Shown here: one piece after another, positions 1-64,000 of the stretch
How the letters are laid out: each line of letters begins with the position of its first letter
How positions within the stretch are numbered: position 1 is the stretch's first letter
NCBI RefSeq assembly: GCF_002127325.2
Contig: NC_035448.2
Coordinates: 89,284,753 to 89,348,752, forward strand
DNA: 64,000 nucleotides
Source of the DNA: Helianthus annuus
Lineage: Eukaryota > Streptophyta > Magnoliopsida > Asterales > Asteraceae
Reading direction: 5' to 3'
Position numbers and translations under genes: made by a program
The notes under the pieces: model-generated
The model's database searches: none
Seen by the model: only the letters and a program-made list of their open reading frames with translations
What the model was told of the DNA's origin: nothing

Positions 1-80
1 GCTGCAATTTCCTCAAACGTTGCCCTCGGTGTCGCATGAAAATCCTGTTGTTTTCCACCAGAACCACTAACATCATCCAT
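1..80 (-). CDS. Start of an unidentified minus-strand reading frame, cut by the window edge
   Basis: Reading leftwards from an ATG at position 80, about 26 codons stay open to the window edge, starting MDDVSGSGGKQQDFHATPRA. The frame is rich in glycine, serine and glutamine, and I do not recognise the family. It is preceded by about 480 bp of leader-like sequence and then a candidate gypsy LTR in the same orientation. The simplest reading is the gag start of a retrotransposon whose body lies to the left. A host gene start is an alternative, because the leader has several AGGGTTT words common in plant 5' untranslated regions. The frame is too short to assign a function. Confidence 0.3.
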   Translation of the reverse strand, partial: MDDVSGSGGKQQDFHATPRATFEEIA

Positions 81-580
81 CCCAAAGTTGGCAGACCCTA
101 GCAGCCGAAACCCTAGCAGCCGTCACCCAAAATCGATCAAAATCAACTACCGAAAACAATCAGAATTCCGATATTGGATGAAAGATTAGCCGGCAACCCT
201 GAATTACAGTTGAACAATCAACCTAGTCTTCTTCAACGCGGAACCCTAATCTGATTAGAACTCTAATCAGAATTGGATTCGAGACCCAGATTGAATTCGA
301 AACCCTAATCTGCCGCAACCTTGATCTGATTGTCATTGAGGATGTGATGCCGAACAGCCGCTCAATACTTTGACAATCAGAGAACAATCAAAATTCAAAA
401 CCCTAACAAGAAAACGTAAACTGATTTCACCCGATTTTCGTCCAAGGATCGGCTGGAAGAACCCAAAGAAGATAATCAAGATCAATCGATAGCAAGATGA
501 TCACGAATCTGATAGAGTTTCACGAGAAGCACAAAAATCGCCAAAATCGCCCACCTCTACAGTTATCATTAAGTCTCACT
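81..580 (-). other. Leader-like region upstream of the minus-strand frame at 80
   Basis: This stretch has mixed composition, unlike the AT-rich DNA to its right, and on the minus strand repeats words such as TTAGGGTTT and GATTAGGG. A CTGTAG acceptor-like site lies on the minus strand near 556. A donor-like AG|GTATAATG lies near 1820, so a spliced leader with an intron of about 1.26 kb is possible. I found no primer-binding site of the tRNA-Met type here, so the inner edge of the neighbouring LTR is not fixed. Confidence 0.3.
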
Positions 581-2975
581 TAATATATATTTATTTCTAA
601 TTCCAAAATATAAACATTTTTCCCAAAAATATTATATTTTTACTTCACAATATTAAAATAATACGTTGATAAGATACGCGTTCATAAATATTTCTGTAAA
701 ATGCGTAAGTTACGTTTTATCATTCGAGTGGTAATAAATATTACCAGTGTAACTTATATAATTATCGTAGAGGCGTTCGTATTATTTTGGATCTGTTAAC
801 GTTCGTAAATATTATTTTTACTCTAAAAATAATATTTGTGTATTTTTACAAAATAATCATAAACAGTGTGGTGAAAATATATTTACTAAACATATATATT
901 TATCACGTTTAGTTTTTGTGAAAATCCCACCTCCGATATTTGTAAATAAAGTCGTGGCGAAACTTATATTTCGAAAACATGTCAAAAGTATTTCTAACAC
1001 TTATAGTGAAAGTATTTCTAAAAATTTTGCCAGAGTTTCCTCTGTAACTGGAGGTGGCCACGCTTTCAAGCGTATCATTTTCTTTTACTAAATCAATTTC
1101 AACAACTTCTTTATTCAATCAAACAATTTCCGACACAACAAACTAGTCGACAAGTATGTAAATCGCATAATTACATGAACTTGTAGTTTTTCCGAAACGA
1201 TAGTGTAAATCACATTATATTTTGTGGATCTTTATATAAAGTAATGTGATCTCGTAAAAACCTCGTTTTTAGAGTAATTCCATCTTTACAACTTCTCGTC
1301 ATCTTTTACAAAGTTTGTTATTTTGTCGAAACTTTTCATTTCACTAGTGTTTACACACTTGTGGTTTATAAAAATCATGCTTGTTAGTGTAAGATCCATT
1401 TTTAGAAAACACGATTTCTTTGACACTTGGTCTTTCGAACATACCACTTGCAGATACGTAGATCTGCTAGTTTTAAACACTATTTCATAAGTAAAATACT
1501 TTTACACAAGTTCATGGTTCGCGTGTGGTTGAGTTTCACCTTTTAACCCTTGTCTCATTCAAAACAAGCTTATGTCAAGATCCATGACCTTAACCAAACC
1601 GGGTTAAATGATGATCCGAGCTACCACAACATAGATCGGGTCTAAATAATCACAACTTTCAATTACTACATCATTTACACAACTAGCGAGCTTTTAACCA
1701 ACATTATTCATGTTTTTAGTAGACTTTTGTGCTTCAAATTGCAAGTTTCCGAATTTTAACCGTTACATAACATATTAACCACTTTAGAATAGTTCAAGAG
1801 AGTGTTTTAAGCATTATACCTCTAGCTCGAGGCTAGGGAAGAATCTATGCGAAAAATGCGTGGATAAAAGCTAGAGAAAGTGGTCCTTCGAACTCCGAGT
1901 GCACCAAGCTTCCTATTACGTGATCCTTGAAGCTTGTACAACCTTGGAATGGAATGATCAAGAATCGAAAATGGTTGTAGAGGGGAAGGGGGTTTCGGCT
2001 GAGACTTGGAGCAAGAGGGAGAGAGTAAATTTTGTGGTGTTGAGTGTGAGAAATCATATGTGCAAATGGTGTGTTTTATAGACAAACTTATGTTCTTAAT
2101 CCAATGGTTATTGTGTCTTAAAGATATTAGACACAAATAAATAAAATAATCTAAATTGTACAAGAGGTGTCCCCCTCTAGTTACATGGTGACCGATCGGC
2201 CCAAGGGGGGGGGGGCTTGGTTGAATTCTAACCATATGTTAAGTATTTAGTTAGGTTAACTAAGTTAAGTTTAGGGGTTAACTTGGTTAGTTGTGTGTTG
2301 TGTTTTAACGCGGGTGTTAGGTTGTTCAGGGACCCTAACTGGCTCAGAAAAAGACCAATAATATTTATGGCAATATTTTCATGTTCCTGGTATAGTCCGG
2401 TTGTTTGGTTGGATAGTAATCCGTTAAAGTGCTTAACAAAGCCTTTAAGTGTCGTAAATACCATTTTTAGTGACACAACTTATTCCTGACACTTTGGAAA
2501 GTGTCTAGTAATATTTTTCTCATGTTTTGGCACTTTATTAGCTAGCCAGAAGCTGAAATGTTAATTAAAGTGCTGTGTTTTGTGCTTAGTGTATGTTTTA
2601 GGCACATCCAGTCATCGTAACTTATTCCTAGATACGCGGTTCTACAACCCTTGTATCCCTACACTCACTATGGGTGTAGTAAAATAATTCTGGCTCATGC
2701 AGGCCTTAGAGGCAGTATCTGCCTGATGCTGGCTTTGTCAGCATGTTCAATAGGTTATCCATTCATAGTGCTACTGTGCTTTTGTGCTTCATGTTTGTCA
2801 CTAGAGTTCAGCATGTAAATAATGTAGTGACGGTATGTAAAGTATGATGCAGGAATATACAAGTATCAGAAATCAAGTAGCAGTTCATCAGTAATTTCAA
2901 GTAAGCACAGTAATTAAGCAGCAATTAATTATTAATTAAACCGTACGGATACCTGGTTTAGTGAGGGTTGTTACA
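581..2975 (-). mobile_element. Candidate Ty3/gypsy-type LTR, minus orientation
   Basis: The right edge reads TGTAACAACCC on the minus strand, the usual start of a plant gypsy LTR. Inside, on the minus strand, a TATAAAA box lies near 2075-2080, followed by a CT/CA-rich exon-like stretch (about 2045-1821) and a donor-like AG|GTATAATG. That order matches the other gypsy LTRs in this window. The part from 581 to 1500 is AT-rich and has no coding signal. No second LTR copy is present and no target duplication can be checked, so the inner boundary is approximate. The open frames over 1822-2235 look like chance frames. Confidence 0.4.
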
Positions 2976-3002
2976 GTGTGTGTGTGTGTGTGTGTGTGTG
3001 TG
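2976..3002. repeat. (TG)n microsatellite
   Basis: Twenty-seven bases of alternating G and T directly abut the outer end of the candidate LTR at 2975. Confidence 0.95.
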
Positions 3003-3746
3003 CGGATAACTTGTATGCATTCTGATTTTAATAGAAAGATGATGCCAATTCACATAAAAAAGAATATATTTAGGAGAGCGCAATATTTCCATACCCAAAT
3101 CGTTATCAGATCAGGTATCTCACTAACTCGGCCATTTTGTTTCTACCTTATTTTTTGTTGACCGATGTTGGAACTCGAATCATATCCATCTAAAACCTGT
3201 TTGTAAGCCGGTAAACAATCGAATCTTCATAAATGGTCGAAGTTGACAAATTTTGAAAGTTAAAGATCTAAAATTGAACAATTTTGAAACTTTCAAAATT
3301 TTGACGATTGGTAGTTGAATGAAAGTTGGTCTCCCATGTGTGTCGTCAGTTAATACTGTATAAATCAATCCTTAGTGAGGTTTTCAGTTGAAAATTATCT
3401 AAGATTGATTAAAACCCTAGCGGTTGTTCTCATTACGCGTTTAGCTTTCTCGTGTGTGCAGATGTAGCATTCAAGCAGGCTATAGGCAAATAGAACGTGT
3501 CAGAGGACAAGCCATGAATTGACGACACAACATGGATGCAATCAGTGGATCAAAATGATCAAGATAATAAGGTTGCAGTTGACCACTCATCAACACCGAG
3601 GATCTAAAGCTTTGAAGATCAACAGATTCACAAGCTACATTCAAGGGGAAGCTCGTTGATGCACCTACTGTCTGTGATAATTGAAGATGTTCTCAAGATC
3701 CATCAGTGTGAAATCGAACATCATGAGCATCATCCAAGGGGAAGTT
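3003..3746 (+). other. No gene seen; decayed copia-like 3' end with two polypurine-tract-like sites
   Basis: No reading frame here is convincing. Two similar purine-rich words, AAGGGGAAGCTCGTTGATGC near 3643 and AAGGGGAAGTTTGTTGATGC near 3736, each look like a copia polypurine tract followed by an LTR start. They lie about 93 bp apart, which suggests a tandem duplication of the element end. The rest is unassigned. Confidence 0.35.
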
Positions 3747-4392
3747 TGTTGATGCAATTAGTGTGGATGCCGCTAGTGACGTTCGAGACTGTTCAAGTCG
3801 CGACCGAAGTCAACGGCGTTCCTCCGTCGGATCGACTCGGCATATGATATACAAGTGACGAAGACAACGATACGAAACGAGACTGACATCATCATGACAT
3901 CATGATGATGATGTCATGATTATTGTACACATGCATGTATCTTTATAAATACACACCAAACAGTAGTGCATGAATTGTATGAATCACACGAAATATATGT
4001 AAACATGCATGCACACAAGAAATACATGAGACACACGAAATATATGTGTGAACGTGGTCTAGTTCGTGTAACATATAGCAAATATTTCGTGCCTGCTTCG
4101 TCTTGTTTCATGCGTAGTATTTTAGTTTCGCGTGTAACGTGATGTATCGCCTATAAATACAGCGGGATAGGATTCATTCAAAAACTGAGAGTTGGAGAGT
4201 GATCGGAGCTTTGTATTGTTCGAATATTGTACCCAAATTTTGTAGAAATCAATAGACGGAATCATTTAAGGGTGAATCTTATTGTGTATTACATTCTCTC
4301 GCTCGGTTTGTGTCGTAGCTTGGATTCCGCACTCGCTACGGCATCCGAAACCAGAAATCACCTTCGTCCGACGATCCGTATCGGGACCTACA
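3747..4392 (+). mobile_element. Candidate Ty1/copia LTR, plus orientation
   Basis: The region begins TGTTGATGCA immediately after a purine tract (AAGGGGAAG) and ends near CGGGACCTACA. Its last 100 bp share the landmark order of the minus-strand copia LTR at 4798-5517: ATTC(C/T)GCACTCG, then TCGGGACCTACA. A TATAAATAC box lies near 4151 and is followed by sequence resembling a transcript start. No partner LTR or target duplication is visible, so both ends are provisional. Confidence 0.4.
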
Positions 4393-4797
4393 ATCCTTGT
4401 GTTCAAGATCCGAATCCGGACCTACTATTAAAATTATGAGTTTGATTAATTTACTAACTCAATTTATAGAAATGAAAATCCGATTATTAATTTGTCATCT
4501 TAAAGAGTTAGATTTGTTAGTTCACTCGTGTGCATATCATAGATTTGTATAACAACACATATGATGGAATCTAATTTAAAAAGGGTCTTAGTTTTGTGAC
4601 AAAAAAAGCGACAAAAAACGACAATTAATTGTATTCACGGTAAAAACAAACACCATCTACACTTGTTTCTAGTTTTAATGACAAGAACCAATTACACCAT
4701 ATTGAGATAGACGAAAGGATTATCTTCAAGAGTGATTAGACCTTCAGGGAGCTCCTTTTCTGGCAAACTGATCTACACTTGTTTCTGGTTCCTTTTC
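4393..4797. other. AT-rich spacer between two converging copia LTRs
   Basis: No gene or repeat is recognised here. The phrase GGACCTACT recurs just inside the left edge (near 4419), suggesting a partly duplicated LTR end. Confidence 0.4.
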
Positions 4798-5517
4798 TGT
4801 AGGTCCCGATTCCAGAGGATTGATAACCAAACCAAATCTCTTGTTTATCACAAACACGGTCACGAGTGCAGAATCCCCGTGACTATGCCAAATCAAACAT
4901 AGATAGTAACAATACAATATAATCAACGAAATACAGTCAATTGATTAAAAGGATGAGAACAAAGATCAAAGAGATACACACACAGCTTGACAGTAGACTC
5001 TCAAGGTATGCTCTCATGGTTTCAAAGTGAAACCATGTTGTGTTTATATAGCAGTCAAGGCTCACAAGTGATGAATCCTGGATTGGGCCTGATGAAACTT
5101 CACATGGGCCTGACGAAACTCTACAGGCGACGAAACTCAAGGAGTTTCATCACCCATCTTGACGAAACTAGGGGATTTGACCAAATGGGAGTTTCGTCAA
5201 CATGTACTCGACGAAACCTAGAGCTTCGTCGAGGGCTGCAATTTCTGATGTGCTGTAAACTGTTAAACACAATAAACACAAAAACAAACACAATAAACAC
5301 CCATCTTAACAGTTTGCAGCAACACTATAAACACAAAAACAAACATATAAACCCAAATATGCAACATGCATAATCATTAACCATTACATATCAATGAGAC
5401 AAACTTGTCGGACACAAGTAGGATAGGAGGATATCCAACTTGGTCGACGGCGAATTACAGACTCGATAATACATCGCTAATTAAGACAAGTGATAGACAC
5501 AAAATAATGCACCAACA
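4798..5517 (-). repeat. 3' LTR of copia element G, minus orientation
   Basis: On the minus strand the LTR starts TGTTGGTGCATT right after the purine tract AAGGGGGAGTT and ends GGGACCTACA, giving about 720 bp. It contains a TATATAAACAC box near 5041-5050 and several GACGAAACTC-type words between 5100 and 5230. It follows, by about 46 bp, the stop codon of the minus-strand frame at 5564, as expected for the 3' end of an LTR element. The matching 5' LTR must lie beyond the right edge of the window, since A and C are both inserted in G. Confidence 0.6.
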
Positions 5518-5563
5518 AACTCCCCCTTGTCTGTTAATGTCTTCGGTCTTCAATCTTCCCTCT
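5518..5563 (-). other. Polypurine tract and 3' untranslated end of element G
   Basis: On the minus strand AAGGGGGAGTT abuts the TGTTGG start of the LTR. This is the standard copia plus-strand priming site, and it sets the orientation of G as leftward. Confidence 0.6.
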
Positions 5564-5849
5564 TCAGTGTTTCAGCGTCCATGTGCTTCCAGTATGAATT
5601 CCTCGATAAAAGCAATAACAAGCGACGCGTTGAAATCGAAGTGCTTGATGAGCGTCCTTGTCTTCGTAAAAGATGTCATGCCGAAATAGCTTGCTGATAT
5701 CATTTGCCGACATATTCACGATCCACATCGGATCTAACATCCGAATGTTTTCACGGTCGCCATTAAATACAATTACTGCCTCATGCGTATCCGGATCGTA
5801 GCACCATAGCCTCATATCATCAAGGAAGTTCTGTTTCATCGGCATTAAC
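5564..5849 (-). pseudogene. Distal end of the extra 3' reading frame of copia element G
   Basis: This minus-strand frame ends at 5564, about 46 bp from the 3' LTR of G. Across the element A insertion it continues in the same frame as the segment at 32700-34327; the ttaac repeat at 5845-5849 and 32695-32699 is the target duplication. The translated end is rich in charged and aromatic residues and has no RNase H motif, so it is not the usual end of copia pol. Its position between pol and the 3' LTR matches the optional envelope-like frame of Sireviruses, a comparison by position only. Function is unknown. Confidence 0.5.
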
Positions 5850-7769
5850 TGTGACAACTCGTACTTTAGACCTATTTTGTAACGCTACGTGCTTATGTGA
5901 AAAATATTATTTAATGATTGTTATGACTATGTGCATTGTGTTATGTAATGTGTGTGTATATTTAACGGCCCGAACCGCACAACATGAATTGATCGCACAA
6001 GCCCATTTGGGCCACACCTTGTAATCGGACACCATAGGGCAGCCGAGTTGGGCTCGGCCCACTCCCCTTATACACAAACAAACACCCTCTAGGGAGTTGT
6101 TTCATCATTCGGTTGTTAAACACACACACACACACCAAAACCCTACTTTCGAAGCCGGCGGCCCTTCCATCCCTCGAAGCTTTTGACTCGGTTGATCCCA
6201 TTTTCCTCTAATCCGGTTAGTATGTTAAGTGTTTGTTATTATTTGATGTTATGCTTGATTGATGAAGGTGTGTTATATATGATTGAATTCAATCCGTTCA
6301 TGCTAGTGAAATCGTTATCATAAGGTTGCATGATGTTGTGTTATAGCTATTAATGACAAGGTGAATCGGCTCATATGTGTATAGTGATAATAATCGGATT
6401 GAACTATCATTGAATATGGTGTGGGATGAGTTAATTACAGGATTTAAGATGGAATAAATTGTAATCGGATTTGCATGATTGCTAATCGGCTAGAATATGA
6501 TGTTGCTGGATTGTTACACAACGATGTGGATGGGTTAATTGATTTAATCGAATGTATGCTAATGGTTCAAGATTCATGCTAATATGTTTTAGTGTGATGA
6601 TTTCTGTTCTTGTTGTTCATATTAGGGTTCATATGAATTGCTTAGAGAATGCTTAGTTTGATCGACTGTATGTTACAAGAATAGTTGGAAAATTGTTAAT
6701 TGATAAGGGTAAATAAGGAAACTAATTGACTAGATTAATGTGTGTAACCGATTTGCATGAAATCCGGGACTTTATATCAAACACACATCTGTTCGTACAA
6801 ATCTCTTGACCGCACAAGACACTTCGGTCGCACAAGAGTAAGCACACAAGCCCACTCGTACAAGGTCTCGTGGTCGCACTGTGACAACTCGTACTTTACC
6901 GACCCTTGTATTACGGGTAGCTGTTGATGAACTTATGTGATGCTTTTAACTGATTGAATGTTACGTGATTACTTGTGTTTACGAATACGTTACTTGAACC
7001 GAATGCCCAACCGAACACAAGCCCATTCGGGCCACACACTAGACTCGAAACCTCGGCCCAAGTGAGGTTTCGGCCCACACTCCTTATGCGTACATGATAC
7101 ATATACCATTAGGGTTAATTTTTCACAAGCTTTGCAAACAAGAACTCACGCACACAAACTCTCTCTCCCTCTCGTTGCTTGGAAACCGACGGCACAAGAA
7201 CCAACTTCCCATTCGGATCACACTCCTTTACTTGTAACCGGTTAGTATGATTGATTATGTTCTTGTACGTTGTATGTGGTTTAGTTTGTGTTCTTGCAAA
7301 TCGTTTGTTCACCATATGATTGTAATCGGATGAGTTATGTTATCGAGCTAAACTGATTAAGTGACATAGGTTATCATAACCAATCTGCTTGTATGTAAAT
7401 CGGCTCTTATGTATGTTCACACAAACCGGGTTGTATGATAGAAGCCTAACAGTGATTTGTGATGTTGATTGTAAATCGGTTGCATGTATGTGTTAATCGG
7501 TTAGGATGCACGATAGGGTTGCAAGATTTAAAACCAACCGATTGCTATATGTTTGATTATGATCCGATTGTTTATTCTTGATACTGTTATGCATTTGTTT
7601 AAAGATGAACACGTTGAATATGATATAAAAATCTGCTAATTACTAGGTTTGATCTGAATTGTGAAACTGCTTAGTTGTTTGCATAAATTACGGAATGATT
7701 GTTGCGTAAGATTATGGAAAGTAGTTATACATCCGGTTGCGACATGGATTGCGAGTCGGAACCTCACAA

Positions 7770-7995
7770 TCTCGACTCGAGACCACAACACTCGCACATC
7801 ACAGCACAACTCGAGACCGACGTTGCGAGTCTGGTTGCGACTCGAGACCGAACAGTCTCGAGTGGACCATGACAAACCGAGACCAGCCCGTTGCGACTCG
7901 AGACTTGACTCGAGACCACCTAGTCTCGAAGGATATGCATCTGTCGAGATCTCCCTTGTTGCGACTCGAGATCTCTAGTCTCGAGTCGAGACCAT
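7770..7995. repeat. Cluster of GACTCGAGACC words forming inverted repeats
   Basis: The words GACTCGAGA and TCTCGAGTC recur about ten times in 225 bp and face each other at short distance, for example ACTCGAGAC...GTCTCGAGT around 7845-7865. The cluster lies between the two candidate donor sites of solo LTR H. Open frames crossing it on both strands are a by-product of the repeat. Confidence 0.8.
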
Positions 7996-8316
7996 GCACG
8001 TGCACATAATTGGACTTGCACACTGACACGAGCCCAACTAATTGGGCCGGATAAGTGGACTTGATTACATCTTTGCTAATTGGACTGCTTATCTGGTTGG
8101 GCTGATATGTTGTTATGGGCTATTATTATGATTGGGCCGAACACTTAGATTGTTTATCGGATTGCTGATACGTGTACGTGTTTGCCATGATTATACGTGA
8201 TACAATATACGTGCTATATACGAACCTGACTTATGTGATAACTTTGTTAGGACGTGGTTGACCACTGTTAGTTCAAGAACTCTCTCTCTCTTTGTGTATC
8301 TGCCGAGCAACCCAAG

Positions 8317-8822
8317 GTGAGTTCACACAGCCAAGGCATGGGGTTCCCAGGGTGGGAATGGGATTTAATGAAATATACGTACATACTTAGTTAACGGAAC
8401 TTAATGATATGAGTCCTCAGGGTGAGGATGGTGAATGATAAGATACGGCTAGACTAGTATACCTACTTGAACAGATCTTCGCACACACGCCAAGGGTTGG
8501 CTGCGATAATTATGACTGATCTTCGCACACATGCCTCGGGAAGGCTGCGAACTAAACATGTTAGAACTTCGCACACATGCCAGGGTGGCCAGCGATACAA
8601 ATATACATAGTCTAGGATATTTGGGAGTATTAACCCAAATCTTCGCATACATGCCGAAAGGGCCCGCGATGCAAACCAATACTATACATGAACAATGAAC
8701 GAACTAATACGATGCATGATTAGATGAACGAACGCAATGCTTGCTATACCATTTCTATTACTGAACTTACTTTCTGTGAACTCGCTCAACTAGTTGTTGA
8801 CTCTCTGCTGCATGCCTTGCAG
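8317..8822 (+). promoter_or_regulatory. Candidate leader intron in solo LTR H
   Basis: The donor-like CCCAAG|GTGAGTTC lies at 8317 and the acceptor-like CATGCCTTGCAG ends at 8822. The exon edges (GAGCAACCCAAG and GACC...GGAGCTTGC) match the same sites in A, and similar ones in D and F. Splicing is inferred from sequence and positional conservation only. Confidence 0.5.
8477..8669 (+). repeat. Four-unit hairpin array in solo LTR H
   Basis: Units begin at about 8477, 8521, 8568 and 8641, each starting CTTCGCA(C/T)ACA(T/C)GC. Each can fold TCGC against GCGA, with an inner stem that differs between units (CCAA with TTGG, GCC with GGC, CCA with TGG). The paired changes are what a conserved nucleic-acid structure would give. 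Confidence 0.75.
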
Positions 8823-9619
8823 GACCATAGGTACATAGTGGAGCTTGCACAGGGAGGAGCAGGTCGTTGTGGGCAAAGGATCGTGAATGCTTTTTCAACA
8901 CTTATGATATTTCATACGTTAATACTTATGTTTGGGTTTTACTTAAATGCTTCCGCTATACTTAACTATAATACACGTTCAATATGATTGGTGGTTAAGA
9001 TCCTGGTCATGTCACGCTCCCAAGCGGTGATACTCCGCAGGTGGATTTTTGGGGGTGTGACACGCACAAGAGGCCCACTCGTACAAGGCTCCGGGTCGCA
9101 CAAGGGGAGTCTATTCGCACAAGGTATCTCAGTCGCACAAGATGTCTGTTGATTTGTTATTTGGGCCGTATGTGTATATAATGGGCTGATTTAATGTGGA
9201 TCGCACAATGTGATGTTTCTTGAATTACTGTTGGGCCTCAAAGCCCAAAGACCGACCGCACAACCCAATTCGGACCGCACAAGTCACTTATGTTATTTGT
9301 TTGGGCCGGATATGTTAAATTGTTCGCTTATACGTTGGGCCGGGGATTTGTTGGGCTTAGACACTTAGATCGCACAAGATGGTTGGGCTCGCACAAGCTC
9401 AATGGCTCAACCATCCGACTCGCACAAGTTGAGAATGTTATGTTATGATTGCTACGTGGGTTGCCATGATCAATACGTGTTAGTAACGTGTTAACTTGTA
9501 TGAAACAAACGTGTATTATTTAAGTCAAGACCTGACTTGTATGGTAACCCTACTAGGACGTGGTTGACCAACCCTAGTTCAAGAACCCTTTCTTTTGAGT
9601 ATCTGCCGAGCAACCCAAG

Positions 9620-10189
9620 GTGAGTTCACACTCTTACCAAGGCATGGGATTCCCGGGGTGTTGGGAATGGGATTAAAAGGATAAGGTTGAATAGATTCAT
9701 ACGAATACCATTACTAGACTACCATACCATCGTCCTCGGTTGTGCAGGACACACACGTGCAATCTACGTGCACATATACTTACTACTATCCTCGGTTGTG
9801 AAGGATACCTATACATATCACTATCCTCGGTTGTGAAGGATACTTATACTTATCACTATCCTGGATGTGAAGGATACTTATACGAATTACTATCCTCGGA
9901 TGTGAAGGATACTTACGTAAAACCTACGTAAACCCCCACGTACCCTATCCTCGGTTGTGAAGGATACTTACGTAAATCCTATGTAAACTTGTACGTATTA
10001 CTGTTCTCGGTTGGGAAGAACACATATGGTTACGCATAGTCTAGTGGATTAATAACATGGGAAGCCCCCACCAATAGAAACCAATATCGGCCCAGTAGAG
10101 CCACATGTTACATACGGACTTACTGTTACGCTTTTACTTACTGTGAACTCGCTCAACTAGTCGTTGACTCTCTGCTGCATGCCTTGCAG
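9620..10189 (+). promoter_or_regulatory. Candidate leader intron in the 5' LTR of A
   Basis: Donor-like CCCAAG|GTGAGTTC at 9620 and acceptor-like CATGCCTTGCAG ending at 10189 enclose 570 bp. The same pair lies at 31837-32407 in the right LTR. An earlier donor-like CCG|GTTAGT is at 6216. Confidence 0.5.
9732..10021 (+). repeat. Seven-unit hairpin array in the 5' LTR of A
   Basis: Seven units share a core CTCGG(T/A)TGTG between complementary arms. Most arms are TATCCT...AGGATA, the first unit is GTCCT...AGGAC and the last is TGTTCT...AGAACA, so both arms have changed together. The fourth unit (near 9858) has lost two bases of its loop in this copy. Confidence 0.8.
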
Positions 10190-10479
10190 GACCCTAGGTA
10201 CTAATGGAGCTTGCACAAGGAGGAGCAGGTCGTTGTGGACAAATGGATCGTGATTACTTATTAAACACTTATGACATTTCAAACATTAATACTTATGTTG
10301 GGTTTTACATTAATGCTTCCACTACATTTACTTATGTTGGTTTTGATAAACACCTTTCGTATTGATGGATAACTATTACTACTTATTTACATGTTCAATA
10401 TGATTGGTGGCTTGATCCTGGTCATGTCACGCCTCCAAGCGGTGGTACTCCGCGTGTGGATTTTGGCGGTGTGACAGAT

Positions 10480-10492
10480 TGGTATCAGAGCC
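10480..10492 (+). other. Primer-binding site of element A (tRNA-Met type)
   Basis: TGGTATCAGAGCC lies three bases inside the 5' LTR. It is complementary to the 3' end of plant initiator tRNA-Met, the common primer for minus-strand DNA synthesis. Confidence 0.9.
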
Positions 10493-10790
10493 ATTGGTTA
10501 TAGAGAACTTGGTTTTAATATGGGGGAAACGTTTTTATTAAAACCAGACTATAACCAGAACAGTGCTCTCAACGATCCACAACGACGCTTCGCTCCACGT
10601 GTAAGACTCGACAACCTAGGTAATAAGGTTTATGTTTATTACCTGCATGCTAGAACTATATAGAACTTTGCTCGTATTACACTTAGATACACATGACGTT
10701 ATTACATGAGAATACCTACGTGTTTACGCATTTCTGTCATCGCCCTACTCGCGAACCATTCTTACTTACACTACCTTTACTATAAAGATC
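10493..10790 (+). other. Untranslated leader of element A before gag
   Basis: No coding signal is seen. A donor-like CCTAG|GTAATAAGG at 10620 and an acceptor-like AAAG three bases before the gag ATG could remove about 168 bp. The same GTAATAAGG donor word is kept in the leader of D. Confidence 0.5.
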
Positions 10791-11960
10791 ATGTCCGGAC
10801 GTGTGAACATGACTCAAGCCCAGTTGACGGCTCTCATTAACGAACAAGTTGCTGCGGCGCTTGCAGCCACACAAGCAGGAGGTATAACCTGCTATTCCAA
10901 ACCTATCCTAGGATGTTAGATCCTACTCCCGTGACCCAACTCTCGCGCTTAATCTTGACCTATCTTTCTCGCGTAACGGGTCAGAACGCACAGCAACCTG
11001 TCTGCACATTCAAGAAGTTCATGGACTGTCGTCCAAGCACATTCAGTGGCACAGAAGGAGCAGTGGGACTACTCCATTGGTTTGGGAAGCTCGAGTCAGT
11101 ATTCGAGATGTGTGAATGCTCTGAGGCTCGCAGGGTCAAGTATACTGGTACTTTGGAAGGAATCGCGCTAACCTGGTGGAACACGCAAGTACAGATACTA
11201 GGGCTGGCAGCTGCTAACGCCACCCCATGGAACGATTTTAAAGAACGCATTAAAAGGGAATACTGCACGCGTGATGACATCCACAACTTGGAAGTGGAGC
11301 TTTACCATTTGGAAATGACGGGGTCAGGAATTGAAGCTCATACGAAACGGTCGAACGAACTGGCCATCTTGTGTCCAACCGTGGTGGACCCTCCAAGCAA
11401 GCGTATCGAATTGTACTTCAAGGGTCTAGCCTCAGAGGTTCGGAGCCATGCTGCATCGGCTAACCTCGACAATAACCAAGACATTTAGCGTCTTGCTCAT
11501 CACCTCACGGATCAAGCAGTGGAACAGAACAGGCTGCCTAGTTGTATCAGCGCTATTACTACCGCTATCACTTCTGCTACTCCCGCTACTACTAGTGACA
11601 ACAAGCGGAAATGGGATGGGTATTCCAGCAAGGGTTCCGCTACCGTTCAGTCTCAAGCACAGCAGCAGCGCAAGAATAGTAATCACCAGAGCCGAGTCAG
11701 CCAACTTCTGGTGGTTAGGGGCAGAGTGGATATCGGGGAATTCACCCAATGTGTAACCAATGCAACAGACACCACGGTGGTTAGTGCAACGAGGGACGTT
11801 GCCAGGCGTGTCTCAAGATGGACCATGAAGTTAAGGATTCAGGAGCCCACGGCCTGCAAAATAGAATCTCCAGCAGCAACAGCAAGCAGAGATCCTATGC
11901 AAGGAAAAGATTATCCGTATTCCTCGCTCTAGTCAGGAACCTCTCGAAGTTCAAGGCGAC
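10791..11960 (+). pseudogene. gag: Broken gag of element A
   Basis: The frame opens with an ATG at 10791 and matches the gag of D after an interruption of about 105 bp (10882-10985) that ends just before QQPVCTFK. A GT...AG pair exists there but leaves the wrong phase, so it is either a decayed intron or an insertion. The capsid-like region follows to 11488, where TAG stands where D has CAG, a C-to-T nonsense change. The same frame resumes to about 11690 and then shifts. The first CCHC knuckle is damaged and the region up to protease is deleted. The product would be capsid-like, but this copy cannot make a complete one. Confidence 0.8.
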
Positions 11961-14442
11961 AAGAGTGGTGCTGTGGTTGGCATCATCTCTTTCTTAAAGG
12001 CGCAGAAATGTTTGCGGAAGGGCCACACCGCAATTTTGGCTCTCGTTACTGACGCATCAGCGAAAGAAAAGAAGTTGGAAGACCATCCAGTTGTACGCGA
12101 CTTTCCTCAGGTGTTTCCTGAAGATTTACCTGGATTACCGCCTCATCGTCAGGTCGAATTTCACATCGAGCTCGCTCCTGGAGCAGCACCCATAGCTCGC
12201 GCACCATATCGTCTAGCTCCATCAGAATTGGAGGAAACTGTCAAAGCAGCTACAAGAGCTCTTGGAAAAGGGCTTCATTTGTCCAAGCTCTTCGCCATGG
12301 GGAGCTCCAGTACTTTTCGTGAGAAAGAAGGATGGCACTTTCAGGATGTGCATCGACTACCGTGAACTGAACAAGGTAACGGTGAAGAACCGTTATCCTC
12401 TTCCACGCATAGACGACTTATTCGACCAGTTGCAAGGGTCGTGTTACTACTCCAAGATAGACTTGAGGTCTGGTTATCATCAGCTGAGAGTCCGGGTTGA
12501 GGACGTCTCCAAGACCGCATTCAGAACTCGTTATGGCCACTACGAGTTTCTTGTCATGCCGTTCGGGTTAACAAACGCACCTGCCGTATTTATGGACCTT
12601 ATGAACAGGGTGTGCAAACCCTATCTTGACAAGTTCGTCATTGTCTTCATCGACGACATTCTGATCTACTCCAAGAGTCAGGAGGAACACGAGCAGCATC
12701 CACGCCTTATTTTGGAACTCCTACGGAAGGAACAGCTGTACGCTAAGTTTTCGAAATGCGACTTCTGGCTTCGTGAAGTCCACTTTCTAGGCCACGTAGT
12801 GAACAAAGATGGGATCCATGTCGATCCATCCAAGGTAGACTCGATCAGGAACTGGCCTGCGCCACGTACGCCAACGGAAATACGCCAATTCTTGGGTTTG
12901 GCGGGTTACTACAGACGGTTTATTAAAGACTTTTCAAAGATTGCTCAGCCGCTTACACTACTGACACAGAAGGGTGTCACCTACCGTTGGGGCAACACGC
13001 AAGAAACTGCTTTTCAGCACTTAAAGGATAGACTTTGCAGTGCACCTATCCTATCATTGCCAGAGGGCACGGACGATTTTTTTTAGTATACTGTGATGCA
13101 TCCATCCAGGGTCTGGGATGTGTGTTAATGCAGCGCGACAAGGTCATCACTTACGCTTCGCGTCAACTTAAGATTCACGAATGAAACTACACGATGCACG
13201 ATTTAGAGCTGGGAGCTGTTGTTTTCGCACTCAAGATATGGCGACACTACCTGTACGGTACCATGTGCACAATTTACACCGATCACAGGAGTCTCGAGCA
13301 TATCTTCAGGCAGAAGGAATTGAACATGCGTCAACGACGATGGGTTGAACTACTGAACGATTACGAATGCGCCATCAAGTACCATCCAGGCAAAGCCAAT
13401 GTTGTGGCTGACGCCCTCAGTCGAAAAGACATCCTACCTAAACGCGTGCGAGCGCTACAACTTACGATTCAGTCTAGCCTTCCTACACAGATACGAGATG
13501 CTCAGACAGAGGCATTGAAACCAGAAAACGTCAGGGCTGAAGCCCTACGCGGCTCACGACAGCGGTTAGAACAGAAGGCAGACGGCGCCTACTATGTAAC
13601 GGGGCGTATTTGGGTCCCACTTTATGGCGGTCTACGCGAACTTGTAATGGATGAAGCTCACAAGTCTCGCTATTCGGTACATCCAGGATCGGACAAAATG
13701 TACCACGACATCAGAACTACTTATTGGTGGCCTAGCATGAAGGCCCACATCGCTACCTATGTCAGCAAGTGCTTGACCTGTGCGAGAGTCAAGGTGGAAT
13801 ACCAGAAACCAGCGGGCCTACTTCAGCAACCCACGATACCGCAATGGAAATGAGAAGAAATTTCCATGGATTTCGTTACAGGCCTACCTAGATCTCAGCG
13901 TGGGAATGATACCATATGGGTGATCGTGGATCGACTCACCAAGTCTGCACACTTCCTGGCTATAAAGGAAACGGATAAGTTCTCCACTCTCGCAGACATC
14001 TACCTTAAAGAAGTTGTTTCGAGGCACGGGGTGCCCACTTCCATCATTTCGGATCGGGATGCACGATTCACGTCAGAACTATGGCAAGCGATGCACAAAT
14101 CTTTTGGCTCACGATTAGACATGAGCACAGCGTATCACCCTCAGACGGATGGGCAGTCTGAGCGAACGATCCAAACTCTTGAAGACAGGCTTAGGGCATG
14201 CGTTATTGATTTCGGCAACGGCTGGGAAAAGCATCTCCCTTTGGTGGAGTTCTCATATAATAACAGTTATCACACCAGCATACGAGCCGCTCCATTCGAG
14301 GCATTGTACGGACGTAAATGCCGGTCACCTCTCTGTTGGGCAGAGGTGGGGGATAGTCAGATCACGGGTCCAGAGATTGTAGTGGACGCCACAGAAAAGA
14401 TAGCACAGATACGACAACGCATGGCGGCAACACGCGACCGTC
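11961..14442 (+). pseudogene. pol: Broken pol of element A, 5' portion (RT, RNase H, integrase)
   Basis: The segment starts in the linker before reverse transcriptase (KAQKCLRKG), with no aspartic protease. RT motifs are present over 12262-13086, including [12 protein letters not shown] and the active site FIDD. RNase H follows ([25 protein letters not shown]), then the integrase zinc region ([10 protein letters not shown]...CLTCARVK) and catalytic core ([19 protein letters not shown]). Lesions include a frameshift near 12240, an extended T run with a stop at 13083, a frameshift near 13180 and a TGA for tryptophan at 13853. Element E splits the frame at 14447; the remainder is at 29616. Confidence 0.88.
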
Positions 14443-17189
14443 AGAAATGTGACAACTGGCAAAAATAATGGTAATTCCGTACAACTTAAACACTTGATTT
14501 AACATTTAATCTCTCTCATTACGATTTAATTATTGCATGATTAGGTCGTATAAAGTGTAGCAACCATAGGACATGGTTAAGTACGCTAAACAATACTAAC
14601 ACAATCGCCACGTCGCGAGAAAATCGCAAACTATGTCCTAATATGTTGGCACAATGCTGAAAATACTATTCACCTGAGCACACTATTCATGCCAGCCAGT
14701 TCCGAAACTGTCCGAACGAGCAACGAATGACATGAAAAAAAAAAAAATATTATAGTTGGGATATAAATAAAAACCCCTAACTAGGGGCACTAAAGGATAA
14801 AACATATAGACTTTAAAAAAAAATGTATATATATTTTTTTTAAAGTGTTCGTTCTGCGCTAAACTGTAACCGAATAAAATGTCCGCGGCACTAAAATTCA
14901 GCATTTTAGTGTCCGTAGAACTTGTAAATAACATTTTACATCATAAATAAGCTTAGGGATATCAATGGGATACTCGAAACATTTACTCCCGGTGTCACGC
15001 CACAACTTTCACACACTATCCAAACTCGAGCCGATAGGTGAATAAATTATATTCCTACCATCCAATCTCCTAAACTAAAAGGCTAGCGAACTAGTTAGCG
15101 ATATTTTGGCGTCGTAAACGCCTTAAATAAATGCCATAACATCGATGGTAAAATAAAACCATAGCTCCCGGTACTATATTACGCTTTTCATATCTTACCC
15201 GATATCGAACAGACAAGCGAACCGGTGGTATTTTTACCATCCAAAAACATTACCCACTAAACTAACAAAATAGTTAGACTTTATTTAAAATCCTAAACAA
15301 TTATTAACACCTTAATTACCCTAATTACCTTAATTACTAAAATATCTAGCCATTTAAACATTTTAACACATGCTTTATATGTTAAAAAAAATATATATAT
15401 GTGCAACCATACTTTGTACCCCCAATCGGCCATACTCTATCATTTCTAGACTTCTTGATTGTAAGTATGGAGTTATAGATTTGCTTTGACTAAAAGATTG
15501 TGCAACAATTTAATTAAAACCTCACCATCCTTTTTCCCTTCATTTCCTCAAATATTTCAACAAATAAAACCCCTCCTACCTCCCTCACCTCACGGCACTA
15601 CCTCCACAACTTGACACCACCCTTTTCACAATTAACACACCTTATTTTAAACTCTAGTAACCCATTTCAAGATCACTTAAGGACTTTGCAATATGGAAGA
15701 ACATTAAGGATCACTTTGGAGCTCTTATTTTCTCCCTATCTTCATCTTTAGCTTGTGCAAATTTGTAAGATCAACTTTTACCATTTTTAAGCTTATTATG
15801 ATATGTAGTTTAACAAAGTACAAGTTGATCATCTTGAACATAAATAAAATCAAACTCAAAATTCCTAATCTCACCATAAAAGTCTACTAAATGTGATGTA
15901 TATTATGTGGATTATGTTGATTATGTGCTAGATGATGCTTTACATGTGTAGATCTTGTTAAAGTAGGTTATTTACATGGATGATCTTGCATGTTTAAGAA
16001 CATAAATATAGATTTAAACATTTTTATGTTTAAATCTAAACAAGATCATCATTCTTATGAGCCATGAACTTTACTACGACTTAAAAATGAGTTACAACTT
16101 ATATGTGACTTTTATATAAATTAGAACCACAATTTTCACTAAAAGCGTCTTAAAAAGTGGTCTAAACAAGTTGTTTACAAGGAAGAACAACATGGAAGTT
16201 CTTAAGAAATAATATGTTTTTTTTTTTTTTGTCTTGTTAAAATAAACATAAAATGTCACCATATATTTTTAAAAGTGTGTTTAAAAATATATAGAAAGTT
16301 CATGGAAATGAGGATGTTAAATGTAGGATTATTCATGCTAAGTGATTGAATGAAAGTTGGTTTGGATTGATCATAATTAAGGGTGCTAAACACGCTTAAA
16401 AATGCGTTTTAAAAACGTGGGAAAACGCCATAGTTTAGGGGAAACTATGGCAAAATTTTCAAAAAAAAAAAAATTAAATTAATCACGATTAAAAAGAGAT
16501 TAATGGGGTGATTAGCATGGTTAATCGCGATTAGTAACTTTACTTGCGATTAACGACCTTAATCGTGATTATACAAACCCTAATGACAATGGTTAAGCAC
16601 TAACCATACAAGAGTTTATTTAAAACACTACAAGTTATTTTTATGACAAATGGGTAAAAATTACAAGGATAACAACTAATATAATTTTTGGAGAAAATTA
16701 TATGTATATATATTCCAAATACTTTATTTGATGTACAAAGTGTGTATATTATGTGTATGTATTAGTCTTAGGAATACATAACAAAATGTTAAAAATAATA
16801 CACATGAACATTATACACTTACAAGTAACTGAAACCTCGCTAACATTCGCAAGCATGGCGATAGCCGCGAACCTTCGCGAACACTTAAAACACATTTAGG
16901 TGATACCATAATACATGGAGCGAACCTCGAATGATGGAAAACGGACGGCAAACATCGGACGACACTTTATGCTTCGTCGGCGAAACGGACAATTTCGACA
17001 CAAAAGTTATATTAGCCGATCATTACGACAAGTCTAAAAATAAAATAAATTTTAGACACATCATATATATTGACGACAACGAAAGACCGGAAAGTTTAAC
17101 AATGAAAATAACACTAAGTGTGATTATAAAAATTATTAGCATAACTAGTAGAAGATTAGTAAGTTGCAAGAATATGAAATTAGGCCTTT

Positions 17190-17455
17190 AAAATTTATAT
17201 TGGGCTAAGACAATAAATGATGGGCTTAAATAACATAAACATTGGGCTAGGCCCAATATCATAAATACATGGGCAAAGGCCCATTCCAATAAACACTTAA
17301 ATAAGCCCACTTTAATAAATAAAATGGGCTAAGCCCAAATACAATGTTAAAATGGACTAAGCCCACTAACTTAAAGTCATGGACTAAGGCCCAATGACTA
17401 AATGTATGAGCCAAGCCCAAAAACACTAAATGGTGGGCTAAGCCCAAGGTAAAAA
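17190..17455. repeat. Cluster of TGGGCTAAGCCCA-type words in the LTR of E
   Basis: About a dozen GGGCT or AGCCC words occur in 265 bp, several as near-palindromes GGGCTAAGCCC. TGGGCC/T words are known plant Site II elements bound by TCP factors, so a promoter or enhancer role is possible. The copy in the right LTR is at about 27960-28210. Confidence 0.7.
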
Positions 17456-17514
17456 AAAAATATAATACATGTATATTTTTTTATATAAATATATATTATA
17501 AAAATACATTCTAA

Positions 17515-17650
17515 ATACGGTATACCTACACGTATAATACAATATACCTACACGTATAATACGGTATACCTACACGTATAAATACGGTATACCTACACGT
17601 ATAATACGGGATACCTACACGTATAAATACAGTACACGTACATGTATAAA
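17515..17650. repeat. Tandem repeats of TACACGTATAATACGGTATA in the LTR of E
   Basis: Five to six imperfect copies of a 23-24 bp unit containing CACGTATAA and CGGTATACC lie in a row. The other LTR has the same array near 28275-28410. Confidence 0.85.
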
Positions 17651-18047
17651 GCACACAAATACAAGTATACATACGGTATATGTATAAAGGATTCTAGTAC
17701 ATGACGATATACACACATACACTTGTTGAAGTGTACTCTCTCACTAAGGTTGTATACATACGACAACGTATTTCGACGTTAAAAATAAATATTTTTAACA
17801 CTCTTTACACTTATATTTGTGTAACAAATATAAAGTCATGAACCAAGGTATACATATGAAACAAGTGCCAACATACTACTAAAAATATACAAGTGTTCCA
17901 AAAACTATATGAAAATAATAAACGTTCAAGATGAACAACGAGTACAAGGTCTAGGAAAGACCGACGTGTCTAATGAGTTAGAACCCTTGTAGGTTGACTC
18001 ACGCTTACGGAACACGGTTGCTAGAGCTTATTGCTGGACGCAATACA

Positions 18048-18516
18048 GTGAGTTCATGTCCCCCTTTTCTTTTAACGTTTTGGTTTACAACTTTCGGGGG
18101 GAAATACATGTCAAACATAGGTATGGTTAAGTTATGGAATGAACTCTTAGATCATGTGAGCATAGGCTGAAACTGAGGTGCCATTAATCCTTTTGAGGAC
18201 CAAGGAACAAAGGTTAGATCTAATGGGTACGGGCGAGCCCCACTCACGGTCCAAGGGTGACCACTAGAGTGCTGTTGTGTCCATCGTCGAGAGTTCGACA
18301 CTTAAATTGCCTACGCGGGTTGAGTACCTCCTATGTCGTCACATATATTAATGTCCTTGCAAAACATTAATGATCAACATGTTCATAGACGCTTTACATA
18401 CCTACTTATAAACTAAACTTTCAAATGTTTTTGAGATTCATTTGATGCGCATTACACATAAAACGCATGAACTCACTCAACTTTTGTTGATGTTTTCAAA
18501 CTCACATGTATTTCAG
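18048..18516 (+). promoter_or_regulatory. Candidate leader intron in the LTR of E
   Basis: Donor-like ACA|GTGAGTTC at 18048 and acceptor-like CATGTATTTCAG ending at 18516 enclose 469 bp. The following exon edge, AAACTAATGGAACTTGGG, resembles that of F and, more distantly, A. The equivalent pair in the right LTR is 28810-29278. A CATGTCCCCC...GGGGG...ACATG foldback lies just inside the donor. Confidence 0.5.
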
Positions 18517-18856
18517 GAAACTAATGGAACTTGGGTGCTGGTGTTTATTATGAAGCTTTTGGATTACAAGTCATCGATGTCATCCCTTTTGAAGGGTTTG
18601 GTCCATATATCTCATCTTCAATGAGATATAGGATGCAAAGCCTTATGTTTTAAACTTATGTTGTACTCGTCTTTTGTAAAACTTATAACTTTTGTCGTTT
18701 GGCATTTTAAACAAACTTATGATGTGTAATATTTTACTATGTCAATGGATGAACATCGTATGTTTTTATTCATGTAGTTGTTTACTTATATCGTATGCAA
18801 TGAGAACTAATCAAGTTCACACCGCGCGCTTCCGCTAATGAGCGGGTGTGACAGAT

Positions 18857-18868
18857 TGGTATCAGAGC
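18857..18868 (+). other. Primer-binding site of element E (tRNA-Met type)
   Basis: TGGTATCAGAGC lies three bases after the LTR end. Confidence 0.9.
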
Positions 18869-19169
18869 TTCGATTGTAGTGAACTAGGATTCCTTCTCGA
18901 GTCTAGTCTACAATCATTAGGATCCTCCCTCGAAAACATTTTTGTGTTTGTAAAATGTTTTTCATTGCATATACAAAAGCACCAAGGTCCGATAACAAAA
19001 CTCTTTTCAAGAAAACAATGCGAGGACATTAACTGGGGCATGGTCTATATGGGATAGACTTGCCGAACTAGAACTACCGCGCACAATAACAATGTGATAA
19101 CATGTGATATGCTACATTTATTTGCTTACGTATATAACAAGTAATATTATTATTTAGTGATACATATAT
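18869..19169 (+). other. Untranslated leader of element E
   Basis: No gene is seen. An acceptor-like TTGTTCTTGCCAG just downstream, ending at 19196, could join a leader exon to the second ATG of the accessory frame (19203). Confidence 0.4.
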
Positions 19170-20114
19170 ATGAGTTGTACGGATTGTTCTTGCCAGGGTA
19201 CTATGGCATCATCGGCTAGCAGTGGCGTTTACGACAATCATGACCACATGGACGGACCATCTGATGATGAGCCCATGGAGGAGATCATTCCCTCTGATGA
19301 TGAGGACCTTGATGATTTTCAACCATTTGCGCTGCCAGACCATGACATGGTGGATGACGTTCTAGCTGTGGGGCCACAGTTGAACCCGTTTGTTATCATT
19401 GGTCATCCTGATGGAGCTCACATCGTTGACTACATTCCACTAGAGGTTGCTCCTCTCGCTGCGGTCCCGGGGTTTATTGTTGTGTCTGATGACGAGGATG
19501 ACGTTCCCGTCATACATGTCCATAGTTTGGACGATGAGATTGATGGTGGTGATGCCTTGGACATAGCCATTTTAGAGGTTTCCTCTCCCATCGTATCTGT
19601 GGTAGACCTATCCTCTTCGGGTTCTAGCGACGTCGCATCATCCTCAGCTGTACCCATTGCTACACCTGCAGTTGTCCCGTCTGATCCACCGACACCACAC
19701 ACTACTCCCGTCACTCCCACTACTGGACACCCGTTTTCACCGCATGTTGCTGATCCCCATCACACTGTCGCACCTATCCTTTTCATTCATGAGATTCCAG
19801 CACCCCGCCCTGGGGAGGGCACTTCTCGACAGCCGACCTCTCTCGATACCCATGTGCCGGCTGATCACTGGTCTACACGACACCCTCCGCCTCATATGTC
19901 CGAGTCTGACCCATATCATCCACGTCACTATCCTGCTTTCACTATCGATGATGAGATACATTCCTTACAGCTTCATATTCAAATCCTCTCCCGCCAGGTC
20001 TGGGAATTGCAGCAGTTTAGGGATGCTATGCCACCACCGCCACCAGCCTACCCTCCACCACCTACTCCACCACCACCATCATCTCCACCACCTCCATCTC
20101 CTCCAGTCGTCTAG
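19170..20114 (+). CDS. Accessory acidic/proline-rich protein frame upstream of gag in element E
   Basis: An intact frame of 314 codons lies between the primer site and gag. The likely start may be the second ATG at 19203 (303 residues), because an acceptor-like site lies seven bases before it. The first two thirds are strongly acidic, with DDE clusters around residues 30-50 and 125-155. A serine/threonine/proline stretch follows. Near residues 265-285 a short leucine-rich segment (SLQLHIQILSRQVWELQQF) could form a helix or coiled coil. The last 25 residues are almost all proline. No enzymatic motif, signal peptide or membrane segment is seen. I recall similar frames in Asteraceae gypsy elements annotated as extensin-like, but cell-wall function is unlikely inside a retrotransposon. 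Role unknown. Confidence 0.75.
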   Translation: MSCTDCSCQGTMASSASSGVYDNHDHMDGPSDDEPMEEIIPSDDEDLDDFQPFALPDHDMVDDVLAVGPQLNPFVIIGHPDGAHIVDYIPLEVAPLAAVPGFIVVSDDEDDVPVIHVHSLDDEIDGGDALDIAILEVSSPIVSVVDLSSSGSSDVASSSAVPIATPAVVPSDPPTPHTTPVTPTTGHPFSPHVADPHHTVAPILFIHEIPAPRPGEGTSRQPTSLDTHVPADHWSTRHPPPHMSESDPYHPRHYPAFTIDDEIHSLQLHIQILSRQVWELQQFRDAMPPPPPAYPPPPTPPPPSSPPPPSPPVV

Positions 20115-20526
20115 TTATCTTTTATTTGCAGGTACTTTTGTGTGGGAGTTGCAGACCCACTTTTATGTACATATGAAGACCTAGTATGAGCTGAAGACAC
20201 TTGAAGATTTTTGGAAGACCAATGTAGAAGAAAAAGACTTACTACTTTTGTGTATTATGAACTTGTATGACCGGGGTTGTGTAGCCTCGAGTCCTTTTGT
20301 TTTCTTCTACTAAACAATGTATCAAGTTGTCTAATATATGAAAGCTCAGTAGTTGTTTTTCTTTATTACATATTGTTGCTTATGCTTATGCATGTGCATG
20401 TGTTGCTTATGTGATTGCATGTTTGAGTGATGTGATGACTATTTACCTATTATGTATATACCTTAGTAGACTATATTTATCATTAAATATGTGTCTAATC
20501 TCCGCAATACTTCTTATTAGAAGACA
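20115..20526 (+). other. Spacer between accessory frame and gag in element E
   Basis: No coding signal is seen. Acceptor-like sites TTTTATTTGCAG (ending near 20131) and ACTTCTTATTAG (ending near 20520) lie at the two ends; the second is six bases before the gag ATG. This fits splicing that brings gag-pol close to the mRNA 5' end. Confidence 0.4.
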
Positions 20527-23500
20527 ATGCCGCCAAGACGAAAAACCAACACAAACCCCCTACCGAGAACAGAAGCCGAACTCAATGAGCGCATCTCGCA
20601 GGCTATTGCGCAGTACGAAGCCAACCGCTCCGAGCAAAGCGGTGGTACATCAGGAAACAATCCCCCTGCCGGTAATGTTAAATCGTCTATGACACATTAC
20701 AATACTCTCGTATATTCTATTTGTACTATGTCCATGCTCATTCACGGTTTGTGGTTGTAAATGTTTCAGGTTGCACGTACAAGCAGTTTTTGGACTGCAA
20801 ACCTCTGAACTTCGACGGCACAGGAGGTGCCGTAGCATTTGTACGTTGGGCCGAGAAGACTGACTTAGTCCTGAGAATGAGCAAATGTCTTCCTGAACAA
20901 AGGGTTACCTACATTTCCGGGTTGTTCTTGGACGGAGCACTTTCATGGTGGAACCTACAGGTTCAGACAAAAGGAGAAACTGCTGCGTATGCCATGAGCT
21001 GGGACGAGCTCAAAGAACTGATGAGGAAAAAGTATTGTTCGAGGGCTGAGATCCAGAAACTTGAAACCGAGTTTTGGAATTTAAAAATGATCGGATCTGA
21101 TATTGCTGGGTATGTACAACGCTTCCACGATTTGTCAAGGGTTGTTCCCTACTTGGTGGAACCTGAGTTTAAGCGGATTGAGAGGTTCATCTGGGGACTT
21201 GCTCCTGAGATTCTGAGCATGGTTACTTCTTCCAAGCCCCCTACAATCAGCGAGGCAATCGACTTGGCTGTCGCCCTCACCGAGGAGGCTCTTCGTTTAG
21301 ACAAGTTTTCAAAGCCAGGCTCTAACAAAAAAGAGACTCATGTGGAGTCTTCAAGCGGCAACAAGAGAAAGTTTTCAAACTTAAAGAAAGGCACTCAAGC
21401 AAACAACGACAACTGGAATGCGAACAAACGAAGGGAAGTGAACCCAACTCGTGGTACTAAAGCTTATGGAGCCACTAATGAGGCTAGTGGTAAAGGGTAT
21501 TTGGGTTCCAAGCCTAAGTGTGATAAGTGCAAGTTTCACCACAATGGTCGATGTCCAAGAGCTAAGTGTGACAAATGTGGAAAGGAAGGGCACAACAAAG
21601 AAACATGTTGGGTAGGAACTGGAGGAAGAAATATAAACCGAGGAGGAAACAACAACAACAATCAGGGCGGAAACAATAACAACAACAACCAAGGTAGAAA
21701 TGGTAATGGACGAGGCCAAGGTTGTTTTGGCTGCGGAGACTTAGGGCACTTTTTGAAGGATTGTCCTAAAGAAAATCAAGCCCGTGGAAGAGTCTTCACG
21801 ATTGGAGCACGTGAAGCGCGTCAGGACCCGAACGTAGTTACGGGTACGTTCCCTATAAACCAACACTTTGCATCCATTCTGTTTGACACTGGCGCCGACT
21901 TTAGTTTTATATCTATAGAATTTAAGAACATACTTAGTCTAGAGTCGAGTAAACTAGACGTCCCGTATTCTATAGAATTGGCGAATGGAAAATTAGTCGA
22001 AGCGGATGAGGTTATCAAGGGTTGTACACTCGAGCTTGGAGAGCGAAATTTTCTTATCGACTTCTTACCCGTTGAGTTGGGCAGCTTTGACGCGGTTGTT
22101 GGAATGGATTGGTTATCCGACAATCGGGCAGAAGTGGTTTGTCACGAAAAGAGCATCCGCATCCCATTGCCGAATGAAGAAACACTTATAATCCATAGGG
22201 AGAAACGCGAGACACCTCTACGGATCATAAATTGCATGAAGGCGCAAAAGTGTCTTCGAAAAGGCTGTATAGCCTTCCTCGCCCACGTAGTTGACAAGGA
22301 AACCAAAGAGCCGAGGCTAGAAGACATCCCTGTCGTGAAAGAATTTCCAGAAGTCTTTCCAGAAGACTTGCCTGGACTACCTCCGCAACGTCAAGTGGAG
22401 TTTCGAATTGATTTGGTGCCAGGAGCGGCACCAGTGGCGAAATCACCATATCGGTTAGCTCCGTCTGAAATGCAGGAGTTATCTACTCAGCTGCAAGAGC
22501 TGCTAGATAAAGGATTTATTAGACCGAGTTTCTCACCTTGGGGAGCTCCGGTATTATTTGTCAAAAAGAAAGACGGCAGCTTTCGCATGTGCATTGATTA
22601 TAGGGAGTTAAACAAGCTGACCATCAAGAACCGATATCCCTTACCGCGAATCGACGACTTATTCGATCAACTACAAGGTTCCAGCTACTACTCCAAGATT
22701 GATCTGAGATCGGGTTACCATCAGTTGAGAATACAGGAAGAAAGTATCCCCAAAACGGCTTTTAGGACTCGTTACGGACATTACGAGTTTCTTGTTATGC
22801 CGTTCGGCTTAACCAATGCACCAGCAGTGTTCATGGACCTCATGAACCGTGTGTGTAAGCCGTATTTGGACAAGTTTGTGATTGTGTTTATCGATGATAT
22901 CCTAATATACTCGCGAACCAAGGAGGAACACGAGCAACATTTGCGAGCTATTTTGGAACTCTTGAGAAAGGAACAACTGTATGCAAAGTTTTCGAAGTGC
23001 GAATTTTGGATTCGCGAGGTTCAATTCCTAGGTCATGTGGTAAATGAGAAGGGAATTCACGTCGACCCAGCAAAGATTGAGGCAATTAAGAATTGGGAAG
23101 CGCCTAGAACCCCTACTGAGATACGACAGTTTCTGGGATTAGCGGGCTATTATAGACGATTCATAGAGAACTTTTCAAAAGTTGCTCAACCGCTAACGTC
23201 CCTAACGCAAAAAGACAAGAAATTTGATTGGGGCGAGAAACAACAGGCGGCGTTTCAACTGCTGAAGGATAAACTTTGTGACGCGCCTATTTTGGCCTTA
23301 CCCGACGGTACCGATGACTTCATGGTTTATTGTGATGCATCGCGTCAAGGTCTTGGTTGCGTGTTGATGCAACGGGACAAAGTCATTGCGTACGCGTCTC
23401 GTCAATTAAAGGTGCATGAGAAAAATTATACCACGCACGATCTGGAGCTAGGTGCGGTGGTATTCGCGTTAAAGATCTGGCGTCACTACTTATATGGTAC

Positions 23501-25166
23501 TCGTTGTACAATCTTCACAGACCACAAGAGTTTGCAGCACATATTCGATCAGAAAGATTTAAATATGCGGCAACGACGATGGGTCGAGTTATTGAACGAT
23601 TATGATTGTGAGATAAAGTATCATCCGGGCAAGGCGAACGTTGTGGCGGATGCCCTGAGCCGCAAGGAACGTATTAAACCTCTAAGGGTGCGAGCCTTGG
23701 AGATGACCATACATAATGATCTCACTTCTCGGATTCACGATGCTCAACAAGAGGCGCTTAAACCAGAAAATATACCAGCCGAATCCTTACAAGGAATGGA
23801 GGCACAATTGGTGCCAAAGGAGGATGGAACACTGTACTTTATGGGACGAATTTGGGTCCCGTTCTTTGGCGAACTACGAACAATTATCTTGGATGAGGCA
23901 CACAAGTCAAGGTACTCTATACATCCGGGTTCGGATAAGATGTACCAAGATTTAAAAGAATTTTATTGGTGGCCTAAGCTTAAAAGCGACATTGCTGTTT
24001 ATGTCGGTAGATGCCTTACCTGCGCCAAGGTTAAGGCGGAATATCAAAAGCCTTCAGGGTTGCTCCAACAACCTGAAATTCCCGTATGGAAATGGGAACA
24101 AATCTCAATGGACTTCATTACTAAGTTACCCCGAACCTCAAAAGGCCATGATATGATTTGGGTAATTGTAGATCGACTTACAAAGTCCGCACATTTTCTA
24201 CCGATCAGTGAGAAGGATAGCACTAGGAAACTGGCGGAAATATATCTCAAGGAGATTGTGGCACGACATGGAGTGCCTATTTCTATTATATCAGACCGAG
24301 ATGGTCGATTTGTGTCTAGGATATGGCAATCATTCCAAAAGGCATTTGGATCCCAACTGAATCTTAGTACGGCCTTTCACCCTCAAACGGACGGCCAAAG
24401 TGAACGAACGATACAAACTTTGGAGGACATGTTACGTGCTTGTGTGATGGATTTGGGTGGAAACTGGGATACTCACTTGCCCTTAGTGGAGTTCTCGTAC
24501 AATAATAGTTATCACACTAGCATCAAGGCCGCCCCGTTTGAAGCATTATATGGGCGAAAGTGTCGGTCCCCGCTATGTTGGGCGGAGACCGGGGATAAAC
24601 AACTCATTGGTCCAGATTGGGTACAAGAAACCTCAGACAAGATCATGCAGATACGAGACCGTATCAAGATGGCTCGCGATAGACAAAAGAGCTACGCCGA
24701 CAAACGACGCAAACCTTTAGCTTTCGAGGTCGGAGACATGGTATTGTTAAAAGTCTCGCCTTGGAAGGGCGTAGTAAGATTTGGTAAACGTGGAAAGTTG
24801 AACCCACGTTACATTGGACCCTTCAAAATCCTGGAAAAGATCGGAACTGTTGCATACAAGTTAGAACTACCAGAAGAACTGAGCAATGTACACAACACGT
24901 TTCACGTGTCAAATCTCAAGAAAAGCCCTACACAAGAGACGGTTGTCATTCCAGCAGATGAGATACACGTCAACGAAAAACTTCAATTTACTGAAGAACC
25001 TGTTGAGGTTACGGACTGGAAGGTCCACAAGACACGCAGAAATCGTAGGAGGCTAGTTAAAGTTCGTTGGAACTCGCGTCACGGTCCCGAGTATACGTGG
25101 GAACGTGAAGACCAAATGAAATCCAAGTACCCTCACCTGTTTCCAGACCCCCCCTGCAACCGGTAG
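20527..25166 (+). CDS. gag-pol: Gag-pol polyprotein of element E (chromovirus), with one small intron
   Basis: The frame starts at the ATG at 20527 (MPPRRKT). Removing the 98-bp intron at 20672-20769 gives about 1513 residues with no stop. In order it has: gag capsid-like domain (about 50-250); two CCHC knuckles, [14 protein letters not shown] and [14 protein letters not shown] (about 315-380); aspartic protease DTGA near 421; reverse transcriptase with [12 protein letters not shown] and FIDD near 757; RNase H with the YCDAS aspartate near 904; integrase with an HHCC zinc region and a core whose second aspartate (SDRD, near 1224) and glutamate (near 1260) have the usual D-x35-E spacing; and a C-terminal chromodomain (about 1460-1509). 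All catalytic residues I checked are present. Without splicing, translation could only start from an ATG inside the intron (20721). Confidence 0.95.
20672..20769 (+). other. Candidate 98-bp intron in gag of element E
   Basis: GCCG|GTAATGTT at the left and TGTTTCAG|GTTGCACG at the right are good plant splice sites. They join in phase, with the codon GGT split after its first base, linking the 48-codon first exon to CTYKQFLDC. Inside the intron the first-exon frame meets a stop, while the second-exon frame opens only from an ATG at 20721. The gag of D is continuous at the equivalent point. Confidence 0.75.
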
Positions 25167-25174
25167 CACGACTC

Positions 25175-25210
25175 GAATTTCGGGACGAAATTCTTCTAAC
25201 GGGGGGAGAA
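25175..25210 (+). promoter_or_regulatory. Palindrome and polypurine tract of element E
   Basis: GAATTTCGGGACGAAATTC (9-bp arms, 1-base centre if GGGAC is read as partly paired) is followed by AACGGGGGGAGAA, which abuts the right LTR. The purine tract primes plus-strand DNA synthesis. The palindrome recurs in every gypsy element of the window. Confidence 0.85.
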
Positions 25211-28200
25211 TGTGACAACTGGCAAAAATAATGGTAATTCCGTACAACTTAAACACTTGATTTAACATTTAATCTCTCTCATTACGATTTAATTATTGCA
25301 TGATTAGGTCGTATAAAGTGTAGCAACCATAGGACATGGTTAAGTACGCTAAACAATACTAACACAATCGCCACGTCGCGAGAAAACCGCAAACTATGTC
25401 CTAATATGTTGGCACAATGCTGAAAATACTATTCACCTGAGCACACTATTCATGCCAGCCAGTTCCGAAACTGTCCGAACGAGCAACGAATGACATGAAA
25501 AAAAAAAAAAATTATAGTTGGGATATAAATAAAAACCCCTAACTAGGGGCACTAAAGGATAAAACATATAGACTTTAAAAAAAAATGTATATATATTTTT
25601 TTTAAAGTGTTCGTTCTGCGCTAAACTGTAACCGAATAAAATGTCCGCGGCACTAAAATTCAGCATTTTAGTGTCCGTAGAACTTGTAAATAACATTTTA
25701 CATCATAAATAAGCTTAGGGATATCAATGGGATACTCGAAACATTTACTCCCGGTGTCACGCCACAACTTTCACACACTATCCAAACTCGAGCCGATAGG
25801 TGAATAAATTATATTCCTACCATCCAATCTCCTAAACTAAAAGGCTAGCGAACTAGTTAGCGATATTTTGGCGTCGTAAACGCCTTAAATAAATGCCATA
25901 ACATCGATGGTAAAATAAAACCATAGCTCCCGGTACTATATTACGCTTTTCATATCTTACCCGATATCGAACAGACAAGCGAACCGGTGGTATTTTTACC
26001 ATCCAAAAACATTACCCACTAAACTAACAAAATAGTTAGACTTTATTTAAAATCCTAAACAATTATTAACACCTTAATTACCCTAATTACCTTAATTACT
26101 AAAATATCTAGCCATTTAAACATTTTAACACATGCTTTATATGTTAAAAAAAAATATATATATGTGCAACCATACTTTGTACCCCCAATCGGCCATACTC
26201 TATCATTTCTAGACTTCTTGATTGTAAGTATGGAGTTATAGATTTGCTTTGACTAAAAGATTGTGCAACAATTTAATTAAAACCTCACCATCCTTTTTCC
26301 CTTCATTTCCTCAAATATTTCAACAAATAAAACCCCTCCTACCTCCCTCACCTCACGGCACTACCTCCACAACTTGACACCACCCTTTTCACAATTAACA
26401 CACCTTATTTTAAACTCTAGTAACCCATTTCAAGATCACTTAAGGACTTTGCAATATGGAAGAACATTAAGGATCACTTTGGAGCTCTTATTTTCTCCCT
26501 ATCTTCATCTTTAGCTTGTGCAAATTTGTAAGATCAACTTTTACCATTTTTAAGCTTATTATGATATGTAGTTTAACAAAGTACAAGTTGATCATCTTGA
26601 ACATAAATAAAATCAAACTCAAAATTCCTAATCTCACCATAAAAGTCTACTAAATGTGATGTATATTATGTGGATTATGTTGATTATGTGCTAGATGATG
26701 CTTTACATGTGTAGATCTTGTTAAAGTAGGTTATTTACATGGATGATCTTGCATGTTTAAGAACATAAATATAGATTTAAACATTTTTATGTTTAAATCT
26801 AAACAAGATCATCATTCTTATGAGCCATGAACTTTACTACGACTTAAAAATGAGTTACAACTTATATGTGACTTTTATATAAATTAGAACCACAATTTTC
26901 ACTAAAAGCGTCTTAAAAAGTGGTCTAAACAAGTTGTTTACAAGGAAGAACAACATGGAAGTTCTTAAGAAATAATATGTTTTTTTTTTTTTGTCTTGTT
27001 AAAATAAACATAAAATGTCACCATATATTTTTAAAAGTGTGTTTAAAAATATATAGAAAGTTCATGGAAATGAGGATGTTAAATGTAGGATTATTCATGC
27101 TAAGTGATTGAATGAAAGTTGGTTTGGATTGATCATAATTAAGGGTGCTAAACACGCTTAAAAATGCGTTTTAAAAACGTGGGAAAACGCCATAGTTTAG
27201 GGGAAACTATGGCAAAATTTTCAAAAAAAAAAAATTAAATTAATCACGATTAAAAAGAGATTAATGGGGTGATTAGCATGGTTAATCGCGATTAGTAACT
27301 TTACTTGCGATTAACGACCTTAATCGTGATTATACAAACCCTAATGACAATGGTTAAGCACTAACCATACAAGAGTTTATTTAAAACACTACAAGTTATT
27401 TTTATGACAAATGGGTAAAAATTACAAGGATAACAACTAATATAATTTTTGGAGAAAATTATATGTATATATATTCCAAATACTTTATTTGATGTACAAA
27501 GTGTGTATATTATGTGTATGTATTAGTCTTAGGAATACATAACAAAATGTTAAAAATAATACACATGAACATTATACACTTACAAGTAACCGAAACCTCG
27601 CTAACATTCGCAAGCATGGCGATAGCCGCGAACCTTCGCGAACACTTAAAACACATTTAGGTGATACCATAATACATGGAGCGAACCTCGAATGACGGAA
27701 AACGGACGGCAAACATCGGACGACACTTTATGCTTCGTCGGCGAAACGGACAATTTCGACACAAAAGTTATATTAGCCGATCATTACGACAAGTCTAAAA
27801 ATAAAATAAATTTTAGACACATCATATATATTGACGACAACGAAAGACCGGAAAGTTTAACAATGAAAATAACACTAAGTGTGATTATAAAAATTATTAG
27901 CATAACTAGTAGAAGATTAGTAAGTTGCAAGAATATGAAATTAGGCCTTTAAAATTTATATTGGGCTAAGACAATAAATGATGGGCTTAAATAACATAAA
28001 CATTGGGCTAGGCCCAATATCATAAATACATGGGCAAAGGCCCATTCCAATAAACACTTAAATAAGCCCACTTTAATAAATAAAATGGGCTAAGCCCAAA
28101 TACAATGTTAAAATGGACTAAGCCCACTAACTTAAAGTCATGGACTAAGGCCCAATGACTAAATGTATGAGCCAAGCCCAAAAACACTAAATGGTGGGCT

Positions 28201-29615
28201 AAGCCCAAGGTAAAAAAAAAATATAATACATGTATATTTTTTTTATATAAATATATATTATAAAAATACATTCTAAATACGGTATACCTACACGTATAAT
28301 ACAATATACCTACACGTATAATACGGTATACCTACACGTATAAATACGGTATACCTACACGTATAATACGGGATACCTACACGTATAAATACAGTACACG
28401 TACATGTATAAAGCACACAAATACAAGTATACATACGGTATATGTATAAAGGATTCTAGTACATGACGATATACACACATACACTTGTTGAAGTGTACTC
28501 TCTCACTAAGGTTGTATACATACGACAACGTATTTCGACGTTAAAAATAAATATTTTTAACACTCTTTACACTTATATTTGTGTAACAAATATAAAGTCA
28601 TGAACCAAGGTATACATATGAAACAAGTGCCAACATACTACTAAAAATATACAAGTGTTCCAAAAACTATATGAAAATAATAAACGTTCAAGATGAACAA
28701 CGAGTACAAGGTCTAGGAAAGACCGACGTGTCTAATGAGTTAGAACCCTTGTAGGTTGACTCACGCTTACGGAACACGGTTGCTAGAGCTTATTGCTGGA
28801 CGCAATACAGTGAGTTCATGTCCCCCTTTTCTTTTAACGTTTTGGTTTACAACTTTCGGGGGGAAATACATGTCAAACATAGGTATGATTAAGTTATGGA
28901 ATGAACTCTTAGATCATGTGAGCATAGGCTGAAACTGAGGTGCCATTAATCCTTTTGAGGACCAAGGAACAAAGGTTAGATCTAATGGGTACGGGCGAGC
29001 CCCACTCACGGTCCAAGGGTGACCACTAGAGTGCTGTTGTGTCCATCGTCGAGAGTTCGACACTTAAATTGCCTACGCGGGTTGAGTACCTCCTATGTCG
29101 TCACATATATTAATGTCCTTGCAAAACATTAATGATCAACATGTTCATAGACGCTTTACATACCTACTTATAAACTAAACTTTCAAATGTTTTTGAGATT
29201 CATTTGATGCGCATTACACATAAAACGCATGAACTCACTCAACTTTTGTTGATGTTTTCAAACTCACATGTATTTCAGGAAACTAATGGAACTTGGGTGC
29301 TGGTGTTTATTATGAAGCTTTTGGATTACAAGTCATCGATGTCATCCCTTTTGAAGGGTTTGGTCCATATATCTCATCTTCAATGAGATATAGGATGCAA
29401 AGCCTTATGTTTTAAACTTATGTTGTACTCGTCTTTTGTAAAACTTATAACTTTTGTCGTTTGGCATTTTAAACAAACTTATGATGTGTAATATTTTACT
29501 ATGTCAATGGATGAACATCGTATGTTTTTATTCATGTAGTTGTTTACGTATATCGTATGCAATGAGAACTAATCAAGTTCACACCGCGCGCTTCCGCTAA
29601 TGAGCGGGTGTGACA
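25211..29615 (+). repeat. 3' LTR of element E
   Basis: This 4405-bp copy matches 14448-18853 apart from about six substitutions noticed by eye and differences in A- and T-run length. Confidence 0.95.
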
Positions 29616-30176
29616 AGAAAGCCTACGCAGACAGGCGTAGAAAGCCATTGGAATTTCAGGTCGGGGACCGGGTTTTACTTAAAGTCTCACCCTGGAAGGG
29701 TGGTTCGTTTTGGCAAACGGGGCAAACTCAATCCGCGGTATGTCGGACCGTTCGAGATCACTAAGAAAATAGGCAAGGTGGCCTACAAGCTAAGCCTACC
29801 AGCTGAACTTGGTGCAGTTCACAATGTCTTTCATGTGTCGAATCTGAAGAAGTGCCTGTCAGATGAGACCCTTATCGTTCCTTTTAAGGAACTCACTATC
29901 GACGAGCGGTTGCAGTTCGTCGAGGAACCTGTAGAAATCACGGATCGGGATGTTAAGGTCCTCAAGAACAAGAGAATCCCACTTGTCCGAGTTCGTTGGA
30001 ACTCCAGACGTGGCCCAGAGTACACCTGGGAACGCGAAGACATGATGACAGAAAAGTACCCCCAGTTATTCGGAACCAATGCAATCACTACTGAGGCTGA
30101 AGCTACTACTACGGAATTTCGGGACGAAATTCCAGATCAACGGGGGGAGGATGTGACACCCCAGGAAAACCAGTGA
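29616..30176 (+). pseudogene. pol: Pol of element A, 3' portion (integrase tail and chromodomain)
   Basis: The sequence resumes exactly where A was cut at 14447, after the agaaa duplication. It encodes the integrase C-terminal GPY-type region ([12 protein letters not shown]) and a chromodomain-like end ([18 protein letters not shown]). A short deletion near 29698 shifts the frame inside SPWKG. The open frame runs on to 30176, through the first palindrome and purine tract of the doubled boundary module. Confidence 0.9.
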
Positions 30177-30252
30177 ACGATATAACTTACCTAGCTTCCT
30201 CAGTAAGTGCATACCAAATTTCGGGACGAAATTTCTTTTTAGTTGGGGATAA
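30114..30252 (+). promoter_or_regulatory. Doubled palindrome/polypurine/LTR-start module at the 3' end of A
   Basis: Two copies lie in tandem. Copy one has the palindrome at 30114-30132, purines CGGGGGGAGGA and TGTGACACCCC at 30152. Copy two has the palindrome at 30216-30234, purines AGTTGGGGATAA and TGTGACAACTCG at 30253. The target duplication shows that the second TGTGACA is the true LTR edge of A. D has the same arrangement. Confidence 0.85.
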
Positions 30253-32694
30253 TGTGACAACTCGTACTTTAGACCTATTTTGTAACGCTATGTGCTTATG
30301 TGAAAAATATTATTTAATGATTGTTATGACTATGTGCATTGTGTTATGTAATGTGTGTGTATATTTAACGGCCCGAACCGCACAACACGAATTGATCGCA
30401 CAAGCCCATTTGGGGCACACCTTGTAATCGGACACCATGGGGCAGCCGAGTTGGGCTCGGCCCACTCCCCTTATACACAAACAAACACCCTCTAGGGAGT
30501 TGTTTCATCATTCGGTTGTTAAACACACACACACACACACCAAAACCCTACTTTCGAAGCCGGCGGCCCTTCCATCCCTCGAAGCTTTTGACTCGGTTGA
30601 TCCCATTTTCCTCTAATCCGGTTAGTATGTTAAGTGTTTGTTATTATTTGATGTTATGCTTGATTGATGAAGGTGTGTTATATATGATTGAATTCAATCC
30701 GCTCATGCTAGTGAAATCGTTATCATAAGGTTGCATGATGTTGTGTTATAGCTATTAATGACAAGGTGAATCGGCTCATATGTGTATAGTGATAATAATC
30801 GGATTGAACTATCATTGAATATGGTGTGGGATGAGTTAATTACAGGATTTAAGATGGAATAAATTGTAATCGGATTTGCATGATTGCTAATCGGCTAGAA
30901 TATGATGTTGCTGGATTGTTACACAACGATGTGGATGGGTTAATTGATTTAATCGAATGTATGCTAATGGTTCAAGATTCATGCTAATATGTTTTAGTGT
31001 GATGATTTCTGTTCTTGTTGTTCATATTAGGGTTCATATGAATTGCTTAGAGAATGCTTAGTTTGATCGATTGTATGTTACAAGAATAGTTGGAAAATTG
31101 TTAATTGATAAGGGTAAATAAGGAAACTAATTGACTATATTAATGTGTGCAACCGATTTGCATGAAATCCGGGACTTTATATCAAACACACATCTGTTCG
31201 TACAAATCTCTTGACCGCACAAGACACTTCGGTCGCACAAGAGTAAACACACAAGCCCACTCGTACAAGGTCTCTTGGTCGCACAAGAGGCCCACTCGTA
31301 CAAGGCTCCGGGTCGCACAAGGGGAGTCTATTCGCACAAGGTATCTCAGTCGCACAAGATGTCTGTTGATTTGTTATTTGGGCCGTATGTGTATATAATG
31401 GGTTGATTTAATGTGGATCGCACAATGTGATGTTTCTTGAATTACTGTTGGGCCTCAAAGCCTAAAGACCGACCGCACAACCCAATTCGGACCGCACAAG
31501 TCACTTATGTTATTTGTTTGGGCCGGATATGTTAAACTGTTCGCTTATACGTTGGGCCGGGGATTTGTTGGGCTTAGACACTTAGATCGCACAAGATGGT
31601 TGGGCTCGCACAAGCTCAATGGCTCAACCATCCGACTCGCACAAGTTGAGAATGTTATGTTATGATTGCTACGTGGGTTGCCATGATCAATACGTGTTAG
31701 TAACGTGTTAACTTGTATGAAACAAACGTGTATTATTTAAGTCAAGACCTGACTTGTATGGTAACCCTGCTAGGACGTGGTTGACCAACCCTAGTTCAAG
31801 AACCCTTTCTTTTGAGTATCTGCCGAGCAACCCAAGGTGAGTTCACACTCTTACCAAGGCATGGGATTCCCAGGGTGTTGGGAATGGGATTAAAAGGATA
31901 AGGTTGAATAGATTCATACGAATACCATTACTAGACTACCATACCATCGTCCTCGGTTGTGCAGGACACACACGTGCAATCTACGTGCACATATACTTAC
32001 TACTATCCTCGGTTGTGAAGGATACCTATACATATCACTATCCTCGGTTGTGAAGGATACTTATACTTATCACTATCCTCGGATGTGAAGGATACTTATA
32101 CGAATTACTATCCTCGGATGTGAAGGATACTTACGTAAAACCTACGTAAACCCCCACGTACCCTATCCTCGGTTGTGAAGGATACTTACGTAAATCCTAC
32201 GTAAACTTGTACGTATTACTGTTCTCGGTTGGGAAGAACACATATGGTTACGCATAGTCTAGTGGATTAATAACATGGGAAGCCCCCACCAATAGAAACC
32301 AATATCGGCCCAGTAGAGCCACATGTTACATACGGACTTACTGTTACGCTTTTACTTACTGTGAACTCGCTCAACTAGTTGTTGACTCTCTGCTGCATGC
32401 CTTGCAGGACCCTAGGTACTAATGGAGCTTGCACAAGGAGGAGCAGGTCGTTGTGGACAAATGGATCGTGATTACTTATTAAACACTTATGACGTTTCAA
32501 ACATTAATACTTATGTTGGGTTTTACATTAATGCTTCCGCTACATTTACTTATGTTGGTTTTGATAAACACCTTTCGTATTGATGGATAACTATTACTAC
32601 TTATTTACATGTTCAATATGATTGGTGGCTTGATCCTGGTCATGTCACGCCTCCAAGCGGTGGTACTCCGCGTGTGGATTTTGGGGGTGTGACA
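30253..32694 (+). repeat. 3' LTR of element A
   Basis: This uninterrupted 2442-bp copy runs from TGTGACAACTCG to GGGGGTGTGACA. It contains the hairpin array at 31949-32239 and the candidate intron at 31837-32407. Comparison with the left LTR defines the H insertion exactly. Confidence 0.94.
31949..32239 (+). repeat. Seven-unit hairpin array in the 3' LTR of A
   Basis: This is the same array as at 9732-10021, with complementary arms around CTCGG(T/A)TGTG. The fourth unit is complete here, which shows that the left copy suffered a small deletion. Confidence 0.8.
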
Positions 32695-32699
32695 TTAAC

Positions 32700-34327
32700 G
32701 GGATCTTGTCCAGAACTTTCACGGGTTGATAGACAAGCTTGTATCATGCCGTATTTGTCGCAGGATCCAACGTGAACTTGATCTGTTGATATATTGGAAA
32801 CTGAGGCTTGTACAGCATGTCTTCCCATCCTGTCTTTTTGTTTAACTTTATCTTGCACTCGAACAATGTAGCTCCTTCGAAGTTTGAACGATTAACAAGC
32901 TCAAGCTTCGTCAAAGCTGCAACGTAATACAATGGTAAGGACAATATGCTTAGCAACAATCTAAAGTACTGAATGCCGTATTCACGCTTGATGGCAACAC
33001 AGTGAATATCCTTCACAAACATCCAGTACAGAATTCTTCCATGAGGCTTCACTTTCTTGAACTGAAGAAAATCAACATGTGCTTCTGGCGGTGTAGGCTT
33101 TTCAACCTTTGACAAGAATCGTTTTCTCCATTCCTCGAATGAATCAGTCAGATTATCAGAAGACGCCCGATTCGTCAATTGTTCATCAATGTCTTCCTGA
33201 TTCTCTTTCATCCATTCTTTGTCAAATGGATCAAACTCCATTCCGTCAGCACGAACATAAGTTGATTTGTTGGTTTCCCCTTCAAATACGATCTCTTCAA
33301 TGTTTTCAGCATTTTCAGTCTCTGGTGCAACCGACATCTTATCAATCTCAACATCATCAATTTCTTTCATAGCATTCAAGGCTAACAGCTGCTTGTGTGA
33401 CAAATCAGAGACAATCTCCCCCTCTTCTAGAATTTCTCCAGTGATAGGATGGACAGCCTGCAAAGCAAGATCAGCTGTACTAGGAACAGAAGATGTACCA
33501 GTTAGAGAGCTTTCGATATAAGAGCTGCTTTGAAGCTGTTGTACTTCTCAGCTGTTCCACTGGAGGTTCCTTGCGCAGATTCAACCTGTGAAGGCTTGTA
33601 GACAATGACTTGAGAGGAGGTAGTTGCTGGCGGTTGTTCTGAAGTGGCAGAAGGGTCAGGGTTACCCTGATCTTCAGGATCATCATCCTTTTTCTTCATC
33701 ACTTCTTGTTCTTTGCAATGATCTGCCCACAGAATATTGACCCTCTTTCTAACAATCTTAGAGCTTTCAGTTATCTTCTTAACCCCATCAACTATCGTGG
33801 TGTTCCAAGAATCGTACCACTCTTTCATAAAATCATGTCTTTCTTTGAGGTTCTCGGCCGACTTCTAAAGTTTTGAGTTGCTTTCTTTTAAGCGATTCAT
33901 TTCTATACTGCGAGTATTATCAGCCGCACATATTTGTAGCAACTGCCGCTCTCTCACTTCGTCTGCAGCTTTCAAATTAGCATTCTCTGCCTTCAATTGA
34001 TCTATTTCAGTTTGCTGACGAGTGATCTCTGATGCTTGTCGCCCAATAGTGGAATTTAACGTGTGAATTTCCAATTGTTGCTTGGTCGAGTCTGCTCTAG
34101 TGAGTTGCAACACATCATTATGCCTGTTTATCTGACCTGCAGCAGCTTGTAGTTGGGAGAATAAGAAGTCTACCTTTTCATCTTGATTCATCCGAGAAAA
34201 GATAGTATGTCTGCGCTCTGCGGCTGGCTATGAGGTCGTTGCACGAATAGTTGACGCTATGGAAGGATCAGGCTCTTGAGGGGTCATTGTAGGAGTTTCA
34301 GGTGTTGAACTCACTACAGGAACTAGT
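32700..34327 (-). pseudogene. Extra 3' reading frame of copia element G, main part, broken
   Basis: Read leftwards from 34327, one frame is open apart from four lesions: a TAG near 34227, a TAG near 33866, a two-base insertion near 33500 and a TGA at 32744. The first third (34191-33865) is a long leucine/glutamine/glutamate-rich stretch that looks like a coiled coil. A proline/serine/threonine linker follows, then an acidic segment (GEILEEGEIV) and a mixed, aromatic-rich end that continues at 5849-5564. There is no RT, RNase H or integrase motif. Placement just before a copia 3' LTR suggests an envelope-like frame of Sirevirus type, by position and coiled coil only. Confidence 0.5.
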
Positions 34328-35184
34328 TGTGACAACTGTGCTCGTTAATCGATAAACAATGCAAAACAATGTTAGTTATCAATAAATCAATGTGTTTTGG
34401 TGTTATTATATGTGTTTTATGTGTTTGATGATTTTACAATTCGATCCGATTCGATTTCAAGCTTTAAATCGCTTTCTGGAAAGTTATACGCAAACTGGTG
34501 CGTGAACGCAATCAGTTAAACGCGACAAACACTCCGGAATAGTGAAATAGGCTTAACATACCTTAAATAACCTTCACATAACTTAGAAATAAGTTTTGGA
34601 TGGTTTGGTGTGTCGAAAACAAGTTTGTTCGATCGCAGGGACTATTTGTGTCAAACTGCGAAACTATACCGATTCGTATGATGTCGAATAGTCCAGAACT
34701 TGATCATAAGCTAAACATACCATAAATAACCTAAACATAGCTTAGAAATAAGCTTTGAAGGGTTCGGTGTGCGAAAACATGCTTATTTGATCTTACAGGG
34801 ACTAAAAGTGTCAAAAACGGCGTAAGTTTGCATTTTCGCGCATATCTTACGTTCTGGACACATCTGGACATCCAAAATTTTGTACACACTAAAATATTTT
34901 TATTTTAGTGATCGGCATGCAAAAATTCCATTCGTCGCTTAATTTGGTTCGTTTTCGCATCCGTTTGAGTTCCGTCGTAATTAACCAAACAACGCGATCG
35001 TACGACCAAACGAACCGACATCTGAGATGTTTTCGAGCATGTTTTGAGTCCCCTATACTTTAACTTCATTTTAGAGCCTTGAAAGGAGGTTAACGGAGGT
35101 TAAAAACGTCAAAAACAAGCTTAAACACGTGCAGGGACCATTTCTGTCATTTTTGAAACTTTGCTGAATCAGACACATGGTAGC

Positions 35185-35221
35185 GTAGCGCGACCATCCC
35201 CTGCCTATTCCGTCGCGCTAC
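35185..35221. repeat. GTAGCGCGAC inverted repeat in the LTR of C
   Basis: GTAGCGCGAC at 35185-35194 is matched by GTCGCGCTAC at 35212-35221, a perfect 10-bp GC-rich stem with a 17-base loop. It lies about 200 bp upstream of the TATA box. Confidence 0.8.
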
Positions 35222-36492
35222 GCGACGATCACATCTGGGCAGAAAGTTTGTTTTCAGCATCAGTTTGTAAATTCAGGGGCCAATCTTGCAATTTCTTTGT
35301 GTGGTAGCCAAGTTACCACCTCTCCAAGGCTTTGCACCTGCTCCTAACACTTGTATGGTTGTGATTCATTGCTTAATGGCTAAACAAACCACTTGTCATG
35401 ATCTTGTTGATCACCAACAAGTATAAATAAGCCACTCCATTCACTTGTTCATTGCTCATTCCTCATTCTTCACATCTCTTATCTGATTTGGGAGCTTTCT
35501 AATCTGCTTGGAACTTTATTCTTTGTAGAAAAGATAGCTAGGACCCTTTGTAAGTCTTCTTTCATGCTTGTTCTTTATGTTTAAGCAGAAAGTCAAACAG
35601 TTTGGCCAACAGTTTGACTTTCGGTTTTGACCATCAATTGGTCAAGTCAAAGTTCAATTGAACTTTGAAACGTGATTGTAATCACGATAGTTATAATCCT
35701 TCGTGATTATAGCCGCTGATTACCACGTTAGCTAGTTATAGTGTCGAGTCAAAGTTTCGGTCAAAATGCGTTTTAGCACGCATTTTGCCTCGGAACTACT
35801 TTAGGGTATCAAAACACTTTGTTTTGATACCAAATCAGTAGGTTAGATATGTTTTGACATGTTTAACTCGACACTATTAGTTTGTGCTTGTTTAGGGTCG
35901 TAAGGTAAGCGGTCTAAACAACCGCTTATACTTCCGAACCCGACCCGTTTGGTCGATCTTTAGGGTCCGACCAAGCACACTTAGTGATCATGGTTACATA
36001 GGTAATAACCACTGAGGTTATACCTTATGATCACATAGGATTGGTTAGTCATATGCTTGTTAGCTTGTATGCCCATAGAAAATGACCAAAATGCCCTTTT
36101 GAAGCATAAATCCGTATTTTGACTATGTGAACATAATTTTGACATATAACCTGATTTAGTAACATGTTTAGGGATTATTGGGCATGTAAGACTTGGCATA
36201 GCACATAGTTAACCATCCGAACATAGTTTTCCGCTAATGACGCCTTATTATGTTACCATAATGTGTCGAAACGGGTCAAAAGCACTTAGGTAGGCTTTCT
36301 AATCAGAATGTTGGGACTATTAAATCATACCATATGAGTTCAATTACTCATTTGATTTATAGAACCTCATTCTATCCTATCTCCCGATTTAGGAGCCGAT
36401 TATTAACATAGTTACTATACTAGGTGCCGGTTGATTCCGTGACCCTTGGAGCTTAAATTGGTCTTATTCTCAAGACTAATTAGCAATCCCAA

Positions 36493-37460
36493 GTGAGTAC
36501 ATAGTTCCCCTATTTTACTGTTTTCAATTGTTTTGGGGTGATTCATATGTACAAAACGAATTACATGGTTTAAATGATGATTTCAAAAACGATTAAGATG
36601 GTTTATACTAAACTAATAACGATTTCAATAAGGTGAACAAGACTTGTTGATTGTGATTACATAACGAATGACATTCATTAGCTTTGGCCGAGCCGACCAG
36701 TATTAGGTTATGGTACCATAGGATCTGACAAATCCCGTTATCAGACTACACCCATGGTTATGTGTGGGGGTTATGTAGGTAACGACCGAACCTGATGATT
36801 GTTAACTTACCCTTTGGTGGTTTGTTAATACGAAACGAGAAACGAGTTAGACGAGTCACGAAGGTTTGAATGTTGTTAACGAGACGACCAAAAAGTAGTT
36901 TCACTATTAAAACGAATACGATTTTGGGACGAGTTAAACGATTTGAAACGAGATACACGATTTGAAATGAGTTAAACGAATTAAACGATTTGTTTTGGGT
37001 AGTGATTAGATAATGGGACGGGTGTAGTATGATAGAATCATGGTAGATACGCCGTTGGTACATCTTATATATAAGTGCTTCTATCATGTTACATTGCGTG
37101 TCATTATTTAGTTCACTGGGGAAACGATTTTGAAACGAAGTCACACAACGAGGTTTTCGAAACGATATAAACCATACGAGTTTTATTAACGAGTTTTCTC
37201 GAGATGTTTACAAGTTGTTATACTAAAACAAATATTTTTGAGTTAAGAATCATGGCTACGAGATTTTATAAACTATAACCAATTTGATTTGAGTTGGTTA
37301 ATTTTGTTGCAATACACTTTTCAAAACAAGGTTTGTATTTTGACTCTTGTAGTCTAACAAGATACTGCAACATATAAACGAGCCATGAATCCGATACTCC
37401 CATAAAACCTATGTACTCGCCAGCATTTCTTTGCTGACTTTATTTTTACATATGTTTCAG
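36493..37460 (+). promoter_or_regulatory. Candidate leader intron in the LTR of C
   Basis: Donor-like CCCAA|GTGAGTAC at 36493 and acceptor-like CATATGTTTCAG ending at 37460 occupy the same relative place as in the other gypsy LTRs. At 968 bp it is the longest of the set. Confidence 0.45.
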
Positions 37461-37709
37461 GTGGTATTGCTTGATGTTGCTTGCTAGGAAGCGAGTTCAC
37501 TTAGGATCTGGACAAGGCCTTAGTGACTTAAAAACAATTATAAACAATATGTAGTTTGTTTGGTTTAATGACAATGAACATTTCCTAATATTTCAATAAA
37601 ACAAAACTTTTAACTACCATGGTTGTGGAACAATAATTCTGTCGCCTCACTCCCCGGCGTTTCCGCCGCGGTTTGTTGTTTTAACGCGGCCGGGGTGTGA
37701 CAGAAGAGT

Positions 37710-37722
37710 TGGTATCAGAGCC
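37710..37722 (+). other. Primer-binding site of element C (tRNA-Met type)
   Basis: TGGTATCAGAGCC lies seven bases inside the LTR. Confidence 0.88.
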
Positions 37723-37963
37723 AATGGTTATAGGGAATTAGGTTATTAGCAATGCTTTGACCTAGACTATAACTTTCTAGGACCCCAACACAAGTTTACT
37801 TGTGTTTAGATTTTAAAACAATACCGTCACCTATCCTTAGGTGATAACCACAACGAGAACACAATAACGAATCCGCTTTAAAAATTAATCATCTATCCTT
37901 GGATGATTGATTACTAGGTTTTGAACCCTCTGTTATATGATTTTGAACCCTTCTGGTTTGATC
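37723..37963 (+). other. Leader of element C, cut by element F
   Basis: No gene is seen. The leader ends in tgatc (37959-37963), the target duplication of F, and resumes after 45766. Confidence 0.8.
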
Positions 37964-40105
37964 TGTGACACCCCGCGAAAACGCTTAACAAAACTAGCTT
38001 CCTCAGTGACTGTTTGCTAAATTTCGGGACGAAATTTCTTTCAAGTTGGGGATGATGTGACAACCCAAACTTTCGAGATCCGTAACGTTACTCTATGCCA
38101 TTTATAATTCTGTTAAACTTAAACGTAACGTGCAATGGTTGTGTGCAATGGTTGTGTTTATTAGTTTACACCTATGATTAGGGCCACTGTTATTAGTCGT
38201 TACATTGGACCGGTCACTTGTACCTTTGGGCCGCTAATCACTGGAGTCCAACTCTAATTAGATAATGGGATTATAATGGGCTTGTCATGTGTCGAGTGTA
38301 GGCTTGGGCTGCCTTCAAATGATTTGAAGCTGCTTAGCCTCGAATTGTTTTGTCCAATTTAGTGGGCTGAAGCCCAATTAGCATAATGATAATTATAACC
38401 GACCTAATATTGTGTTGCATATAATTCATGCATTATATTAGGCTAATTGGTTAAATAATAATAACTCAAAACTAACTCCACCCTCTCAAGATCTCAAACA
38501 CACCATTAGCAGGTTCCCCCCCCCCCCTGTTCGAGTTTACATCTTGATTAATCAGGCTCCCGGTTAGTAACTTTCACTTATTAAATTACATGTTTGTGTG
38601 GTAGTGGATGTTTAGTTGTTGGTTATATGCTGAATATACTAATCTTATGTATGGGTGTTATGTTTTGTTGCAAGCTGTTCACTAGGTTAGAACTCGTGAT
38701 GATCCGTTAAATGTTGGTACTGATTATTGATGTTAAAACCTGATAACTATAAGATTTTGGGTGTGTTAATCGGTGGGTAACTAAAATTGTTATGTGATGA
38801 TATGATCTTTGTGTGCGATATGGGTTAAGAATACAGTGGTATGTGAACCGATTGTTTGGGGGGTTAGGGATCCATAGAATCATCTATAATGGTTAGGACT
38901 TGTAATTGTTATTGAGTTTCTATTAGTGCTACCATGTGATATGTTAAGGAAAAATGGCGGCCATGTGCCTTATACCTTTTGGTGTTTACGAGACTCTATG
39001 TGTTAATGAATGTGCCCATCATAACTTGTATTGATTGTAGACAACTTATTAATGAGGCCATGTGATGGATTAAGTGGATTAATATCATGTGCAAATGTCA
39101 GAATGCAAGAAAGGCCCACATAAAACATTAAAAGATGATTAAAATTCCAATGGTAAACGTTTGATCATGTGCAAGATGGGACCGGGTGTGGACCATGACT
39201 GGTTCATTATTATTGTTCACAAATTGTGGTTCTTGCTAGGATTGTTTGATAGTCATATAGGAGTTATTAATAAACACCGGTTAAACAAGTGTGGGCTGGG
39301 TAAACCGGAAGCCCAACAGAAGTATGATGTGGGGTGATCAAGTGTTGGGCTGTGCGAGGGTAAGGTTCTACGGTTATAAGGGTCGTTGTTGGGCTAGTTG
39401 TAACATACTTGGCTGGTTAAACAGTAAACTAACGTTGGGCTGGGTAGTTTGGATTGAGCTAGTGTTGGGCCGGTTGATGTAATATGGTAGTTCACTGATC
39501 TTATGTTGAACACTAGTTGATTGGGTTTAGTATGTTGATTTGGGCTTTAACTAGTTAATCGGGTAAAAGGTTGGGTTAATTGAACAAAGGCCATCTCGAT
39601 CACACACAACTTGTGTGGATTCGTTGAACTAAGTCGGGCCGCACACGAGATTAAAACACACAGGCCGGCTGCATAAGTGTGTTGGGCCGAGAAGTATGAA
39701 TGGGCCATGTACATCGGTGTCCAGTTTCACCACTTTGTGCAGCCATACGAAACCGCTAGACCGCACTCTCGAGCGAGTATATTGTTGGGCTATAAATGTG
39801 CATGTACATATGGACTGCTGTGATAAATGTTTGTGAGCAACATGCTAGTATACGTATACTGTTATCTGATTTACTTGAACATGAACTTCAAACACCTACT
39901 GTGCGACGTTACGATGAATGTTATGGATCAATGTACTGTGTGATTAACAGCTACGACTTGTGTATATGTGCTTTACTTGTATGCTACTTATGTGACGTGT
40001 ACGTGGAATAAGTGATCTATATGTAACTGACTGTCTCCGGTAATCCCGATAGGATTTGATTGGTCAATTGTTTAGCGAGCATTTAATCTACCGAGCAAAC
40101 CAAAG

Positions 40106-40567
40106 GTGAGTTCACTGCACTTTTCTCAAGCATGCGTCCCGGTGGTTTGGGACAACTGGTAAACATTTGGAAGGGAAACATTGGGTAAATAACTTAATCG
40201 GTTTTGGTTATTGCCTGGAGGGCAATGAGGGTGATTAGTTGATAGCGCTATTAGGTGGGAAACCTCACACCGGGCCGTAAGGACGGGCGTGAACTAATTA
40301 TCTGGGTATGGCTATGGTTGTTAGAGGCACACTCCTCGGATACATATGGGCACTCTCCCTAGGGTATCTAACGAAGGCAACATAGCAAACGGTCGTTAAG
40401 GGGTACCCACTCCCCGGATACTTATGGGCACACTCCCTAGGGTATCTAACATGAGCAACATCGTAACGCAACATTAAATCGCATTAACATACATATGGTA
40501 ACATAACTTGTTAACAAAACCTTGAACTCACCAGCGTAGTCTGACACACTTGTTTACATGCTTGTAG
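40106..40567 (+). promoter_or_regulatory. Candidate leader intron in the LTR of F
   Basis: Donor-like CAAAG|GTGAGTTC at 40106 and acceptor-like CATGCTTGTAG ending at 40567 enclose 462 bp. The right-LTR pair is 45018-45479. The upstream exon edge, CCGAGCAAACCAAAG, matches those of A, D and H closely. Confidence 0.5.
40334..40450 (+). repeat. Two-unit hairpin repeat in the LTR of F
   Basis: Two units share GGATAC(A/T)TATGGGCAC and CTCCCTAGGGTATC, allowing GATAC/GTATC and GGG/CCC pairing. Further small foldbacks precede them: GTCCC...GGGAC near 40136 and TTGCC...GGCAA near 40212. Confidence 0.7.
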
Positions 40568-40849
40568 GTAATTACTGAAGGAACTTGGGAACTTGCTGTC
40601 TGATGCTGCTGGAGTGGTTGTGGTCATGATAAACAATTACATTGATTTGGTTTCGATACATTTACACACTTATACATTTATGCTTCCGCTCAATACTTTG
40701 GTTTTGGTTAAACTTTTCAAACGTTATATTTATTTCAATTGGGTATTTCAATACATTATGACTTGTGTTTGATATGATTGGTGGCTCTTTGTTGGATCGT
40801 TGCACCTCCAATAGGGACATACCCTAGGTGGTAATTTGGGGGTGTGACA

Positions 40850-42875
40850 GTTTGGTATCAGAGCCACTGGTTATAGAGAACTCGGTTTTAAAGATGTTTT
40901 CATAAAACCAGACTATAACCGAATTGATCCAAACGATGACCATGACACTCAGCTCCAGACTGCAAGGTTCGTTTCTCATTTACTATTGCATAGTATATCT
41001 AGTGTACACTTATGTATAACATTACACGTGAATGCACACTTGGCACAACAGCATGAGCCCTTACATTACCAACCCCTGTTATGTGAACTGCTAGTGTGAC
41101 ACTTCCCTTCGACTATTGCGATTCTTGATCCCATAAAACCCCTCGCTTGCTATTTGAATGCGGGGAACCTTTTAGCGCAAGTTAAGAGGCACTGAGATAA
41201 GCATGCAAATCGCCTTATTATTATGGGTGCACACATAATAATAGCGCGAGGTGCATGCAAATCCCAGTGAGGCTTAATGAGCGTGAGAAGGGTCTGCCCT
41301 ATTGTGTGTAAACTTGGTAGTTTGTAGATTTCAATGTGATACTCGACTTTTACCTCATTTCGATTGGAGTTATGTGCCTCAGGGTTCAGTCGTCAGTTAG
41401 GACTGACTCCCACCTTTGTTGTAAATAAGCATGTAGTAGAATTAACTGATAGTAAATCGATAGAAGCTTCTCATGTTCTTTTTGGTTGTAAACTTGACCT
41501 CGTGGGTCAAGTGTTCGATATTGACCTACTTCCCAATACTCTTGTAAGTTTTGACATGGTCGTTGACATGGACTTGGTTATCTATGTATCAAGCGGAAAA
41601 TTCTCTGCAAACAGAAAATCGTGCGTTCCCTCTCCCCAGTGGGGAATCCTTATCAGTTTAAGATCATCGTAGTGGTGCCGTTGTTGGCATTGTCACAGTC
41701 GTGAAAGCCCAGAAGTGCCTACGGAAGGGCTACTCTGTTATACTAGCTCTTGTCACCGATTTGCCGCTTTAAGAAAGGAAGATCGAGTGTCTTCCACTTA
41801 TCCATGAATTTTCTGACATGCCTCCTGAAGGGTGAGCTGGTTTACTTCCACATCGTTAGGTGGAATTTTAGAATTGACCTTATGCAAATCCTGATTTCCT
41901 TCTGGGGTACAGCAATCCCTTGGATTCGCTGGATACTATCACAGCTTCATCATAGGATTTTCGAAGGGTTCACAACTTCAACCTCCTTAGCACAGCCGGG
42001 AGCTGTGAATCCTTAGGAAAACAAAGTCGCGGAACGTCTTTTCAGCTTTTGAAACCCAACCCTACAACACGCGGAGCATCACTTCTATCCGAGAGTACCG
42101 ATGATCCAGCGATGTACCATGATGGCTTAATTCAGAGTCCCAGTTACACGCCGATGCAACACGAAAGAGTGATGAATTGCGTAATGGTGTTACGGAGAGG
42201 AACTGCACGACCTACAACCTCCGGTGGAAACCGTGGTCATTGGATTTAAGTGGGAGGCATTACTTGGACGGTACCGAAGGCACCAATTAGACCGATCACA
42301 AGGGCCTTCAGTGCACCCTTGTTTCAATAAAGCTAACCATGTGAAGGCATCGCTAGAATGGAACTTCCGAACGAACACGGGATTAGGAGAACTATACCCA
42401 CGCATCCCTGTAGACGAACCTTATCACTTTCACTTGTCATCGCCGCTAGAAGTGAAGCAGTCACAGTTACACGCGTATGTCGTTTTGCAACACTAACCTT
42501 TACCCACCAAACTCTGTTTTGGACAAATGATACACTCGCGCGACCGCAATGTGACGAACCTCCCTGTTGTGCCATGCTGCCATGCACCACTACTGGAAAT
42601 TACTTCTTGACAACAAATTTGCTGGGCAAACCCTTCGGATGTTTAATGGACCCCTGTTTCGCTCGATTCTTTGTACGAACCTCATTAATTCCCTGTTTCT
42701 TTGATTGGCAACTGATATACCAAAACGCTAACCACCATACCATGATTTCCACCGATCACAAGATTAGCCCCCCCAGGCGTTGTAAAGTATCTATAGATCG
42801 AGTTCGTCGGAACTCACTTCAAGCCATCGTCTTAGATCAATTTTCGGGACGAAAATTCTTTCAAGTTGGGGATGA
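40850..42875 (+). pseudogene. Decayed interior of element F (traces of protease and pol)
   Basis: The primer site TGGTATCAGAGCC lies at 40853-40865. From about 41364 to 41580 the translation resembles the C-terminal half of a gypsy protease, but the active-site motif is gone. A short match to the protease-RT linker (about 41700-41760) and one to the RT connection (about 41905-41990) follow in different frames. After that, open frames on both strands, including one of 180 codons at 42358-42900, resemble nothing recognisable. No gag is found. The interior ends with an altered palindrome (near 42839-42857) and purines before the right LTR. Confidence 0.7.
41170..41280. repeat. Small foldback in the interior of F
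   Basis: TATTATTATG at 41216-41225 pairs with CATAATAATA at 41234-41243 around an 8-base loop. Outside it GCATGCAAATC is directly repeated and AGGCACTGAGA faces CCCAGTGAGGC. The whole is about 110 bp and imperfectly palindromic. Confidence 0.6.
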
Positions 42876-45761
42876 TGTGACACCCCGCGAAAACGCTTAA
42901 CAAAACTAGCTTCCTCAGTGACTGTTTGCTAAATTTCGGGACGAAATTTCTTTCAAGTTGGGGATGATGTGACAACCCAAACTTTCGAGATCCGTAACGT
43001 TACTCTATGCCATTTATAATTCTGTTAAACTTAAACGTAACGTGCAATGGTTGTGTGCAATGGTTGTGTTTATTAGTTTACACCTATGATTAGGGCCACT
43101 GTTATTAGTCGTTACATTGGACCAGTCACTTGTACCTTTGGGCCGCTAATCACTGGAGTCCAACTCTAATTAGATAACGGGATTATAATGGGCTTGTCAT
43201 GTGTCGAGTGTAGGCTTGGGCTGCCTTCAAATGATTTGAAGCTGCTTAGCCTCGAATTGTTTTGTCCAATTTAGTGGGCTGAAGCCCAATTAGGATAATG
43301 ATAATTATAACCGACCTAATATTGTGTTGCATATAATTCATGCATTATATTAGGCTAATTGGTTAAATAATAATAACTCAAAACTAACTCCACCCTCTCA
43401 AGATCTCAAACACACCATTAGCATGTTTCCCCCCCCCCCTGTTCGAGTTTACATCTTGATTAATCAGGCTCCCGGTTAGTAACTTTCACTTATTAAATTA
43501 CATGTTTGTGTGGTAGTGGATGTTTAGTTGTTGGTTATGTGCTGAATATACTAATCTTATGTATGGGTGTTATGTTTTGTTGCAAGCTGTTCACTAGGTT
43601 AGAACTCGTGATGATCCGTTAAATGTTGGTACTGATTATTGATGTTAAAACCTGATAACTATAAGATTTTGGGTGTGTTAATCGGTGGGTAACTAAAATT
43701 GTTATGTGATGATATGATCTTTGTGTGCGATATGGGTTAAGAATACAGTGGTATGTGAACCGATTGTTTGGGGGGTTAGGGATCCATAGAATCATCTATA
43801 ATGGTTAGGACTTGTAATTGTTATTGAGTTTCTATTAGTGCTACCATGTGATATGTTAAGGAAAAATGGCGGCCATGTGCCTTATACCTTTTGGTGTTTA
43901 CGAGACTCTATGTGTTAATGAATGTGCCCATCATAACTTGTATTGATTGTAGACAACTTATTAATGAGGCCATGTGATGGATTAAGTGGATTAATATCAT
44001 GTGCAAATGTCAGAATGCAAGAAAGGCCCACATAAAACATTAAAAGATGATTAAAATTCCAATGGTAAACGTTTGATCATGTGCAAGATGGGACCGGGTG
44101 TGGACCATGACTGGTTCATTATTATTGTTCACAAATTGTGGTTCTTGCTAGGATTGTTTGATAGTCATATAGGAGTTATTAATAAACACCGGTTAAACAA
44201 GTGTGGGCTGGGTAAACCGGAAGCCCAACAGAAGTATGATGTGGGGTGATCAAGTGTTGGGCTGTGCGAGGGTAAGGTTCTACGGTTATAAGGGTCGTTG
44301 TTGGGCTAGTTGTAACATACTTGGCTGGTTAAACAGTAAACTAACGTTGGGCTGGGTAGTTTGGATTGAGCTAGTGTTGGGCCGGTTGATGTAATATGGT
44401 AGTTCACTGATCTTATGTTGAACACTAGTTGATTGGGTTTAGTATGTTGATTTGGGCTTTAACTAGTTAATCGGGTAAAAGGTTGGGTTAATTGAACAAA
44501 GGCCATCTCGATCACACACAACTTGTGTGGATTCGTTGAACTAAGTCGGGCCGCACACGAGATTAAAACACACAGGCCGGCTGCATAAGTGTGTTGGGCC
44601 GAGAAGTATGAATGGGCCATGTACATCGGTGTCCAGTTTCACCACTTTGTGCAGCCATACGAAACCGCTAGACCGCGCTCTCGAGCGAGTATATTGTTGG
44701 GCTATAAATGTGCATGTACATATGGACTGCTGTGATAAATGTTTGTGAGCAACATGCTAGTATACGTATACTGTTATCTGATTTACTTGAACATGAACTT
44801 CAAACACCTACTGTGCGACGTTACGATGAATGTTATGGATCAATGTACTGTGTGATTAACAGCTACGACTTGTGTATATGTGCTTTACTTGTATGCTACT
44901 TATGTGACGTGTACGTGGAATAAGTGATCTATATGTAACTGACTGTCTCCGGTAATCCCGATAGGATTTGATTGGTCAATTGTTTAGCGAGCATTTAATC
45001 TACCGAGCAAACCAAAGGTGAGTTCACTGCACTTTTCTCAAGCATGCGTCCCGGTGGTTTGGGACAACTGGTAAACATTTGGAAGGGAAACATTGGGTAA
45101 ATAACTTAATCGGTTTTGGTTATTGCCTGGAGGGCAATGAGGGTGATTAGTTGATAGCGCTATTAGGTGGGAAACCTCACACCGGGCCGTAAGGACGGGC
45201 GTGAACTAATTATCTGGGTATGGCTATGGTTGTTAGAGGCACACTCCTCGGATACATATGGGCACTCTCCCTAGGGTATCTAACGAAGGCAACATAGCAA
45301 ACGGTCGTTAAGGGGTACCCACTCCCCGGATACTTATGGGCACACTCCCTAGGGTATCTAACATGAGCAACATCGTAACGCAACATTAAATCGCATTAAC
45401 ATACATATGGTAACATAACTTGTTAACAAAACCTTGAACTCACCAGCGTAGTCTGACACACTTGTTTACATGCTTGTAGGTAATTACTGAAGGAACTTGG
45501 GAACTTGCTGTCTGATGCTGCTGGAGTGGTTGTGGTCATGATAAACAATTACATTGATTTGGTTTCGATACATTTACACACTTATACATTTATGCTTCCG
45601 CTCAATACTTTGGTTTTGGTTAAACTTTTCAAACGTTATATTTATTTCAATTGGGTATTTCAATACATTATGACTTGTGTTTGATATGATTGGTGGCTCT
45701 TTGTTGGATCGTTGCACCTCCAATAGGGACATACCCTAGGTGGTAATTTGGGGGTGTGACA
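42876..45761 (+). repeat. 3' LTR of element F
   Basis: This 2886-bp copy of 37964-40849 has about seven visible substitutions and again contains the internal palindrome (42931-42949) and TGTGACAAC at 42968. Confidence 0.94.
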
Positions 45762-45766
45762 TGATC

Positions 45767-46147
45767 CATCTTTGGCTTAGTGCCTTTTGAGTTTTCCAAA
45801 TCCCGTCAAAGTTTGGGTCTAAATAATGTGAACATGTGCAAACTGGAAGAGTGAATGCCTGTACCCCGAGTTTTCTGTCTAAGGCTAGAGTGTTCGTACA
45901 AATCCGCATTATCGGACCAGTCACTCTTACCTGGGAACTCTTGGGGTGAGTGTTCACTTATAGGCGAGCATGTCTTCGGTGATACATTATTATGACCTAT
46001 TTACTTTGATTTGTCACTGCGTGTCATTTGTTTGTTCGAGGTAACGAACGAATGATCGTCTTCATTGTGTTTTATCGGTGTTTTCAATACCTCTTTTGTT
46101 TCCCCAATTGTCGACCTCACTCGTTTCCCATGTTTCCTTTTTAGACA
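45767..46147 (+). other. Leader of element C, second part
   Basis: No gene is seen. The leader ends in the strong acceptor-like TGTTTCCTTTTTAG three bases before the gag ATG, as in E. Minus-strand frames over 45736-46252 are chance. Confidence 0.5.
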
Positions 46148-47356
46148 ATGCCTCCTCGACGTGATGCTCAAACTTTTACTGCTGAGGAAGTCGCGGCCCT
46201 TGTCTCTCAGCAAATGGCTGCTGTACTTCCAGGCATTGTGACCCAAATCCACGAATTATACAACAATAACAATAATAACAACAACAATGCACCGTGTAAT
46301 TTCAAGAATTTCAATTCTGCGAAGCCGCTTAAGTTTTCTGGGTCACAAGGAGCAACCGCGCTCCTGCAATGGTTTGAGAGTATCGAGAGCACATTCAGAC
46401 ATGTGCAGTGTCCGAATGCGCGTAAAGTTGAGTTTGCATCTAGCGTGTTTGAGAAACGAGCTCTTACATGGTGGAACGGAGTGATGCGTGATAGGGGTGC
46501 CGAAGTGGCACTAGCACAAACTTGGGAAGAGCTCCGAGCTCTCATGATGAGAGAGTTCTGTCCCCGTCACGAGATTCGAGTGTTGGAACGAGAATTTGAC
46601 GATTTGAAACAAGTCGGGGGAGAACACCGTGCTTATACGGATCGATTTGAGGAGCTTAGTTTGTTGTGTCCCACGATGGTTACCCCGCTGGATAAGGCAA
46701 TCGAGAGGTATATCGATGGTTTACCCGACTCCATTCAGGACATCTTGACTGGCGTTAATCCTACTACAGTTCGTCAAGCAATCGAGTTGTCTGCTACCCT
46801 GACTGAGTCCCAAGTCAGGAAGGGTAAACTCACCCGCAAGGGTGATAAAAAGGAGTCAACTGATTCTGATAAGGAAAAGGGTAAGGGTAAGCAGCAGGGT
46901 GAGTCTTCGAAAAAGTCAAGGAAGCGCAAGGCTTCCCAAAACTTTGCTGTCACCAATCAAACTGCTCAGAACCCACCAACTCAACCTCCTGCGAAGAAAG
47001 CATATGCTGGTACTGCACCTCACTGCACTCGATGTAATGGTCACCATGTTGCCCAACAGGCCTGTAAACAGTGTGCTACGTGTGGTAGGCTTGGGCATTT
47101 GGCCAATACTTGTCGTTTTGGTCAAAATCAGGCTGCCCAGGTTCCAGCACAAGCTCAAGGGAATGCTGCGAGATTCCCACCTGGTTCGTGTTTCAATTGC
47201 GGAGAAATGGGTCATTTCCGCAACAATTGCCCGAGATTGGTAAACGCGAATGCGAATGATAACCCAAATCCGAACGCGAACGTGAATGTGAATCCCGCTC
47301 GTGGACGAGTGTTTAACATCAACGAGGCGATCGATGACGCAGCTATAAACAATTAG
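46148..47356 (+). CDS. gag: Intact Gag of element C
   Basis: The 402-residue frame starts MPPRRDAQ with no interruption. A run of asparagines (about residues 38-46, from an AAC/AAT microsatellite) precedes the capsid-like domain with the usual FKNF...KPLKFSG start and a WWN motif. A basic, lysine-rich linker leads to two CCHC knuckles, CATCGRLGHLANTC near residue 309 and CFNCGEMGHFRNNC near 348. The frame stops shortly after ARGRVFNI, just where protease begins in E. Gag would form the particle and bind the RNA; with pol ruined, this element could contribute only Gag. Confidence 0.92.
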   Translation: MPPRRDAQTFTAEEVAALVSQQMAAVLPGIVTQIHELYNNNNNNNNNAPCNFKNFNSAKPLKFSGSQGATALLQWFESIESTFRHVQCPNARKVEFASSVFEKRALTWWNGVMRDRGAEVALAQTWEELRALMMREFCPRHEIRVLEREFDDLKQVGGEHRAYTDRFEELSLLCPTMVTPLDKAIERYIDGLPDSIQDILTGVNPTTVRQAIELSATLTESQVRKGKLTRKGDKKESTDSDKEKGKGKQQGESSKKSRKRKASQNFAVTNQTAQNPPTQPPAKKAYAGTAPHCTRCNGHHVAQQACKQCATCGRLGHLANTCRFGQNQAAQVPAQAQGNAARFPPGSCFNCGEMGHFRNNCPRLVNANANDNPNPNANVNVNPARGRVFNINEAIDDAAINN

Positions 47357-47559
47357 TATTTTGTATTTCTTTTGGTTGTTATCTTTTAACATTTAAAGAC
47401 AATGCGGTTGATATATAAATAAAATTTGTGATTTTATTTTAAACTACTGCAATTGTATGAATGTTTGATGCAACCTTGTAATGTCAACACAAAGACAAAC
47501 TGCTCGTGTGGTTCTGTCATTTCCATGATCACTTGTGATCTTCCCTAAAAACCTTAAAC
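47357..47559 (+). other. Non-coding patch replacing protease in element C
   Basis: About 200 bp of AT-rich sequence separate the gag stop from RT remnants. It contains an AATAAAATTTGTG word and nothing recognisable as protease. An origin from an LTR end, as seen in D, is possible but not shown. Confidence 0.5.
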
Positions 47560-49117
47560 GATCTTTTCGAATGTGTATCGATTTTTGTGAGCTTGATAAG
47601 CTTACCATCAAGAATCGATAGTCCCTACCTCGAATCGATGATCTTTTTGATCAGCTGCAAGGTGCTACCTATTTTTCCAAGATCGACCTGCGTTCTGGGT
47701 ATCATCAACTTCGTGTATACGAAGAAGATATTCCCAAAACTGCATTCCACATGAGATATGGACACTATAAGTTTACTGTCATGCCTTTGGTTTGATAAAT
47801 GCTCCAGCTATCTTTATGGACTTAATGAATAGGGTCTGTAAACCTTATTTAGACAAGTTCATTATTATGTTCAATCACGACATTCTTAATTATTCAAGTC
47901 TCGAGCCGACCACGAGCAACACCTTCGTTTGACTCTCGAACTCCTAAAGAAGTAACAACTTTTTGCTAAATTCTTCGAGTGTGAATTCTGGCTTAAAGAA
48001 GTTTAGTTTTTGGGACATATAGTCAACGAGCAGGGTATTCATCCAAAATTGCAACAATTAAGGATTGGAATACACCTACGACACCCACAGAAGTTCGTTC
48101 TTTTCTTGGTCTCACTGGTTATTATCGTCGTTTCATTACGAACTTCTCTAAGATTACGATTCGCGAGGATCTATCTGCTGATAAACTTGCAAAGATTTAC
48201 GTTAATGAGATTGTATCACGACATGGTGTTCCTTTGGATATCATTTCCGATCGTGATACTCGACTTTCATCTCATTTTTTTAGAACCATACAATCTGCTA
48301 TGGGAACCCAACTAAATCTAAGCACTGCTTATCATCCCCAAACAGATGGACAATCCGAGAGGACGATTCAAACTTTGGAGGATACGCTTAGAGCATGTGT
48401 GATCGACTTTGGTGGTAATAGAGATTCTCATCTGCCATTGATCGAGTTCTCTTACAACAATAGTTATCATGCTAGATTTATTATGGCACCATTCGAAGCT
48501 CTTTACGGTCAAAAATGTCGTTCACCTGTCTGTTGGAATGAGGTCGGTAAGGTTCAGCTTACTGAACCTGAACTCGTTCTAGAAACGACAGACAAAATCA
48601 AGAAAATTCACGATGATCTTGTGACAGCTAGAAGCCGTCAAAGAATTATGCGGATTTACGACGCAAGCCCTTAGAATTTCAAGTCAGAAACCATGTCCTA
48701 CTCAAGGTGTCACCTTGGAAGGGAGTGGTGAGGTTTGGAAAGAAAGGAAAACTTGCACCACTATATGTTGGACCATTTAAGGTTGTTGAAAGAGTTGGAA
48801 AGGTTGCCTATCGACTAGAGCTACCTCCAGAGCTTGGAAATATTCATCCGACTTTTCACGTGTCCAATTTGCGAAAGTGTTTAGCTGACGCTGATCTTCA
48901 CATTCCTCTCGACGAGATCCAAATCGATGAAACGATACACTTTTTCGAGGAACCTGTGGAGATAATGGACCGTACGTTCGAACAGTTGAAGAACATACGG
49001 ATTAAATTAGTCAATGTTCATTGGGAGTCCAAACGTGGCCCAGAGTTTACTTGGGAACGTGAGGACCAAATGAAGACAAAATATCCGCAATTGTTCTCAC
49101 AAGTTTCCTCTAGTTAA
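47560..49117 (+). pseudogene. pol: Remnant pol of element C
   Basis: The order is: a damaged RT ([14 protein letters not shown] near 47680, several stops and frameshifts, FIDD lost) to about 48150; then an abrupt join into the integrase core (IVSRHGVPLDIISDRD); then an open integrase segment 48234-48674 with [10 protein letters not shown]; a frameshift near 48650; and an open C-terminal part 48707-49117 with GPF and chromodomain-like motifs. RNase H and the integrase zinc region are deleted. Confidence 0.85.
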
Positions 49118-49152
49118 AATTTCGGGACGAAATTTCCTAAAGTAGGGGGGAC
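49117..49152 (+). promoter_or_regulatory. Palindrome and polypurine tract of element C
   Basis: AAATTTCGGGACGAAATTT at 49117-49135 is followed by AAAGTAGGGGGGA, two bases before the right LTR. Confidence 0.85.
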
Positions 49153-49447
49153 TGTGACAACTGTGCTCTTTAATCGATAAACAATGCAAAACAATGTTAG
49201 TTATCAATAAATCAATGTGTTTTGGTGTTATTATATGTGTTTTATGTGTTTGATGATTTTACAATTCGATCCGATTCGATTTCAAGCTTTAAATCGCTTT
49301 CTGGAAAGTTATACGCAAACTGGTGCGTGAACGCAATCAGTTAAACGCGACAAACACTCCGGAATAGTGAAATAGGCTTAACATACCTTAAATAACCTTC
49401 ACATAACTTAGAAATAAGTTTTGGATGGTTTGGTGTGTCGAAAACAA
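49153..49447 (+). repeat. 3' LTR of element C, first part
   Basis: This matches 34328-34622 with one visible substitution (CTCTT for CTCGT). It ends in AAAACAA, where the LINE is inserted. Confidence 0.93.
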
Positions 49448-49757
49448 TCCTTCTGAGTAAGGCTTCTAGACTTCTACCGTGGTTTCTAATCTTTTGAAAT
49501 CAGGTTTAGGGTTTGTTTCGTTTCGTTTTTTGCTAGGGTTTACTGCCATCTTGCTCGGGTTTTCTTGCTTTGAATTCGTTGCATGGTTTGGAGTGGTGGC
49601 GGATTAGGGTTTGCTGAATTGCTACTAGTTATTCATCAAGTTCGGGTGTGTGTGATTTTTTCAGGTATTGGTTCTTGTCGGCTATTAGGGTTTTTGCTTT
49701 TCGTTTACGTTGCATGCTTTAGATAACCGTGGAGATACTTGCTGCTAAAGTTCCTTT

Positions 49758-51416
49758 ATGAATCCAAGTGATAATTTGCCCAAAGATGATAGGGGTAACC
49801 CGCCATTACCTGTCACGAGTAGTGGTGTGGGAAACCCTAGCAGAGATAATACAATGGAGGATTTTGGGTATAAGTCTTTTTCTGAAAAAATGTATGGGGA
49901 CGTATTTATTAGCTCGAAGCCGATGACTGTTCAGGATTTGAAAGACAATACTTCATCGTTTGCGAAACCTCTGAATATTGATGGAAACCCGATGTTGCCT
50001 AGACGTGGTATGGTACGGAATGAGCAAAGGGTAATTAACATTATCAATGAATTGGAGAAGGTGACTGTTCCAGTGCAGAATCCGGTTGCTAACACTAATT
50101 GTTCAAGTGAGAATGTGACTAAGCCGGTATCTTATGCTGATAAGCTTCAGTCTTCGGGTGGAGTTAAAAGGGTGGTGAACTTTAGGTTGATTGAGGCCCA
50201 CGAGGTGATGGAGAATGCTGACGTTGTCATCCCAAAAGAAGCGGTTCAGAAAGTGCAGGATAGGTTTGAAAATGTCTTGTATGGTTATTTTTTGGGAAGT
50301 AGACTTCCATTCCCGGTGGTAGAGTATTATGCTAAAAATGTATGGAACAAGTATGGATTCTCTAAGGCTATGATGAACTCCAACGGGTTCTTCTTTTTTA
50401 AGTTTGATTCGACTGAAGGAATGAATAAGGTCCTTGAAGGTGGTCCATGGCTCATTCGGAAAGTTCCGTTATTTCTCAATGTATGGACCCCGGCTGTTAC
50501 ACTTAGGAAGGATGGAATCAAATCGGTCCCTGTTTGGGTTAAGTTTCATAACGTACCGATTGCTGTTTACACTGATGATGGCCTCAGTCTTTTGGCTTCG
50601 AAGATTGGGACCCCGAAGAGGTTAGATAATTACACTGCTGATATGTGTATTGATAATTGGGGGAGGACGAGTTTCGCTCGTGCTATGATTGAGATTTCAG
50701 CGGATAAGGAGTTGAAAGATCATATAGTTGTAGTTGTTCCCAAATTGGTTGAAGAGGGCTATGTTATGGAGGAAATCAAGGTTGAATACGAATGGAGACC
50801 TAAAAGATGTGCTGAATGTTGTCTTTTTGGCCATGATGGTTCGTCTTGCCCGAAGGTAGAACCGGAGATGTCCAAAAAAGTATCTATTGACCAGGATGGT
50901 TTCGTGACTGATAAAAGGAAAACGGCTAAACATGGATTCCCACAAAAGAAGCAAAAGGCCAGATTTGTCTATAGGCAAAAATCTTCTATTCCTGGGGCTG
51001 CCACGAGTACGGATGCTAAAGGTGGTAATGATTCGGCGGGTGGTAATGGTTCATCGGGTGGTATTGGCTTCTCGGGTGGTAATGGTTCGTCGGGTGCCAG
51101 TTCGTCTGGAACGAAAAAAGATGATGAATTTTTGAACAAGAATGGTAAGAGTAAGCATGGTAATGGAGGTAATGGTCACAATAAAAGTAGTATTAAGATC
51201 CAGAATTCGTTTGCTGCGCTTTCTAGTGACAATTCTCTGGAGGGAGCTCCTTATGTGGACCTGAGCTATGAAAATGAGCCGATACGAGTTCCTAACGAAG
51301 ATGATGGGGTTTTTGATGATCTTCAAACGGAAATATCAGAGTTTATGTGTGCTGGTACTAGTAACAAAAAATCTGAGGGGGCAAGCACTCCCGGTCAACC
51401 TGGTGTCCATGGGTAG
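49758..51416 (+). CDS. LINE ORF1: DUF4283-type RNA-binding protein with CCHC knuckle
   Basis: The 552-residue frame is intact. Residues of about 150-330 match the DUF4283 domain common in plant LINE ORF1 (GGPWLIRKVPLFLNVW, VPVWVKFHNVP). A CCHC knuckle, CAECCLFGHDGSSC, begins near residue 351. A glycine/serine/asparagine repeat (about 422-452, units of GGNGSS) and an acidic tail follow. The product is expected to coat LINE RNA in a ribonucleoprotein. The stop overlaps the ATG of ORF2, suggesting translation by reinitiation. Confidence 0.9.
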   Translation: MNPSDNLPKDDRGNPPLPVTSSGVGNPSRDNTMEDFGYKSFSEKMYGDVFISSKPMTVQDLKDNTSSFAKPLNIDGNPMLPRRGMVRNEQRVINIINELEKVTVPVQNPVANTNCSSENVTKPVSYADKLQSSGGVKRVVNFRLIEAHEVMENADVVIPKEAVQKVQDRFENVLYGYFLGSRLPFPVVEYYAKNVWNKYGFSKAMMNSNGFFFFKFDSTEGMNKVLEGGPWLIRKVPLFLNVWTPAVTLRKDGIKSVPVWVKFHNVPIAVYTDDGLSLLASKIGTPKRLDNYTADMCIDNWGRTSFARAMIEISADKELKDHIVVVVPKLVEEGYVMEEIKVEYEWRPKRCAECCLFGHDGSSCPKVEPEMSKKVSIDQDGFVTDKRKTAKHGFPQKKQKARFVYRQKSSIPGAATSTDAKGGNDSAGGNGSSGGIGFSGGNGSSGASSSGTKKDDEFLNKNGKSKHGNGGNGHNKSSIKIQNSFAALSSDNSLEGAPYVDLSYENEPIRVPNEDDGVFDDLQTEISEFMCAGTSNKKSEGASTPGQPGVHG

Positions 51417-54400
51417 TATTGGTGCATGGAATATAAGGGGATTGAACCTTCCCCTGAAACAAAGAGAGGTTCGTCAACTTATTTCTGAAAATCGGCTTCA
51501 GGTGTGTGCTGTTTTGGAGTCTCATGTGCATGTTAGCAAGCTTGATAGAATTTGTAAAGGGGTGTTTAGATCGTGGGATTGGACCTCTAATGGGAGCTGC
51601 TGTTCTAGAGGTACTAGGATTATTGTTGGTTGGAACAAGGATGCAGTGGATCTTTTGGTGATAGCCCAATCGGATCAGGTGGTTCATGTGCAAATTCGTA
51701 TAAAATCTGATAATAAAATCCTGTTCTGCTCGTTTGTTTATGCTGAAAATATTTACCAAGATAGAAGGGCTTTGTGGGATGATCTTTGTAAACACAAGTG
51801 TTTCATTCAAGACAAACCGTGGGTGGTGCTAGGTGATTTTAATTCAGCCCTTTCGATGGATGATTATTTAGTTGGGCCATCTACTATTACGGTTGGGATG
51901 AGGGAGTTTTATGATTGTGTTCAACACAATCAACTTTCTGATGTTAAAAGTCATGGGCTTCATTTCACTTGGAACCAAAAACCGAAAAATGGAGTAGGAG
52001 TTTTGAAAAAGATCGATAGAGCTATGAGTAACACTCAGCTTCTTGATTTATTTCCAGATGCTTATGTTTTATTTCAGCCCTATCGGGTTTCGGACCACTC
52101 GCCATGCATTCTGAATTTGTTTCCGGTTAACTATAATAGGCCTAAGCCTTTCAAATTTGCTAATTTTCTAGCGAGGAAGGAGGGATTTATTCCATGCGTG
52201 GCCAAGGAATGGGTTAAGGAGATTCCGGGTAAAACTATGTTCTCGGTGGTTAAGAAGTTGACGGCTCTTAAGTCCCCTTTAAGACGCCTTCTTTTTGATC
52301 AGGGTAATCTCCACAACCGTGTGAAGGAGGTTAGATTGCAATTGGATGTCATTCAGAAAGCTATAGATGACAACCCGCTTGACCTGGTTTTACGTGAATC
52401 GGAAGCTCGTTGTATTCAGGAATTTAATACCGTCTCGTATGATGAAGAATGCTTTCTTAAGCAAAAAGCTAAGACAGAATGGCTTGCGGCAGGCGATTCC
52501 AACACGAAATTCTTCCATAACTGTGTGAAAATGAGGAATGCATGCAACAAAATTCATACCATTCAAGATGTTCATGGAAACTGGTCGCATGGGAACGATG
52601 TTTTTGGTGTTCTGGTTGCTCATTATTCGAACTTTCTGGGAACCCAAGACCATGTAAGCAAGCTGGTAAATGATGATTTATTCTCTACTGTACTTGACTC
52701 GAATGGTGCTAGTAATATGGTCAGGCAGGTTACGCGTGAAGAGATTAAAAGTGCCATGTTTTCCATAGGTGAAAACAAAGCCCCAGGGCCGGATGGATAC
52801 ACGTCCGCGTTTCAAAAACTCTTGGGAGATTGTGGGTGAGGAGATAACGAAAGCGATTCTGGATTTCTTTGATAATGGGAAGTTGCTTCAGCAAATCAAT
52901 CACACTATCATTGCTCTAGTTCCGAAAACCCAATCGCCTAATTCAGTTACGGATTACAGGCCGATCTCTTGCTGTAACGTTCTTTATAAATGCATTAGTA
53001 AGATTATCACGGAAAGGATTAAAGGTAGTTTGGATCGGCTTGTTGACATCAATCAATTTGCCTTTGTGCCGGGAAGGAAGATTACTGATAATATTCTGCT
53101 TACCCAGGAACTTATGCATAATTACCACTTGAACATTGGCCCGCCCAGATGTGCATTTAAAATCGACATTCAAAAGGCCTATGATACAGTGAGCTGGTCT
53201 TTTCTTGAGGACGTCCTTCATGCCTTTGGGTTTCACCCGAAGATGGTTAAATGGATCATGGTTTACGTCACTAGTGTATCTTATTCGCTGAGCATTAATG
53301 GCAACCTTTATGGTTATTTCAAAGGGAAACGAGGGCTTAGACAGGGTGATCCTATTTCACCTTACCTGTTTACTCTGGTTATGGAGGTTCTTTCGTTGTT
53401 ACTTAAGAGGGCAGCCAATTCAAATAATGCATTCCGGTTTCATCTTCATTGCAAAAAGCAGAAGATTATTAATGTATCGTTTGCTGATGATCTGTTTTTA
53501 TTTGCGAATGGGGATGCGGCTTCGGTGAGGATCCTTCGGGACACTCTTAAGATGTTTTCAAGTGCTTCGGGTCTGGTTCCAAGCTTGCCGAAAAGTACTG
53601 TTTATTTTGGTAACGTTCCTCGTAATATTAAACAGGAGATTCTCAATATTATGCCGTTCCAAGAGGGATCGCTTCCGGTTCGCTACTTGGGAGTTCCGTT
53701 GATCTCAACAAAGCTTTATTACAAAGATTGTAAAGTCTTAGTTGATAAGATGGTGAAAAAGATTGATAACTGGATGACCAGATCTTTATCTTTTGCTGGT
53801 AGGCTTCAGTTGGTTAGTTCTGTCCTCTCTGCAATGCATACCTATTGGGCCACTGTGTTTATGCTTCCAGCTAAAATTGTTCATGATCTGGAAAGATGTA
53901 TGCGTGGTTTTCTTTGGGCCGGTTCCACCCAACAGTCTGTAAAGGCCAAAGTTGCTTGGAAGGTTGTCTGTTTGCCCAAGTATGAGGGGGGTTTGGGCAT
54001 TAGATGTATTTCTGATGTCAACAAGGCTCTCCTATCTTCTCATGTTTGGAGTGTCCTTACTAATCGGAAATCGCTCTGGGTGCAGTGGATTCATATGTAT
54101 AAGCTTAAAGGCAAGAGCTTTTGGGAGGTCCCGAGTAGAGGTCGTATGACCTGGGGTTGGAGGAAGCTTCTTGCTATTCGCAGCTTACTCCGGCCGTTCT
54201 TATGGTCCTCTATTGGCAACGGTGCTCGAACAAACGTATGGAGCGATATGTGGTGTGATCATGGGCCCTTGAGCAGGTTTATTAGCCCGAGAAGGATTGC
54301 TAATGCGGGTTTCCATCTCCAGTCTACGGTTGCCGATTTGGTCTCGCAGAATGGGGAGTGGACTTGGCCGATTGCATGGTATGACTTGTTTCCAGTTTTA

Positions 54401-55078
54401 ATTAATGTCCAGGTTCCTATGTTTTCTGATAGGCAAGACCGAATGGTATGGAAAGATCTTGATGGTAACTCCTGTCACTTCTCTTCTAGGGAGGTTTGGA
54501 ATAATATTCGGCATCGTGATAACATAGTCCCATGGGTTAATATGGTTTGGTTTAAACAGTGCATCCCGAGACATTCGTTCCATATGTGGCTAGTAATTAG
54601 AAACAAATTAAAGACACAAGATAGATTGTCGGTTTGGGAGGCGGGAAGTGCTTCAAATCTGAACCTCATGTGTTGCCCGTTATGTTGCTATGATAGAGAT
54701 TCGAGGAATCATCTATTCTTTGAATGCTCTTTTGCTTTGGAGGTTTGGAATAACGTTAAGGCATGGACGGCTATGGAGAGTGTAAATGGTTCATGGGATG
54801 ATATTATGGCTTGGATGACTCAGCACTCGAACATGCAAGTGTCGGAAAATATTATCAGTCGATTGGTTCTATCAGCTGCTTCGTATTTCGTCTGGCAGGA
54901 AAGAAATAATAGGTTGTTCTCAAACAATCACCGTACGCCGATGGTGATTGCTCGTGAGGTTGTTCGGACAGTTCGATTACGTATGTTATCATTCCAGTTC
55001 AAGTGGAGACCTGGCCTTCGTCGACTCCTTGAGAAATGGCAGATTCCTGGAGGAAACTTAGAGATTGATCCAGGCTGA
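51409..55078 (+). pseudogene. LINE ORF2: endonuclease and reverse transcriptase, one frameshift
   Basis: ORF2 starts at an ATG at 51409, inside the end of ORF1 (MGSIGAWNIRGLN). The endonuclease domain shows the conserved WNIRG, LGDFNS and SDHSPC motifs. RT follows, with KIDIQKAYDTVSW and the active site FADD near 53479-53490. A zf-RVT-type C-terminal region has CPLC...H...C motifs around 54670-54730. The frame is broken once, by a length change in a T run near 52808-52813 at the start of RT, so this copy probably makes no full ORF2 product. No RNase H domain is apparent. Confidence 0.9.
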
Positions 55079-55281
55079 GTAGTAGTGTCGTGCTTTTATT
55101 TTTGTTGCTCTTTGTGAGCTGGGTTGTTTAGTTGGTTGTTTTGTTTGGGTTGTGTCTGTTTTGGCCGTTTTTTTTCTTGCCTTGGTATGCCGAGGTTTTG
55201 TGTGTAACAGTTCAGTTGCACAATTGTGCTTATTGATTTATAAAATTCACCGGGGTAACCCTTTACCCAAAAAAAAAAAAA
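55079..55281 (+). other. LINE 3' untranslated region and A tail
   Basis: About 185 bp with TTTTGTTTGGGTTGTG-type words end in 13 A residues at 55269-55281, which marks the 3' end produced by target-primed reverse transcription. Confidence 0.85.
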
Positions 55282-55734
55282 CAAGTTTGTTCGATCGCAG
55301 GGACTATTTGTGTCAAACTGCGAAACTATACCGATTCGTATGATGTCGAATAGTCCAGAACTTGATCATAAGCTAAACATACCATAAATAACCTAAACAT
55401 AGCTTAGAAATAAGCTTTGAAGGGTTCGGTGTGCGAAAACATGCTTATTTGATCTTACAGGGACTAAAAGTGTCAAAAACGGCGTAAGTTTGCATTTTCG
55501 CGCATATCTTACGTTCTGGACACATCTGGACATCCAAAATTTTGTACACACTAAAATATTTTTATTTTAGTGATCGGCATGCAAAAATTCCATTCGTCGC
55601 TTAATTTGGTTCGTTTTCGCATCCGTTTGAGTTCCGTCGTAATTAACCAAACAACGCGATCGTACGACCAAACGAACCGACATCTGAGATGTTTTCGAGC
55701 ATGTTTTGAGTCCCCTATACTTTAACTTCATTTT
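55278..55734 (+). repeat. 3' LTR of element C, second part
   Basis: From about 55278 the sequence matches 34616-35073 without a substitution that I noticed. It is cut at CATTTT by element D; the rest lies beyond the window. Confidence 0.92.
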
Positions 55735-56020
55735 TGTCACACCCCCAAAATCCACCTGCGGAGTATCACCGCTTGGGAGCGTGACTGACCAGGATCAAGC
55801 CACCAATCATATCGAACATGTAAGTATTATCAAATATAATAAATGTAAACCAATCATTCAATATGATAGGTGTTCAAAACATAATCATAGTTTATAAGTA
55901 TAGCGGAAGCATAAGTACGAAAGCCCAAATGTGTAACATAAGTTTAATAAGTTCAAGACGTAATCCATTCTCCACAACGACCTGCTCCTCCCTGTGCAAG
56001 CTCCATAAATATCTAACGAC

Positions 56021-56500
56021 CTGCAAGGCATGTAACAGAGGATCAACAAACTAGTTGAGCGAGTTCACAGTTAACAGTTCAGTAATAGTTTAGTGTGAGT
56101 AGAAGTATGTTCGTTCGTTTTGTCATGAATCGTATCAGTTTCCATCGCGGCCTCCCAGGCAGGTATGCGAAGATGTTAGGGGGATGTTCATCCCGTGTAT
56201 ATTAGACTAGGTTTATTTGTATCGCGGCCTACCAGGCAGGTGTGCGAAGAATAGTAAATTACAGTTCGCGGCCTTCCAAAGGCAGGTGTGCGAAGTCAGT
56301 CATAATATCGCGGCCAACCCTTGGCAGGTGTGCGAAGATCAGTTCAATAAGTGTTACTAGTCTAGTAGTAGTTCTAACAGTGGAGTATGTACAATAGTTA
56401 ATCAAATCACATCACTACGTTCCCGTATAGATAAGTACCAGTAAATAATCAAATCCCATTCCCACCCTGGGAACCCCATGCCTTGGCTGTGTGAACTCAC
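56021..56500 (-). promoter_or_regulatory. Candidate leader intron in the LTR of D
   Basis: On the minus strand, donor-like CCAAG|GTGAGTTC at 56500 and acceptor-like CATGCCTTGCAG ending at 56021 enclose 480 bp. The pair in the other LTR is 62305-62784. Confidence 0.5.
56145..56337 (-). repeat. Four-unit hairpin array in the LTR of D
   Basis: On the minus strand each unit reads TTCGCA(C/T)ACCTGCC... and ends GGCCGCGA. Outer TCGC pairs with GCGA. Inner stems are GCCAA/TTGGC, GCCTT/AAGGC, GCCT/AGGC and GCCT/AGGC, so unit differences preserve pairing. The other LTR has the same array at 62429-62621, and solo LTR H has related units. Confidence 0.82.
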
Positions 56501-58279
56501 CTTGGTTTGCTCGGTATGATTCACTACGTGCTAGAAATTACTCAATCAAATCCTATATTAAGCACGTATACTTGATCAGTTCATGTTTCGTAATGTTTCG
56601 CATGCAGCATATACCACAAAGTATGTTTGACCGTTAATAACATGCATCACACGTCAGTTAATCATAATCATACAAATCTACGTTTCACATAAAGGCTTAC
56701 TTCAATTTATTCGAACCATACGAAACAGAATCATTCAGTATTAATCAGAGTTATCATGCACACACACCTACTGACATGACTAACGAAGTCTCATGCACAA
56801 ATTACATAGTTAATAACTAGTAGAATTATAATCAACAGGGTTATCAGTTGGAGTTGGTCAATAAATACCACCTCAGTAAAACAACTTGGGCTATATATAT
56901 AACAATATTTACAAGGTCGGGCCTTGTATCATATCATACAAAAGAACTCGGACCTTCACAATTAAATAAACTTGGTCATATGTCCTCATATTAAACTCGG
57001 TCATCACCAGTTAATAAATTCGGACATAAGGCAACATACATATAATAAATCTACACTTCACATGCACTAAAAACAAACATGGCCGCCCACACATGATTGG
57101 ACCAACACCCTATGACACTAGATGTAATTTTCACTTAAATCACTTCATGTGCAAGTCTGACCTAGCCGAAACCTATGAATTATTTTATTTGCTTGGTTTG
57201 CACATGTATAAAGTCAAAAGAATTTATGATATACCCTTGAAGGGCCGCCCCCACCTGCCAATCAAACATCACATGCCCTGCATACTATTTGATGGTCGGT
57301 TCTTTAATATTAGAGGACCAAGCCTCACATCCAATCGGTTGGCCACCCCCATGTCCTATTGGACCGCTATACCTAAGATAGTTGTTCATTGGCCGCAAAT
57401 TATTACCCAAAAGCCAAGTTAATCACAAGCAAATTCAAAAAGATGATGGCTGACATTTGTAAACTCCTCAAAAGCTTATTGGACCAAAATTATGGGCATG
57501 TATTATTTATTAAACAAATTTCGATAACCATCACATTATATTGGCGCATGTATAACAACACAACATTCAAGAATAATATACATGTTGGCCGACAATTTAA
57601 TAAGAACCCACATGTTCCTGACAACGATTCCTAATACACATGCACACCGACAACTACTACAACAAATGATTTAATTGGACCGTCAAGATTTCATAACCAA
57701 CCAAATATCTATACTATCAAGTTGCAATCATCGATTGTCAGGCAAACAGTTAACACCCATATCATAATAGTCAAGTATTGATACAACTATGCCTAATAAG
57801 AGGATTTGATTTACAATAGTGAGACTGTACTAACCGAAGGCAATCGAGATGCTAAAGGAACTCGAAAGAAACGCTTCACGAGAGAGAGGTGCTGTCGTCA
57901 GTTTCAAGGAGGAGTTCTAGGGTTTTGTATTTTGATAATAGTTTCCCCTAATCTAGTATATAGTTTACACCCACAAGTTGGGCCGTAACTGGGCTTTTGG
58001 GCCGTAACATCACTTTCACTTTCTGTTTCGTCGAACCATGATTGACGAGACACTCCTGATTCGTTGTGATGGTTAACTAGTTCAAGAGTTTACTAACCGG
58101 TTCACTAACACATACGTTTTGTCTTTATCGTATAACACCTAACATATTCACAAATCGGGATACAATTCATTAAAGCAAAACATGATTACAAGTCATACAA
58201 ATCACGTATTACAATTTGCACCGGTCAAAGTCAACGTAAATTTATGCGATAGTGTAAGTCGAAAAGTCGAGTTGTCACA

Positions 58280-58418
58280 TTATCCCCAACTTGAAAGAAA
58301 TTTCGTCCCGAAATTTGGTACGCACTCACTGAGGAAGCTAGGTAAGTTACATTGTTCACTGGTTTTCCTGGGGTGTCACATCATCCCCCCGTTGGTTTGG
58401 AATTTCGTCCCGAAATTC
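58280..58418 (-). promoter_or_regulatory. Doubled palindrome/polypurine/LTR-start module at the 3' end of D
   Basis: On the minus strand the palindrome at 58418-58400 is followed by purines and TGTGACACCCC near 58379. Then the second palindrome at 58316-58298 is followed by AGTTGGGGATAA and the true LTR start TGTGACAACTCG at 58279. It is the same tandem arrangement as in A. Confidence 0.85.
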
Positions 58419-58457
58419 AGTAGTAGTAGCTTCAGCCTCAGAAGTGGATGCATTGGT

Positions 58458-60372
58458 TTAGAATAGCTGGGGGTACTTTTCTGTCATCTGGTCTTCGCGT
58501 TCCCAGGTGTACTCTGGGCCACGTTTGGAGTTCCAACGAACTCGGACAAGAGGGATTCTCTTGTGTTTGAGGACCTTAACATCCCGGTCCGTGATTTCAA
58601 CTGGTGCCTCGACGAACTGCAACCGCTCGTCGATAGTGAGTTCCTTAAAAGGAATGATGAGGGTTTCATCTGATAAGCACTTCTTTAAGTTCGACACATG
58701 AAAGACGTTGTGAACTGCTCCGAGTTCAGCTGGTAAGTTCAACTTGTAGGCTACTTTGCCAAACTTTTCTAAGATTTCGAATGGTCCGACGTACCGCGGA
58801 TTCAGTTTGCCCCTTTTGCCAAAACGTACCACACCCTTCCAGGGTGAGACTTTCAATAATACCCGGTCCCCGACCTGAAATTCCAAAGGCTTTCCACGCT
58901 TGTCCGCGTAGGCTTTCTGACGGTCGCGTGCTGCCGCCATGCGTTGTCGTATCTGTGCTATCTTTTCTGTGGCGTCCACTACGATCTCTGGAACCGTAAT
59001 TTGACTATCCCCCACCTCTGCCCAACAGAGAGGTGACCGGCATTTACGTCCGTACAATGCCTTGAATAGAGCGGTTTGAATGCTGGTATGGTAACTGTTA
59101 TAGCTCTGTCGTGAATCGTGCATCCCGATCGGAGGATATGGAGATGGGCACCCCGTGCCTAGAAACAACTTCTTTAAGATGGATGTCTGCGGGAGTGGAG
59201 AACTTATCCGTTTCCTTTATCTCTAGGAAATGTGCAGACTTGGTGAGTCGATCCACGATCGCCCATATGGTATCATTCCCACGCTGGGATCTAGGTAGGC
59301 CTATAACAAAATCCATGGAAATTTCTTCCCATTTCCACTGTGGTGTCCTGGGTTGCTGAAGTAGACCTGCTGGTTTCTGATATTCAACCTTGACCCTTGC
59401 ACACGTCAAACACTTGCCGACATAGGTGGCGATGTGGGTCTTCATGCTAGGCCACCAATTTGTTGTTTTGATGTCGTGGTACATTTTGTCCGACCCTGGA
59501 TGTACCGAGTAGCGAGACTTGTGAGCTTCATCCATTACAAGCTCTCGTAGACCGTCATAAAGTGGGACCCAAATACGCCATGTTACATAGTAGGCGCCGT
59601 CTTCCTTTTGTTCCATTTGTTGCCTCGAACCACGCAAGGCTTCAGCCCTTACGTTTTCGGGTTTCAATGCTTCTAACTGAGCAACTCGTATCTGTGCAGG
59701 AAGACTGGACTGAATAGTAAGCTGTAGTGCTCGCACGCGCTTTGGTAGGGTGTCCTTTCGACTGAGGGCGTCAGCCACAACATTGGCCTTGCCTGGATGA
59801 TACTTGAAGGCGCATTCGTAGTCGTTCAGAAGTTCAACCCATCTCCGTTGACGCATGTTCAAATCCTTTTGCTTAAGAATATGCTCGAGACTCCTGTGAT
59901 CGGTGTAAATCGTGCACCTGGTACCGTACAGGTAGTGTCGCCATATCTTAAGCGCGAAAACAACAGCTACCAGCTCTAAATCGTGTGTCGTGTAGCTCCG
60001 TTCATGAATTTTGAGTTGCCGCGAAGCGTAAGCAATAACCTTATCCCGCCGCATCAATACACAACCAAGCCCCTGTATCGACGCGTCACAATAGACTACA
60101 AAATCATCCGTGCCCTCCGTGCCTAAGAAGTGGACTTCACGAAGCCAGAAGTCGCATTTTGAAAACTTTGCGTACAGTTGCTCCCTTCGAAGAAGTTCCA
60201 AGATAAGACGCAAGTGCTGCTCGTGCTCCTCCTGACTCTTGGAGTAGATCAGAATGTCGTCGATGGAGACAATGGCGAACTTGTCAAGGTAGGGTTTGCA
60301 CACCCTGTTCGTAAGGTCTATAAATACGGCAGGTGCGCACAGTAATATCAAACCATCCATCATGACAAACAT
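58458..60372 (-). pseudogene. pol: Deleted pol of element D
   Basis: Read leftwards, an open frame from 60372 begins in the middle of RT ([12 protein letters not shown]). It has SIDD where the relatives have FIDD, loses about 70 codons between VHFLG and TEGTDDF, then gives RNase H ([19 protein letters not shown]), the integrase zinc region and the first part of the core, ending at RDARFTTEL (59098). The next open frame (59168-58458) resumes after a deletion that removes the stretch containing [10 protein letters not shown] and the catalytic glutamate, and continues through GPF to the chromodomain-like end. Reverse transcriptase and integrase from this copy should be inactive. Confidence 0.88.
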
Positions 60373-60482
60373 AATGTATAGCAGTTAAAATAATTCATAA
60401 AATCCAATACAATTGATGTTCAAACCAAACTTTGGTTGAGTAGCGAAAACATAATAATGAAAACCCAAAATAAGTTATAAGT
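60373..60482 (-). other. LTR-end-like patch between gag and pol in element D
   Basis: On the minus strand this AT-rich patch reads through ACTTATTTTGGGTTTTCATT, then TTTTCGCTACTC and GTTTGTCATGATGG. The same word order (GTTGGGTTTTACATTAATGC, TTCCGCTAC, ATGTTCAATATGATTGGTGG) is found near the 3' end of the LTR of A (about 10295-10410). It looks like a diverged LTR fragment lying where protease and the front of RT should be. Confidence 0.5.
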
Positions 60483-61694
60483 TCAAATATCGTTCATTGC
60501 GTCTCCTCGTCCTATCACGAAAGCTTGACCTCTTGCCTCGTTGCCATTGTTGTTGTTGTTTCCCCGGTTGTTGTTGTTGTTGTTCCCGTTGCCCTGGTTA
60601 TTGTTGCGGTTCTGGTTCTGGTTCAACTGAGGACAATCGCGTTTGTAATGACCTTCTGCCCCACACTGGAAACATCCCCGGTTTCCACGCTGTGGTTGCT
60701 GCTGCTGCGGGTTTTGAGTAACTGGTGGCGGAAGTTGCTGGTTCTGATTTGCTGGCCGAGAGCTTCTACAATCCTTAGCCTCATGACCCATCTTGAGGCA
60801 TCTTTGACATTGTTCCCTGCGACATCTTCCGCTGTGGTGTCGGTTGCATTTATTACACAATGGGTGAATTCCCCGATATCCACCCTGCCCCTGACTGCCA
60901 GATGATTGCTGACTCGAGTTCTGATAGTCATTTGTCTTGCGCTGCTGAGACTGAACAGAAACCGATCCCTTGCTGGAATCCCCCTCCCATTTCCTCTTGT
61001 TGTCACTGGGAGTAGCAGAAGTGGTGACAGCAGCAGTGGTAGCGTTGACACGTTTTGGCAGTCTGTTCTGATCCACTGCCTGATCTGTAATACGGTGAGC
61101 GAGACGCTGGATTTCCTGGATGTTGTCGAGGTTAGCCGAGGTAACGTGGCTCTGTATTTCTGGTGCCAAGCCTTTGAGATACAACTCAATTCGCTTGTAT
61201 GGAGGGTCCACCATAGTTGGACATAACACAGCCAACTCATTTGATCTCTTGGTGTAAGCTTCGATTTCCGACCCAACCATTTTCAAATTATACAACTCGT
61301 CCTCCAACTTGTGAATGTCTTCTCTAGTGCAGTATTCCCTCTTGATCAGTTCTTTGAAATCATTCCAGGGTGTGGCGTTAGCAGCTGCCAACCCGAATAT
61401 CTGCACTTGCGCGTTCCACCAAGTTAACGCGATTCCCTCTAGGGTACCGGTAGCGTATTTCACCCTGCGTTCCTCAGGGCATTCACACATTTCAAATACT
61501 GATTCTAGCTTCTCGAACCAGTGAAGGAGTCCAACTGCTCCTTCTGTGCCGCTAAACGTGCCGGGACGGCAGTCCATAAAGTTCTTGAATGTGCAGACAG
61601 GCTGTTGCGCGTGTTGACCTGCTTGGGCGGCTGCAACTGCCGCAGCAATGAGAGCCTCTAGCTGGGCTTGAGTCATGTTAATTCGTGCGGCCAT
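60483..61694 (-). CDS. gag: Intact Gag of element D
   Basis: The 403-residue frame begins MAARINMTQAQ with an alanine-rich helix. The capsid-like domain follows (CTFKNFMDCRPGTFSG, ALTWWN), then a basic and glutamine-rich linker. Two CCHC knuckles are present, CQRCLKMGHEAKDC (about 295-308) and CFQCGAEGHYKRDC (about 341-354), followed by an asparagine-rich repeat made of GTT/AAC triplets. It ends soon after ARGQAFVIG, where E continues into protease. No intron interrupts it at the point where E has one. It could supply capsid protein to package its own RNA. Confidence 0.92.
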   Translation of the reverse strand: MAARINMTQAQLEALIAAAVAAAQAGQHAQQPVCTFKNFMDCRPGTFSGTEGAVGLLHWFEKLESVFEMCECPEERRVKYATGTLEGIALTWWNAQVQIFGLAAANATPWNDFKELIKREYCTREDIHKLEDELYNLKMVGSEIEAYTKRSNELAVLCPTMVDPPYKRIELYLKGLAPEIQSHVTSANLDNIQEIQRLAHRITDQAVDQNRLPKRVNATTAAVTTSATPSDNKRKWEGDSSKGSVSVQSQQRKTNDYQNSSQQSSGSQGQGGYRGIHPLCNKCNRHHSGRCRREQCQRCLKMGHEAKDCRSSRPANQNQQLPPPVTQNPQQQQPQRGNRGCFQCGAEGHYKRDCPQLNQNQNRNNNQGNGNNNNNNRGNNNNNGNEARGQAFVIGRGDAMNDI

Positions 61695-62002
61695 TGATCT
61701 TCAATTCAAAGGCAACGTAAGTGAGAAAAGGTTCGCGAATAGTGCGATGACAGAAGAGTGTAAGCACGTAAGTGTTCTCAAGCAATAACAAGTAGTGAGC
61801 AAAGTAATGTAAGCATACTACGAGCAAAGTTCTATGCAAATTCTAGCATGTAGGCGATAAACATAAACCTTATTACCTAGGATGTCGAGTCTTGCACGTG
61901 GAGCGAAGCGTCGTTGTGGATCGTTGAGAGCACTTTTCTGGTTATAGTCTGGTTTTAATAAAAACGTTTTTCCATATTAAAACCAAGTTCTCTATAACCA
62001 AT
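61695..62002 (-). other. Untranslated leader of element D
   Basis: No gene is seen. On the minus strand a donor-like CATCCTAG|GTAATAAGG near 61878 and a weak acceptor-like TTGAAG near the gag ATG parallel the leader of A. Confidence 0.5.
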
Positions 62003-62015
62003 GGCTCTGATACCA
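62003..62015 (-). other. Primer-binding site of element D (tRNA-Met type)
   Basis: On the minus strand TGGTATCAGAGCC lies three bases inside the 5' LTR. Confidence 0.9.
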
Positions 62016-62018
62016 ATC

Positions 62019-64000
62019 TGTCACACCCCCAAAATCCACCTGCGGAGTATCACCGCTTGGGAGCGTGACTGACCAGGATCAAGCCACCAATCATATCGAA
62101 CATGTAAGTATTATCAAATATAATAAATGTAAACCAATCATTCAATATGATAGGTGTTCAAAACATAATCATAGTTTATAAGTATAGCGGAAGCATAAGT
62201 ACGAAAGCCCAAATGTGTAACATAAGTTTAATAAGTTCGAGACGTAATCCATTCTCCACAACGACCTGCTCCTCCCTGTGCAAGCTCCATAAATATCTAA
62301 CGACCTGCAAGGCATGTAACAGAGGATCAACAAACTAGTTGAGCGAGTTCACAGTTAACAGTTCAGTAATAGTTTAGTGTGAGTAGAAGTATGTTCGTTC
62401 GTTTTGTCATGAATCGTATCAGTTTCCATCGCGGCCTCCCAGGCAGGTATGCGAAGATGTTAGGGGGATGTTCATCCCGTGTATACTAGACTAGGTTTAT
62501 TTGTATCGCGGCCTACCAGGCAGGTGTGCGAAGAATAGTAAATTACAGTTCGCGGCCTTCCAAAGGCAGGTGTGCGAAGTCAGTCATAATATCGCGGCCA
62601 ACCCTTGGCAGGTGTGCGAAGATCAGTTCAATAAGTGTTACTAGTCTAGTAGTAGTTCTAACAGTGGAGTATGTACAATAGTTAATCAAATCACATCACT
62701 ACGTTCCCGTATAGATAAGTACCAGTAAATAATCAAATCCCATTCCCACCCTGGGAACCCCATGCCTTGGCTGTGTGAACTCACCTTGGTTTGCTCGGTA
62801 TGATTCACTACGTGCTAGAAATTACTCAATCAAATCCTATATTAAGCACGTATACTTGATCAGTTCATGTTTCGTAATGTTTCGCATGCAGCATATACCA
62901 CAAAGTATGTTTGACCGTTAATAACATGCATCACACGTCAGTTAATCATAATCATACAAATCTACGTTTCACATAAAGGCTTACTTCAATTTATTCGAAC
63001 CATACGAAACAGAATCATTCAGTATTAATCAGAGTTATCATGCACACACACCTACTGACATGACTAACGAAGTCTCATGCACAAATTACATAGTTAATAA
63101 CTAGTAGAATTATAATCAACAGGGTTATCAGTTGGAGTTGGTCAATAAATACCACCTCAGTAAAACAACTTGGGCTATATATATAACAATATTTACAAGG
63201 TCGGGCCTTGTATCATATCATACAAAAGAACTCGGACCTTCACAATTAAATAAACTTGGTCATATGTCCTCATATTAAACTCGGTCATCACCAGTTAATA
63301 AATTCGGACATAAGGCAACATACATATAATAAATCTACACTTCACATGCACTAAAAACAAACATGGCCGCCCACACATGATTGGACCAACACCCTATGAC
63401 ACTAGATGTAATTTTCACTTAAATCACTTCATGTGCAAGTCTGACCTAGCCGAAACCTATGAATTATTTTATTTGCTTGGTTTGCACATGTATAAAGTCA
63501 AAAGAATTTATGATATACCCTTGAAGGGCCGCCCCCACCTGCCAATCAAACATCACATGCCCTGCATACTATTTGATGGTCGGTTCTTTAATATTAGAGG
63601 ACCAAGCCTCACATCCAATCGGTTGGCCACCCCCATGTCCTATTGGACCGCTATACCTAAGATAGTTGTTCATTGGCCGCAAATTATTACCCAAAAGCCA
63701 AGTTAATCACAAGCAAATTCAAAAAGATGATGGCTGACATTTGTAAACTCCTCAAAAGCTTATTGGACCAAAATTATGGGCATGTATTATTTATTAAACA
63801 AATTTCGATAACCATCACATTATATTGGCGCATGTATAACAACACAACATTCAAGAATAATATACATGTTGGCCGACAATTTAATAAGAACCCACATGTT
63901 CCTGACAACGATTCCTAATACACATGCACACCGACAACTACTACAACAAATGATTTAATTGGACCGTCAAGATTTCATAACCAACCAAATATCTATACTA
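62019..64000 (-). repeat. 5' LTR of element D, cut by the window edge
   Basis: The sequence matches 55735-57716 at a constant offset of 6284 bp. I noticed two substitutions (near 62240 and 62485). It includes the candidate intron at 62305-62784 and the hairpin array at 62429-62621. Confidence 0.94.

What the first reader, a model, noticed from the sequence alone, without database searches (positions are those of the whole stretch)
56145..56337. Covarying hairpin array in the LTR of D, related to that in solo LTR H
Four units keep outer TCGC/GCGA pairing, while inner stems change on both strands together (GCCAA/TTGGC, GCCTT/AAGGC, GCCT/AGGC). H (8477-8669) has four related units with its own paired changes. 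Tandem copying explains the repetition but not the maintained complementarity. The array lies inside the candidate leader intron. It could be an RNA packaging, dimerisation or splicing-control structure.
Basis: partly seen in the sequence, partly recalled or inferred. Interest (0 to 1): 0.78.

Follow-up and report, generated by a model that had tools for sequence, protein, structure and literature searches.

The report
Hairpin array in a retrotransposon leader
Sunflower-like jumping genes carry, inside their terminal repeats, a possible intron whose start site is predicted to be hidden by pairing with a stretch near the intron's end, and several of them fill that intron with rows of small RNA hairpins, which may let the element keep some of its RNA uncut for making new copies.

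Summary
The array is real. On the sense (minus) strand of D, four units at 56145-56336 read TCGC..GCC(N)-loop-(N')GGC..GCGA. The pair N-N' is complementary in 7 of 8 D and H units, with both A-U and U-A. But folding favours this inner stem only in H; in D a shifted register is preferred. The outer stem never varies, so it is neutral. Evidence from the array alone is moderate to weak.

The stronger result lies around it. The six LTR families I identified (A, C, D, E, F, H) each have a putative leader intron of 462-968 nt. In each, the 5' splice site pairs (10-13 bp) with an 'anti-donor' starting 45-57 nt before the intron end. Across families this helix changes on both strands: 92% of cells paired against 18-44% when slid; 4 pairs with two-sided change. 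Four families carry tandem hairpins inside the intron, unrelated in sequence between D/H, C and E; I saw none in A and F.

Best reading: a structured leader-intron RNA domain that hides the 5' splice site, so that some transcripts stay unspliced and keep the whole LTR. Arrays are lineage-specific additions, possibly Gag-binding. Splicing and packaging are inferred; wider sampling was not possible.

The parts
56145..56336 (-). Four-unit hairpin array of element D (3' LTR): units 56336-56308, 56294-56266, 56248-56222, 56171-56145
56021..56500 (-). Putative leader intron of D (480 nt), donor AAG|GTGAGT, acceptor TTGCAG|G; copy in the other LTR 62305-62784
56490..56501 (-). P1 5' strand of D: GGUGAGUUCACA, covering the 5' splice site
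56058..56069 (-). P1 3' strand of D (anti-donor UGUGAACUCGCU), near the intron end
56459..56473 (-). P2 hairpin of D just after the donor, TTCCCA-GGG-TGGGAA (region not more stable than shuffles)
56202..56365 (-). P3 of D: CTAGACTA (56365-56358) and TAGTCTAA (56209-56202; TAGTCTAG in the other LTR) around the first three units; core does not covary
56043..56058 (-). P4 hairpin of D, TCAAC-TAGTTT-GTTGA; its 3' arm overlaps the branch-like motif TTGAT
8478..8669 (+). Four-unit hairpin array of solo LTR H, orthologous to that of D
8317..8822 (+). Putative leader intron of H (506 nt); P1 = 8316-8327 with 8775-8786; P4 8786-8800
8414..8428 (+). Extra hairpin of H, TCCTCA-GGG-TGAGGA; same loop as P2, two stem pairs swapped on both sides relative to P2
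9731..10023 (+). C-type hairpin array (7 units TATCCT-CGGTTGTGA-AGGATA and variants) in the leader intron of LTR C; copy 31948-32240
9620..10189 (+). Putative leader intron of C (570 nt); P1 = 9619-9630 with 10142-10153; copy 31837-32407
40106..40567 (+). Putative leader intron of E (462 nt); P1 = 40105-40114 with 40523-40532; two-unit array about 40320-40450; copy from 45018
36493..37460 (+). Putative leader intron of F (968 nt); P1 = GUGAGUACAUAG 36493-36504 with CUAUGUACUCGC 37409-37420; no hairpin array seen
18048..18516 (+). Putative leader intron of A (469 nt); P1 = 18047-18059 with 18465-18477; no hairpin array seen; copy 28810-29278

Best explanation
The array is part of a structured RNA domain in the long leader (R/U5 part of the LTR) of Ty3 retrotransposons, probably Tekay-like. 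The domain coincides with a putative intron. Its closing helix P1 pairs the 5' splice site with an anti-donor just upstream of the branch-like motif and 3' splice site. While P1 is formed, U1 snRNA should not reach the donor and the transcript stays unspliced. Unspliced RNA matters because the intron lies inside the LTR, so only an unspliced genomic RNA can be copied into a complete new LTR; spliced RNA could serve as mRNA. The hairpin arrays sit inside the loop closed by P1. They differ between lineages in sequence but agree in kind (short stems, mostly G-rich loops), and most likely compact the intron and/or offer repeated binding sites for Gag or a host protein. Shown here: the array, the layout, P1 and its two-sided changes. 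Inferred: that the intron is spliced, that P1 represses splicing, and what the arrays bind.
For: The 6 LTR families identified all have a GTGAGT donor and a YAG|G acceptor. In all 6 the strongest intron-wide complement of the donor is the same site, starting 45-57 nt before the intron end, -17.3 to -20.3 kcal/mol; shuffled introns reach the observed energy in 1-58 of 1000 (whole intron) and 0-6 of 1000 (window -75..-20), over 8 LTR copies tested. P1 on the 6-row alignment: 72 of 78 cells paired (92.3%), 4 pairs with two-sided change; slides of 1-3 columns pair 17.9-43.5%. The donors of F and A pair best with their own anti-donor (F -18.6 against -10.9 to -17.0; A -20.3 against -10.8 to -17.4). 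Array level: D/H pair N-N' 7 of 8; C array 23 of 24 cells paired, 2 of 6 pairs changed on both sides; E's two units swap GAGG/CCTC for GGGG/CCCC. Stem-loop counts exceed shuffles in C (12 and 13 against a mean of about 3; 0 of 300), D (6; 4 of 300) and H (6; 13 of 300). None of 6 spliced-junction sequences (28 bases, up to 6 mismatches) occurs in the window.
Against: No transcript data: splicing is untested. The introns are not U-rich (25-33% T against 28-39% in flanking LTR sequence), unlike normal plant introns. P1 is not always the predicted optimum in longer context: mean pair probability with about 60 nt flanks is H .86, C1 .11, C2 .50, D .93, E .97, but in 849-977 nt it is H 0, C1 0, C2 .08, D .22-.31, E .84 (A and F were not run); forcing it costs 1.6-4.1 kcal/mol in H, C1 and C2. 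E's donor pairs slightly better with the anti-donors of A, H, C and D than with its own. H, C and D are identical in P1, so P1 rests on about four independent versions; shuffles reach the number of two-sided pairs in 50 of 500 and the number of pair types in 162 of 500. Energy alone is not unique: 6 of 26 other GTGAGT sites reach -17.3, 4 of them being the reverse strand of A's and E's anti-donors. In D the fold prefers a shifted inner stem over the named one. P2 regions are not more stable than shuffles (140-279 of 300); P4 is not predicted in E. No hairpin array seen in A and F; E's stem-loop count is ordinary (132 of 300).
Confidence: 0.53

Rival explanations
1. Packaging signal in the intron. 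The arrays are repeated Gag (nucleocapsid) binding hairpins with exposed G-rich loops; because they lie in the intron, only unspliced genomic RNA is packaged. P1 and the array together act like a retroviral packaging signal.
For: In the named register, loops in the D and H hairpins are GGG, TGG or GGT on stems of different sequence (P2, H 8414, units 1-4 of D, units 1 and 3 of H); C loops are CGGTTGTGA-like. D's Gag piece has a CCHC zinc knuckle. In HIV-1 the splice donor is sequestered by long-range pairing and exposed guanosines bind NC (PMC7599994, passages seen).
Against: In two of six families (A, F), which have the intron and P1, I saw no array. No binding data. Array sequences differ completely between D/H, C and E. 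H unit 4 has no G-rich loop. In the register that folding prefers for D the loops change.
Confidence: 0.22
2. Only P1, with the splice-site block, is functional. The arrays are tandem duplications of inverted repeats made by slippage or template switching during reverse transcription; stems look paired because hairpins are good substrates for such copying, and selection on them is weak.
For: No array seen in A and F; arrays unrelated among D/H, C and E. C units 2-6 have identical stems. Covariation inside the C array is weak (28 of 500 shuffles reach the score, 118 of 500 the number of two-sided pairs). The named inner stem is not the favoured one in D.
Against: Copying explains repetition, not double changes in D unit 3 against H unit 3, in C units 1 and 7, and in E's two units.
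Confidence: 0.33
3. DNA-level palindromes: dyad sites for a DNA-binding protein in the LTR, unrelated to RNA.
For: Units contain palindromic GCC..GGC and TCGC..GCGA, which a dimeric protein could bind.
Against: A dyad site does not need its variable centre to stay complementary, nor would it explain pairing of the 5' splice site over some 400-900 nt with two G-U pairs in H, C and D that are pairs only in the sense RNA.
Confidence: 0.06

Closest known systems
HIV-1 core encapsidation signal (splice donor sequestered by long-range pairing; guanosines exposed for NC)
   Same: Donor hidden in a long-range helix in unspliced leader RNA; G's exposed; a layout that could separate unspliced from spliced RNA (PMC7599994, passages seen)
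   Different: Plant Ty3 element; donor and acceptor both lie inside the LTR; no sequence comparison was made; no binding or packaging data here
Spliced plant LTR retrotransposons (Ogre, EVADE, BARE1; sunflower Tyran and Varan)
   Same: Splicing gives unspliced genomic RNA and shorter RNA (PMC12786077, PMC7730604, PMC3735527; passages seen)
   Different: In the passages seen, splicing changes coding sequence (EVADE's protease domain; BARE1's intron in gag; Tyran and Varan isoforms with truncated Gag). Here the putative intron lies inside the LTR leader, with a helix over its 5' splice site
Intron-closing helices in cellular pre-mRNAs (e.g. yeast ribosomal protein introns; recalled, no call)
   Same: Long-range pairing across the intron that changes how splice sites are seen
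   Different: In the recalled yeast cases the helix lies inside the intron and helps splicing; here it covers the donor and should hinder it

Membership tests
Ty3/gypsy chromovirus, Tekay (Del) lineage | Ty3-type Gag and pol with RT, RNase H, integrase | tested here: met
   D ORF pieces: Ty3_capsid, Retrotrans_gag, zf-CCHC, RVT_1, RT_RNaseH, Integrase_H2C2, SH3_Tf2-1; element A the same in one ORF
Ty3/gypsy chromovirus, Tekay (Del) lineage | Chromodomain at the integrase C-terminus | tested here: inconclusive
   Pfam Chromo at E 0.011 (A) and 0.11 (D), below the curated cut-off, placed after SH3_Tf2-1
Ty3/gypsy chromovirus, Tekay (Del) lineage | Placement with Tekay in an RT tree | not tested
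   No tree was made; the listed protein matches carry no lineage name
Spliced LTR retrotransposon | Consensus 5' and 3' splice sites and branch-like motif in transcript sense | tested here: met
   GTGAGT in 6 of 6, YAG|G in 6 of 6, a YTNAY motif starting 26-30 nt before the intron end in 6 of 6
Spliced LTR retrotransposon | Spliced RNA observed | not testable with these tools
   No transcript collection on hand
Spliced LTR retrotransposon | U-rich intron as usual in plants | tested here: not met
   T 25-33% in introns against 28-39% in flanking LTR sequence
Retroviral-type packaging signal | Structured leader RNA with conserved helices | tested here: met
   P1 covariation; few independent versions
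Retroviral-type packaging signal | Binds Gag/NC and directs packaging | not testable with these tools
   Needs experiment
Any Rfam family | Covariance model at gathering score | tested here: not met
   0 matches in the window

The most novel reading that the evidence does not exclude
Ty3 elements of the sunflower family carry a widespread retrovirus-like switch inside the LTR itself: a leader intron closed by a helix over its own 5' splice site and filled with quickly evolving arrays of G-loop hairpins that mark unspliced RNA for packaging. Spliced RNA is translated; only RNA that escaped splicing is packaged and can rebuild a full LTR.
Probability: 0.2. Interest if true: 0.82.

Novelty: new variant of a known kind. 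Interest (0 to 1): 0.6.

Why it matters
How plant LTR retrotransposons divide their RNA between translation and replication is poorly known. A 2025 review says that plant LTR elements generally lack introns and names few exceptions (PMC12786077, passages seen). A conserved helix over a splice donor inside the LTR would be a concrete, testable sorting device. If these elements are Tekay, they belong to the largest LTR family of sunflower (>15,000 copies; PMC7730604, passage seen), which would give many natural variants on which RNA covariation could be measured.

Tried and rejected
Finding more copies outside the window: pattern scans of viral contigs (56 stretches with one match each, taken as chance because each has a single match; 0) and genome contigs (0); protein-based scans of viral contigs (none) and genome contigs (2 stray plant-like pol contigs, L057 and L058). 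In these two I found no donor (up to 2 mismatches), PBS (1) or H/C/D-type anti-donor block (4). The genome search 'own' did not complete.

Rejected or downgraded: a known RNA family. The named inner stem as the favoured fold in D. P2 as strongly supported: it is seen in D, H, C and E, with a T-A to G-C swap in E, but the region is not more stable than shuffles. P3 (CTAGACTA/TAGTCTAG) as evidence: its core does not vary in H, C and D apart from one broken end pair in D's 3' LTR, and the pair is missing in E, F and A. The acceptor hairpin CTGCA..TGCAG, listed for H and C, is not listed for D, E, A or F. A first alignment of D and H units cut some units and one of C1 units misplaced a deletion; neither was used for counts. 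Stem-loop density over the window: the C2 copy holds the highest 300-base count (10), but windows in A's LTRs reach 9 and the H and D introns (4-5) are not outliers. A's intron has 6 stem-loops (19 of 300 shuffles) and F's 8 (115 of 300), none as a tandem array; F's intron holds a 19-base tandem repeat at 36929-36988 in which no stem-loop of 5 or more pairs is listed. Tandem Repeats Finder does not list E's two units; I found them by eye.

Caution on choice: the donors of F and A were picked from GTRAGT-like sites found by script (1 site in F, 2 in A) and the anti-donors were then seen by eye, so the helix guided the choice of intron borders there. The six families are those I identified, not a full LTR annotation of the window. 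The covariation count used 6 hand-cut rows, one per family, out of 10 LTR copies; H, C and D are identical in P1. The pieces typed for it leave out the bases between the strands.

Papers: 10 searches. Searches looked for an LTR leader intron, a hidden splice site or a plant packaging signal: searches listed none, one (immune-cell isoforms), four, twelve of 76. One of the four, PMC5542766, matched only through the vector name LTR1.20 (passages seen). No listed title or abstract start describes such a structure. Most subscription journals are not in the library.

Full report
What is there. The window is a nest of LTR retrotransposons from a sunflower-like plant: among the 120 listed matches to D's pol piece, the closest are from Helianthus annuus and H. 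debilis, several at 89-93% identity. D is a Ty3-type element on the minus strand. Its 3' LTR starts at 55735 (sense end) and its other LTR runs from 62019 past the window end; the two are 99.9% identical over 1982 bases. A primer binding site TGGTATCAGAGCC follows the LTR. H is a solo LTR ending at 9061; the offset between repeated C sequences changes by 2188 bases across it (24405 against 22217), which fits an insertion of H into LTR C (inference).

The array. Read on the sense strand, D has four units, UCGC-AYACCU-GCC(N)-loop-(N')GGC-C-GCGA. H has the orthologous four in the same order. The outer stem and GCC/GGC do not vary, so they are neutral. The next pair inwards is A-U in D1, H1 and H3, U-A in D2, D3, D4 and H2, and unpaired in H4: 7 of 8, a count that 144 of 40320 permutations reach. 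Because D1/H1 and D2/H2 share descent, the clean independent event is unit 3 (U-A in D, A-U in H), plus the differences among units. Sliding the register lowers the pairing to 2 of 4, 5 of 8, 4 of 8 and 4 of 8. Two further hairpins in the same introns have the same loop on different stems: TTCCCA-GGG-TGGGAA in both D and H (P2) and TCCTCA-GGG-TGAGGA in H, which differ from one another by two pairs changed on both sides.

A result against the array reading. When each unit is folded with a few flanking bases, the outer stem forms in 7 of 8 units (pair probability 0.81-1.00; about 0.1 in H4). So in D the letters fit the named stem but the fold does not favour it. Single units have z-scores from -2.16 to +0.31. 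The array alone is moderate to weak evidence.

Related LTRs have other arrays in the same place. LTR C (9620-10189 and 31837-32407) shares the sequence around the donor and acceptor but carries seven units of another hairpin, TATCCT-CGGTTGTGA-AGGATA, with GTCCT/AGGAC at one end of the array and TGTTCT/AGAACA at the other. Pair counts on the C2 copy (7 units, 4 distinct): 23 of 24 cells paired against 40-58% when slid; two pairs with changes on both sides; the shuffle control is weaker (28 of 500 for the covariation score, 118 of 500 for the number of two-sided pairs). LTR E (40106-40567) has two units of a longer double hairpin with GAGG/CCTC in one and GGGG/CCCC in the other. In A and F I saw no tandem hairpin array; A's intron still has 6 stem-loops, a number that 19 of 300 shuffles reach.

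The closing helix. The donor GGUGAGUUCACA of H, C and D is complementary to UGUGAACUCGCU just upstream of the acceptor, 12 pairs including two G-U. I then looked for the same in the other LTRs that I had identified. E has GGUGAGUUCA with UGAACUCACC. F has GUGAGUACAUAG with CUAUGUACUCGC. A has AGUGAGUUCAUGU with GCAUGAACUCACU. In every one of the six families the best complement of the donor in the whole intron lies at the same place, starting 45-57 nt before the intron end. Shuffled introns reach the energy in 6 (H), 9 (C1), 17 (C2), 16 (D), 58 (E), 1 (F), 1 (A) and 4 (A2) of 1000; shuffles of the -75..-20 window in 5, 0, 3, 5, 6, 0, 1 and 1 of 1000. Across the six families the helix has four pairs changed on both sides (columns 10, 13, 14 and 15 of alignment A2) and two changed on one side; 72 of 78 cells pair; slid versions pair 18-44%. 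Against shuffles, 2 of 500 reach the paired share, 5 of 500 the covariation score, 50 of 500 the number of two-sided pairs, 162 of 500 the number of pair types. H, C and D are identical here, so the helix rests on about four independent versions. The donors of F and A prefer their own anti-donors; the donor of E does not.

After the anti-donor comes a small hairpin whose 3' arm overlaps or abuts the branch-like motif: TCAAC..GTTGA in H, C, D and A, CAGCA..TGCTG in F, not predicted in E. A YTNAY motif starts 26-30 nt before the intron end in 6 of 6. This hairpin is suggestive only: shuffles fold as well in 1 to 203 of 500 among the five that have it.

What speaks against. The intron is not U-rich. 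In an 860-nt fold the donor of H prefers an upstream partner, and P1 is not the optimum in C1 and C2 either, though forcing it costs only 1.6-4.1 kcal/mol; A and F were not folded in this way. Other GTGAGT sites in the window reach similar energies in 6 of 26 cases; four of those are the reverse strand of A's and E's anti-donors, the other two are one site in the two copies of A. Splicing is unproven. In a sunflower survey, Tekay members were absent from the expressed set (PMC7730604, passage seen), so the RNA may be rare in the tissues sampled.

Mechanism. Shown: array, layout, conserved closing helix. Inferred: P1 competes with U1 for the donor. Because donor and acceptor are both inside the LTR, a spliced RNA could not restore the full LTR, so the element gains from keeping part of its RNA unspliced. 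The arrays lie in the loop closed by P1. Their agreement in kind but not in sequence, with mostly G-rich loops, fits protein-binding hairpins, and Gag is the natural candidate, by analogy with HIV-1, where the donor is sequestered by long-range pairing and exposed guanosines bind NC (PMC7599994, passages seen). That I saw no array in two of six families argues that the arrays are an addition rather than the core.

Known or new. No Rfam family matches at the gathering score. Splicing in plant LTR elements is reported for Ogre, EVADE and BARE1 and for sunflower Tyran and Varan. None of my ten paper searches listed, by title or abstract start, a leader intron inside an LTR closed by a helix over its own donor; only the top of each listing was shown, and most subscription journals are not in that library. 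I therefore rate it a new variant of a known kind.

Noticed in passing
36493-37703: LTR F, a divergent LTR, gives the strongest independent test of the closing helix (two pairs changed on both sides relative to H, C and D).
   Followed up: yes
17514-17649 and 28276-28411: Tandem array of about six 22-base units (AATACGGTATACCTACACGTAT) in the LTRs of element A, upstream of its donor.
   Followed up: no
20721-25166: Element A has a single open gag-pol ORF of 1481 aa and LTRs of about 4.4 kb that are 99.8% identical: a young insertion.
   Followed up: partly
L057 (NZ_VCHY01000055.1) and L058 (NZ_LZSV01000036.1): Two small contigs in bacterial assemblies (Labilibacter sediminis, Mycobacterium sp.) encode Ty3 pol 52-60% identical to that of D; they look like plant contamination.
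   Followed up: partly
8277-8282: Upstream of H's donor an exonic GAACTC is an alternative partner of the donor in a longer fold; a possible switch with the anti-donor.
   Followed up: partly
36929-36988: A 19-base tandem repeat (3.2 copies) inside the putative intron of F, without listed stem-loops.
   Followed up: no
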